Assembly (NCBI GenBank): GCA_020072805.1
Contig: JAIQGC010000014.1
Location: forward strand, 1-48,205
Reading direction: 5' to 3'
Length of the DNA: 48,205 nt
DNA from: Terriglobia bacterium
GTDB lineage: Bacteria; Acidobacteriota; Terriglobia; Acidiferrales; UBA7541
A program made the position numbers and the translations under genes. The notes beneath the pieces are model-generated. The model saw nothing but the letters and a program-made list of their open reading frames with translations, did not search any database and had not been told where the DNA came from. The first letter of the stretch is position 1. The number at the start of each line of letters is the position of its first letter. Positions 1 through 48,205 of the stretch are shown piece after piece.

Positions 1-67
1 CCATCTCCTCGATTTTTTGCTTTACTCCCGTGCTATTCATGGACGTTCCCCTTTCCGCCAGCGCAAC

Positions 68-730
68 TCAATTGCTGGCCGCGCGCGCCGGCGTGGGCCT
101 GGCTTCCTCCAGCAGCGCGCAAACCTCCTCATCCAGGGTGGGCAGAAAATCCGCGTAGAACTGCCCGATGGCATGAAACGCTTCCGGCATGTCCACGCAG
201 ACAATACTGTCCACTTCGTTGCGCAACCGCCGGCAAGTGGAAGCTGGCGCCACCGGAGTGGCCAGCACGATGCGCGCCGGCGCGTGCTGGCGCAGGGCGG
301 CAATCCCGGCGCGCATGCTCGAGCCCGTGGCGATTCCGTCGTCCACCAGCAGCACCGTCTTTCCTTTTGTTGCCAGCGCCGGGCGTTCGCCGCGGTAGAC
401 CCGCTCGCGCCGCTCCAGTTCCTTCTTTTCCCGTTCCGTCACCCGCTCGATCTCTTCCGTGGTGATGCCCGCCATGCGCACAACGTCGTCGTTCAGGACG
501 CGCACTCCCCCGGAGGCAATCGCGCCGAATGCCAGCTCCTCCTGCCCGGGCACGCCCAGCTTGCGCACAATAAAAATATCCAGAGGCACGCCCAGCGCCC
601 GGGCCACCTCGGCGCCCACGGGCACCCCTCCCCGGGGAATCGCCAGGACCACCACGTCCGCGCGGCCCGCATAGTCCGCCAACTTCTCTGCCAGCATCTC
701 CCCGGCTGCTTTTCTATTTTGAAAGATCAT
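68..730 (-). CDS. Phosphoribosyltransferase family protein
   Basis: A 220-residue type I phosphoribosyltransferase-like protein. The PRPP-binding signature is clear (VLLVDDGIATGSS, about residue 125 onward), and the N-terminal stretch with IPRGGVPVG is typical of the stand-alone 'predicted phosphoribosyltransferase' family. The substrate is unknown. I chose the ATG at 730 because AAGGA lies 8 nt upstream and family members normally begin at this point. The frame stays open for 84 more codons, to an ATG at 982, but that part resembles nothing I recognise. The gene is divergent from the HPF/cold-shock gene. The family call is secure; the biological role is not. Confidence 0.85.
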   Translation of the reverse strand: MIFQNRKAAGEMLAEKLADYAGRADVVVLAIPRGGVPVGAEVARALGVPLDIFIVRKLGVPGQEELAFGAIASGGVRVLNDDVVRMAGITTEEIERVTEREKKELERRERVYRGERPALATKGKTVLLVDDGIATGSSMRAGIAALRQHAPARIVLATPVAPASTCRRLRNEVDSIVCVDMPEAFHAIGQFYADFLPTLDEEVCALLEEARPTPARAASN

Positions 731-1090
731 GGTGACCATCCTTTGCCGCTTGCCCAGCTCAGCCGCCTTTGTTAAAGGCGCACTCATCCTTTTCACAGGG
801 AGCAATTTGCCCTCCGCGGCTATCTCGCTGTAAAGGCTGGAGAAAACTTCTTCTGCGCGCTTCCGCGCTGCGGCGTTTTCCGCCAGTGGTGAAAATGCCC
901 CATCTTTGAGAAATTCGGCCCAGGCGCGTCCGCGTACCGCCCGCGGCTCCCAGAAGCCAGTTCTATCTCCATGCAAAGACACATTTTATTCAATGCAATT
1001 CTGCGCCCATCTGGTGCTACGCGTGCACTTCATCCCAAGCACGGTTCTTTTACCGCGCATGTTGTTCTTTTCTTTGCCAGGAGCTGCCCC
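731..1090. other. Divergent intergenic region with an in-frame upstream extension
   Basis: 360 bases between the phosphoribosyltransferase and the HPF/cold-shock gene. The minus-strand frame of the phosphoribosyltransferase is open up to 982, but the segment has no recognisable domain or good ribosome binding site at 982. Promoters for both genes should lie here, but I see no strong -35/-10 pair. Confidence 0.4.
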
Positions 1091-1741
1091 ATGAAGATTC
1101 CCGTCGACATTCGCTTCCGCAATGTGGATCCCCCTGCGCAGGCTGAAGAGTGGGTCCGGGAGATGGTAATAGGACTGGAGAAATTCCATACCCGCATCAT
1201 GCGCTGCCGTGTGATGGTCGAGCTACCGCACCTCCATCACGCCCAAGGCAATCCCTACCATGTCCGAATTGACCTTACCGTCCCCGGCAAGGAGATCGTG
1301 ATCAAGCACCAGCCCACGCTCTATTCCGCCCTGCGCCAGACGGATACGATCGAGGAAAGCAAGAGCCGCGAAGTGGCCGCCGGGCACAAGGACCTCTACG
1401 TGGCCCTAAGCGACGCGTTCCGCGTGGCCTGCCGCCGCCTGCAGGACCACGTCCGGCTGCGCCGCGGCCAGACCAAGTCTCACGAGCCGCCGCCGCAGGG
1501 CCGGGTCAGCAAACTCTTTCCCGATCGCGGCTTCGGCTTCCTGGAAACCAGCGATGGCCGCGAAATCTATTTTCACGAACGCAGCGTGCTGCACGAGGGC
1601 TTCGGGCGCCTGGAAGTGGGTAGCGCGGTGACCTTTGTCGAGGAGGAGGGGGAAAACGGCCCGCAAGCCAGCACGGTGCGCCTGACGGGAAAACGCCGGG
1701 CCAGCGCGGGGAAAAGCGCGGGGCACTCCGTGCGAGCGTAG
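1091..1741 (+). CDS. HPF/RaiA-like ribosome-associated domain fused to a cold-shock domain
   Basis: A 216-residue cytoplasmic protein with two parts. Residues 1 to about 125 match the S30AE (HPF/RaiA) fold that binds the 30S decoding region and promotes ribosome hibernation. Residues about 137-200 are a cold-shock domain with an RNP1-like GFGFL and an RNP2-like IYFHE. A basic tail rich in R, K and S follows. The start is the ATG at 1091 with AGGAG about 7 nt upstream; an in-frame upstream ATG at 971 would add 40 unrelated residues and overlap the divergent region. Fusions of this kind are known, so the architecture is uncommon rather than new. The inferred role is stress-dependent ribosome or mRNA binding. 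Confidence 0.88.
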   Translation: MKIPVDIRFRNVDPPAQAEEWVREMVIGLEKFHTRIMRCRVMVELPHLHHAQGNPYHVRIDLTVPGKEIVIKHQPTLYSALRQTDTIEESKSREVAAGHKDLYVALSDAFRVACRRLQDHVRLRRGQTKSHEPPPQGRVSKLFPDRGFGFLETSDGREIYFHERSVLHEGFGRLEVGSAVTFVEEEGENGPQASTVRLTGKRRASAGKSAGHSVRA

Positions 1742-1798
1742 GATGGTCGCGGGATGCGGATGTTCGAAGCAGACGCCGCGCTACGGCCCAAAAACAAA

Positions 1799-1837
1799 GA
1801 GCCGGGAGATCGCCCTACGGGCCAATCCTCCCGGCTC
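1799..1837. terminator. Hairpin between convergent genes
   Basis: A perfect 10-bp stem (GAGCCGGGAG, 1799-1808, with 1828-1837) contains a nested GCCC-TAC-GGGC hairpin. It lies between the convergent HPF/cold-shock and PilZ genes. There is an A-rich stretch on the left, so on the minus strand the stem is followed by Ts (TCTTTGTTTTT), which suits termination of the PilZ transcript. It probably works in both directions. Confidence 0.75.
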
Positions 1838-1875
1838 AACCTGTCTGTTGCCGCTGACTGCGGACAATAATTCCG

Positions 1876-2208
1876 TTACTTGGTTTCGTCGCTGCGCATG
1901 AATTCGTAGCGCTCGATCGCCGCCACCACTCCCACTTCCCCGGCCTCGCGCGCTTCGGTGCGCTGCACGCGCCCCAGGCAGCGCACCTTCACCGGCCCCG
2001 CCAGGGTAATCTCATTGGGAAGCGTCAGCAAAATCTCCACCGACGAGCCTTCTTTCACATCCTTCGGCAGAAAGAAGTAAACTCCGTGCGAACTCACATC
2101 GCGGGACTCCGTGGTGGTTTCTCCCGCGCTCGCTCCGGCGTTCCATTTCACCGTGATCGGCAACTTCATGTTAAAGCGCTGCGATATGCGTCTCTCAGTG
2201 CCAGTCAA
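1876..2208 (-). CDS. PilZ domain protein (c-di-GMP receptor)
   Basis: A 110-residue single-domain PilZ protein. Both c-di-GMP contact motifs are present: RxxxR (R7-R11) and DxSxxG (D37-S39-G42), so ligand binding is likely. PilZ proteins pass c-di-GMP levels on to motility, pili or exopolysaccharide machinery. The start is a TTG at 2206-2208, supported by GGAGG 7 nt upstream. A GTAC-centred motif lies about 90 bp upstream (2298-2317) and resembles ones upstream of the HD-GYP and pilT genes. The partner protein is unknown. Confidence 0.9.
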   Translation of the reverse strand: MTGTERRISQRFNMKLPITVKWNAGASAGETTTESRDVSSHGVYFFLPKDVKEGSSVEILLTLPNEITLAGPVKVRCLGRVQRTEAREAGEVGVVAAIERYEFMRSDETK

Positions 2209-2547
2209 GACCGTACCTCCTCAGCTTACGGGGATGATTCTATCCCTCTAGTCCCGGTCTCACAATAGGACTCCGGGTTCAAACGAAATGGCCCCCCATT
2301 AGGTACCTCGGTACTAGGAAACCTCCTGAAATGGGTACTCGCGAACCATTCCCTGATTTCGCCAAACGCCCTCTGTGTAGCGGCATTTTCTATGTATCAA
2401 ACACATTCTAAATGCTTTAGATATTTCTTGCCAATTGCTCATGACCCCTTCGCCACATAACATCCCTCCTGCTTTACGGTTAACCGTTCCATGCCGGCCA
2501 GAATCAAGGGCATGAGGAACTCTTGGAGCCGGCAGGACTCTGCGCTT
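2209..2547. other. Intergenic region upstream of the PilZ gene
   Basis: About 340 bases with no supported gene. It holds the near-palindrome at 2298-2317, a second related element (GGGTACTCGCGAACC, 2333-2347), and AT-richer sequence around 2390-2440 that could hold a promoter. No convincing RNA gene is visible. Confidence 0.5.
2298..2317 (-). promoter_or_regulatory. Candidate operator shared with the HD-GYP and pilT upstream regions
   Basis: An imperfect inverted repeat, TAGGTACC-TC-GGTACTAG. Read on the minus strand it contains CGAGGTACCTAAT, close to CGAAAGTACCTAAT upstream of the HD-GYP gene. Its position, about 90 bp upstream of the PilZ TTG, fits a regulator binding site. The binding protein is unknown; a NarL/LuxR-type regulator is encoded nearby. 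Confidence 0.4.
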
Positions 2548-2928
2548 CTATTTTCGCAACCGGAAATGTAGATGGCGATTCAACCCTTCCCGCAGCAATT
2601 TAAATTCAACCGGCTTGGACAGGCAGGCAACGCAGCCCGCACGAAGAATGCGTTCCCTGTCGGCAGCCGTGGCCGCGGCCGTCACCGCAATCACCGGTAT
2701 GCCGCTCAAGTGCGGGTTCCCGCGCATCCAGGAAACCACGGAGAGACCATCCCCGGTCCCCAGATTGATATCCAGCAACACCGCATGTGGAGGCATTTCC
2801 TCGATGGCCGCGAAGCTGCTTTTGAGATCCGCTGTCCCTGCGGCTTCATAGCCTTCCACTTCCAGCCAGTCGCACAGCATCTCCCGGCTCATCGGGTGAT
2901 CTTCCACGACCAGTATGCGTAGCCTCAT
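2548..2928 (-). CDS. Single-domain response regulator (receiver only)
   Basis: A 126-residue receiver domain with no output domain. The acidic pocket (E9, D10), the phospho-acceptor D53, T83 and K105 are all present. It starts 3 nt after the stop of the hybrid kinase, with GGGAG overlapping the kinase stop region, so the two genes are translationally close and almost certainly co-transcribed. Likely role: a diffusible phosphoryl acceptor, or a CheY/Spo0F-type relay partner of the upstream kinase. Confidence 0.9.
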   Translation of the reverse strand: MRLRILVVEDHPMSREMLCDWLEVEGYEAAGTADLKSSFAAIEEMPPHAVLLDINLGTGDGLSVVSWMRGNPHLSGIPVIAVTAAATAADRERILRAGCVACLSKPVEFKLLREGLNRHLHFRLRK

Positions 2929-2931
2929 GAT

Positions 2932-6264
<3,333 letters not shown>

Positions 6265-6304
6265 GGTTGCACCAGCCTTCTTGGGCCGCCTCGCGAGATC
6301 CCTC

Positions 6305-7288
6305 TCATGCCGTCTGAACGAACAGCTGATCTTGCAGCACGCCCTCGAATTCATTGATGATGGATTCATCCCACCATCCGCGCTTGGCTTCCTCGCGCAT
6401 GATGCCCAGGGCGTCTTGCGGAGACAGGGCCTGGCGATAGGGCCGGTTCGTGGAGAGGGCGTCGTAGATGTCCACGACTTGCAAGATGCGCGCCGTCACG
6501 GGAATGGCGGCCCCGCGCAGGCCGTCGGGATAGCCGCTTCCGTCCTGCTTTTCGTGATGATGGCGGATGATGGGCAGCACATGGCGGAAGGATTTCAAGG
6601 GCGCGCAGATGCGCTCTCCCACGATGGTGTGCTGCTGCATGACGGTTCGCTCCTCCAGCGTCAGCGGCCCCGGCTTGAGCAGGATGGATTCGGGTACGGC
6701 TACCTTTCCGATGTCGTGGACCGTCGCGCCCCGGCGCAGGGCCACCTGCAACTCCTCGGACAGACCCAGACGTTCCGCCAGAGCCATCGAATAGCTTGCG
6801 AGCCGCTTGCAATGCCCGTCGGTGTAGGGGTCTTTCCCTTCAATGCTCAGCGCCAGGCTGAACAAAACCGATTCGGCGCTCTCCAGTTCGTCGGTAAAAT
6901 GCTTGATGCGCAGCAGCGAGTGCACCCGGGCCAGCAGTTCTTCCTTGCTCACCGGCTTTTTCAGGAAGTCGTCCGCGCCGCATTCGATGCCGTGAATGCG
7001 GTCCTTGGCGCTGTGCAACCCGGTCACCAGCACCACCGGGATCAGCCGCGTTTCCGGCATGGCTTTCATTGCCTGGCAGACATCGAAGCCGCTGGCCCGG
7101 GGCATGACCACGTCCAGCAGGGCCAGATCCACGCGCTGGCCTCGCAACGCATCGAGCGCCTCCTGCCCATCCTCCGCGCAAGCCACGGAATAGCCCTCGG
7201 CTCGGAGCAGTGTCTCCAGCAGGTCGCGACTGGCCTCGCTGTCGTCCGCAACAAGAATGTTGGGGCTGTCGTTTTCATGCTCGCGCAT
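6305..7288 (-). CDS. HD-GYP response regulator (RpfG-like c-di-GMP phosphodiesterase)
   Basis: A 327-residue protein: receiver domain with phospho-Asp D59 and K111, then an HD-GYP hydrolase domain. The catalytic HD is at 191-192 (HDIGK) and the HHxxxxxGSGYP signature at about 244-254, so it should be an active c-di-GMP phosphodiesterase. A GAGGAAGAG stretch precedes the ATG. It is the first gene of a three-gene operon (HD-GYP, hybrid kinase, receiver). A GTAC-centred motif lies about 65 bp upstream. Inferred role: lowers c-di-GMP in response to the kinase, acting against PilZ-dependent outputs. Confidence 0.93.
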   Translation of the reverse strand: MREHENDSPNILVADDSEASRDLLETLLRAEGYSVACAEDGQEALDALRGQRVDLALLDVVMPRASGFDVCQAMKAMPETRLIPVVLVTGLHSAKDRIHGIECGADDFLKKPVSKEELLARVHSLLRIKHFTDELESAESVLFSLALSIEGKDPYTDGHCKRLASYSMALAERLGLSEELQVALRRGATVHDIGKVAVPESILLKPGPLTLEERTVMQQHTIVGERICAPLKSFRHVLPIIRHHHEKQDGSGYPDGLRGAAIPVTARILQVVDIYDALSTNRPYRQALSPQDALGIMREEAKRGWWDESIINEFEGVLQDQLFVQTA

Positions 7289-7351
7289 GGCTCTTCCTCG
7301 CTGGATGTTTCTGCTGCGGTGAGGGGGGAATCGGGGGCCGCGCCGGAGAGT

Positions 7352-7367
7352 ATTAGGTACTTTCGTT
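7352..7367 (-). promoter_or_regulatory. Candidate operator upstream of the HD-GYP operon
   Basis: The sequence ATTAGGTACTTTCGTT lies about 65 bp before the HD-GYP ATG. It matches the motif upstream of the PilZ gene and, in the opposite orientation relative to its gene, the one upstream of pilT. A separate 13-base palindrome, TACCTTCAAGGTA, is at 7416-7428. Confidence 0.4.
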
Positions 7368-7538
7368 AAACCGGAATTATCTCGGGGGCTGAGAGGCAGC
7401 CGAACGAAACAAAACTACCTTCAAGGTAATACTGCAATTCAAGGAAGTCTATTTAGAATTATTTAATCTTCCCCTGAGTCTAACTTCGCTTGGTCCTTCA
7501 ACGGGCTCGGAGTTTCTTTGCCGGGCCATAGCGGGGGA

Positions 7539-8204
7539 TTAGGAATGGTCAATCAGTCTGTGGTGGATGGCGTACAGCGCCAGTTCCAGGCGGTCGGAGA
7601 CGCCCAGCTTATCGAAAATATTGTGCAGGTGGTTCTTCACCGTCTGCTCGCTGATGAACAATTTTTCCCCGATCTCCTTGTTGCGGAAACCCTGGGCCAC
7701 CAGTTGCACGATCTCTTTTTCCCGGTCGCTCAGCAGCGGCTTTTCCCGCCGCGGCCCGGATTCCGAGGACTTGGCGAAGGCCTTCATCACTTCCGCGGTC
7801 ATGCGGTTGTCCAGCCAGATCTCTCCAGCGTGCACGCGATGAATGCTCTTGAGCAGCAGGTCCGTGGCCGATTGCTTCAGCACCACGCCGCGCGCGCCCA
7901 GGCGCATGGCCCGCACCACGTCGCGGTCGTCCTCCGCCGCGGTCAGCACGATCACCCGCGTCGGCATGGTGTCGAAATTCACTTCCTCGAGCACCGCCAG
8001 GCCGTCCTTCTCCGGCATGCGCAGGTCCAGCAGGAGAATATCGGGCTTCAGTTTGGCGATCAGCTTGATGCACTCCGCGCCGTTCTGCGCTTCGCCCACA
8101 ATGGTAACGTCGTCATCCGCGTCCAGCAGCTTGCGCAGGCCGTCGCGGAAGATGGCATGATCGTCCGCCATCAGGACACGAATCTGTTGTTTGTTTTTCG
8201 CCAT
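7539..8204 (-). CDS. NarL/FixJ-family response regulator
   Basis: A 221-residue DNA-binding response regulator: receiver with D60 as phospho-acceptor, then a LuxR-type helix-turn-helix (about residues 155-215, with LSDREKEIVQLVAQG and the recognition helix around SEQTVKNHLHNI). It follows its kinase by 12 nt and forms a two-component pair with it. Targets are unknown. NarL-type proteins bind short inverted heptamers with a TAC core, which makes the GTAC motifs at 2298, 7352 and 14355 plausible targets, but this is inference only. Confidence 0.93.
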   Translation of the reverse strand: MAKNKQQIRVLMADDHAIFRDGLRKLLDADDDVTIVGEAQNGAECIKLIAKLKPDILLLDLRMPEKDGLAVLEEVNFDTMPTRVIVLTAAEDDRDVVRAMRLGARGVVLKQSATDLLLKSIHRVHAGEIWLDNRMTAEVMKAFAKSSESGPRREKPLLSDREKEIVQLVAQGFRNKEIGEKLFISEQTVKNHLHNIFDKLGVSDRLELALYAIHHRLIDHS

Positions 8205-8216
8205 AGTGATTAACGA

Positions 8217-9890
8217 TTAGCCCAGCGCTATCTCGACTGTCAGCCGCGCTCCATGCCCCGGATTTGATTCCACCGTCAGCACACCACCCACTGTGCGCGT
8301 ACGTTCCTTGATGGATATGGGTCCCAGCCGCAGCCGGTCCAATTCATCCCCTGAAAACCGCCCCGCAAAACTGAATCCACTGCCGTTATCGTCCACGACC
8401 AGCACAATCCGGCTGTCATCCTGGCTAAGTTTTACCACGACATGGGAAGCCTTGGCATGCTTTTTTATGTTGTTGAGTGCTTCTCTGTATATCTGGAATA
8501 TTTCCCTGCATACCCGGTCCGAGGCCTGGATATCCGTGGTGTTGATCAGCAGGTCCAGCCCGGTCGTGCACTCGTTGCGAAAGCGCTCGGCGAACCCGCG
8601 CATCAGTTCGGTCAGGTCCGCGCTCTGCACGCGCAGCGGACGCAGGTCCGTCACCATCCGCCGCAGCTCCCCGGACTCGTTGCGCACCGTCTGCTGCAGG
8701 CTGGCCAGCTCCGCCGCGGCCTGCTCCGGCGCTCCCGGCAGCTTCCGGCGCATCACGTCCAGCTGGATCTCGATGCTCAGCAGCGTTTGCAGGATGCCGT
8801 CATGCAAGTCCCGCGAGATGCGGCTGCGCTCTCCTTCGATCGCCCGCGCGCGCATGTGCCGCAGCAGAAACAGATTTTCCAACGGCCCGGACAGGTGCCG
8901 CGCGATGCGCTCGAACCACCGCAGATCCTCCCGCTCAAACGCCCTCTTCCCGTCCAGCAGGTACACCCGCCCCACTGCCGTCTCTCCCTCATCGAACGCC
9001 ACCGTCATCAGGGACCGGAATTTCAGCTCCTTCTGCGTCGGCCCCGGGATGCGCGGCAGGCGCTCCAGCGCCTTCCCGTTCCTCCGGTCCCAGCCGAATC
9101 CCTGCCCCTTCCCCTCGGTGCTGTTCCAGCACACGCTGGCGTCCATGTCATCCATTAGGATTCCGTCCGCGCGGGCGATCGGCAGGTTCATCGGCACGAT
9201 GCGCTCCAGCGTCCCCGCGCGCACATTCCACAGGAAGATGCGCTCCAATTCCTGCTCGCGGTAGGCTAGCATGGCCCCTTCCGCCTGAAAGGCCTCCGCC
9301 AGATCGTTCAGCAGGATGCGCAGCGATTCCGCCAACCCGCGCTCCACTTGCAGCGTGGAAGCCAGCCGCGACAAAAACTCATTCTCGTCGGTGTACCGCC
9401 GGCTCATATCTCCCAGAAACGCCAGGCCCACTCCCGCCGCGAACGTCGTCAGCATCAGTCCCACCCAGCCAATCACCCGCGCCCAGTGCATCTCCCCCTG
9501 CACTACCGGCCGCAGCACCAGCGCCAGCGTGCACCCGCCGGTCAGGAACACCGAAGGGCGCATGCCCCACTGGCCCCCCGCCGCGAAGGCCACGAATAAG
9601 AACGGAAACCACGCCGCCGTTTGCGACGGGCTCAGAAAAAGAAATATCAAGAAAGCCGCCAGGTCCACCGCCACCGGCAAATGCAGCTCCCGCCGGGAAA
9701 ACGCCTGCTGCAGCGCGACCATTCCCAGCGCAAACAGCAGATACCCCAGCAGAAACGCGTAACTCCACGCTCCTGCCCGCAGCGCCGCGGAATGGTCCAC
9801 CAGCGCCAAAAGCGCCAGCAAAGCAATAACCGGACGCGCGTAGGTCAACTGCCGCTCGAAATGTCGCCGATGCGGTCCTTGAGAGCTCAT
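8217..9890 (-). CDS. HisKA_3-type (NarX/DegS-like) membrane sensor histidine kinase
   Basis: A 557-residue kinase. The N-terminal third has about six hydrophobic segments (roughly residues 18-160). A GAF-like region follows (about 185-340), then a HisKA_3 dimerisation domain with H363 (RDLHDGILQT) and a C-terminal HATPase domain (DDNGSGF). It is the cognate partner of the NarL-type regulator 12 nt downstream. The ATG at 9890 has only a weak ribosome binding site; a start slightly downstream cannot be excluded. The signal is unknown, and the integral-membrane sensor is of a generic multi-TM type. Confidence 0.9.
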   Translation of the reverse strand: MSSQGPHRRHFERQLTYARPVIALLALLALVDHSAALRAGAWSYAFLLGYLLFALGMVALQQAFSRRELHLPVAVDLAAFLIFLFLSPSQTAAWFPFLFVAFAAGGQWGMRPSVFLTGGCTLALVLRPVVQGEMHWARVIGWVGLMLTTFAAGVGLAFLGDMSRRYTDENEFLSRLASTLQVERGLAESLRILLNDLAEAFQAEGAMLAYREQELERIFLWNVRAGTLERIVPMNLPIARADGILMDDMDASVCWNSTEGKGQGFGWDRRNGKALERLPRIPGPTQKELKFRSLMTVAFDEGETAVGRVYLLDGKRAFEREDLRWFERIARHLSGPLENLFLLRHMRARAIEGERSRISRDLHDGILQTLLSIEIQLDVMRRKLPGAPEQAAAELASLQQTVRNESGELRRMVTDLRPLRVQSADLTELMRGFAERFRNECTTGLDLLINTTDIQASDRVCREIFQIYREALNNIKKHAKASHVVVKLSQDDSRIVLVVDDNGSGFSFAGRFSGDELDRLRLGPISIKERTRTVGGVLTVESNPGHGARLTVEIALG

Positions 9891-10030
9891 GCGCGGGGAC
9901 GCAACTTACCCACTCCGAGTCTATCAAGATCGCCACTCCCCGCAACGCTGCGTAGCCTCTCCGTCAACGTTGCTTTGGACAAGTCCCGCTTCTCCCTGTA
10001 CCCTCTATTTTCCCCGACCCTTCCCCGTGC

Positions 10031-10036
10031 TAAGAT
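10031..10036 (+). promoter_or_regulatory. Extended -10 element of tRNA-His
   Basis: TGC-TAAGAT, an extended -10, ends about 12 bases before the mature tRNA-His. No good -35 is visible. A TGC-TAAACT element lies in the same position before tRNA-Gln. Confidence 0.45.
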
Positions 10037-10048
10037 AGGTCTCCGGTG

Positions 10049-10124
10049 GTGGGCGTAGCTCAGCTGGTAGAGCGCCGGTCTGTGGCACCGGATGTCGCGG
10101 GTTCAATCCCCGTCGCCCACCCCA
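10049..10124 (+). tRNA. tRNA-His (GTG)
   Basis: A complete cloverleaf: acceptor GTGGGCG with CGCCCAC, anticodon GTG in a seven-base loop, a TTCAATC T-loop and an encoded CCA (10122-10124). G10048 immediately upstream and discriminator C10121 supply the extra G(-1):C73 pair specific to tRNA-His. Confidence 0.97.
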
Positions 10125-10331
10125 AGCTTTTTTCTCCCTTGCTCTTTTTCTCTTTTGCGCAAAAACGGTCCAGGACCAAGGTAATGGGAGTCCTCCCTCT
10201 AAATACTTCCCCTCTCCCGTTTCATTTCTCTTGCGCAGACCTGCCCGCGATTCCATAATTTTTCCCTGGAATTTCCCTGTCCCCAGTCCAGGGTTTTTCA
10301 ACTCTACATTCGATTCGAGCAGAGGACTGCC

Positions 10332-11795
10332 ATGACACGCTTTTCGTTCCGCAAGAACAAATTCGGCGTCGCCCTGATATGCGCCGCGCTTCTCGCCGTG
10401 GTTTCCGCCATCGTCGCGCTGATGACCGGCTGCGGCGGCAACGCCCAGATGGTCTCGCAAGGCTTCGGCACGGTGATGACCAGCCTCAGCGACCCGCCCA
10501 CCTGCTCCGCTCCCAGCGGCGATTTCGATAGCGTCTATGTGACCGTCCGCTCCGTCCAGGTCCACACCAGCGCCACCGCTGACGTCAACTCTTCCGGCTG
10601 GCAGGAACTCGCCCCCCAGGTCGTCTCTCAGCCCGTCCAGCTCGATCTTCTGCACCTCCCCAACAGCGGACAATGTCTCCTCTCCCAGCTCGGCTCCACA
10701 TCCCTCCCCGCCGGCGACTACCAGCAGATCCGTCTCATGCTGCTCTCCAATCAGGTTCCCACCGGACCGGGCCCGCTCACCAATGCTTGCGCCTCCCTCG
10801 GCCAAGTCTTTAACTGCGTCGTGAAAGGCGGCGTAGCCTATACGCTCGACCTCAACAGCCAGGACATCACCGGCCTCAAGATTCCTCCCGGCCAGATCGT
10901 CGGCGGCCCCATCCACGTCACCCCCGGCCAGTCCACGGACATCAACATTGACTTCGACGCTTGCCGCTCCATCGTCGCCATGGGCCCCAAGGGCTACCGC
11001 CTCAAGCCCACTCTCACCGCTGGACAGGTCAGCGCCAGTCTCTCCGGCATCAGCGGACAAATTGTCGACAAGACGACTTCTCAGCCCATCCCCGGCGCGC
11101 TCGTCGCCATCGAGATGCCGGACGGCAACGGCACCGACCGCATCTTCATGCAGGCCCTTACCGATTCCACCGGCCACTTCAGTTTCTGCCCGCTGCCTAT
11201 CGGCGCCACCTATGACCTCGTCGCCGACGCCGTCGTCGGCGGCACCGCTTACAACGCCACCGTGGTCCTGAATGTCCCCGGAGGAACCAGCGTCGGCGCC
11301 ATTCCCCTCATTGCCGAAACCGGCCCGGTGAAAGGCCCCGGCACCATCCATGGCGCTGTCACGGCCCTCAACGGCTCCGCGGGCGCCAATCTGGACGTCT
11401 CCGCCAGCGCCTTCCAAACCGTCGCTCTCTCCGGTGGCGCCACGCGCCCCGTAACCATTCCTGCCCTGCTCGGTTCCATTTCCATCTTCAACACCGATGC
11501 CACAAACCCCTGCCCCTCGGGCAGCCCCGCGGGCGCCTTCTGCGGCTCCTACTCGCTCATTCTCCCGGCCAGCAACCCCAATGTCGGCTCCTTCTCCGCC
11601 GGCACGATCACCTACACCGCTCCGGCTTCCGGCGACGTCCTCTACCAGACCGAAGCCCGCGCCTCTTCCGGAGGCACGCCCATCTGCTCGCCGTCTTCCC
11701 TTACCACTTCAAAAGACAGCACCAACCAGCCGCTCAAAGTCACGGCCGGCGCAACCACCACCGCCAGCCGCCTGGATTTCTCCGGCTGCTCCTGA
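10332..11795 (+). CDS. DUF4382 lipoprotein with a carboxypeptidase-regulatory-like domain
   Basis: A 487-residue predicted lipoprotein. The N-terminus has a hydrophobic signal and a lipobox ending at C34 (ALMTGC). Residues about 43-235 match DUF4382, a secreted beta-rich domain common in Acidobacteria and Bacteroidetes. A CarboxypepD_reg-like beta-sandwich follows (about 243-330), then a low-complexity Ser/Thr/Ala-rich C-terminus. Probably anchored in the outer membrane or facing the periplasm; function unknown. It stands alone between tRNA-His and a terminator-like hairpin. Confidence 0.8.
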   Translation: MTRFSFRKNKFGVALICAALLAVVSAIVALMTGCGGNAQMVSQGFGTVMTSLSDPPTCSAPSGDFDSVYVTVRSVQVHTSATADVNSSGWQELAPQVVSQPVQLDLLHLPNSGQCLLSQLGSTSLPAGDYQQIRLMLLSNQVPTGPGPLTNACASLGQVFNCVVKGGVAYTLDLNSQDITGLKIPPGQIVGGPIHVTPGQSTDINIDFDACRSIVAMGPKGYRLKPTLTAGQVSASLSGISGQIVDKTTSQPIPGALVAIEMPDGNGTDRIFMQALTDSTGHFSFCPLPIGATYDLVADAVVGGTAYNATVVLNVPGGTSVGAIPLIAETGPVKGPGTIHGAVTALNGSAGANLDVSASAFQTVALSGGATRPVTIPALLGSISIFNTDATNPCPSGSPAGAFCGSYSLILPASNPNVGSFSAGTITYTAPASGDVLYQTEARASSGGTPICSPSSLTTSKDSTNQPLKVTAGATTTASRLDFSGCS

Positions 11796-11810
11796 TCAAC
11801 TCCTGGGTCT

Positions 11811-11844
11811 GAGCGAGCGGCTCATTTCTCCGAGCCGTTCGCTC
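11811..11844 (+). terminator. Hairpin after the DUF4382 gene
   Basis: A 13-bp stem with one mismatch (11811-11823 with 11832-11844) and an 8-nt loop lies 15 nt after the stop. The downstream T-tract is weak (CCCTTTCTC), so efficiency is uncertain. Confidence 0.6.
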
Positions 11845-11886
11845 GACCCTTTCTCTCCCGCATTCCTTCCGGGTATCATAAAAAGC

Positions 11887-12543
11887 ATGGCCCATATCTC
11901 CTGCCGCGCCCTGCTCTTCGATCTCGATGGTGTGCTTATCGATTCCACTCCCGCCGTGGCCCGCGTCTGGGCCGCCTGGGCCGCCGAGCATGGATTCGAC
12001 CCCGATGACGTCGTCCGCCGCGCCCACGGCCGCCCCAGCCTCACCACCATCCGCGAACTCCTCCCCCACGCCGATCATTCCGCGGAAAACCGCGAAGTCG
12101 AGCGCCGCGAAATTGCCGACATTGGCGGCGTCGTCCCCCTTCCCGGCGCTCTCGCTCTTCTCAACGCCCTGCGCCACACCGAATGGGCCATCGTCACCTC
12201 CTGCACACGGCCCCTCGCCGAAGTCCGCATCCGCGCCGCCGGACTGCCTCTCCCGCAACACCTCGTCACCGCCAGCGACATCACCCACGGCAAGCCCCAT
12301 CCCGAGCCATTCCTCAAGGGCGCGACATCCCTCGGCCTTGCCCCCGCCGATTGCGTCGTCCTCGAAGACGCTCCCGCCGGCATCCGCGCCGGCAAAGCCG
12401 CCGGCTCTCGCGTCCTCGCCCTGCGCACCACCGCGCCCGACGCCGAACTCACCGCCGCCGGAGCCGATTGGCTCGTCGCCGACTGCTCCCACCTTGCTCT
12501 CGGAAAGCCCCCCGCTCCCGGCAGTCTCCTGCTTCAAATTTAA
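11887..12543 (+). CDS. HAD-superfamily sugar-phosphatase-like hydrolase
   Basis: A 218-residue HAD subfamily IA phosphatase. Motif I is FDLDGVLID with nucleophile D12 and D14, motif II is the VTS stretch, motif III includes the Lys of HGKPHPEPF, and motif IV is LEDAPAG. The cap is helical. It most resembles small sugar-phosphate phosphatases and beta-phosphoglucomutase-like enzymes; the substrate cannot be read from sequence. ATG 11887 is the natural start for the family; the frame extends upstream only through the lipoprotein gene in another phase. Confidence 0.85.
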   Translation: MAHISCRALLFDLDGVLIDSTPAVARVWAAWAAEHGFDPDDVVRRAHGRPSLTTIRELLPHADHSAENREVERREIADIGGVVPLPGALALLNALRHTEWAIVTSCTRPLAEVRIRAAGLPLPQHLVTASDITHGKPHPEPFLKGATSLGLAPADCVVLEDAPAGIRAGKAAGSRVLALRTTAPDAELTAAGADWLVADCSHLALGKPPAPGSLLLQI

Positions 12544-12694
12544 GTGAACTAAATTCCACCTGCATGCGTCTATGAGAGTGCGGCACGGCCCGGCTATGGT
12601 AGTCTCATGCCCGGTACGGCTGCGGGATTTTCCAGCTTCTGTGGGATGCAGCACTGAGTTCCAAAAACATTCACTCGAGTTCAGGAGAGATTGC

Positions 12695-14257
12695 ATGAAA
12701 AACAGTTCGTTCCGCTCCAGGGCCCTGTTCACGCTCGCGCTTTTCCTCATGGCGCTTCCCGGCGTCTCCTTCGCCCAGGAAAAAGACGCCAAAGACGCCA
12801 AGCCCGCCGAGGCTCCCGCCGCCGCCCCGGCCAAGGAAGAATCCTCCGTCACCGAGCACACCATCAAAATCGGCGGACAGACCATCCCCTACAAAGCCAC
12901 CGCCCAGACCATCCTCCTGAAGGATGACAAGGGCGAGCCCACCGCGCTGCTCTATTCCACTTCCTACACCCGCACCGACGTCAAGGATTTGAGCCAGCGC
13001 CCCATCGCTTTCCTCTTTAACGGCGGCCCCGGCTCAGCCTCGCTCTGGCTGCACATGGGCTCGCTCGGCCCCCGCCGGGTCATCACCGTCAATGCCGACA
13101 CCACTCCTCCGGCGCCCTACAAGCTCACCGATAATCCCGAGTGTCTGCTCGACAAGGCCGATCTCGTCTTCCTCGATCCCATCGGCACGGGCTTCAGCCG
13201 CGCCGCCGGCAAGGCCCAGGACAAGGACTTCTGGGGCGTCGACCAGGACGTCAAATCCATCGCCCAGTTCATCACCACCTACGTCAGCCGCAACAACCGC
13301 TGGAATTCGCCCAAATTCCTCATCGGCGAAAGCTACGGCACCTTCCGCTCCGCCGCTCTGGCCGCGCATCTCCAGGAACACGATAATCTCTATCTCAACG
13401 GCATCGTGCTCATCTCCAGCGTCCTCGACCTGGGCACTATCTCCTTCAACCCCGGCCAGGATTTGCCCTATGTCCTCTATCTCCCCAGCTACGCCGCCAC
13501 CGCCTGGTATCACAAGGTGCTCAAGGACCGCCCCGAAAATCTCGCCCTATTTCTCGACGAAGCCCGCCGGTTCGCTCAGGGCGAATACAGCATGGCCTTG
13601 ATCAAAGGCGCAAATCTCACCCCCGCGGAAAAATCCGCCGTCGCCGCCAAGCTCGCCCGCTTCACCGGCCTCAGCGAGGATTACCTGGTCAAAGCCGACT
13701 TGCGCGTCAATCTCCCTCAATTCATGAAGGAGCTGCAGCGCAGCCGCGGGCTCACCACGGGACGCCTGGATGCCCGCTTCTCCGGCCCCAGCTACGACCA
13801 GCTCGGCGAGTACGCCGAATACGATCCGCAGGAAAGCGCCATCAGCGGCGCCTTCGTCGCCACCTTCAACACCTACGTCCGCGAAGAACTCAAGTTCGGA
13901 ATGGACAAATCCTACAAGCCCGTTTCCGAAACCGCCAACCGCGCCTGGGACTGGAAGCACCAGGGTGGCGAGAACTTCGGCTTTCCCGGCGCTCCCAATA
14001 CCGAAGGCGATCTCATTCAGGCCATGATCACCAACCCGCGCCTGCAGATCGAAGTGGAAAACGGCATCTACGACCTGGCCACTCCCTTCTTCGGCACCGA
14101 ATTCACCATGGACCACCTCGGCCTCTCCCCCAAACTCCGCGCCAATATCCACCTGCAGTATTACGATGCCGGCCACATGATGTACATCCGCGAAGAAGAT
14201 CTCGCTAAGCTCAAGCGCAATGTGTCCGCGTTCATCGACTCCGCGTCAAAACAGTAA
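12695..14257 (+). CDS. Exported S10-family serine carboxypeptidase-like peptidase
   Basis: A 520-residue protein with a signal peptide (about residues 1-25, ending VSFAQ) and an alpha/beta-hydrolase body of the S10 family. The catalytic triad is visible: S213 in GESYG, D460 in YDLATPF, H494 in DAGHMMY. The oxyanion region is NGGPGSAS. AGGAGA lies upstream of the ATG at 12695. A Lys/Ala/Pro-rich linker follows the signal. Likely a periplasmic carboxypeptidase; specificity unknown. A strong terminator follows. Confidence 0.92.
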   Translation: MKNSSFRSRALFTLALFLMALPGVSFAQEKDAKDAKPAEAPAAAPAKEESSVTEHTIKIGGQTIPYKATAQTILLKDDKGEPTALLYSTSYTRTDVKDLSQRPIAFLFNGGPGSASLWLHMGSLGPRRVITVNADTTPPAPYKLTDNPECLLDKADLVFLDPIGTGFSRAAGKAQDKDFWGVDQDVKSIAQFITTYVSRNNRWNSPKFLIGESYGTFRSAALAAHLQEHDNLYLNGIVLISSVLDLGTISFNPGQDLPYVLYLPSYAATAWYHKVLKDRPENLALFLDEARRFAQGEYSMALIKGANLTPAEKSAVAAKLARFTGLSEDYLVKADLRVNLPQFMKELQRSRGLTTGRLDARFSGPSYDQLGEYAEYDPQESAISGAFVATFNTYVREELKFGMDKSYKPVSETANRAWDWKHQGGENFGFPGAPNTEGDLIQAMITNPRLQIEVENGIYDLATPFFGTEFTMDHLGLSPKLRANIHLQYYDAGHMMYIREEDLAKLKRNVSAFIDSASKQ

Positions 14258-14287
14258 CCGTCAAGCAAAATTCGTCAAGAACGCTTC

Positions 14288-14321
14288 CGGGCCGCGACTG
14301 TACTCGCGGCCCGCACTTTTT
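14288..14321 (+). terminator. Intrinsic terminator of the S10 peptidase gene
   Basis: A GC-rich 10-bp stem (CGGGCCGCGA with TCGCGGCCCG, 14288-14297 and 14304-14313), a 6-nt loop and a T-tract from 14317. It lies 31 nt after the stop codon. Confidence 0.85.
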
Positions 14322-14354
14322 CCTCTCACTTTTTTTAAATTTTCTGATTTCCCG

Positions 14355-14370
14355 CCTAGTACTTTCGTTT
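14355..14370 (+). promoter_or_regulatory. Candidate operator upstream of pilT
   Basis: CCTAGTACTTTCGTTT shares GTACTTTCGTT with the motif upstream of the HD-GYP operon. It lies about 160 bp before the pilT ATG, behind the preceding terminator. Confidence 0.35.
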
Positions 14371-14531
14371 GTGAACCATATCAGCACATTCTTTTCTCTT
14401 CGTCGCTCTCCAAGCGTTCCAATTCCGTAGACTAAAGATTCCCTTCCAGTGTGGGCCCCCCGCCTCTCTGGAACATGACAGGCCGAGTTTCGCTTTATAC
14501 CTCCGGCTACGCCGGATTCTCAGAGGAGTGT

Positions 14532-15782
14532 ATGACCACGCAAGCACAGTCCGGTCCCCCAGCCCCGTCCCAGCAGCAGGCCCCCGCGGCGCCCGTGCAG
14601 GGAATTCCCATGCCTCAGCTCGTCACCGCCATGCTCAAGGCCAAGGCCGGCGTCAGCGACCTCATCTTTTCCCCCGGCCGCGCACCGCAGGTGGAATCCG
14701 ACGGCGAACTGGTCGAGCTGAAATTCAAGGGCCTGGAAATGCTTCTTCCTGCTCATACCGAGATGATTGCCAAGGAGCTCATCGGCAGCGCCCAGCACCC
14801 CGCGCACAAACTGGAAACCGACGGCTCCGCGGACCTCTCCTATGCCGTCTCCGGCCTGGGCCGTTTCCGCGTGAACATTTTTCGCCAGCGCGGCAGCCTG
14901 GCCATCGTCATGCGCGTCATCCCCAATGACATTCCCTCCTTCGACCAGTTAGGCCTTCCCCCGGTCGTCGGCGAAATCGGTGATCTGCGCAACGGCATCG
15001 CCCTGGTCACCGGCCCCACCGGCTCCGGCAAGTCCTCCACACTCGCCGCCGTCATCGACAAGATGAACCGGGAGCGCGCCATCCACATTCTCACCATCGA
15101 GGACCCCATCGAATTTCTGCACCGCCACAAAAAATCCACCGTGCACCAGCGCGAGCTGCACAGCGACAGTCCCACTTTCGCCCTGGCTCTGCGCGCCGCT
15201 CTGCGCCAGGCCCCCAAGGTCATTCTGGTCGGCGAAATGCGCGACCGCGAAACCATCGAAATCGCTCTGGAAGCCTCGGAAACCGGCCACCTGGTCCTCT
15301 CCACTCTCCATACCGTGGACGCGTCGAAAACCATCGAGCGCATCGTCGGCACTTTCCCCTTGAGCGAACAGCACGGCATCCGCGTCCGTTTCTCCAAGTC
15401 CTTCCGCTTCATCGTTTCCCAGCGCCTGCTTCCCCGCAAGGGCGGCAAGGGCCGCGTGGCCGTACTGGAAATTCTCAAAGCCACCATGCGCACACGCGAA
15501 TACGTGGAAAAGGGTGAAGGCGAGGGCAAGAGCCTGCTCGATGCCATGCGCGACGGCTCCAACGACGGCATGCAGCATTTCGACGCCGAAATCGACCGCC
15601 TCATCCGCGCCGGCATCATCGACTACGAAACCGGGCTCACCTACGCCACCAACGCCGGCAATCTCCGCCTGGAACTTGCCGACTTCGCCGAAGAACAAGC
15701 CGCAGCCGAAAGACGCTCGCCGAACAAAACCGGCTCCTTCTCCGGCGACCCCAACGAAACTCAGGTCGAAATTATCCGGTAA
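14532..15782 (+). CDS. pilT: PilT-family twitching-motility ATPase
   Basis: A 416-residue hexameric secretion-type ATPase of the PilT/PilU group, which drives type IV pilus retraction. A disordered Q/P/A-rich N-terminus (about residues 1-25) precedes the core. Walker A is GPTGSGKSST at about 161-170. The Asp box (TIEDPIEF), the Walker B region (ILVGEMRD) and the His box (STLHTVDA) are all intact. The start is ATG 14532 with GAGGAG 4-5 nt upstream. No other pilus gene is adjacent. PilT versus PilU cannot be separated with certainty. Confidence 0.9.
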   Translation: MTTQAQSGPPAPSQQQAPAAPVQGIPMPQLVTAMLKAKAGVSDLIFSPGRAPQVESDGELVELKFKGLEMLLPAHTEMIAKELIGSAQHPAHKLETDGSADLSYAVSGLGRFRVNIFRQRGSLAIVMRVIPNDIPSFDQLGLPPVVGEIGDLRNGIALVTGPTGSGKSSTLAAVIDKMNRERAIHILTIEDPIEFLHRHKKSTVHQRELHSDSPTFALALRAALRQAPKVILVGEMRDRETIEIALEASETGHLVLSTLHTVDASKTIERIVGTFPLSEQHGIRVRFSKSFRFIVSQRLLPRKGGKGRVAVLEILKATMRTREYVEKGEGEGKSLLDAMRDGSNDGMQHFDAEIDRLIRAGIIDYETGLTYATNAGNLRLELADFAEEQAAAERRSPNKTGSFSGDPNETQVEIIR

Positions 15783-15908
15783 AGGTTTTTCTTTTTTCCC
15801 CACCACCTGGTGGACTTCCGCCGTTCTGCGGGAGAAGATGATCCACGCGGCGGATGAAACTTTCCTGTGCTTTGCCTGTAGTCTCCGCCTGCTTCGGGGT
15901 GATTTTCC

Positions 15909-17588
15909 TTGAACCACTGGGACTGGGTACTGTTCGCGGCTCTCCTTACCCTCGCCTGGCTCTTTCCTCGCGCCGGCGACCCCTTCTTCCGCTCCATCGA
16001 ATCTTTCTTTTCCCGCCTCGCCGCCAAACCTTTCGCCTCCATTGCCTTGCTCTTTTTTGGCGCCATCCTTTTCCGCCTTGCTCTCCTTCCCCTCATCCCC
16101 GTTCCTGTCCCCGGCGTCCACGATGAATTCAGCTACCTCCTCGCGGCGGACACCTTCGCCCACGGCCGCCTCACCAATCCCCCCCATCCCATGTGGCTTA
16201 GTTTCGAAACCTTCCACATCAACATGCTGCCTACTTACTCTTCCATGTTCCCGCCCGCACAGGGCATGGTTCTCGCTCTCGGCCAGCTTCTCGGCCATCC
16301 CTGGATCGGAGTTCTTCTCAGTTGCGCCGCCATGTGCGCCGCCATCACCTGGATGCTGCAAGCCTGGCTGCCCCCGCGCTGGGCTCTTCTGGGCGGCCTC
16401 ATCGCCTTGCTCAAGCTGGCCGTTGTCAGCTACTGGATGAACAGCTACTTTGGCGGCGCCGTCACCGCTCTCGGCGGCGCGCTGGTTCTCGGCGCGCTCC
16501 CGCGCATCTTCCGCTCCTACGAAACCCGCCACGCTCTTCTGCTCGCTCTCGGCCTGGCCATCCTGGCCAACAGCCGCCCCTTCGAAGGTCTCGCGCTCAG
16601 TCTTCCCGTGGCCGGCGCTTTCCTCTGGTGGCTCGCTCGCAGCCCTTCACCCTCTTTCTCCATCAAGCTCCGCCGCGTGTTCCTCCCGCTGGCCTCCCTG
16701 CTTATCCTCACCGCCGGCTTCATCGCTTATTACAACTGGCGCCTCACCGGCGACCCTTTCCTTATGCCGCACGCCTTAAACCGCCGCGCGCACCCCTTCA
16801 CGGTCTTCCTCTGGCAGCCGATTCGCACACACTCTCTCTACAACAATGCGCAGTTCGACGATTTCTACAATGGGTGGGTGCTGAAAACCGGTTTCCAGGG
16901 AACCTGGGCAGACTTCAAACGCATCCAGCGGGACAAGTATTCCACCTATTCGGATGTCTACCTGTGGAAGGGCTCCCTCCTTCTTTTTCTTTTTCTGCCG
17001 CCGCTTTTCACCAGCCGGCGCTGGCGCTTCCTCCTTCTGGTTCTAGCCTCCTGTTCCGTCTCTCTCCTGGTCGTCGGCTGGTCCCTGCCGCACTATGCCG
17101 CCCCGGCCATCTGCGCGTTCTACGCTCTGCTCATCCAATGTCTGCGCCACCTGCGCGCCTGGCGCTTCGCCGGCCGTCCTCTGGGCTTGCCCCTTTCCCG
17201 CGTCCTCTTCCTCCTGCTGCTCTTTACGGTCGCTTCCGACCTCCGCTTGCGTTTCACCGACCCCCTCGCCTGGCGATGGAACGGCGACATTGGCTTTGCC
17301 CGGCGCGCCGCCGTTGCCGCCGAGTTCCAACGCTTGCCCGGAAAACACCTCGTCATCGTGCGCTATTCACCCGCGCACATCGTCGGCCAGGAATGGGTCT
17401 ATAACTCCGCCGACATCGACTCTTCCAAAGTCGTCTGGGCCCGCGAACTGGACGCCGCCCAAAATCGTAAACTCCTCGCCTATTTCCATGACCGCCAAGC
17501 CTGGCTTCTGCAGCCCGATGACCATCCCGGCGAGCGCATCCCTTACGCCCCGCCAAAAAATTCAGACCCGCCCGTCCCGCATCCCTGA
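15909..17588 (+). CDS. Polytopic membrane glycosyltransferase-like protein, paralog A
   Basis: A 559-residue membrane protein with about 10-12 hydrophobic segments. An HDEF motif follows the first TM region, in the position of the catalytic acidic pair of GT39/ArnT-like (GT-C fold) enzymes, and a soluble C-terminal domain ends the protein (about residues 470-559, with WVYNSADID and FHDRQAW). The start is a TTG at 15909 behind GGGGTGA. It is strikingly similar over its whole length to the protein at 20449-22122. The inferred role is transfer of sugars from a lipid carrier to an envelope glycan; the substrate is unknown. Confidence 0.7.
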   Translation: MNHWDWVLFAALLTLAWLFPRAGDPFFRSIESFFSRLAAKPFASIALLFFGAILFRLALLPLIPVPVPGVHDEFSYLLAADTFAHGRLTNPPHPMWLSFETFHINMLPTYSSMFPPAQGMVLALGQLLGHPWIGVLLSCAAMCAAITWMLQAWLPPRWALLGGLIALLKLAVVSYWMNSYFGGAVTALGGALVLGALPRIFRSYETRHALLLALGLAILANSRPFEGLALSLPVAGAFLWWLARSPSPSFSIKLRRVFLPLASLLILTAGFIAYYNWRLTGDPFLMPHALNRRAHPFTVFLWQPIRTHSLYNNAQFDDFYNGWVLKTGFQGTWADFKRIQRDKYSTYSDVYLWKGSLLLFLFLPPLFTSRRWRFLLLVLASCSVSLLVVGWSLPHYAAPAICAFYALLIQCLRHLRAWRFAGRPLGLPLSRVLFLLLLFTVASDLRLRFTDPLAWRWNGDIGFARRAAVAAEFQRLPGKHLVIVRYSPAHIVGQEWVYNSADIDSSKVVWARELDAAQNRKLLAYFHDRQAWLLQPDDHPGERIPYAPPKNSDPPVPHP

Positions 17589-17617
17589 GCGTCCTCCGCG
17601 AAGCCGTCCGGAATCTG

Positions 17618-18223
17618 TCACGCCCCCTTCCCCCGGCACTTGCAATAGACCATGTTCCACAGCGTAATCCCCAGCACCCCCAGTGGATAGGGCTCGAATT
17701 TCTCGATCTCCAGATGGGCCGCAAACAGCGCGCGCCATTCCTCCAGCGGCCGCGGATATTTTCCCCGGTCGCACCGCGCCAGTCCCTGCGCGATGGACCA
17801 ATCCCCCGGCAGCACCAGTTCCAGGATATGGATGCTCCCTCCGGGCGCCAGTTGTCTGCTCAGGCTCTGCAATATTTTTTCCACGTTGGGCGTGTCAATG
17901 TGGTGCAGAAAACTGTTCACCAGAATAAAATCATATCCTTGCTTCTCCGCATCCTCATACTTCGTCACGTCCGCCGCCAGAAACTTCCTTCCGTATTTCT
18001 TCTTGGCGTGCTCGATGTACCCCGGATTGATATCCAGTCCCAGGTAGTCCGCATGCGCGAACAGATGCGCGTTCGTCCCCGGCCCGCAGCCCACGTCCAG
18101 CACGCGCCGCGCCTTCTCGATCTCCCCTCCGGCCGTCAGCGGCGCCATCTTCGCCGCCGCAAAGGGCGCTTGCCACAGGCTGTAAACGATCCTTCGCTCC
18201 ATCAAATAATCCCGTAGATTCAT
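17618..18223 (-). CDS. Class I SAM-dependent methyltransferase
   Basis: A 201-residue Rossmann methyltransferase. SAM motif I is LDVGCGPGTN, the acidic residue is in GLDINPG, and the later motif is FILVNSFLHH. The ATG at 18223 overlaps the stop of the upstream gene as ATGA, with GGAGAG just before it, so the pair is translationally coupled. An in-frame GTG at 18232 is the alternative start. Its coupling to a glycosyltransferase-like membrane protein suggests methylation of a sugar or lipid-linked intermediate; that is inference. Confidence 0.85.
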   Translation of the reverse strand: MNLRDYLMERRIVYSLWQAPFAAAKMAPLTAGGEIEKARRVLDVGCGPGTNAHLFAHADYLGLDINPGYIEHAKKKYGRKFLAADVTKYEDAEKQGYDFILVNSFLHHIDTPNVEKILQSLSRQLAPGGSIHILELVLPGDWSIAQGLARCDRGKYPRPLEEWRALFAAHLEIEKFEPYPLGVLGITLWNMVYCKCRGKGA

Positions 18224-20121
18224 TCTCTCCACCGTATCTCGAATTTTCCCACTCGCCTGCTCTGCGGAAACCGTTTCTCCGCTTCTCTTTGCAGCACCTC
18301 CCCAAGGTAAGGGGAAAAACCCGGCTTGCCGTTGATCACCACCACTTTGATCGTCCCCTCCTCCAGCAGGCGCTCCGTGCTCTCCTGATACTCCTTCACA
18401 TCCTCGAACATCTCGAAGAGATCCCGGCGGGGATTCTCGAAGCCCCCCAGAAAATACACCTCGGGGCTGTCCGGACCGGCCAGAACTTCCTTCTCCTCGC
18501 CGTGCTCCTGCATCACGTTAATCAGTTCCTCGTAGACTTCGGCGTCCGCCTCCGAAACTTTCAACCCGCCCCCGCGCGGCAACTCCAGACGCGCGATCTG
18601 AGCATCCGCCTCGTACTTCCGCCCCATATGGAAGAGATCCCCCGGCCGGACCACCAGAACGGCGAATAGCGTGACGAAAATTCCCGCCGACGCCAGCACC
18701 AACCGCGGCGGCCGCGCCAACGCCGCCAGAACCGCCCCGGCTCCCAGCGCCGCCAGCGGCGCCACATAGCAGAAATACACCGGCGCCGCAAAGGGCACCT
18801 CCACCAAACTGCACAGCGCTCCCAGGCTCAGCAGAATCATCATGCGCTGCTGCTGTTCCTCCCCCGCAAGCCCTCTCACTCTCCCCAAATGCCACAACAC
18901 CCCGGCTCCCGCCAGCGTGACCACGGGAATGCTGCCGCGCACCGCATGCCAGACCAGTGCGTACACCGCCTCCTTGGAAAATGACATCCACAGAAGATAC
19001 CCCCAGCCCAGCAGCGCCATTCCGCTCACCGCCAGGCGCCAGCGCCCGCTTACTCGATACCCCAGCGCCAACAGCCCCGCAAACGCCAGCGCCGGCAGCA
19101 GCATGCCCGCTTCCGGCGGGCGCATGAATGCTCCCATCAGCCGTTTGGCCGGAAGCAGGAATACCCCGCTGAAAAACGCCCCCAGCGCATGCGCCCGGAA
19201 GTAGGGGATCAAAAACAGCGCAACCGGAACCAGCACTCCGCCAAGAAACGGCCCCGTCATCCTCCGCAGCGCGGCGAAGCGCTCCCGGCTGCCGGCTCGG
19301 GGACATTTTCCCCAGCTCAACTCCCGCGCCACCAGCAACCACGACAGCGCCCCCGCCGGCAGCACTTCATAAACCAGTTCCGCCGCGCCCATCCGCACGT
19401 GCACCAGCGCCACCACCAGAACCACAAATCCCGCCAGCGCCGCCACTACGAATCCCGAATACCCCGAAGACGATTTTCCTTCCCCCTCGCTTCTCGCCCC
19501 GTTTTCGCTCTGCTCCCGGTACACCAAAAACAGCAGGACTCCCGCCACATAATACAGCGCCACATTTTTGATCAGGAACGACATCCCCCCGCACAGCCCC
19601 GCGACAAACAGCCACCCCCACCACGGCTTTTTCACAAAGCGAAACAGTGCCGCCGCACCAAACGTCGCGAAAAACAGGTTGTACCACGACGGCAGCCCCG
19701 CCGGGTACAGCGGCACGCTCCACGCCGCCGCCAGCAGCGTCACTCCCCCTGCGGCCACGTCCCCCATGCACTCCCGCGCCAGAAAAAATACCACCGGCAC
19801 CCACGCCAGAAAAAAAAGAAATAGCACGATTCGCAACGAACCCAGGTTGATCCCGCAAATCCGGAACGACAGCGCGTTCAGATAGCTCAGTCCGCCCGTG
19901 TAGATTTCCACATAGTCCCGGTGCGGCATCTGTCCCTGAAAAACCCGCTCCGCGCTCTGCGCCAGCGCCCCTTCGTCGTGCGGAACCCATCCCCGCATCA
20001 GGTTCGCTCCCAGGTACGCGCCGCAAACCGCCCACACACACAGCAGCACAATGGCTGTCCGCCAGCGGGGGAATCCTTTCGCTGCTCCCCTCTCCTCCGG
20101 ACTGCACGCGTCCTTGGTCAT
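18220..20121 (-). CDS. Large polytopic glycosyltransferase-like membrane protein
   Basis: A 633-residue membrane protein with about 12 TM segments and a soluble C-terminal tail of about 110 residues. A PHDEG motif in the first periplasmic loop and a following YVEIYTG match the general layout of GT39/ArnT-like mannosyltransferases. The chosen start is ATG 20121; an ATG at 20145 and an open frame to 20274 are alternatives. It is translationally coupled to the methyltransferase. It is not a close relative of the two flanking paralogs despite similar topology. Confidence 0.65.
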   Translation of the reverse strand: MTKDACSPEERGAAKGFPRWRTAIVLLCVWAVCGAYLGANLMRGWVPHDEGALAQSAERVFQGQMPHRDYVEIYTGGLSYLNALSFRICGINLGSLRIVLFLFFLAWVPVVFFLARECMGDVAAGGVTLLAAAWSVPLYPAGLPSWYNLFFATFGAAALFRFVKKPWWGWLFVAGLCGGMSFLIKNVALYYVAGVLLFLVYREQSENGARSEGEGKSSSGYSGFVVAALAGFVVLVVALVHVRMGAAELVYEVLPAGALSWLLVARELSWGKCPRAGSRERFAALRRMTGPFLGGVLVPVALFLIPYFRAHALGAFFSGVFLLPAKRLMGAFMRPPEAGMLLPALAFAGLLALGYRVSGRWRLAVSGMALLGWGYLLWMSFSKEAVYALVWHAVRGSIPVVTLAGAGVLWHLGRVRGLAGEEQQQRMMILLSLGALCSLVEVPFAAPVYFCYVAPLAALGAGAVLAALARPPRLVLASAGIFVTLFAVLVVRPGDLFHMGRKYEADAQIARLELPRGGGLKVSEADAEVYEELINVMQEHGEEKEVLAGPDSPEVYFLGGFENPRRDLFEMFEDVKEYQESTERLLEEGTIKVVVINGKPGFSPYLGEVLQREAEKRFPQSRRVGKFEIRWRE

Positions 20122-20448
20122 TGCTTGGACCTGGTCTCTCCTCATTTCCGTCCGATTGATTGCATCACGCCCGCGCCGCAATGGAAAGCCCCGGTCCTCC
20201 CGCCGTGCTCTTGACGTGAATCGCCCGCGCGCGGAATCTCTCCCGCGAATCGGGCCCTCACTTCCGTCTTGCAAATTTCTCCCCGGCTGCTAGCATGATT
20301 CCAGTTTTCAGCGGCGTGCTGAGGATTCATCTTATAACGGCATCCGTTCTCTGACGACAAGGTTCCCGAAGCGCTTCCATTGTAAGTCCCGGCAAATGGT
20401 GCGCCCGGGATTCTTCCCCTGTCCTCGTCCTGACAGCCGTCAGAGTTG
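20122..20448. other. Divergent intergenic region
   Basis: About 330 bases between divergent membrane-protein genes. The right half (20290-20400) is relatively AT-rich and should hold a promoter for the plus-strand gene. No RNA gene, repeat or operator stands out. Confidence 0.4.
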
Positions 20449-22122
20449 ATGCACCAAAGGAGTCTCACCGTTCCCTCTGTCGCCTGGCTGGTGATCATCG
20501 CTTTGCTGGCTTTCCCCTGTTTTCTGCCGCGCTGGGGCCAGCGCTTTTTTCTTCCCTGCGAAGCGGCTCTTCGCCGCCTGGCCACCCGCCGCACCCTCGT
20601 GGTCGTCCTGATCTTTCTTGCCGCTATCCTGCTCCGCATCTCGCTCCTTCCCTTGATTCCCGTGCCCCAGCCAGGCATCCACGATGAATTCAGCAACCTC
20701 CTCGCCGCGGACACTTTCGCCCACGGCCGTCTCACCAATCCCCCGCACCCCCTGTGGCTTAGTTTCGAAACCTTCCACGTCCTGATGTTCCCCACGTACT
20801 GCTCCAAGTACCCGCCGGCGCAGGGCATGATCCTCGCCCTCGGGCAGTTGCTCGGCCATCCCTGGATTGGCGTTCTGCTCAGTTGCGCCGCCCTGTGCGC
20901 CGCCATCACCTGGATGCTTCAAGCCTGGCTCCCGGCCCGCTGGGCCCTTCTCGGCGGCCTGATCGCCTTGCTCAAATTCGCCCTCATCAGCTACTGGATG
21001 AACAGCTACTGGGGTGGCGCCGCCCCGGCCATCGGCGGGGCTCTGCTTCTCGGTGGCCTGGGGCGCATCTTTCGAAAGCCGCGCGCCAGCGATGCGCTCC
21101 TGCTGGGATTGGGCCTGGCCATTCTGGCCAATAGCAGGCCCTATGAAGGGCTGGTGTTATCCGTGCCGGCGGCGGTGGCTTTTCTGCTGTGGCTGAAGCG
21201 TCCCGCTGCACTCCCCTGGAGCATCAAGCTCCGCCGCATTGTCCTGCCGCTGGCCGCCTGTCTGGCGCTGACCGCAGCCTTCATCGCTTACTACAATTGG
21301 CGGCTGACCGGAGATGCCCTGCTGATGCCGCATGTTTTGGACAAGCACACGTATCGTTCCACGGGAGAATTTCTCTGGGATCCGATCAAACCTCCGCTGC
21401 ACTACCACAATCCTCAGTTCGAAGCCGGATACAACGTCTTTTACCGCAATATTTTCCACCGCACCTGGAAAGAGTTTGGCCACATTCTCGGGGAGAAGTA
21501 CACCAACTTCAGGGAAGTCTATTTGTGGCCTGGCGCCGATCTCCTTTTTCTTCTCCTGCCCCTGCTCTTTCGCGACCGCCGCATGCGCCTGCTCCTCTGG
21601 GAACTGGCCGCCATGGCCGTCGCCATCTCCGCCGTCACTTGGTCCCTGCCTCACTATCTGGCGCCCGCCACGGGCTTGATCTACGCCTTGCTGGTCCAAT
21701 GCATCCGGCATCTGCGCACTCTGCGCTTCTCGGGACGCCCCGTCGGCCTTGGTCTTTCGCGCATGTTCCTGGTGATCCTGGCGCTCACCGTGGGCACGGG
21801 CCTCTACCTCCGCGTCACGGATTCCGCCCCGTGGCTCTGGGATGCCGAGATGGGCATCTCGCGGCGCGCTTCCGTTTCCGAGAAGCTCCGGCGCCTCCCC
21901 GGAAATCATCTCGTCATCGTGCGCTATGGGCCGCTTCATGATTTCAACGAAGAATGGGTTTATAACGCGGCCGATATCGACCATTCGAAAATTGTCTGGG
22001 CCCGCGAAATGGACGACGAGCAAAATCAAAAACTCCTCGCTTACTTCCACGATCGCCGCGTCTGGCTCGTTCAGCCCGATGACGATACGTCCGACGACTT
22101 CGAGCCCTACTCGCCCGAATAA
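20449..22122 (+). CDS. Polytopic membrane glycosyltransferase-like protein, paralog B
   Basis: A 557-residue membrane protein and a clear paralog of the one at 15909-17588. Long stretches are almost identical, including the HDEF loop, WMNSY, the NWRLTGD region and the C-terminal soluble domain (WVYNAADID, FHDRRVW). There are about 10-12 hydrophobic segments. The start is ATG 20449 or the TTG just before it at 20446; the ribosome binding site is weak. The two copies enclose two minus-strand genes, which points to duplication within one envelope-glycan locus. Confidence 0.7.
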   Translation: MHQRSLTVPSVAWLVIIALLAFPCFLPRWGQRFFLPCEAALRRLATRRTLVVVLIFLAAILLRISLLPLIPVPQPGIHDEFSNLLAADTFAHGRLTNPPHPLWLSFETFHVLMFPTYCSKYPPAQGMILALGQLLGHPWIGVLLSCAALCAAITWMLQAWLPARWALLGGLIALLKFALISYWMNSYWGGAAPAIGGALLLGGLGRIFRKPRASDALLLGLGLAILANSRPYEGLVLSVPAAVAFLLWLKRPAALPWSIKLRRIVLPLAACLALTAAFIAYYNWRLTGDALLMPHVLDKHTYRSTGEFLWDPIKPPLHYHNPQFEAGYNVFYRNIFHRTWKEFGHILGEKYTNFREVYLWPGADLLFLLLPLLFRDRRMRLLLWELAAMAVAISAVTWSLPHYLAPATGLIYALLVQCIRHLRTLRFSGRPVGLGLSRMFLVILALTVGTGLYLRVTDSAPWLWDAEMGISRRASVSEKLRRLPGNHLVIVRYGPLHDFNEEWVYNAADIDHSKIVWAREMDDEQNQKLLAYFHDRRVWLVQPDDDTSDDFEPYSPE

Positions 22123-22228
22123 GGCGCGGCCCTGCTTACCGGAAGGCCAGCCGCGCATTCCCGTTTCCTTTTTTCTTTCAACGCGGTTATGATGGCCGCT
22201 CTTTCAACTCAGGAGCGTACGCCGCCAC

Positions 22229-23602
22229 TTGGCCAGCGAACCCATCGCAACTCCCTCCTCCCGCCCTTCCCGCGGCCGCCTCCTGCAGATTCTCGGCGTC
22301 GGTTTCGGCATTGCCGTCGCCGTCGGCAACACCATCGCCGCCGGCATCGTGCGCACTCCCGGCGATATCGCCCGGCATCTCCCCAACGTTTGGCTTTTCC
22401 TCGGCGTCTGGGTCGGTGCCGCCATCTACGCCCTGCTCAGCGCCGCGCAACTCGCCGAACTCGGCGCCGCCATCCCCCGCAGCGGCGGCCAGTACAACTA
22501 TTCCCGCCAGGCCCTCGGCGAATACGCCGGCTTCATCGTCGGCTGGAGCGACTGGCTTTCCACCTGCGGCACCTGCGCCGCCGTCGGCATCGTCATCGGC
22601 GAATACTCCCGCTACCTTCTCCCCGTTCTTTCGTCCCATGTCTCGGTGAAAGCCATCGCCGTCTTTGTCATCGTCCTCTTCGCCGCGCTGCAATTCCGCA
22701 GCCTCCATGCCGGCCGCCTCATTCAGAACATCAGCTCCCTGCTCAAATGCCTGGCCTTCTTTGCCGTCGTCGCCGCCTGTTTCTTCTACGGCAAGGGCGC
22801 CGCTCCCTCCTCCGCTTCTTCCGCGCTGGTCATCCCCGCCGGCTGGCAGCTTTTCGCCGGCCTGGTCTTCGGCCTGCAAGCCACCATCTACACTTTTGAC
22901 GGCTGGGACGGCGTCATCTATTTCGGCGACGAAGTCGAAGACCCCGCCCGCGACGTTCCCCGCTCCATCTTCGGCAGCGTCCTCTCCATCCTGGCCATCT
23001 ATCTTCTGCTCAACGCCGCCGTCGTCTGGGTTCTGCCTATGAACGAAATCGCCGGCAATAATTTCGCTCTTGGCTCCGCCGCCCAGCGCGTCTTCGGCAC
23101 CTACGGCGATACGGTCATCCGCTCCGTCATGGTTCTCTCCCTGCTCTCCAGCCTCAATGCCCTGCACCTCATGGGCACGCGCGTCCTCTACGCCATGGCC
23201 CGCGGGGGCCTCTTCTTCCGCTCCGTCACCGTCGTCAACAAGGGCGGCACTCCTTGGCTCGCTCTTCTTCTTAGCGCCGGCGTCGGCGTGCTCTTCGCCG
23301 TTTTCGAATTCCAGCGCGTCATCGCCATGCTGGCCTTCTTCTTCGTCACCAACTACACCCTCTCCTTCGTCTCCCTGTTTATTTTGCGCTGGCGCGAGCC
23401 GGGGCTGGCGCGCCCGTACAAGGCGTGGGGCTATCCGTGGACGACGGGTGCGGCGCTGGCCGGCTCGGTTCTTTTTTTGCTGGGGGCGATTCGGGATGAC
23501 TGGAAGAACAGCTGGCTGACGCTGGTGGCGCTGGCCGCCAGCTATCCGCTCTACCTCGGGCTCAAGTGGGCGGCGCAACGCACCGCCCGCCTCGCAGCGT
23601 AA
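22229..23602 (+). CDS. APC-superfamily amino acid permease
   Basis: A 457-residue transporter with about 12 TM segments. The N-terminal GVGFGIAVAVGNTIAAGI segment and the AAIPRSGGQY motif are typical of APC transporters. The start is the TTG at 22229; AGGAG lies 13 nt upstream, longer than ideal. It converges on the 1-pyrroline-5-carboxylate dehydrogenase gene with only 10 nt between stops. The substrate is likely an amino acid; the neighbour suggests proline, arginine or glutamate, but this is weak evidence. Codon choice changes abruptly near 23390 (see findings). Confidence 0.88.
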   Translation: MASEPIATPSSRPSRGRLLQILGVGFGIAVAVGNTIAAGIVRTPGDIARHLPNVWLFLGVWVGAAIYALLSAAQLAELGAAIPRSGGQYNYSRQALGEYAGFIVGWSDWLSTCGTCAAVGIVIGEYSRYLLPVLSSHVSVKAIAVFVIVLFAALQFRSLHAGRLIQNISSLLKCLAFFAVVAACFFYGKGAAPSSASSALVIPAGWQLFAGLVFGLQATIYTFDGWDGVIYFGDEVEDPARDVPRSIFGSVLSILAIYLLLNAAVVWVLPMNEIAGNNFALGSAAQRVFGTYGDTVIRSVMVLSLLSSLNALHLMGTRVLYAMARGGLFFRSVTVVNKGGTPWLALLLSAGVGVLFAVFEFQRVIAMLAFFFVTNYTLSFVSLFILRWREPGLARPYKAWGYPWTTGAALAGSVLFLLGAIRDDWKNSWLTLVALAASYPLYLGLKWAAQRTARLAA

Positions 23603-23612
23603 TTTATTTTCT

Positions 23613-25202
23613 TCAGACTTTCTCGGCGACCGACTTCCCTTGCAGGAACAGCATCACGTACTCGCGCCCGCCCGTTTTCGAATCCGTCCCGGACATATTG
23701 AATCCTCCGAAGGGATGCGCGCCGACCATCGCTCCGGTGCACTTGCGGTTCAGGTACAGATTGCCCACGTAGAACTCCGCGCGGGCCTTGTCCAGATTTT
23801 TCTTGCTCTTCGAATACACCGCTCCGGTCAGGCCGAACTCCGTCCCGTTGGCGATCTCCAGCGCCTGGTCGTAATCCTTGGCCTTGATCACCGCCAGCAC
23901 CGGCCCGAAGATCTCTTCCTGCGCGATGCGCGCCTTCGGCGGCACATCCGCGATGATGGTCGGCTGGACGAAGTAGCCGTCGCCCGGCGCGCGTCCCCCG
24001 CCGGTCATCAGCCGCCCTTCCCGCTTGCCCACTTCGATGTATTTCAGGATTCCTTCCATCGCGCCCTTGCTGACCACCGGGCCCATGTAGTTGTTGGGGT
24101 CTTCGCTGGGGCCCGTGGCGATCTTCTGCGTGCGCTCCACCAGCTTGGCCAAAAACTTGTCGTACACTTTCTCCGCCACGATCACCCGCGAGCACGCCGA
24201 GCATTTTTGGCCCGAATAGCCGAACGCCGCCTGCATGGTTCCCTGCGCCGCCGCGTCCAGATCGGCGTCCTCGGCCACCACGATGGCGTCCTTGCCGCCC
24301 ATCTCCAGGACCGTCCGCTTGATCCAGATTTGCCCCGGCGAATGCTTGGCCGCCAGCTCCTGAATGCGCAGGCCCACTTCCTTCGACCCGGTAAATCCGA
24401 TGTAGCGCGTCTTCGGATGGCTTACCAAGGCGTCGCCGATGCTTCCGCCCGGTCCGGTGATGAATTGCACCGCTTCCTTGGGCAGGCCCGCTTCATGCAG
24501 AATTTCCAGGAACTTGGCGGCCACCGTCGGCGAATCGCTCGCCGGCTTCAGCACGATGGTGTTTCCGGTCAGCAGCCCGGCCACCACCAGTCCGGCCATG
24601 ATCGCGCAGGGAAAATTCCACGGCGGCACGACCACGCCCACTCCCAGCGGAATGTACTCCAGATAATTCTTCTCGCCCTTCATGGGCACCAGCTTCTGCG
24701 GCCCGGAGACGCGCAGCGCCTCGCGCGCGTAGAATTCGCAGAAATCAATCGTCTCCGCCGTGTCCGCGTCCGCTTCCACCCAGGTCTTGCCCACTTCGTA
24801 GCACACCAGCGCGTTCATTTCGAATTTGCGCCCGCGCAGAATCTTCGCCGCGCGCAGCACGATCTCCGCGCGCTTCTCCGCCGGTACGCGCCGCCACGTT
24901 TCGAAATACTTATGCGCCGCCTCCACCGCCGCCGTGGCCTGCTCCACCGTGGCCACCTGGAACGTCCCCACCACCTGCGTCGGGTGCGACGGATTGGTCG
25001 AAGCTTTCTTCTCCGCCGTGGTCACCGCCTTCCCGTCGAGATACATGGGATATTCGCGGGTGAATTCCGCGGCCACTTTGGCCAGCGCCGCTTCCATGGC
25101 TTTGCGGCTCTTGGGCAGCGAATAATCAATAAAGGGTTCGTTCTTGAATGCGGGCAGCTTTTTTAGCATCTGCTGCGATTTCGGGGCTTTGGCGGTGGCC
25201 AT
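23613..25202 (-). CDS. 1-pyrroline-5-carboxylate dehydrogenase
   Basis: A 529-residue aldehyde dehydrogenase of the RocA/PruA type that oxidises glutamate gamma-semialdehyde (from proline or arginine) to glutamate with NAD+. Visible features: the PPWNFP motif, GFTGSKEVG, the catalytic Glu in LEMGGKD and the catalytic Cys in SGQKCSACS. It is a single-function enzyme, without a PutA proline dehydrogenase domain. The start is ATG 25202 with AAGGAG about 11 nt upstream; longer in-frame starts to 25445 run into the terminator hairpin of the upstream gene. Confidence 0.93.
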   Translation of the reverse strand: MATAKAPKSQQMLKKLPAFKNEPFIDYSLPKSRKAMEAALAKVAAEFTREYPMYLDGKAVTTAEKKASTNPSHPTQVVGTFQVATVEQATAAVEAAHKYFETWRRVPAEKRAEIVLRAAKILRGRKFEMNALVCYEVGKTWVEADADTAETIDFCEFYAREALRVSGPQKLVPMKGEKNYLEYIPLGVGVVVPPWNFPCAIMAGLVVAGLLTGNTIVLKPASDSPTVAAKFLEILHEAGLPKEAVQFITGPGGSIGDALVSHPKTRYIGFTGSKEVGLRIQELAAKHSPGQIWIKRTVLEMGGKDAIVVAEDADLDAAAQGTMQAAFGYSGQKCSACSRVIVAEKVYDKFLAKLVERTQKIATGPSEDPNNYMGPVVSKGAMEGILKYIEVGKREGRLMTGGGRAPGDGYFVQPTIIADVPPKARIAQEEIFGPVLAVIKAKDYDQALEIANGTEFGLTGAVYSKSKKNLDKARAEFYVGNLYLNRKCTGAMVGAHPFGGFNMSGTDSKTGGREYVMLFLQGKSVAEKV

Positions 25203-25285
25203 AAGAGGAACTCCTTCTGAATTTGCAACCCCGCAATTGTACCGCTCCCCCAGCGCCACCGACAAGGTTGCGATTCCGCAAGCAG

Positions 25286-25329
25286 AATCCCCCGGCAGGC
25301 GGGCCAACGGCCCATCCTGCCGGGGGATT
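25286..25329 (-). terminator. Strong hairpin upstream of the dehydrogenase gene
   Basis: A perfect 14-bp stem (25286-25299 with 25316-25329) with an inner GGGCC-AAC-GGCCC continuation. It lies just after the stop of the minus-strand Gly-rich protein gene and before the dehydrogenase start. The downstream T-tract is weak, so it may also act as an mRNA-stabilising structure. Confidence 0.6.
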
Positions 25330-25359
25330 GATTTTCCGGTGCGAATTCCGCCGGGAAGA

Positions 25360-25974
25360 TTACGTGCCGGAGCCGGATTCCGCTTCGGAATCGCGGATGT
25401 CGGCATCGGCCTGCTTGCCGGCTGTCTTGGCTTCGCTCTTGCCATTGGCCTGCGGATCGAGGGCCTGGATGGAACTGCCCAGGCTCAGTTTTTTCGATCC
25501 TGTTCCCGCCGGACAACTCGTCCCGGCCGCGGGAGCCTGGCCGGTCATGTCCGCCTTGAGACAATCGAAGGAAATGTTGCGGTTATGGCTGACGTGGATG
25601 GCGGCGATGCATTGCCCCAGGTTCTTGAACCCGGCGCAGGCCGTTTTCAAGTCCGTGCCCTTGGGCAGCAAGCCCTGGGACTGCAGCTTGGAGGTCAGCG
25701 TGCTGTCCAGCTTCGTGTTGTGGCTCAGCACATTGGTGGGAGAACTGGCCGCCGAGTGATTGCCGCCACCATATCCGCCCGCGTTGCCCATCGAACCGTG
25801 CGCGGACCCGGCTGCTCCGGCGCCTCCGCCCATGCCCGCGCCGCCCGGCATGCCTGTGCCGCCCGGGCCGCCGCCGGGATGGTTGCCGGACTGGCCGTGC
25901 TGGGCCAGAGCGGGCGTCGCGCCCAACCACAGAATTACCAGCAGTGCCGCTGCAATTGCGATCGTACGTTTCAT
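25360..25974 (-). CDS. Exported Gly-rich protein of unknown function
   Basis: A 204-residue protein with a clear signal peptide (about residues 1-25, ending PALAQ), a Gly/Ala/Met-rich low-complexity region (about 28-70), then a more ordered part with three to four Cys and conserved-looking IAAIHVSHN. AGGAGG precedes the ATG at 25974. It follows the barrel-like protein gene by about 60 nt on the same strand, so they may be co-transcribed. I do not recognise the family; proteins with this layout are frequent in Acidobacteria. Confidence 0.7.
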   Translation of the reverse strand: MKRTIAIAAALLVILWLGATPALAQHGQSGNHPGGGPGGTGMPGGAGMGGGAGAAGSAHGSMGNAGGYGGGNHSAASSPTNVLSHNTKLDSTLTSKLQSQGLLPKGTDLKTACAGFKNLGQCIAAIHVSHNRNISFDCLKADMTGQAPAAGTSCPAGTGSKKLSLGSSIQALDPQANGKSEAKTAGKQADADIRDSEAESGSGT

Positions 25975-26035
25975 TGTTCTTTCCTCCTGGATTCGGATGA
26001 AATCACCAACTGGCCGAACAAACGAAAGCTCCTCG

Positions 26036-26995
26036 TTACTTCTTTCCGCGAAACAACGGGCTGAGATTGAAAGTAACGCCAAAGGAAACCGTATTCACGC
26101 TCAAGTCCACGCTGTGGCTGAAGCCGATTCCCAGATCGATGAATGGCGACGGGTTATAGTCCAGCAGCGCACCGACGCCCTTGTCCCGCGTCAAGGAAGA
26201 GCTTCCCGTGGTCACGGAGTTCTGCATGAAGGACATCGGGCCCTGCCCCGGTCCTTTGGGCGCTCCGGAAATCGGCGGAACGGTGCGGCTGTACAGGGTT
26301 TGTGTGCCCCACGGCTCGATCTGATAGGCCAGCCCGCCCACGCTGACGGAATGCGATAGATCGAACATCAAACCTTCTTCAAAGTGGGCCAGCATGCCCT
26401 GGGTGAGATAAGGACGCTGAAAGGTTCGCGTATTGGGTGTCGTGTTGCCGATGCCCGCGGTGAGATAGGGAGAAAGGCGATCAAAATCATGGGAGAGCGT
26501 GTGCGTCCAGTCGGCCGTCACATGGCCGGTAGTCAAGCCCTTGCTTTGGTCGCCCGTAGGCGCAGAGGCGGTGATTGTCGAAGCATAGTTCAGCAGCGGC
26601 GTGCGCGCGGCAAAATGCAGCGCCAGGAAGGCGTTGCCCAGGCCGGAATAGGTCGTCGTGCTGGTTGTGGTGGTGGTGACCGGAGGGATGCCGCTGGTGG
26701 TCGAGGTCGTCGTGGTCGCCCGCTCAAATCCGACCGGGACTCCGACTTCTAAACTGAAATGCTTGTTGAACTGGTAGCCTGCCGCGGAGCTGAAGCTCAT
26801 CACCTGGCCGTAGGAGTTCGAGCTGGCCTCGAACGATTCGATCAGGGTGAATCCCTTCTCATTCTTGGCCTTGGACACCGGTCCGCTCTGCACAGTGGCC
26901 TGGGCGTGCAAAGGCTCGGCTCCGCCCAGCAGACCCATCAGGGCAATTCCAAGAATTACTGCGCAAAACCAGATTTTGTTCGCGATCATCTTCAA
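26036..26995 (-). CDS. Predicted outer-membrane beta-barrel protein
   Basis: A 319-residue protein with a signal peptide (about residues 1-32, ending LHAQA) and alternating polar/hydrophobic strands with repeated Gly/aromatic patterns, ending in FNLSPLF before a short basic tail. This fits an outer-membrane barrel of the transporter/MetA-pathway-of-phenol type. A long Thr-rich stretch (about 95-117) may be an extracellular loop. TTG 26995 has GGGAG 6 nt upstream; ATG 26989 is the alternative start. Substrate unknown. Confidence 0.65.
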   Translation of the reverse strand: MKMIANKIWFCAVILGIALMGLLGGAEPLHAQATVQSGPVSKAKNEKGFTLIESFEASSNSYGQVMSFSSAAGYQFNKHFSLEVGVPVGFERATTTTSTTSGIPPVTTTTTSTTTYSGLGNAFLALHFAARTPLLNYASTITASAPTGDQSKGLTTGHVTADWTHTLSHDFDRLSPYLTAGIGNTTPNTRTFQRPYLTQGMLAHFEEGLMFDLSHSVSVGGLAYQIEPWGTQTLYSRTVPPISGAPKGPGQGPMSFMQNSVTTGSSSLTRDKGVGALLDYNPSPFIDLGIGFSHSVDLSVNTVSFGVTFNLSPLFRGKK

Positions 26996-27525
26996 GTAAT
27001 GCTCCCGTTCTTAGGTTAGAAGTTTTGCCGGCTGCCGGAGAACCGCCTGAGACTCATGCCGCACCGATATTGCTATTCCGCTTCCGGCGGCCGCTGGCTT
27101 ACCATCAATTGCGAGATAAGATGCAATCTCCTCTCCACATCGTTGCCTGCACTAAGTAGCTGTTTTTTCAGTCTGTTGCATAAATTCTCAGATCCTGACC
27201 CGCCTCAATCCCGGTATCTATTACCCCCATGCAGGCATTTATTCTCCTCTGAAGGCATATCAGGAATAATGGAAAAGAGGGGCGGGAGGATTTCCAAATT
27301 GAGAAGAGATGGAGTTCACCGTAGCAGTTTTTGTAAGCGATAACATGAGGAGGCACGGATGGAAACACTATACCGTCGGCATGTGCGCATGCAGACGGTG
27401 TGCTGGCTGGACTCGGCTTGAAACAAAACTGACGGGAATCTGAGCTAACTTGCAACGACCTGGCAACGGAAACCGAGCAGCGGCTGAACTGAAATTTGTA
27501 TGTTATTGATTCAGAAGGAAGAAAG
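26996..27525. other. Long intergenic region between tRNA-Thr and the barrel gene
   Basis: 530 bases with no supported gene, AT-richer than the surroundings. It must hold the promoter of the minus-strand barrel gene. A 20-codon reading frame with an excellent AGGAGG (27359-27421, plus strand) exists but has no downstream gene to control. Confidence 0.5.
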
Positions 27526-27600
27526 TGGAGCCGAGGGCGAGAGTTGAACTCGCGACCTGCCGATTACGAATCGGCTGCTCTACCACTGAGCTACCTCGGC
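27526..27600 (-). tRNA. tRNA-Thr (CGT)
   Basis: A full cloverleaf on the minus strand: acceptor GCCGAGG with CCTCGGC, anticodon stem GCCGA/TCGGC enclosing TTCGTAA (anticodon CGT), the T-arm GCGAG-TTCAACT-CTCGC, and an encoded CCA. Confidence 0.96.
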
Positions 27601-27658
27601 CTTCTTCATTCACTGTAACATCCGCTGAAAATTTCTGTCAATTCGCCCCGCCGTCCCC

Positions 27659-27835
27659 CTATTTCGAAAACGGATACATTAGCCAGCCCACGGCGATCCC
27701 CACGCCTAGAAACACGAGAAACGACCACACGATAAACCGCGCGCGTTCCGCCGGCCTCCGCCGCCCCAGAAATCCGAACGCCACGGAAATGGCCAGGGCG
27801 AAGAGCAGCATGGCTTGCAGGTGGGAGAGCGTCAT
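27659..27835 (-). CDS. Small two-helix membrane protein, unknown
   Basis: A 58-residue frame starting MTLSHLQAMLLFALAIS and ending WLMYPFSK. It has two hydrophobic segments (about residues 7-22 and 36-54) separated by a basic loop (GRRRPAERAR), so it is likely a small inner-membrane protein with the loop in the cytoplasm. It begins 9 nt after the stop of the upstream membrane protein on the same strand, at the end of the yggS-like operon. The ribosome binding site is weak (GGATC). Easy to miss because of its size. Confidence 0.6.
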   Translation of the reverse strand: MTLSHLQAMLLFALAISVAFGFLGRRRPAERARFIVWSFLVFLGVGIAVGWLMYPFSK

Positions 27836-27844
27836 CGGATCCGT

Positions 27845-28261
27845 TCAGGCCTTGCGCCCGCGGGCCACTTCATAGGCGTGCAGGGCCGCCAGCAAATTCA
27901 GCACGCCCGCCGTGGCCAGAAAGCGCGTCCCGTAATCCCCGTCGGCTTTGGACACGTCGGGACCATCCTTCTCGATCGTGCGCATCAAGAAATAAAAACT
28001 TCCCGAGCCGGCATCCGCGAAAAATCCCAGCCGGTCAAACGCGTCGCTGCCGTACTGGCTGAAGATCCGCCCGCGCATCCCCGCGCCCACCGCCACCAGC
28101 ATCCCCACGCACAAAAAACAGGCCGCCGCCCGCCCCCACATCCGCTGGATCGCGTGGCCCAGCCCCGGCACCAGCCACCCGGCCACGGCCGCCAGCAGGG
28201 CCAGCATCCTGCGCCGGGTTTCGCACGAAACCAGTTCGCCGCCCATTGCGTTTTCGCTCAT
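27845..28261 (-). CDS. Small membrane protein with a TM2/DUF6677-like N-terminus
   Basis: A 138-residue protein with an N-terminal pair of hydrophobic segments carrying GWLVPGLGHAIQRMWGRA, the pattern seen in TM2/DUF5683/DUF6677-like membrane proteins, and a final hydrophobic helix. Its ATG overlaps the stop of the M24 peptidase gene as ATGA, so translation is coupled. The function of this group is unknown, and assignment to DUF6677 is from memory of the motif. Confidence 0.7.
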   Translation of the reverse strand: MSENAMGGELVSCETRRRMLALLAAVAGWLVPGLGHAIQRMWGRAAACFLCVGMLVAVGAGMRGRIFSQYGSDAFDRLGFFADAGSGSFYFLMRTIEKDGPDVSKADGDYGTRFLATAGVLNLLAALHAYEVARGRKA

Positions 28262-29442
28262 CGTTCCGCCAGTAACGCCAGAATCTCCGTCTGCACCGCG
28301 CCGGTGGCCCGCGCCTCGCGTTCGCTCACGTACACGTTGATTTCCGTGCGCACGCCGAATTCCGGCAGGTAAATGCCCGGCTCGATGGAAAAGCAGGTAT
28401 GCGGAATCAGATGGCGCACGTCATTGGTCTCCAGCCCGTCCATGTTCGCGCCGTTCCCGTGCACCGTTTCCCCGATGCTGTGCCCCGTGCGGTGAAAGAA
28501 ATATTTTCCGTAGCCCGCCTTGCTGATCACGTCTCGCGTAATCTTGTCCACCTGGCGTCCCTCGGGCCGTTTGCCCGCCGCCAATTGTTTGCCGATGAAC
28601 TCCAGCGCCTTGTCCCGCGCCTCGCGGGCAATCCCGAAAATCTTTGCGTACTTCTCCGGGACCTTGGCCCCCAGATAGCCCATCCAGGTGATGTCGTAAT
28701 AGACCGCGCCGGGCTTTCTCTGCTTGGCCCACACGTCCAGCAGCAGCAGATCGCCTTCGCGGATGGCCGTGGCGCGCTCCTTCGTGGGGGCATAGTGCGG
28801 GTCGCTGGCGTTGGCGTTCACCGCGATGTCCGGTCCTTCATCGGCCGTCAAATCCGCGGCCTTGAATTCCGCAAGAATCCATTGCTGCAAGTCGTATTCG
28901 GTCAGCGCTTTTTTCTCGCGCACGCATTGCGCCGCGTAAGCGAACGCTCCGCGCACGATGCGGTCCACCTCGCGCCCCGCGGCCAGATGCCCCTCGAACT
29001 GCTCCCCACTCCAGCAAGCCTCGTATTTCTGCACCAGGTCGGCGGAGCTGACCACTTTCGCTCCCAGGCTGCGCACCATTTCAATCGTGCCCGCGTCCAC
29101 CATGGAAACATAGGGAATCGCGTTCTTCGGCGAATACTGCATGGCCACGCGCCTGGCCCGCCCCAGCAGCTTGCGCAGATTATTTTCCAGCTCGCCCAGT
29201 CCCGCGTAGTACAGCGTCTCTCCGGGCACCGCCGCCAGCGAGGCCTGCTCGATGCGGTGCACCAGCTTGCGCGGCTCGCCCTTGGCCGGCACGAAGTAAT
29301 ACCACCGGCGCGTGCGCATCCCCGGCGGCAATTGCAGAATGCGGTGCCCGATGGGGTCGCGCCCGCGAAAATCGTAAAACAGCCAGCCGTCCAGCTTGGC
29401 CGCGCGCAGGTCGCTCTGTATGGAGGAGATATCTACTGACAT
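28258..29442 (-). CDS. M24-family metallopeptidase (Xaa-Pro aminopeptidase-like)
   Basis: A 394-residue pita-bread-fold protein: an N-terminal creatinase-like domain (about 1-150) and a C-terminal M24 catalytic domain. Visible metal-site elements are the Asp of LLLDVWA, the His of RTGHSIG, the Glu of SIEPGIY and the Glu of VRTEINV. Likely cleaves Xaa-Pro peptides, although M24 proteins also include non-peptidase members. It is third in an operon after the YggS-like and DUF167 genes. GGGAGG lies upstream of the ATG at 29442. Confidence 0.88.
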   Translation of the reverse strand: MSVDISSIQSDLRAAKLDGWLFYDFRGRDPIGHRILQLPPGMRTRRWYYFVPAKGEPRKLVHRIEQASLAAVPGETLYYAGLGELENNLRKLLGRARRVAMQYSPKNAIPYVSMVDAGTIEMVRSLGAKVVSSADLVQKYEACWSGEQFEGHLAAGREVDRIVRGAFAYAAQCVREKKALTEYDLQQWILAEFKAADLTADEGPDIAVNANASDPHYAPTKERATAIREGDLLLLDVWAKQRKPGAVYYDITWMGYLGAKVPEKYAKIFGIAREARDKALEFIGKQLAAGKRPEGRQVDKITRDVISKAGYGKYFFHRTGHSIGETVHGNGANMDGLETNDVRHLIPHTCFSIEPGIYLPEFGVRTEINVYVSEREARATGAVQTEILALLAER

Positions 29443-29468
29443 GATCTTCGTGCCTCCCTCATCCCCTT

Positions 29469-29762
29469 CTACGCTTCGATGGCCAGCAGCGCCAGAACCT
29501 GTTGCGCGCTCACCCCGCGGATTTCCACGCGCTTCGTGCGGCTGCGCTCTCCGCTGAGAATTCTAACAGCCGCTTTGGGCGTTTTCAAAACTCCCGCCAG
29601 ATATTCGCACAGCGCCTCGTTGGCGCGGTCTTCCACGGCCGGGGCTCGCAGCCGGATCTTCAGCGCGCCGTTCCATTCGCCGGCAATCTCGTCCTTGCTG
29701 GCCCGCGGCTGCACCCGCACCGCCACCGTCACCACGCCCTCGCGCTGCTGAATATCAATCAA
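29469..29762 (-). CDS. DUF167/YggU-family protein
   Basis: A 97-residue protein with the DUF167 core (VRVQPRASKDEIAG ... LRAPAVEDRANEALCEYLA ... ILSGERSRTKRVEI). Function unknown; small, basic and widely conserved. The start is a TTG that overlaps the stop of the YggS-like gene as TTGA. The frame is open far upstream, but only as an out-of-frame copy of that gene. The yggS-yggU neighbourhood is common in bacteria. Confidence 0.85.
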   Translation of the reverse strand: MIDIQQREGVVTVAVRVQPRASKDEIAGEWNGALKIRLRAPAVEDRANEALCEYLAGVLKTPKAAVRILSGERSRTKRVEIRGVSAQQVLALLAIEA

Positions 29763-30475
29763 GCGTCCGCTCCCGCTGCGCTGCGCACGCCGAAGAGCGC
29801 CGTGCCCACGCGCACCTCCGTGGCTCCTTCTTCGATGGCCGCCTCGAAATCGTGGGACATGCCCATGGACAGCACCGGCAACGCCAGCCCGACCCGCGCG
29901 GCCAGCCCGTCGCGCAATTCCCGCAGCCGCCGGAAAAAAGGCCGCACCCGCTGCGCATCCTCCAAAAACGGCGGAATGCACATCAGCCCCGCCAGTTCGA
30001 GATGCGCGAGCGCCCGCACCCCTGTGGCCAGCGCCGCCAGTTGCCCCTCTTCCACTCCGCTCTTGGTCTCTTCCGGCGCGATGCGCACCTCGATCAGCAC
30101 GCGCAGTTTCTTGCCCCCCGCCGCTTCCCCGCGCGCCCGGTCCAGCCGCTGCGCCAGCCCCAGCTCATCCACGGAATCCACGCTGTCAAAGAGCCGCGCC
30201 GCGCGCGCCGCCTTATTGCTCTGCAAGTGGCCAATCAGGTGCCAGCACCCCGCCAACTCCGCCACCGCGCCGCGCTTCCCTTCCCATTCCTGCACGCGGT
30301 TTTCGCCAAAGTGCCGCACGCCCGCCGCGAACGCTTCTACAATCGCCTCCGCCGGAAACGTCTTGGACACTCCCACCAGCGTAATCTCCGCGGCTCGCCG
30401 CCCGGCGCGCTCCGCCGCGCGCGCAATGCGCTCTTCGATCTCGCGCAAATTCCCGGAAATCCCCTTGCCGCTCAT
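29759..30475 (-). CDS. YggS-family PLP homeostasis protein
   Basis: A 238-residue single-domain alanine-racemase-fold protein (PLPBP/YggS). The PLP lysine is K38 in LVGVSKTFP; GENRVQEW and HLIGHLQSNK are hallmark motifs, as is the C-terminal SMGMSHDFEAAI. It buffers pyridoxal phosphate and affects amino-acid pools rather than acting as a racemase. ATG 30475 gives the usual family length; ATG 30487 is 4 codons earlier. It is the first gene of a minus-strand operon divergent from tmk. Confidence 0.93.
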   Translation of the reverse strand: MSGKGISGNLREIEERIARAAERAGRRAAEITLVGVSKTFPAEAIVEAFAAGVRHFGENRVQEWEGKRGAVAELAGCWHLIGHLQSNKAARAARLFDSVDSVDELGLAQRLDRARGEAAGGKKLRVLIEVRIAPEETKSGVEEGQLAALATGVRALAHLELAGLMCIPPFLEDAQRVRPFFRRLRELRDGLAARVGLALPVLSMGMSHDFEAAIEEGATEVRVGTALFGVRSAAGADA

Positions 30476-30548
30476 CTTCAATTGCATCCTACCACGCGCG
30501 GCGTTGCGGCCGCCCGCATCCGCGGTTACACTGGCGCTGAGCTTATCG

Positions 30549-31253
30549 ATGATGCAGCCCGGAAAACTCATCGCCGTGGAAGGCATTGACGGCAGCGGCA
30601 AGCGCACCCAGGTGGACCTGCTCGCGCAGGCCCTGACCACCCGCGGCCACGCAGTCACTTCCATCGGCTTCCCCAACTACTCCTCGTGGTTCGGAAAAAT
30701 GGTCGCCCAATTCCTCAACGGCGAATTCGGTCCTCTCGAAACCGTGGACCCACACTTCACCGCACTGCTCTACGCCGGCGACCGCTACGAATCCAAGCCC
30801 TTCATCGAGTCCGCGCTGGCCCAAGGCTCCATCGTTCTCGCCGACCGCTATATCGGCTCCAATCTCGCCCACCAGACCGCCCGCGCCCCGCGGGAAAAAC
30901 GCGCCGCCTTCATCGCCTGGATCGAGCACCTCGAATACACAATCTACGCACTTCCCCGCGAGGCCCGCGTGCTCTACCTGCGCGTCCCTCCGCGCCAGGC
31001 TCAGGAGTTGATCGCCCGCAAAGCCGAGCGTGCCTATACCGCCGCGCGCCACGATCTGCAGGAAGCCAGCATCCGCCACCTCGAAGCGGCCCTCTCCGTC
31101 TACGACGAACTGGCCCAGCGCTCCAATTGGACGCGCATCGAATGTTATGATGAGGCCGGAGCGGCGATGCGCTCGCCCGAAGACATCGCCCGCGAAGTGC
31201 TGGCCGCGGTCGAGCCGGTGCTGGCTGCCGCCGCCGGCGCTCCGCTCAAATAG
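30549..31253 (+). CDS. tmk: Thymidylate kinase
   Basis: A 234-residue dTMP kinase that makes dTDP for DNA synthesis. The P-loop is EGIDGSGKRTQ (about residues 11-21), the DRYIGSN motif is near 98-104, and an Arg/Pro-containing lid region follows. It is slightly longer than the common ~210 residues. Two ATGs are adjacent (30549, 30552); the ribosome binding site is weak. It is followed after 10 nt by holB, the usual tmk-holB order. Confidence 0.93.
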   Translation: MMQPGKLIAVEGIDGSGKRTQVDLLAQALTTRGHAVTSIGFPNYSSWFGKMVAQFLNGEFGPLETVDPHFTALLYAGDRYESKPFIESALAQGSIVLADRYIGSNLAHQTARAPREKRAAFIAWIEHLEYTIYALPREARVLYLRVPPRQAQELIARKAERAYTAARHDLQEASIRHLEAALSVYDELAQRSNWTRIECYDEAGAAMRSPEDIAREVLAAVEPVLAAAAGAPLK

Positions 31254-31263
31254 GTTTTCACCG

Positions 31264-32397
31264 ATGCCCTTTTCCGATTTCCACGGCAATCCCCCCATCG
31301 TCACCGCGCTGCGCGGCGCCCTGCGCACCGCCCGCGTGCCCCACGCACTGCTCTTCACCGGCCCGCGCGGCGTCGGCAAGTTTACCCTGGCGCGCATGTT
31401 CGCCCAGGCCGCCTGCTGCGAACGCATGACCGACGACTTCTGCGGCGAATGCCCGCCCTGCCTGGCCATCGCCCGCCTCGCCGATCCCCAGCCGCTCGTC
31501 GAACAGGGCCTTACCGAACGCGGGGAAAGCGCCGACGCCGCGATGGTCGAGCGCATGCCCTTGATCCTGCAAACGCATCCCGACGTCTGGGCGCTCCTGC
31601 CCGACCCGGTGCGCCTGCGCACGCCCGTGGCCCGCCCTCTTCTGCGCATGGGCCAGATCCGCGCCATGCAGCGCGCCGCCTATTTCGCCCCGCAAGGCCG
31701 CCGCCGCGTCTTCCTCCTCGACGGCGCGGAAACCATGCGCTGGGAAGTCGCCAACGTCTGCCTGAAAATCCTCGAGGAGCCTCCGGCCACTTCCACGATC
31801 ATCCTCATCGCTCCGTCGACCGGTTCCTTGCCGCTGACCATCCTCTCGCGCTGCATGCAGTTCCATTTCGCGCCCCTGGATGTTGCCGACGTGGAAGCAC
31901 TGCTCCGCGAACATGCTCCCGGCCAAAAACCCGCCGGCATGAAAACCGCCGCGCTGCTTTCCGAGGGCAGCCCCGGTCTGGCCATGGCCATGAACGTGGA
32001 CGCCGAGACCCAGCTTCGACGCGACGCTCTGCGCATCCTGGAAACCGCCGCCAGCGGCCGCGGCTTCTCCCAGCTTTTCACGCAGACCGCCGCGCTGGCC
32101 AAGGGCCGCGAAACCCCTTTCGATCAGTTGCTGGCCGTCTTCTACACCCTGTTGACCGACCTGCTCGAGCTGACCGCCGGCGTCACCCAGCCCCAGTTGC
32201 GCAACCCCCAGCTCAAGCGCGAACTGGAATCCCTCAGCCGCGCCGTGAACACCCCATGGGTCGAGCAAGCCATTCGCGGCATCGACGAGTTGGCCGCCGG
32301 AACCAAACGCAACCTCAACCGCCAGCTGGGATTAGACGCCCTGGCCACGGAGCTGGCCGCCTCTTCGCCCGCTTCCGGCCCTGCCCCGCAACGCTGA
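31264..32397 (+). CDS. holB: DNA polymerase III delta' subunit
   Basis: A 377-residue clamp-loader subunit. The P-loop-like GPRGVGKF is at 33-40. A cysteine cluster (C51, C52, C60, C63, C66 in CGECPPC) fits the zinc module of AAA+ clamp-loader subunits, and the SRC motif appears in ILSRCMQF. A helical C-terminal collar domain follows. It starts 10 nt after tmk. The partner gamma/tau subunit (dnaX) begins at the right end of the window. Confidence 0.92.
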   Translation: MPFSDFHGNPPIVTALRGALRTARVPHALLFTGPRGVGKFTLARMFAQAACCERMTDDFCGECPPCLAIARLADPQPLVEQGLTERGESADAAMVERMPLILQTHPDVWALLPDPVRLRTPVARPLLRMGQIRAMQRAAYFAPQGRRRVFLLDGAETMRWEVANVCLKILEEPPATSTIILIAPSTGSLPLTILSRCMQFHFAPLDVADVEALLREHAPGQKPAGMKTAALLSEGSPGLAMAMNVDAETQLRRDALRILETAASGRGFSQLFTQTAALAKGRETPFDQLLAVFYTLLTDLLELTAGVTQPQLRNPQLKRELESLSRAVNTPWVEQAIRGIDELAAGTKRNLNRQLGLDALATELAASSPASGPAPQR

Positions 32398-32525
32398 GCA
32401 GGTCCCCATCCGTGGCAATCCCCCGGCCAAAATAATTCCGCCCGGCTGTAACCATTCTTCATTTCCGTACGTCACAATAAGCAGAATAGGTTTTTTCCAA
32501 CCCGCATGACGTCGAGGTGTTTGGT

Positions 32526-32891
32526 ATGGTCAATCGCAGACTATTTCGCCCAGGTTTTCCCGAGCCCAAGGAGCCCATGCCCGGCCGCCCTGCTCACGGC
32601 GGTCCCATACCGAGCAAAAAGCCCGCTCCTCCGGAAGTCACCCACGCGGAAAACTACTACTGGGTCAAGCAGATGCAGTCCCATCTGCCCATGTGCATCG
32701 TCCTGATGGACGGAGAAACTCTCCACGGCACCATCGAATGGTACGACCGCGACTGCATCAAGCTCACCCGCACCGGCAGCCCCAACCTGCTTATCTTCAA
32801 GCGCGCCATCAAGTACCTCTATAAAGAAGGCGAAGACGGCGCAGCGGCGGATACCGGCGATAGCGACGAAGACAAAATCGGCAATATTTAA
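32526..32891 (+). CDS. hfq: Hfq-like Sm-fold RNA-binding protein
   Basis: A 121-residue protein whose residues about 43-100 form an Hfq/Sm core: helix (YYWVKQMQ), Sm1 strands (LPMCIVLMDGETLHGTIEWYDRD region) and Sm2 (LLIFKRAIKYLYK). The usual YKHA of Hfq is FKRA here. A proline-rich, basic extension of about 42 residues precedes the core and a short acidic tail follows. ATG 32526 is preferred to GTG 32517 because GAGG lies 8 nt before the ATG. Hfq matches small RNAs with mRNAs; a possible small RNA lies at about 46.5 kb. The family call is good, but the atypical Sm2 should be noted. Confidence 0.8.
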   Translation: MVNRRLFRPGFPEPKEPMPGRPAHGGPIPSKKPAPPEVTHAENYYWVKQMQSHLPMCIVLMDGETLHGTIEWYDRDCIKLTRTGSPNLLIFKRAIKYLYKEGEDGAAADTGDSDEDKIGNI

Positions 32892-32907
32892 CCCGCATAT
32901 TCCGTAG

Positions 32908-32982
32908 GGGCGGAGCTTGCTCCGCCCGTGCCCCGCAAGGAATGTTACCTCGACTGCTGTAGCCGCCCTCTTCAGAGGGCGG
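32908..32982. repeat. Two GC-rich palindromes (REP-like) after hfq
   Basis: The first is GGGCGGAG-CTTG-CTCCGCCC (32908-32927); the second is CCGCCCTC-TTCA-GAGGGCGG (32963-32982). Both are perfect 8-bp stems with 4-nt loops, 35 nt apart, 16 nt or more after the hfq stop. Either could terminate transcription, but neither has a good T-tract. Their form matches intergenic REP-type palindromes. Confidence 0.6.
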
Positions 32983-33057
32983 GCCTTTCACTCCCCACTG
33001 CGGACCAACTCTTCCCCCGGAAAAACACAGCCGATACACGCGCCCACCACAGCGCCA

Positions 33058-33504
33058 CTACTTCCGCAGCGAATACCCTCCGGCAGCCCCAAATGTCAGC
33101 AGCGCCTTGGCCGCCAGTTCGCCCTTGCGCGTCCGGATTTCGCATTCCGCCACGATGAAATTCCGCCCCGCCCGCAGAACCTTCGCCTCCGCCAGCGCAT
33201 GACTCTCCCCCACCGGCAAAAGAAAATTGATCTTCATCTCCACCGTGGCCAGTTCCCGGCCCCGCGGAATCATCGTATACGCCGCCACCGCCGCGGCATT
33301 GTCCGCCAGCGCCGCCAGAATCCCCCCGTGCACCACCCCGTGCAGTTGCCGGTGCCGTTCGCGCACGTTCATCCGCAGCACCGCCCGCCCCTTCTCCACC
33401 GCTTCCAGCGTGAACCCTAGCAACTGCGTCGCACTGCTCTTCTTCATGCGCTTGCGCACCTGGCTTTCCACCCGGCGCGTCTGTTCCAGCAGCTTTGAAG
33501 CCAT
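33058..33504 (-). CDS. PaaI-like hotdog-fold thioesterase
   Basis: A 148-residue hotdog-fold protein with the PaaI signature (HGVVHGGILAALADNAAAVAA), in which the HGG loop and following Asp are used in acyl-CoA hydrolysis. Starting at ATG 33504, with GAGGAA about 7 nt upstream, gives the usual length. It lies downstream of an SDR on the same strand, 57 nt apart, so a shared transcript is possible. Substrate unknown. Confidence 0.87.
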   Translation of the reverse strand: MASKLLEQTRRVESQVRKRMKKSSATQLLGFTLEAVEKGRAVLRMNVRERHRQLHGVVHGGILAALADNAAAVAAYTMIPRGRELATVEMKINFLLPVGESHALAEAKVLRAGRNFIVAECEIRTRKGELAAKALLTFGAAGGYSLRK

Positions 33505-33561
33505 ACAGTTCCTCGCTCCTTTTCTTTCCCGGTCCATCCCCGCGCGAATTTTCCCGCCGCC

Positions 33562-34326
33562 TCAATACGCGGAAAGCCCGCCATCCAGCGGAAACGCCGC
33601 TCCCGTCACCCACGACGCTTCCTCCGACGCCAGATACACCGCCATTTGCGCCGGGTCCTCCGGCCTTCCCATCCGCCCCAGGGGAATCGTGGCCGTGCGC
33701 GCCCGCCGCACGGCTGCCGGGTCCGGCGCCTTATCGATGACTGCCTTCACCATATCCGTCTCCACGATCGCCGGACAAATGCAGTTGACGCGGATGCCCT
33801 CCCTGGCGTGGTCCAAGGCCATGGCCTTGGTCAGCATCGTCACCCCGCCTTTCGACGCGCAATACGCCGCGCGATCCCTGTATCCCACCAGACCCAGGAT
33901 CGATCCGATATTTACGATGGCTCCTCCGCGGGCCTTGCGCAACTCCCCCAGAGCCGCGCGCGACATCAGAAACGGCCCCTTCAGGTTGGCGTCCATCACG
34001 CGGTCCCACTCCTCCTCGGAAGTAGCCTCCGCGCTGGTGGTGCTCAAGATCCCCGCGCTATTCACCAGCACATTCAGCCCGCCAAAGCGCGCCGCGGTCT
34101 CCGCCACGGCCCGCACCGCATCCGCCGCTTTGCTCACATCGCACTGCACCACCAGCGCCTCGCCCCCCGCCGCGCGAATTTCCCCCGCCGTCTCTTCCAG
34201 CGGCTCGCGCCGCCGCCCGGCGATCGCCACCCGGGCGCCTTCCCGTGCAAACAGCAGCGCGCAGGCGCGGCCGATTCCCGTGCCTCCTCCGGTGATCAGC
34301 GCGATTTTTCCTGTCAATCGTGTCAC
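33562..34326 (-). CDS. Short-chain dehydrogenase/reductase
   Basis: A 254-residue classical SDR. The cofactor motif is TGGGTGIG (12-19), NSAG is at 89-92, and the catalytic residues are S142, Y155 and K159 (YCASK). C-terminal PLGRMGRPED and GAAFPLDGG are typical. The start is a GTG at 34326 behind GGAGAA. RR at 38-39 after the second strand hints at NADPH. The substrate cannot be named; the neighbouring thioesterase suggests acyl or keto-acid metabolism. Confidence 0.9.
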   Translation of the reverse strand: MTRLTGKIALITGGGTGIGRACALLFAREGARVAIAGRRREPLEETAGEIRAAGGEALVVQCDVSKAADAVRAVAETAARFGGLNVLVNSAGILSTTSAEATSEEEWDRVMDANLKGPFLMSRAALGELRKARGGAIVNIGSILGLVGYRDRAAYCASKGGVTMLTKAMALDHAREGIRVNCICPAIVETDMVKAVIDKAPDPAAVRRARTATIPLGRMGRPEDPAQMAVYLASEEASWVTGAAFPLDGGLSAY

Positions 34327-34469
34327 GTTTTCTCCGCCTCGTACGTCTAAGAAAAGAACGCCGGGAGGCTCCGTGGCGTGACTCTAGCACCCGCCTTGCG
34401 CTGCTCGCAACCCGCGCATGGCCGTGGTACTGTTTCCGGGCACTTTGCGGTTGAATTGTGAAAACCACT

Positions 34470-35606
34470 ATGCGCATCGGCATCACCTGCTATCCAACCT
34501 ACGGCGGCTCCGGCGTCGTCGCCACCGAACTCGGCATGGAACTCGCCGTGCGCGGCCACGACATCCACTTCATCAGCTACGCCCCGCCCATCCGCATGGA
34601 CCTCGCCAACGAGCGCATCCACTTCCACGAAGTCGAAGTCGCCTCCTACCCCCTCATCGACCACCCTCCCTACACCCTGGCCCTCGCCACCAAAATGCTT
34701 GAAGTCTTCGAATCCCAGTCCCTCGATCTCCTTCACGTCCACTACGCCATTCCCCATTCCGTCAGCGCCCTGCTGGCCCGCTCCATGGCCGCCCCCCGCC
34801 GCCTGCCCTTCATCACCACCCTCCACGGCACCGACATCACCCTCGTCGGCGCCAACCGCAGCTATCTCCCCATCACCCGCTTCTCCATCGAGCAGAGCGA
34901 CGGCGTCACCACCATCTCCCACTACCTCCGCCAGACCACCCTGAAAGAGTTCGACATCAAGCGCCCCATCGAAGTCATCCCCAACTTCGTCAACTGCGAC
35001 CTCTACCACCGCTCCACCGATTCCGCTCTCCGCGCCCAGTGGGCCCCCGGCGGCGAGCCCATCCTCATGCACCTTTCCAATTTCCGCCCCGTCAAGCGCC
35101 TCACCGACGTCGTCGAAATCTTCGCCCTGGTCCGCGAAAAAATGCCCGCCAAGCTCGTGCTCATCGGCGACGGCCCCGACCGCGGCGCCGCCGAATTCCT
35201 CGTGCGCAAGAAGTGCCTGCAAAGAGACGTGCATTTTCTGGGGAAACAGGACCGCGTCTACGAAAAACTCGGCCTCGCCGACCTCTTCCTGCTTCCTTCG
35301 CAGCTCGAATCCTTCGGCCTCGCCGCCCTCGAAGCCATGTCCTGCGAAGTCCCGGTCATCGCCAGCGACGTCGGCGGCATTCCCGAAGTCATCGAAGACG
35401 GCGTGGACGGCTACCTCATCGACCCCGGCGACGTCGCCGACGCTGCCCGCCACGCCATCGAAATCCTTTCCCGTTCCGACCGCGGCCGCTCCATGGGCCT
35501 CGCCGCCCGCGCCAACGCCCGCAAAAAATTCTGCTCCAACGACGTCATCCCCGCCTACGAACGCTATTACAAGCAGGTCCTCGATCAATCCCCCGCCCAC
35601 TCCTGA
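34470..35606 (+). CDS. bshA: N-acetyl-alpha-D-glucosaminyl L-malate synthase (bacillithiol)
   Basis: A 378-residue GT4-family glycosyltransferase. The N-terminus [19 protein letters not shown] and the [20 protein letters not shown] and [14 protein letters not shown] motifs match BshA, which makes the first intermediate of bacillithiol from UDP-GlcNAc and L-malate. ATG 34470 fits the family N-terminus; a GTG at 34458 is the alternative. The other bacillithiol genes (bshB, bshC) are not in this window. The presence of bshA fits Acidobacteria, Bacteroidetes, Firmicutes or Deinococcus-group bacteria. Confidence 0.92.
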
Positions 35607-35664
35607 TTTCTCCCGCGCACCTGTGCTACTCTCGTCTCCCACGAATTCTTCTCGAAGGACGCTC

Positions 35665-36645
35665 ATGCCCCGGCCCAAAGTTCTCGCCACCCGGCCCCTG
35701 TTCGAATCCGCCCGCCAGATCCTTAACGCCTCTTGCGACGTGGACTACTGGTCCGCACCCGAGCGCATCTCTCGCGAAGAGCTTCTCCGCCGCGTCGCCG
35801 ATAAGGACGCTCTCGTCTGCCTGCTCACCGAGCGCGTGGACGACGCCCTCCTCGCCGCCGCTCCCGCCCTGCGCATCGCCGCCAACGTCGCCGTCGGCTT
35901 CGACAACATTGATGTCCCCGCCTGCACTCGCCGCTCCGTCGCCGCCACCAATACTCCCGGCGTGCTCGACGAAACCACCGCCGATTTCGCCTGGACCCTC
36001 CTCATGGCCGTCGCCCGCCGCATCGGCGAAGGCGAACAGCTCGCCCGCTCCGGCCAGTGGACCGGCTGGGACCTTGATCAACTCTGCGGCGCCGACATCC
36101 ACGGAAAAACTCTCGGCCTGCTCGGCTTCGGCCGCATCGGCCGCGCCGTCGCCCGCCGCGCCTCCGGCTTCCGCATGAAAGTCATCTACCACGACGCCCT
36201 GCGCGCACCCGAAGCCGTCGAACACGAACTCCACGCCGAATTCCGCGAATTCCGCTCCGTCCTCGCGCAAAGCGATTTCCTCTCCGTGCACGTCCCCCTG
36301 CTCCCGGAAACCAGGGGCCTCCTCGGCGCCGCCCAGTTTTCCCTCATGAAGCCGTCCGCGTTTCTCATCAACACCTCGCGCGGCCCGGTCATTGATGAAT
36401 CCGCCCTCGTCCACGCCCTCGAATCCCGCCAGCTTGCCGGCGCCGCGCTCGACGTCAACGAAAAAGAGCCGCAGATTCATCCCGGCCTGCTCCGCCCCAA
36501 TACCGTCCTGGCGCCGCACCTCGCTTCCGCCTCTCTCGAAACCCGCACAAAAATGGCCTGCATGGCCGCCGAAAACGTCGTCGCCCTGCTCTCCGGCAAA
36601 CGCCCGCCCAATCTCCTCAACCCCGAGGTTCTGCAATCGCATTGA
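35665..36645 (+). CDS. D-2-hydroxyacid dehydrogenase (GhrB/hydroxypyruvate reductase-like)
   Basis: A 326-residue NAD(P)-dependent D-isomer-specific hydroxyacid dehydrogenase. The Rossmann motif is GFGRIGRAVA; catalytic Arg (NTSRGPVIDE), Glu (DVNEKEP) and His (LAPHLASAS) are in place. ATG 35665 follows GAAGGA. It overlaps or abuts the glycerate 2-kinase gene (TTGA at 36642-36645), so glyoxylate or hydroxypyruvate to D-glycerate is the likely reaction, with the kinase next in the pathway. Confidence 0.9.
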   Translation: MPRPKVLATRPLFESARQILNASCDVDYWSAPERISREELLRRVADKDALVCLLTERVDDALLAAAPALRIAANVAVGFDNIDVPACTRRSVAATNTPGVLDETTADFAWTLLMAVARRIGEGEQLARSGQWTGWDLDQLCGADIHGKTLGLLGFGRIGRAVARRASGFRMKVIYHDALRAPEAVEHELHAEFREFRSVLAQSDFLSVHVPLLPETRGLLGAAQFSLMKPSAFLINTSRGPVIDESALVHALESRQLAGAALDVNEKEPQIHPGLLRPNTVLAPHLASASLETRTKMACMAAENVVALLSGKRPPNLLNPEVLQSH

Positions 36646-36659
36646 GCCCCACCCGCTCC

Positions 36660-37973
36660 ATGCCCGATCTAAAACATCTCGCCCGCTCTCTCTTCGCGGA
36701 AACCCTCGCCGGCATCAGCATCCCCGATACCATGCGCCGCAAACTCCGCCGCGAGGATTCCCGCATCCGCTGCGCCGGCTCCGTCATCAACCTCCGCGAA
36801 TTCGATTCCCTGCGCGTCGTCGCCTACGGCAAAGCCACTCACGCCATGCTCGAAGGCCTCGCCGCCGTCCTCGGCCCGCATTTCCCTTTCACCGGCGTCG
36901 CCTCCGCTCCCGTCGCTCCTCCCCGCCCGCTCCCCGGCATGCGCTATTTCACCGGCGGCCATCCGCTACCCAACGAAGACAGCCTCGCCGCCGCCCGCGA
37001 AATTCTCGCCCTCCTCGCCGGCTGCGATGAACGCACGCTGATTTTCTTCCTTCTCACCGGCGGAGGCTCCGCCCTGGTCGAACAACTCCTCGTCCCCGGT
37101 TCCACCCTCGATGACATTCAGTCCCTGCACCGCGCTCTCGTCACCTGCGGCGCTCCCATCGACTCCATGAACGCCGTGCGCAAGCATCTCTCCGCCGTAA
37201 AAGGCGGCCGCCTCGCCGCCGCCGCTCCCCATGCCATGAAGCTCTCCTACGGGGTCAGCGACGTGCCCCCCGGCCGCGAATCCGCTCTCGCCTCCGGCCC
37301 CTCCATCCCCGACCCCACCACCCGCGAAGATGCCGCGCGCGTGATAAAGCAATTCGCCCTCGAAGAAAAATTCCCTCCGCGCCTCCGCGAGTGGCTCGCC
37401 CAAAATTCTCTTCCGGAAACGCCCAAAGACGGCGACCCCATCTTCGCCCTCTCGCACTTTGAACTTTTATTGGGAATGGAAGACCTGTTTGCCGCGGCCC
37501 GCAGCGCCGCCTCAGCCGCCGGCTGCGTCGTCGCCTGCGACAACTCCACCGACGACTGGCCCGTGCGCGATGCCGCCGCGCATCTTCTCGATCAACTGGA
37601 AAAATTACGCGCCGCGCATCCCGGCCGGCTCGTCGCCCTCATCGCCGACGGCGAAGTCAGCTGCCCGGTCACCGGCCCCGGCTCCGGCGGACGCAACGCC
37701 GCTTTCGTTCTCGCCTGCGTCGAACAACTCGCCGGACGCCACGCCGCCGTCCTCAGCGCCGGCACCGACGGCATCGACGGCAACAGCCCCGCCGCCGGCG
37801 CCCTCGCCGACGGCCAAACCCTCGCCCGCGCCCGCGCCGCGCAACTCGACCCTGTCGGCTATTTTCTCCGCAGCGACGCGCACACCTTCTTCGCCCGCCT
37901 CGGCGACTCCATCCTCACCGGCCCCACCGGCAACAACCTGCGCGATCTCCGCATCCTTCTCGCCGCCGGCTGA
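36660..37973 (+). CDS. Glycerate 2-kinase (GckA/MOFRL family)
   Basis: A 437-residue MOFRL-family glycerate kinase. Characteristic features: an N-terminal VVAYGKATHAM stretch, the GGGSALV motif, NAVRKHLSAVKGGRLA, SGPSIPDP, and the C-terminal MOFRL domain (TDGIDGNSPAAGA, DAHTFFARLGD, TGPTGNNLRDL). It converts D-glycerate to 2-phosphoglycerate. ATG 36660 is one choice; a TTG at 36642 would overlap the preceding stop and couple the genes. It converges on the M1 aminopeptidase gene with 3 nt between stops. Confidence 0.92.
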   Translation: MPDLKHLARSLFAETLAGISIPDTMRRKLRREDSRIRCAGSVINLREFDSLRVVAYGKATHAMLEGLAAVLGPHFPFTGVASAPVAPPRPLPGMRYFTGGHPLPNEDSLAAAREILALLAGCDERTLIFFLLTGGGSALVEQLLVPGSTLDDIQSLHRALVTCGAPIDSMNAVRKHLSAVKGGRLAAAAPHAMKLSYGVSDVPPGRESALASGPSIPDPTTREDAARVIKQFALEEKFPPRLREWLAQNSLPETPKDGDPIFALSHFELLLGMEDLFAAARSAASAAGCVVACDNSTDDWPVRDAAAHLLDQLEKLRAAHPGRLVALIADGEVSCPVTGPGSGGRNAAFVLACVEQLAGRHAAVLSAGTDGIDGNSPAAGALADGQTLARARAAQLDPVGYFLRSDAHTFFARLGDSILTGPTGNNLRDLRILLAAG

Positions 37974-37976
37974 CCC

Positions 37977-40550
37977 TTACTGCTTTCCCGCCGCCGGCAG
38001 CCGCCCCTCGATCGCCTTCAACCTCTCATTCGACTCCTGCATCGCCCGCTCGATCTTCTCCAGCCGCTGCAGAATCTCCCGCGTACCCCCCGCCGCATCC
38101 TTCCCCGCGCCCTTCTCCCCCTCCGGCTTCTTCAATCGCGCAATCTGCTGCTCGATCATCGGCCCAAAGTAAATCCCCAAATCCCCGCTCTGCAGCAGCG
38201 CCTCCAGCGGCCCGATCGCCTCCGCATCGCCACGCGCCCCCAGCGCGAAGACTGCCGCCACGCGAATCGGGAAATATGGCTCCGCCAGATAGCCCGCCAG
38301 CGTTTTGGTGATCGCGTGGTCGCCCTTGCTCAAAGCCCCCAGGCTGCTTATCGCCGCCTGCCTCGTCTCGAACGCTTTCCCCGCCGCCGACCATTCCAGC
38401 AGCGCCGCCACCGCACGGTCATCGCCCAGCGTCCCAAACCCCCGCAGCGCCGCGTCGCGCACGATGTCGTCCGGCGTATTCCTCCCCGCCGCCGCCTCCA
38501 GCGCCGCGTAAGATTTTGCCGTCTTCAGCCGCGCCAGCCCTCCCAGCGCCGCCGCCCGCGCCCGGAACGAAGCGTCCTGCGCGGCTACCGTTTCCAGCTT
38601 CGCCGCAACCTCCGCGTCGTCCTTGAATTTCCCCAGCGCCGTCGCCAGCGCCGCGCGCATCCACGGCTCCCGCGCCGCATCCAGCGCCGCCATCACACTC
38701 CGCGCCGCCGCGGTCCCGCCAATCTCCGACAGCGCATCCGCCGCCGCGGCCCGCATCCTCCACGACCGGTCCCCCCGCAGCGCCTCGCCCAGCGCCGCGA
38801 CCACCGCCTCATCCTTCTTGATCTTTCCCAGCGCCTGCGCCGCATCCAGCCGATCCGCAAGCTCCGTCGCGTTCTTCAACTGATAAATCCACTCCCGCGT
38901 CTCCTTGTGAAACTCCGCGCTCTTCAGAACCCGTCCGCCCTTATCAAACAGCACCAGCAGCGGCTCTTCCTTCGCCGGAAACGTAAACGTCTCCGCCTCC
39001 TTCGACACGGTAATGGGAAAACTTTTTGCTTCCCCCGCTGCCGTCGTTATCTCCACCTCCACTGGAACGCGGAACAGTCCCACGCGCCCTTCCCTCTTCT
39101 GCGTCTGCTTCACCTCCAGCCGCACTTCCTTCTTCCCCGCGTCATACACACTACCCACTTCAAACCGCGGCGCTCCCGCCCCGTACACCCATTGCTCCAA
39201 AAACGCGTCAATGTTCACGTGCGCGGACTCCTCCACCGCCCGCGCCAAATCCGCCGTCACCACGTTGCGCCCGCGATTTGCTTCCAGGTAATGCCCCAGC
39301 GCCCGGTAGAACGCATCCTCCCCCAGCTCCCGCCGCAGCATGTACAGCACCCACCCGCCCTTCCCGTACGAATTCCCGTCAAAGATGCTCGAATCGTTGA
39401 AATCGAACCGCACGATGGGCTTCTCGAACAGCTCGGAATCCATGAACCAGTGCCGCGTCGCCGCCCACCTCTCGTAATCTCCCTCGTCCTTCCCGAAATG
39501 TTCCTCCGTCCACGCCGATTCAAAAAATGTGGCAAAACCCTCGTTCAACCACGTATTGCCCCAGTCCTTACACGTCACCAGGTCGCCGAACCACTGGTGC
39601 GCCAGCTCATGCGCGATCAGCCAGTCCTGATTGATCGTATATTCGCCCACCAGCGCCGTGTGCGTCAGCGAGGAACTGGTATTGATCGTCGCGCTCGAAT
39701 TTTCCATTCCCCCGGCCACGAAATCGTCGGCCATCACCTGCGCGTACTTCTCCCACGGATAGTCCACTCCCAGCTTCCTGCTGAAGAATTCCATCATCGC
39801 CGGCGTCCGCGAATACGTCGGCGCCAGCCGCTCCCCCCGCCCGTGCGGCGCATAATACGTCACCGGCTTCCCGCGCCACGTTTCCTTCACCTCGTCGAAT
39901 TCTCCGGCCGCCAGCATGATCAGGTATGTCGAACTCGGCACCGTCTCGCTCCAATACCAGGTTTTCTCTCCCTTGCCCGCGTCCGTCACGCTCAGGAGCT
40001 TCCCGTTCGAAACCGTCACCCACGCTCCCGGCACGGTCACAATCATCTCCGTCGTCAGCCGGTCGTTCGGATAGTCATACGTCGGAATGTAATACCGCGT
40101 GTCTTCCGATTCCCCCTGCGTCCAGATCTGCACCGGCCGCGCCGGATAGTTCTTCTCCGGCAGCACGAAGTACAGCCCCCTCTTCGGCTTTCCCTCGTAG
40201 CGAATCTCGATTTCGAATTTTTCCCCGGCATGCGCCGCCGCCGGAAGCGCCACGGTGAGCTTCTCCGCCCCCGTTTCGAATTTCGCCGCCTTCCCGTTCA
40301 CCCTCACGCTCTCGATCGTCAGCCCCACCGAATCAAACGCCACCCGCGCCGTCCCTTCGCGCAAAATCGAAACCGTATGCGTCACGTCTCCCAAAACCTT
40401 GCGCTCGCTCACTTGGAAATGAAAAACAATTTTCGAGTGCTGCAAATCATAATCCCGGCTCCGCGCATGCGGCTCATCCCCTCGCGTCACCCCCACTGCC
40501 GCCAGCACCGTCAACAAAACAATCAACCCGCGCACCGTTGTAAACTTCAT
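37977..40550 (-). CDS. Exported M1-family aminopeptidase with HEAT-repeat C-terminus
   Basis: An 857-residue zinc metallopeptidase. It has a signal peptide (about residues 1-24), the GGMEN exopeptidase motif, and the zinc site H314-E315-H318 with E337 (HELAHQWFGD ... NEGFATFFE). After the catalytic part, residues about 575-810 form several HEAT-like alpha-repeats, then a short coiled coil ends the protein. M1 enzymes trim N-terminal residues from peptides; this one should act outside the cytoplasm. Its ATG overlaps the stop of the ACT-domain gene as ATGA. Confidence 0.92.
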   Translation of the reverse strand: MKFTTVRGLIVLLTVLAAVGVTRGDEPHARSRDYDLQHSKIVFHFQVSERKVLGDVTHTVSILREGTARVAFDSVGLTIESVRVNGKAAKFETGAEKLTVALPAAAHAGEKFEIEIRYEGKPKRGLYFVLPEKNYPARPVQIWTQGESEDTRYYIPTYDYPNDRLTTEMIVTVPGAWVTVSNGKLLSVTDAGKGEKTWYWSETVPSSTYLIMLAAGEFDEVKETWRGKPVTYYAPHGRGERLAPTYSRTPAMMEFFSRKLGVDYPWEKYAQVMADDFVAGGMENSSATINTSSSLTHTALVGEYTINQDWLIAHELAHQWFGDLVTCKDWGNTWLNEGFATFFESAWTEEHFGKDEGDYERWAATRHWFMDSELFEKPIVRFDFNDSSIFDGNSYGKGGWVLYMLRRELGEDAFYRALGHYLEANRGRNVVTADLARAVEESAHVNIDAFLEQWVYGAGAPRFEVGSVYDAGKKEVRLEVKQTQKREGRVGLFRVPVEVEITTAAGEAKSFPITVSKEAETFTFPAKEEPLLVLFDKGGRVLKSAEFHKETREWIYQLKNATELADRLDAAQALGKIKKDEAVVAALGEALRGDRSWRMRAAAADALSEIGGTAAARSVMAALDAAREPWMRAALATALGKFKDDAEVAAKLETVAAQDASFRARAAALGGLARLKTAKSYAALEAAAGRNTPDDIVRDAALRGFGTLGDDRAVAALLEWSAAGKAFETRQAAISSLGALSKGDHAITKTLAGYLAEPYFPIRVAAVFALGARGDAEAIGPLEALLQSGDLGIYFGPMIEQQIARLKKPEGEKGAGKDAAGGTREILQRLEKIERAMQESNERLKAIEGRLPAAGKQ

Positions 40551-40945
40551 TCCTCACCCTCCCTGAGTATCGTGTGTCCCGCCCGCTCCAAAACGCCGAT
40601 TGCCTTCTCCAGCACCGCCTCGCCTACTAGCAAATAATCCGTCTCGTACGTAGAAATCGCAAAAATACTGATCCCCGCCTCCGCCAGCGGCCCCGCCAGC
40701 CCCGCCAATATCCCCGTCAGCGTAAACTCCAGCGGCCCCCGCACCCCCAGCAACTTCCATCCCCGCTCCGCCACAATCCCCGCGGGAATATTCTCCTCCG
40801 CGCACACGATGGAAAGCTCCCCAGGCGCCCGCGTAATCGAAACAAACGATCCGCGCGATGCCCAACCCGGAACCTCCGCCTGACCCGCCAGCCGGCACAC
40901 CGCAAATCGCCCCGGCAATACCGAAAGTGTAAGAGTATTCTTCAT
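40547..40945 (-). CDS. ACT-domain-containing protein
   Basis: A 132-residue protein with two ACT-like halves: an N-terminal part (LPGRFAVCRL ... ELSIVCAEE) and a C-terminal part (GILAGLAGPLAEAGISIFAISTYETDYLLV). This pattern matches small stand-alone ACT_7/CASTOR-like amino-acid sensors. ATG 40945 is preferred; an earlier ATG at 40978 adds 11 residues. It is translationally coupled (ATGA) to the M1 aminopeptidase, an unusual pairing of amino-acid sensor and peptidase. Ligand unknown. Confidence 0.85.
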   Translation of the reverse strand: MKNTLTLSVLPGRFAVCRLAGQAEVPGWASRGSFVSITRAPGELSIVCAEENIPAGIVAERGWKLLGVRGPLEFTLTGILAGLAGPLAEAGISIFAISTYETDYLLVGEAVLEKAIGVLERAGHTILREGEE

Positions 40946-41436
40946 CCTATCGAACGCCGCAACCGAATCGCCCCACAAGGCACGATACTAATCGAGGTTG
41001 CTTTCCCTGTCGAATCCCCACCAACTGGCTGCCCCTCGCGCACAAAGCACCACCGGGGTGCCGGACCCTTTGCTTTATAAGGGTCCGGGTTTAGACTCAA
41101 CCCCATGCACAGCCCAACGGAGTCCGCCAGCGCTCATCTTGTCTTATCGCTTCCCCTCTCCTCCTCTGCGTACTCTGCGCCTCTGCGTTTAATCCTCTCT
41201 TACAGGGCAGATGGCCCGTGCGTAAACTGGTGAAACAAATTTGGGTGGCCCGCACGTCGGGTTTACGTGTGGGGGTTTAGAATCAACTTTATGTCCAACT
41301 CGGAGCAACTCCGTGAAATCAAAGCATATCGCCAAAAATCTCCCCTCTTCCACCCCCTTCCCTCGCCCGCAAAAGGAGCTTTCCGCCAATGCCAATAGCG
41401 GCTAGAATTTCCTCATTCCCACCTACGGAGGTTTTC
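40946..41436. repeat. Repeat-rich intergenic region
   Basis: About 490 bases without a gene. It holds a perfect 10-bp hairpin (CCGGACCCTT/AAGGGTCCGG, 41061-41088), three copies of CTCTGCG (41164-41187), two related elements of the form GGGTTTAGAxTCAAC followed by ATG (41087-41107, 41274-41294), and an imperfect inverted repeat around CGTAAAC/GTTTACG (about 41218-41272). No transposase fragment is recognisable. The TPR gene promoter should lie near the right edge. Confidence 0.55.
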
Positions 41437-42594
41437 ATGCGCAAAACCATCTGGCTCACCGGCATCCTTCTCCTTCTGACGGCCCTTCCCCTCCCCGCCC
41501 AGATCGGCAAAATCGTGCCTATCAAGGCTGGCACACCCGAAGACCGCGCCGTCACCGAAATCAACGCCGCCACCGACCCCGCCCAGCAACTCGCCCTCAT
41601 CGACAAGTTCGCCGCCGATTTCGGCACGGGCGACATGGCCATCGTCGCCGACGATCTCTACGTCAACCATTACATCGCCGCCAAAAATTTCCCCAAAGCC
41701 TTCGAGTACGGCGCCAAGCTCTGGGCTCTCGACCCCGACAATTTCGCCAACGGCGTCAACATGCTCCGCGCCGCCGCCGAACTGGGCGACGAAGCCAAAC
41801 TCTTCGACTACGGCGACAAGACCGGCGCCATCGTTCAACGCTTCAAGGCCCAGCCTGCCCCCGAGGGAACCACCGCGCAGGATTGGGCCCAGCAGAAGGA
41901 GCAGGCCCTCGACGGCATTCATGACAACCTCGCCTGGGTCGAGCGCACCCTTTTCCTCGCCAGCTACAACAAGAAAGATCCCGCAGCGCGAGCCGCGGCC
42001 CTGTTGCGCTTCGTCGCCTCCTTCCCTTCTTCCAGCCTGGCCGCGCAAGCCCAGGAAATCGCCGCCAGCTCCTACCGCCAGGCCCAGCAAACCGCCAAAA
42101 TGCTCGATGTAGCCAACAAGCTCCTGGAAAAAGACCCCGATAACCGCGCCATGCTGCTCCTCCTCGCCGACTATTACAGCGAAAAAGGCGAGCAACTGGA
42201 AAAAGCCGCCACCAGCGCCACTCGCGTCGTGGAACTCACCGGCAAAGCGGTCAAGCCGGAAGGCATGACCGACGAACAGTGGTCTCAGCAGATCCAACTC
42301 GAAAAAGGTTTGGCCCTCAGCGCCCTGGGCCAGGTCAATATCCAGAAAAAGGACAACGCCAAAGCCGTCGAAAATTTCCAGGCCGCCGCTCCCCTCCTGA
42401 AATCCAATCCGGATATGTACGCCCGCAACCAGTACCGCCTGGGCTTCGCCCTCCTCAACCTGCGCAAGACCGCCGAGGGCAAAGCGGTCCTCGAAGAAGT
42501 GGCTGCCACCGCCAATCCCTATCAAACCCTGGCCCAGCAAAAACTCAAGAGCCTGGCCAGCGCACCCGGGCGCGCCCCGGCAAGAAAACCCTGA
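41437..42594 (+). CDS. Exported TPR-like repeat protein
   Basis: A 385-residue protein with a signal peptide (about residues 1-22, ending LPLPAQ) and a helical body with TPR-like repeats, for example around [21 protein letters not shown] and [21 protein letters not shown] Pro/Ala/Arg-rich C-terminus ends in ARKP. GGAGG precedes ATG 41437. Predicted periplasmic scaffold; partner unknown. msrA follows after 17 nt and is probably co-transcribed. Confidence 0.8.
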
Positions 42595-42611
42595 CGCGCA
42601 AGGAGAAACGA

Positions 42612-43082
42612 ATGGAAATCGCCACATTTGGAGCAGGATGTTTCTGGGGAGTGGAAGCGGCTTTCCGCAAAATTCCCGGCGTGCTCGACGCCGCCGTCGG
42701 CTACAGCGGCGGGCAGACCGATAATCCCACCTACCAGCAAGTCTGCACGGACACCACCGGCCACGCCGAAGTCATTCAAGTGACCTTCGACCCGGCTATC
42801 GTGCGCTACGAACAACTACTGGAAGCCTTCTGGATGATTCACGACCCTACTCAGGTCAACCGCCAGGGTCCTGACTTCGGCCGCCAGTACCGCACCGCCA
42901 TCTTTTTCCATTCGCCCGAACAGGAAGCCGCCGCCAAAAAATCCAAAGCCGACTTGCAGGGCAGCGGAAAATTCTCCCGCCCCATCGCCACGGAAATCAC
43001 CGCCGCCACAAAATTCTACCGCGCCGAGGAATACCACCAGCGCTACCTCGAAAAACGCGGCGCCGCCAGCTGCCATTTCTAA
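42612..43082 (+). CDS. msrA: Peptide-methionine (S)-S-oxide reductase
   Basis: A 156-residue MsrA. The catalytic cysteine is C10 in GAGCFWG, with the family motifs VGYSGG and HAEVIQV and a C-terminal YHQRYLEK. A second Cys near the C-terminus (SCHF) could act in recycling. It repairs oxidised methionine. There is no signal peptide, so it is cytoplasmic. AAGGAG lies upstream of the ATG at 42612. It is a single MsrA domain, with no MsrB fusion. Confidence 0.95.
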
Positions 43083-43113
43083 GGGGAAAATAAACTCGGG
43101 AAGGAAAATAATA

Positions 43114-43203
<90 letters not shown>

Positions 43204-43356
43204 ACAGCACAGCGAGCCGTACCAGAATAGCAGAACCGGGCCTCACCGCGAAATTTGCGCGGGTCTGGATTGCCGGCCAAGTGCTTCCCGCGACTCACCC
43301 GGCGAAGCCCCCGCTGTGCGAAGGGCGCGCGGCTCTGCTAAACTTTCGAATGCGGC

Positions 43357-43431
43357 TCCGGGGTGGTGCAATTGGCAGCACTCCAGACTTTGAATCTGGC
43401 TATCCTGGTTCGAGTCCAGGCCCCGGAGCCA
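43357..43431 (+). tRNA. tRNA-Gln (TTG)
   Basis: A 75-nt tRNA: acceptor TCCGGGG with CCCCGGA, D-arm GTGC...GCAC, anticodon stem CCAGA/TCTGG enclosing CTTTGAA (anticodon TTG), T-arm CCTGG-TTCGAGT-CCAGG and an encoded CCA. A TGC-TAAACT extended -10 ends 12 nt upstream. Confidence 0.96.
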
Positions 43432-43483
43432 ATTTTTTCCTGTTTTTTTTGCGCGCAAGCGCGGGACGGATCTTTTTTCCCTC

Positions 43484-44040
43484 ATGCCCGAAATCACGCC
43501 GGCCTTATTACTGAACGGATTTTTCTGGTTCGTGGCCTTTCTTTTTTCCACGACCTGCCACGAAGCAGCGCACGCCCTGGCCGCCCGGATGGGCGGGGAC
43601 CAAACGGCCTCGAGCGGCGGGCAGGTAAGCCTGAATCCCTGGCCGCATATCCGCCGCGAACCCATGGGCATGGTGCTGGTGCCGCTGGCGTCCTTTCTTC
43701 TGGCGGGGGCCATGATGGGCTGGGCCAGCGCGCCTTATGATCCCCGCTGGCAGCGGAGGCACCCGCACCGCGCGGGATGGATGGCGCTGGCGGGCCCGGC
43801 GGCGAATTTCACGCTGATGCTGATCGCGGGCCTGGCGCTGCGCATGGGAATCAGCGGCGGATTTTTTCATGCGGGGATGGGCGCGAGCGGCGGCGCGCGG
43901 CTGGCCTGGACGATTCTGGAAATTTTCTTCACCCTGAATCTGCTGCTGGGCGTTTTCAATCTTCTGCCCTTTCCTCCGCTGGAATTTTCGATCCCATTTA
44001 CCATTTCGCGCAGGGCGTGCTGTTCTACGGACTGCGCTAG
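43484..44040 (+). pseudogene. Site-2 protease (M50-like), frameshifted at the LDG motif
   Basis: The first about 166 codons read as an intact M50 zinc protease: an N-terminal TM helix, HEAAH zinc motif (about residues 26-30), further TM segments and the NLLPFPPL stretch that normally runs into LDG. At this exact point (about 43979-43985) the frame is lost: the reading continues 33 residues of atypical basic sequence to a stop at 44077. In the -1 frame from 43981 the sequence GIFDPIYHFAQGVLFYGLR ends at a stop at 44038-44040, which looks like the true C-terminal helix. A deletion, at minimum 4 nt, explains this. The third zinc ligand region is missing, so the gene is probably inactive unless this is a sequencing error. 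Confidence 0.7.
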
Positions 44041-44215
44041 ACGCAACGGCGGCGGGAAATTCCCAATTAGGGAATGAAGTGCTCCAGGACGGGGCAACTG
44101 TCTCGCTGCCGCACAGTATCCCCGGCGAAGCCCCACCTAAAGCCAATAGAATCAGCGGCTGATTTTCCTCGCTGGCTGGCGACCCGCCTGCAAATCAATT
44201 GAGCAGGAGGCGCGC

Positions 44216-44548
44216 ATGAAACTGGCGGAAACGTATTCCATGTCCGGTCCCAGCCGCGTGGAGATATCCGGATGGGATATGGACGAGTTGTTTTTTGTGG
44301 AGAAGGCGGAGGTTGATTGGGATGAGTCAGCGGAAAATATCCGCATTCGAATGAACCGGCCGCTGCGCAAGGGGACGCTGATTTTCCTGCGCCAGATACA
44401 GCCGGTCATGAGCGGTCAGACCCATCCGGTGGCGTACTCGGTGGAGCCGGTATGTGCCGACGAGAGCGGGGCCTGCGAATACCAGCTAAAGCCGCTGCGC
44501 AGCCGGATGAGATCCTATACGCTGGAGGAGGCGAAGGGGATTCACTGA
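44216..44548 (+). CDS. Small protein of unknown function
   Basis: A 110-residue soluble, acidic N-terminal/basic C-terminal protein with an excellent AGGAGG before its ATG, so it is probably real. There is no signal peptide or TM helix. A beta-rich middle (IRIRMNRPLRKGTLIFLRQIQ) recalls part of a PilZ-like barrel, but the RxxxR and DxSxxG motifs are absent, so I do not assign it. It is followed by a hairpin with a T-run, and then by the sigma-54 promoter of the NtrC-type gene. Confidence 0.65.
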   Translation: MKLAETYSMSGPSRVEISGWDMDELFFVEKAEVDWDESAENIRIRMNRPLRKGTLIFLRQIQPVMSGQTHPVAYSVEPVCADESGACEYQLKPLRSRMRSYTLEEAKGIH

Positions 44549-44613
44549 GGAAATGGAAGAGAAGGAGCGAAGAGAAAAGGCGGAAAGAATAAAGCAACTA
44601 GCGGAATTCGCAC

Positions 44614-44638
44614 CAAAACGGCACAGCGGCCCGTTTTG
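44614..44638 (+). terminator. Hairpin between the small unknown gene and the NtrC-type gene
   Basis: CAAAACGG (44614-44621) pairs with CCGTTTTG (44631-44638) around a 9-nt loop. GAATTC flanks both sides, and a T-run (TATTTTT) follows. A plausible intrinsic terminator for the small gene ending at 44548. Confidence 0.55.
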
Positions 44639-44814
44639 AATTCTATTTTTCAGGTATTAAAGAATCAAAATCTGGCAATTTTTCCTCTCATGATGCCTGT
44701 CCGTCCCGCAACGAAACACCTAAGCCGTCTATTTACAACTCCTTACTGCATATCAGGGAAAAGAAGCAGTGAGCGAAGAGTGTGAGCAAAGAAAGATTTG
44801 CTTGGTCACCAGTT

Positions 44815-44829
44815 TGGCACAGTCCTTGC
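44815..44829 (+). promoter_or_regulatory. Sigma-54 promoter of the NtrC-type regulator
   Basis: TTGGCAC-AGTCC-TTGC: the -24 GG (44816-44817) and -12 GC (44828-44829) have the exact spacing and near-perfect sequence of sigma-54 promoters. The predicted start is about 44841, one base before the ATG at 44842. Confidence 0.75.
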
Positions 44830-44841
44830 CTATGAAATGAT

Positions 44842-46272
44842 ATGACTACCACAGCCCACAAGGTAGCGACATCAGCCGCTGCCACACAAACCCTGTCACC
44901 CTGCATCCTGGATGATGATCCGACCCAGCTGGATGTGCTGTCCGCGCAAATCAGCCGCATGGGCTATGAGGCGATAGCCACGGCGGACCCGCAAGAGGCT
45001 CTGGAATTGATCCATCACGGGAGATCGCGGTTCATTCTGGCGGACATCCACATGCCGGGAATGGACGGGTTGGCGTTTCTGGATCAGGCGCTGCGCATCG
45101 ATCCCGGCGTGCATGTGATCCTGACCACAGGAGACTACTCGCTGGAATCGGCAGTGGAGGCCATCCGGCGCGGTGCGTATGACTTCCTGCCCAAGCCGAT
45201 CGATTACGCGCGGCTGAAAAAGACATTGGATGAAGCGGCGGTGCTCTTTGACCAGCGGAAAAGGGTGCGGGAGCTGGAGGAGCAACTGCTGAAGGACCAT
45301 GAGTTTCACGGGATCGTGGGAAAAAGTCCGGCGATGCTGGAGGTGTTTGATCTGGCGCGCAAGGTGGCCAAGCACTACAACAACGTCTTGCTGGTGGGAG
45401 CGACCGGAACGGGCAAGGAACTAGTGGCGCATGCGCTGCATCAGTTGAGTCCGGTGAGCCAGCAGAGGATGGCGGTGTGCAACTGCTCGGCGATGGTGGA
45501 CACGCTGCTGGAAAGCCAGCTGTTCGGACACGTGCGCGGGGCGTTCACGGGAGCCACGGACACCCGGCCGGGGCTGTTCGAATACGCCAATGGGGGCACG
45601 GTGTTTCTGGACGAGGTGGGAGAAACGTCGCTGGCGATGCAGGCCAAGCTGTTGCGGGTGATTCAGAACCGGGAGATCCAGCGGGTGGGGTCGCCGGAGG
45701 TGCGCCAGGTGACGGTGCGCATGATCGCGGCGACGAACCGGGATTTGCGGGCGGAAGTGCTCGCCGGGCGGTTCCGCGAGGATCTTTTCTACCGGCTGAG
45801 TTCGATTCAGATTCGCATTCCGTCGCTGAGCGCGCGGCTCGAGGATATTCCGCTGCTGATGCAATTTTTTCTGAAGAAATACAACGAGGCCTATGGGAAG
45901 CAGATCGCCGGGCTGACGCGGCGGGCGCAGACGATTCTGCTGCAGCATTCCTGGCCGGGAAACGTGCGCGAACTGGAAAACGTGATTTCCAGCGCGTGCA
46001 TCACGGCCACGGGGGAATTCATCGATATCGCGGACCTGCCCGAACAGTTGCAGAAGCCCGAGGCCAAGCAGGCGGACCGGGAAAACTGGCGGCCGCTTTC
46101 GCTCGACGAGGTGCGGAGGGTGCACATCCAGCGGGTGCTGGACATGTGCCAGGGGAACCGGCTGCGGGCGGCGCAGATCCTGGGAATCGGGCGCACCAGC
46201 CTGTACCGCTATCTGAAACGGGACACTTTCCTCGGTCACCATGGCCTGAGGGCGGGCGGAGCCATCTCCTGA
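44842..46272 (+). CDS. NtrC-family sigma-54-dependent response regulator
   Basis: A 476-residue regulator in three domains. A receiver with phospho-Asp D68 ([11 protein letters not shown]) and K about 116. A sigma-54 activator AAA+ domain with Walker A GATGTGKE (about 186), GAFTGA at 233-238, and the later [11 protein letters not shown] motif. A C-terminal Fis-type helix-turn-helix ([20 protein letters not shown]). All motifs needed to activate sigma-54 RNA polymerase are intact. No partner kinase is adjacent. Its own upstream region has a sigma-54 promoter, so positive autoregulation is possible. There is no Shine-Dalgarno before the ATG, which fits a leaderless message. Confidence 0.93.
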
Positions 46273-46434
46273 ACATCGGAAAGTTGCTGCCGCACGCCGC
46301 GAAGCCCTCGCTCGGCTGAAATCGGACCAATTCCGGTCTGAAAATGGACGACATGGCCCAGTTAGGATAAATCCATGGCGGCGGATGGTCCCGGTGCTGT
46401 GCCGCGGTGGGACAGATTCCCGACTTGCAGCAGT

Positions 46435-46455
46435 GCCGCGCGGGGCGGCTTTTTT
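46435..46455 (+). terminator. Intrinsic terminator downstream of the NtrC-type gene
   Basis: GCCGC-GCGGG-GCGGC followed at once by TTTTTT (46450-46455). A classic rho-independent signal, which would end the regulator transcript and separate it from the sigma-54 promoter 40 nt further on. Confidence 0.8.
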
Positions 46456-46492
46456 AAATCCTTCCCTTGCCGCAACTTCTCGGCGTGCCGAC

Positions 46493-46508
46493 TGGCACGA
46501 GCAATGCA
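46493..46508 (+). promoter_or_regulatory. Second sigma-54 promoter
   Basis: CTGGCACG-AGCA-ATGCA: the -24 element is a full match to YTGGCACG, and GC (46506-46507) is at the right spacing from GG (46494-46495); one mismatch in the -12 element (ATGC for TTGC). The predicted start is about 46519. Confidence 0.6.
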
Positions 46509-46518
46509 ATGGAGAAGT

Positions 46519-46768
46519 GCGACTGCGAAAGAAGAATTGCAGTCACTCAAGAGAAGAGCAGCAAGGAATTAAAGAAACCTCAGAAAAGGACGAACCGAGC
46601 GGCGCGAGAAATGCACGAAAGATTCAGGAGCGGAACGAATCCTGACTTTCGAAAGCAGCCCCACAGACGGCGCCGGACAGTAAAACGAGCTTCCACGCAA
46701 ACCTAAACCAGCCCGCCAGACTCCTCAAAAGCGCCGCGTAACAATCCCCTGACTGTTGCGCGGCGCTT
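46519..46768 (+). ncRNA. Candidate sigma-54-dependent small RNA
   Basis: About 250 nt from the predicted sigma-54 start to a 15-bp hairpin (46729-46743 with 46754-46768, one wobble pair). The stretch is purine-rich with A-rich segments (around 46569-46600 and 46680-46710) and contains a small GACTGC/GCAGTC hairpin near its 5' end. The only frame of any size begins upstream of the predicted start. No known RNA family is recognised; a short protein cannot be excluded. The terminal hairpin lacks a T-tract. Confidence 0.3.
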
Positions 46769-46817
46769 CTCCATCTGGATGTGAAATACGAAGTTGCGGA
46801 TATGAAAGAAACTAACG

Positions 46818-46849
46818 CGTGACTTGTGACTCGTGATTCGTGACTCGTG
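46818..46849. repeat. Seven-nucleotide tandem repeat
   Basis: About 4.6 copies of CGTGACT with two single-base changes. It lies between the possible RNA and the convergent exported-protein gene, outside any coding frame I support. Confidence 0.8.
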
Positions 46850-46926
46850 CAAACTGGAGCGAGTTGCGAATCGCTCACCAGGCGCGCATCTCCTGGCGGG
46901 AGAAGCAGGAGAATTGTGGCCGGCCG

Positions 46927-47631
46927 TTAGCGCGCTGGAAGGGACAGGCGGTTGTCATTGCTGGCGACGGTGACCGGGACGGTGACGGTGGTGTCAACGC
47001 GGACGAGCAGGCCGGTCTGCGCGGGAAGTTCAACTTCCCTGCCTTTGCGGGCGACGATGTAGACGGCGCTGCCGGCAATGCCCAGGCCCATGCCTTTCAT
47101 GGCCGTGCCGAAGATGGCGCCGGCCAGAGTGCCGCCGCCCGCTCCGATGGCGCCGGCGGTGACGTCGCCCTTGACGTCATGGCGGGCCTGCAGAACCTGC
47201 CCTTCGATGATGCGGATATCGCGGCGAGGTTTGCCGCTGGAGTCGCCAGCGGACTGGCCGTGGGGCTTTTCAATGGCCAGAATGCTCATGCGCACGGGAA
47301 CCAGGCGGCTATCCACTTCGATGGAACGGAAAGCGAGATTGAGATAGGCCTGACCGCGAAAAAGGGAAAAGCGGCGGGGCTTGCCCACGGTGCCGATGAC
47401 GCCGTGCACTCGGGTGCCGGCGGGAAGAAGCAGTTGCGGCCCTAGGAAGACGGGTTCGACCACCACGGCGATGAAGGGATCGCCGTCGCGAGCGCCGGAG
47501 GTGCCCACGGGATTGAGCAGGGAGAGATGCACCTGGGTGCCCTGCAAAACCTGATGAGGCTCGGCGCGCAGAGAGGGAGAAACAAGGACGGAAAGAGCAA
47601 CGAGAGCGAGAACGGACGAAAAAACTTTCAT
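46927..47631 (-). CDS. Exported protein of unknown function
   Basis: A 234-residue protein with a signal peptide (about residues 1-23), a beta-rich part (GTQVHLSLLNPV ... LLPAGTRVHGVIG) that resembles the SH3/barrel-like 'conjugation TrbI-type' surface of many acidobacterial envelope proteins, then a Gly/Ala-rich helical hairpin (about 160-195: GAIGAGGGTLAGAIFG) that could sit in a membrane. AGGAGG precedes the ATG. I do not recognise the family with confidence. It is divergent from ffs. Confidence 0.75.
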   Translation of the reverse strand: MKVFSSVLALVALSVLVSPSLRAEPHQVLQGTQVHLSLLNPVGTSGARDGDPFIAVVVEPVFLGPQLLLPAGTRVHGVIGTVGKPRRFSLFRGQAYLNLAFRSIEVDSRLVPVRMSILAIEKPHGQSAGDSSGKPRRDIRIIEGQVLQARHDVKGDVTAGAIGAGGGTLAGAIFGTAMKGMGLGIAGSAVYIVARKGREVELPAQTGLLVRVDTTVTVPVTVASNDNRLSLPAR

Positions 47632-47967
47632 GAGAATCCTCCTGCCTGCGCGGAGGCGCAGGACGGTCCCGTGACGGGGGACGGCGCGGAGTTAGCTCCG
47701 GCGCTTGCCGCTGGCGCAGCGGACCCGGCGTCCCGTTGCGGCGGGTTGCCAGGGGGATGGGGAGGAAACCATCCGGGAAAATCGTACTTCATTTGAGAGG
47801 GAGGGAAAAAAATATTTGCGGCGTTGTGTTGAGAAGAACAGCACAGGGTGAAGCGGGAGAAGGCGCGCAATTTTTTCAGCGGAACGCCGGGCGGGGTTGC
47901 ACGGGCGCGCGCACGCTGTGTTAAACTCCTTTTTGCAGCGCCGCTCAGTTCGGGGCTGCCGGAGAGT
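47632..47967. other. Divergent region between the exported-protein gene and ffs
   Basis: About 336 bases, GC-rich on the left and AT-richer around 47790-47820. It holds the promoter of the minus-strand gene (not resolved) and a candidate ffs promoter at 47897-47927. No gene seen. Confidence 0.45.
47897..47927 (+). promoter_or_regulatory. Candidate promoter of ffs
   Basis: A -35-like TTGCAC (47897-47902) and a -10-like TAAACT (47922-47927); the spacer is 17-19 nt depending on which hexamer is used. TAAACT also precedes tRNA-Gln. Confidence 0.45.
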
Positions 47968-48071
<104 letters not shown>

Positions 48072-48138
48072 TTCCAACCCCCTGCCCACCGCGGGGGCAA
48101 GGAGCCAGGCAGCCGGCGACGGGCGGACTACCCTTCCT

Positions 48139-48205
48139 ATGAGCTACAAAGTCATCGCGCGAGAATGCCGCCCGCAGATTTTCAGTGAAATTGTCGGCCA
48201 GCAGC
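48139..48205 (+). CDS. dnaX: DNA polymerase III gamma/tau subunit, 5' part only
   Basis: The first 22 codons (MSYKVIARECRPQIFSEIVG and on) match the invariant N-terminus of DnaX, and the gene runs off the window. The clamp-loader ATPase domain lies beyond the edge. ffs upstream supports the call. Confidence 0.88.
   Translation, partial: MSYKVIARECRPQIFSEIVGQQ

Follow-up and report, generated by a model that had tools for sequence, protein, structure and literature searches.

A putative sigma-54-dependent small RNA behind an NtrC-type regulator gene in one genus of Acidobacteria, possibly derived from a PilZ gene

The window, a 48,205-nt stretch of contig JAIQGC010000014.1 from a Terriglobia bacterium of an uncultured soil lineage, carries on its plus strand a gene for an NtrC-type sigma-54 activator (44842–46272; Pfam Response_reg, Sigma54_activat, and HTH_8), which combines a receiver domain, an AAA+ domain with a GAFTGA loop, and a Fis-type helix-turn-helix. 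Read by eye, the protein keeps the acidic pair, Asp, Thr, and Lys of the receiver as well as the GAFTGA loop, residues that we take to be functional in their respective domains. A sigma-54 site (TGGCACAGTCCTTGCC, 10/12 match) lies at 44815–44830 on the same strand, and 31 of the 38 orthologs examined have a sigma-54-like site (at least 8/12) just before the regulator start, aligning as TGGCAC..TTGCC; judged from these sites, the regulator gene is probably autoregulated. The expected transcription start would fall at or next to the regulator ATG, so that the regulator mRNA may be almost leaderless. The spacing from this promoter to the ATG (44815–44842 in the window) is similar in several orthologs. 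RpoN matched once in the genome of the window, and no kinase-like gene was seen by eye directly beside the regulator in the window. Upstream of the regulator is a small PilZ-like gene, designated A (44216–44548, plus strand, 110 aa), which by itself has no Pfam match and, by eye, lacks the RxxxR motif. Of 61 genomes, 24 have a regulator ortholog with 70% identity or more, and genome G026 has a further fragment at a contig edge.

Directly downstream of this regulator (46273–46768), the original prediction had placed an intrinsic terminator, a near-consensus sigma-54 promoter, and then about 250 nt lacking any supported gene and closed by a strong hairpin; each of these was found on the plus strand, and the Pfam domains agree with the NtrC-type regulator that it had named. 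The terminator-like element consists of a stem (46435–46449) and TTTTTT, spans to 46455, and probably marks where the regulator mRNA ends; taken alone it is not beyond chance, with 2 such sites in 2.5 kb against 2.3 in shuffled sequence (terminator scan). The promoter of the putative RNA (TGGCACGAGCAATGCA, 46493–46508) agrees with 11 of the 12 specified positions of the sigma-54 consensus TGGCACGNNNNTTGCW, in which GG and GC were required. No other site in the window, on either strand, scores 11/12, and in related loci 739 kb of strand contains 8 sites of this type, the true ones counted. Two overlapping plus-strand frames tested in the gene-free stretch gave no Pfam match. The putative small RNA would run from about 46519, 12 nt after the −12 element, to 46768 (~250 nt), both ends being deduced. 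Its conserved 3′ module (46674–46776), delimited by alignments and a covariance model, consists of a C-rich stretch (GCCAGACTCCTC in the window), a hairpin, and a pyrimidine-rich tail. The hairpin (46729–46768) has a 15-bp stem and a folding energy of −27.6 kcal/mol and is terminator-like, with no T run 3′ of it, and the gene beyond it (46927–47631) is convergent to the putative RNA. On the other side, 95 bp before the promoter, an alignment of 26 copies revealed a dyad, TGTGCC-N5-GGGACA followed by GATTCCCGACTTGCAGCAG (46398–46433, plus strand), which is probably an upstream activating sequence.

The promoter-RNA unit stands beyond chance because it is conserved in relatives. In 16 of 24 regulator loci, TGKC-N8-TGCA lies 108–343 nt past the regulator stop codon and is followed by the same type of hairpin, which ends 182–303 nt from the promoter start. 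From these 16 regulator-adjacent copies, including that of the window, we aligned 105 nt of the 3′ end and built a covariance model (R1). Strong matches (E < 1e-8) were found once per genome in 26 of the 36 members of the window's genus, its own genome counted, and in no genome of another genus (61 genomes searched); 16 of these copies match by construction, and 10 are independent of model building. Outside the genus but within the same order, none of 59 genomes (95 genomes in total) had a match at E ≤ 0.001, both searches having been run with stricter filters that lose some weak matches. Rfam 15 gave no match above its gathering thresholds over the RNA of the window or over the copies in 20 of the 26 loci, and the matches to RNA copies at E ≤ 1 were far below threshold.

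The RNA and the regulator tend to occur together. A strong RNA copy was found in 21 of the 24 genus members with the regulator (the G026 fragment counted) versus 5 of the 12 without it (Fisher p = 0.007, uncorrected for common descent), and the three genomes in which the regulator was present and a strong copy was missed (G002, G005, and G026) are 82–86% complete. Five of the 10 further copies (G019, G020, G023, G034, and G035) lie on the regulator's contig, about 4–21 kb off; the other five (G014, G015, G017, G024, and G032) are in genomes in which no close full regulator ortholog was found. Among the latter, G015, G017, G024, and G032 keep both RNA and promoter with no intact close regulator found, which counts against a simple link to the regulator. 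By eye, remnants of the regulator are visible upstream of the intact RNA and promoter in G015 and G024 (loci L136 and L142), and in G032 and G017 (L134 and L144) the RNA follows an apparent M50 peptidase gene, which in the window precedes the regulator locus. Two genomes without the regulator, G025 and G029, have weak RNA traces (L148 and L149), for which no promoter was found.

The predicted promoter also held up in relatives: TGKC-N8-TGC is kept upstream of 25 of the 26 RNA copies (that of G014 lacks it), the sites having been chosen by score, and a similar, somewhat stricter pattern, TGGC-N8-TGCA, is present in 3.9% of random 300-nt stretches of related loci. A loose form of the dyad, KGTnYC...RnRCM, starts 91–99 bp before the promoter in 24 of the 25 promoter-bearing copies, against a chance of 0.6% for a start in a random 9-bp stretch, and in most copies it is followed by TTCCCG.yTGA.GCA. 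Thus, the two elements expected of an enhancer-dependent sigma-54 small RNA, a conserved GG-N10-GC and an activator-type site, were found in 25/26 and 24/25 copies, respectively. Promoter and dyad travel with the detached RNA copies, and 9 of the 10 copies away from an intact regulator gene keep the promoter. Many copies have CAA-N4-TTGAA between dyad and promoter (not clear in the window), an element that presumably resembles an IHF site. In the window's own genome, a strict enhancer pattern matched the RNA site and one site at 25501 inside a predicted reading frame (control count, 1).

The surroundings of these copies bear on a reading of the stretch as the leader of the next gene, a riboswitch or attenuator that ends in the hairpin. 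The hairpin does stand at the end, and a rough ORF call put the next frame on the same strand in 9 of 25 loci, but in 16 of the 25, the window included, it is on the opposite strand, and the relocated copies lie in other surroundings. Given the convergent neighbors in 16 of 25 loci, the leader reading was rejected, and we regard it as extremely improbable.

The copies vary in length, from 151 to 277 nt between the expected start and the hairpin end, and the way they vary argues for a non-coding RNA. In 14 comparisons between related copies, 54 of the 59 internal gaps, and 37 of the 41 before the hairpin, were not multiples of 3 (end gaps left out; about two thirds would be expected for unconstrained gap lengths). 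A small protein, either a fast-evolving PilZ remnant or a new microprotein, would require a frame: some copies (e.g., L018, L019, L024, and L136) have ATG frames of 48–61 codons, and the closest ungapped pair, L014 and L015, shows no gap over 284 nt, so that a frame may exist there. However, 15 of the 26 copies have no ATG frame longer than 20 codons, the open frames differ between copies, and a profile search in six frames detected no PilZ signal in the 16 regulator-adjacent RNA loci. A conserved coding frame over the stretch would have contradicted the prediction of a small RNA, and none is shared among the copies; the peptide reading was rejected on this ground, and we consider a small protein quite unlikely.

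Conservation is concentrated at the 3′ end. The 3′ module has a mean pairwise identity of 60% over 107 columns, and the 60 nt after the promoter have 27%, which is the chance level (ungapped comparison of copies longer than 190 nt). Beside the hairpin, a loose pattern found GCCAGAAyCCyC in 24 of 26 copies; that of the window fails the pattern. Compensatory changes in the hairpin, which had been named as a check on the prediction, were detected: of 260 cells, 94.6% remain paired, and in 16 both sides have changed; none of 500 shuffles reached either value, in an alignment that was fitted to the model and hence favors structure. Two of the five covariation measures were weaker: 10 shuffles out of 500 reached one of them, and 53 the other. 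From these sequence comparisons, the stretch very probably encodes a conserved sigma-54 non-coding RNA.

What occupies the same place in more distant relatives points to a possible origin of this RNA. A contig scan for the regulator yielded 37 orthologs of 64–84% identity (L043–L079; acidobacterial by record title in all cases except one), 20 of them already in the set and 17 new; one of the scanned loci, L056 (CAJCHZ010000101.1), is acidobacterial in a record titled Betaproteobacteria, a title that is probably wrong. Behind the regulator, 12 of the 17 further orthologs have a frame for a small PilZ-type protein. When eight of these proteins were searched against Pfam, six were over the PilZ cut-off, that of L058 was just under it, and that of L057 had no match. 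A profile was built from 11 of the proteins, which match it by construction; L061, outside the profile set, matches at E 8.6e-32. A sigma-54-like site precedes the PilZ gene in L057, L058, L061, L073, and L075. The gene in L061 (3619–3954) is truncated, and L058 has two tandem PilZ genes behind the regulator (6555–6953 and downstream); both might be intermediate states.

A quick-method regulator tree grouped the RNA-type genomes into a single clade of 23 rows, in two of which no RNA was found (SH-aLRT 99), with L057, L058, L059, L061, and L065 as its sister clade (99), L065 being a bad row. The PilZ types lie around both clades, with support of 88–94 for the deeper branches, and the PilZ gene is therefore likelier to be the older state. 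Moreover, R1, which was built from RNA copies only, matches the PilZ stop codon, 3′ UTR, and terminator in L057 (E 2.1e-4), L058 (E 3.6e-3), and, weakly, L061 (E 0.25), and these are its three best plus-strand matches outside the RNA copies (48 loci, 488 kb). All three read ATAGCCTGCC at the PilZ stop codon, where some RNA copies keep TAGCC. In the sister-clade loci L059 and L065, neither a PilZ gene nor the 3′ module was found. On the basis of the tree and the 3′-end match, we consider it reasonably probable that the putative RNA arose from the mRNA of a PilZ gene. A series for small RNA origin would then run from PilZ genes in the further orthologs, through PilZ genes with an RNA-like 3′ end in the sister clade (truncated in L061), to an RNA without a frame in the window's genus.

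Within the genus, traces of PilZ genes are scattered. The PilZ profile gave weak matches in two of the ten detached loci only (L136 and L141), both outside the RNA, and of the 36 genus members G006 alone gave a near match to the L067 PilZ protein (E < 1e-10), at another position. In G034 and G035 (L025 and L026), a PilZ-like frame of a different type (E 7e-7) follows the regulator at a distance of about 1 kb, so PilZ-type genes are present at some loci of the genus, and G020 has a PilZ-like fragment behind the regulator (E 0.045); in all three genomes the RNA is located elsewhere than this frame, in G034 and G035 4 kb away. The idea that the PilZ gene had moved upstream and become gene A was rejected because gene A is upstream in PilZ-type genomes too. 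By profile search of nearby ORFs, gene A has a strong match upstream of the regulator in 14 of the 24 loci L013–L036 (weak in L033) and in 13 of the 17 further orthologs. Overall, 27 of 41 orthologs have gene A before the regulator.

An ancestry of this kind raises the prospect that the stretch is a decaying PilZ pseudogene with no present function. The traces in G025 and G029, for which no promoter was found, and the promoter-less copy in G014 would suit such decay, but the promoter persists in nearly all copies and the dyad likewise, relocated copies among them, the 3′ module is conserved while the remainder drifts, and the hairpin shows compensatory changes. We therefore hold a pseudogene to be very unlikely. 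A more far-reaching scenario is a change of gene product at this locus, with RNA replacing protein: in one genus, a PilZ (c-di-GMP-type) gene under sigma-54/NtrC control would have lost its frame, and selection would have preserved its enhancer, promoter, and 3′ end in the form of a trans-acting RNA, which would now carry the output of the regulator and would since have been relocated within the genome as one block. We put this scenario just short of an even chance.

Taken as a whole, our reading (probability roughly 0.6) is that of a stand-alone, enhancer-dependent sigma-54 small RNA of about 150–280 nt, which would derive from a PilZ mRNA with a lost frame and pair with mRNAs. The ancestor of the window's genus would have lost the PilZ frame and retained promoter, enhancer, and 3′ end. 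The regulator, itself probably expressed from a sigma-54 promoter, would bind the TGTnCC...GGnACA-type dyad ~95 bp upstream and activate sigma-54 polymerase at the observed TGGC-N8-TGCA site; the non-coding RNA thus made would end at the conserved hairpin. It may then act in trans via its C-rich 3′ part, GCCAGAAyCCyC, which is complementary to G-rich sequence of the ribosome-binding type and resembles a seed that could pair with G-rich start regions. Pairing with mRNAs would be the most likely form of trans action, a mechanism that we offer tentatively and at clearly less than even odds.

Target searches were carried out with this segment. Its complement, GRGGRTTCTGGC, had 123 matches in 26 genomes, 14 of these matches being the RNA genes; the reversed control had 55. 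We examined 100 of the 109 other matches, all except five from G033, three from G021, and one from G032, and 80 of the 100 lie inside a same-strand open frame of at least 150 codons; GRGGRTTCTGGC spells Gly-Ile-Leu-Ala in one reading frame, which may explain the excess of matches. By eye, no orthologous start region recurred among the 100, and no pairing signal emerged in 16 loci when the RNA was compared with the start regions of two genes, the regulator and an upstream ORF (mean z, −0.09 and 0.13). That these mRNA searches found no target, together with the short conserved motif adjoining the hairpin, would fit a decoy or scaffold for an RNA-binding protein other than Hfq, which would use the C-rich segment and hairpin instead of pairing with mRNA. 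Decoy RNAs usually repeat their motif, however, and here GCCAGAAyCCyC is a single element and there is no candidate protein; we rate this explanation as unlikely.

The original prediction had proposed a CrcZ-like small RNA. In cbrB-crcZ of Pseudomonas and Azotobacter, the regulator gene is followed by the RNA gene, and RNAs of the CrcZ type carry several A-rich (AANAANAA) Hfq/Crc sites. The layout itself proved real, with a sigma-54 promoter and an upstream dyad before the conserved stretch and 16 copies directly behind an NtrC-type regulator; the suggestion of an unrelated system with that layout stands to this extent, but the layout has another ancestry, in that further orthologs have a PilZ-type gene at this place. 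The Hfq-like gene reported at 32.5 kb was also recovered (32517–32891; PF21979, E 1.1e-8; PF17209, E 2e-6). As for the A-rich segments, the window copy is indeed 33% A and has one AANAANAA and four (ARN)3 motifs, but what is conserved is the C-rich part and the hairpin. Gene order, promoter, dyad, the Hfq-like protein, and this composition would all suit an RNA that soaks up Hfq through A-rich motifs while the regulator is active. Across the 26 copies of the family, however, four have a single AANAANAA and the other 22 have none, and (ARN)3 is present in 11. The predicted sequestration of Hfq is thus not borne out; a CrcZ-type Hfq/Crc decoy, which calls for several such sites, was rejected by motif, and we give this explanation very little weight.

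Other sigma-54 RNAs and mRNA-derived RNAs differ from the present one in several respects. The Qrr RNAs of Vibrio are sigma-54 RNAs driven by the NtrC-type LuxO, with one copy beside the regulator; they number several per genome, depend on Hfq, and have U-rich terminators, whereas here there is one strong copy and no T run. In 3′-UTR-derived small RNAs, a conserved mRNA 3′ end with its terminator acts as a regulatory RNA; here, by contrast, the preceding coding sequence is gone in a genus-level group and a promoter is kept. The nearest known layouts are CbrB-CrcZ and GlmY-QseF (PMC6296734, PMC6075780, PMC8745638, and PMC3162934). The NtrC-type activator CbrB drives the sigma-54 RNA CrcZ from upstream sites, using three non-palindromic subsites and IHF (PMC6296734). 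Shared with that system is an NtrC-type regulator gene followed by a sigma-54 RNA; different are the dyad seen here, the lack of a set of A-rich Hfq sites and of an Rfam match, the phylum, and the PilZ ancestry. GlmY of Enterobacteriaceae is a sigma-54 small RNA activated via upstream sites by QseF from the same operon region (PMC6075780 and PMC8745638). It likewise pairs a sigma-54 small RNA with a response regulator of the same region, but glmY precedes the qseEGF genes, and our locus has no Rfam match and no adjacent kinase-like gene that could be seen. No report of such an RNA was found in the open-licence papers searched. Few regulatory RNAs are annotated for Acidobacteria; a table in one review lists four distinct annotated small RNAs (PMC9029176). 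The putative RNA comes with a likely controlling protein, a promoter, and relatives, which makes it testable.

Elsewhere in the window, a second PilZ gene lies at 1876–2208 (PF07238, E 7.8e-8), and near it, with 2548–6369 included, stand an apparent response regulator gene and a long frame that resembles a kinase. At 47972–48070 the window encodes the bacterial small SRP RNA (RF00169), followed by the apparent start of dnaX, and among 20 loci that have an RNA copy, three likewise contain an SRP RNA.
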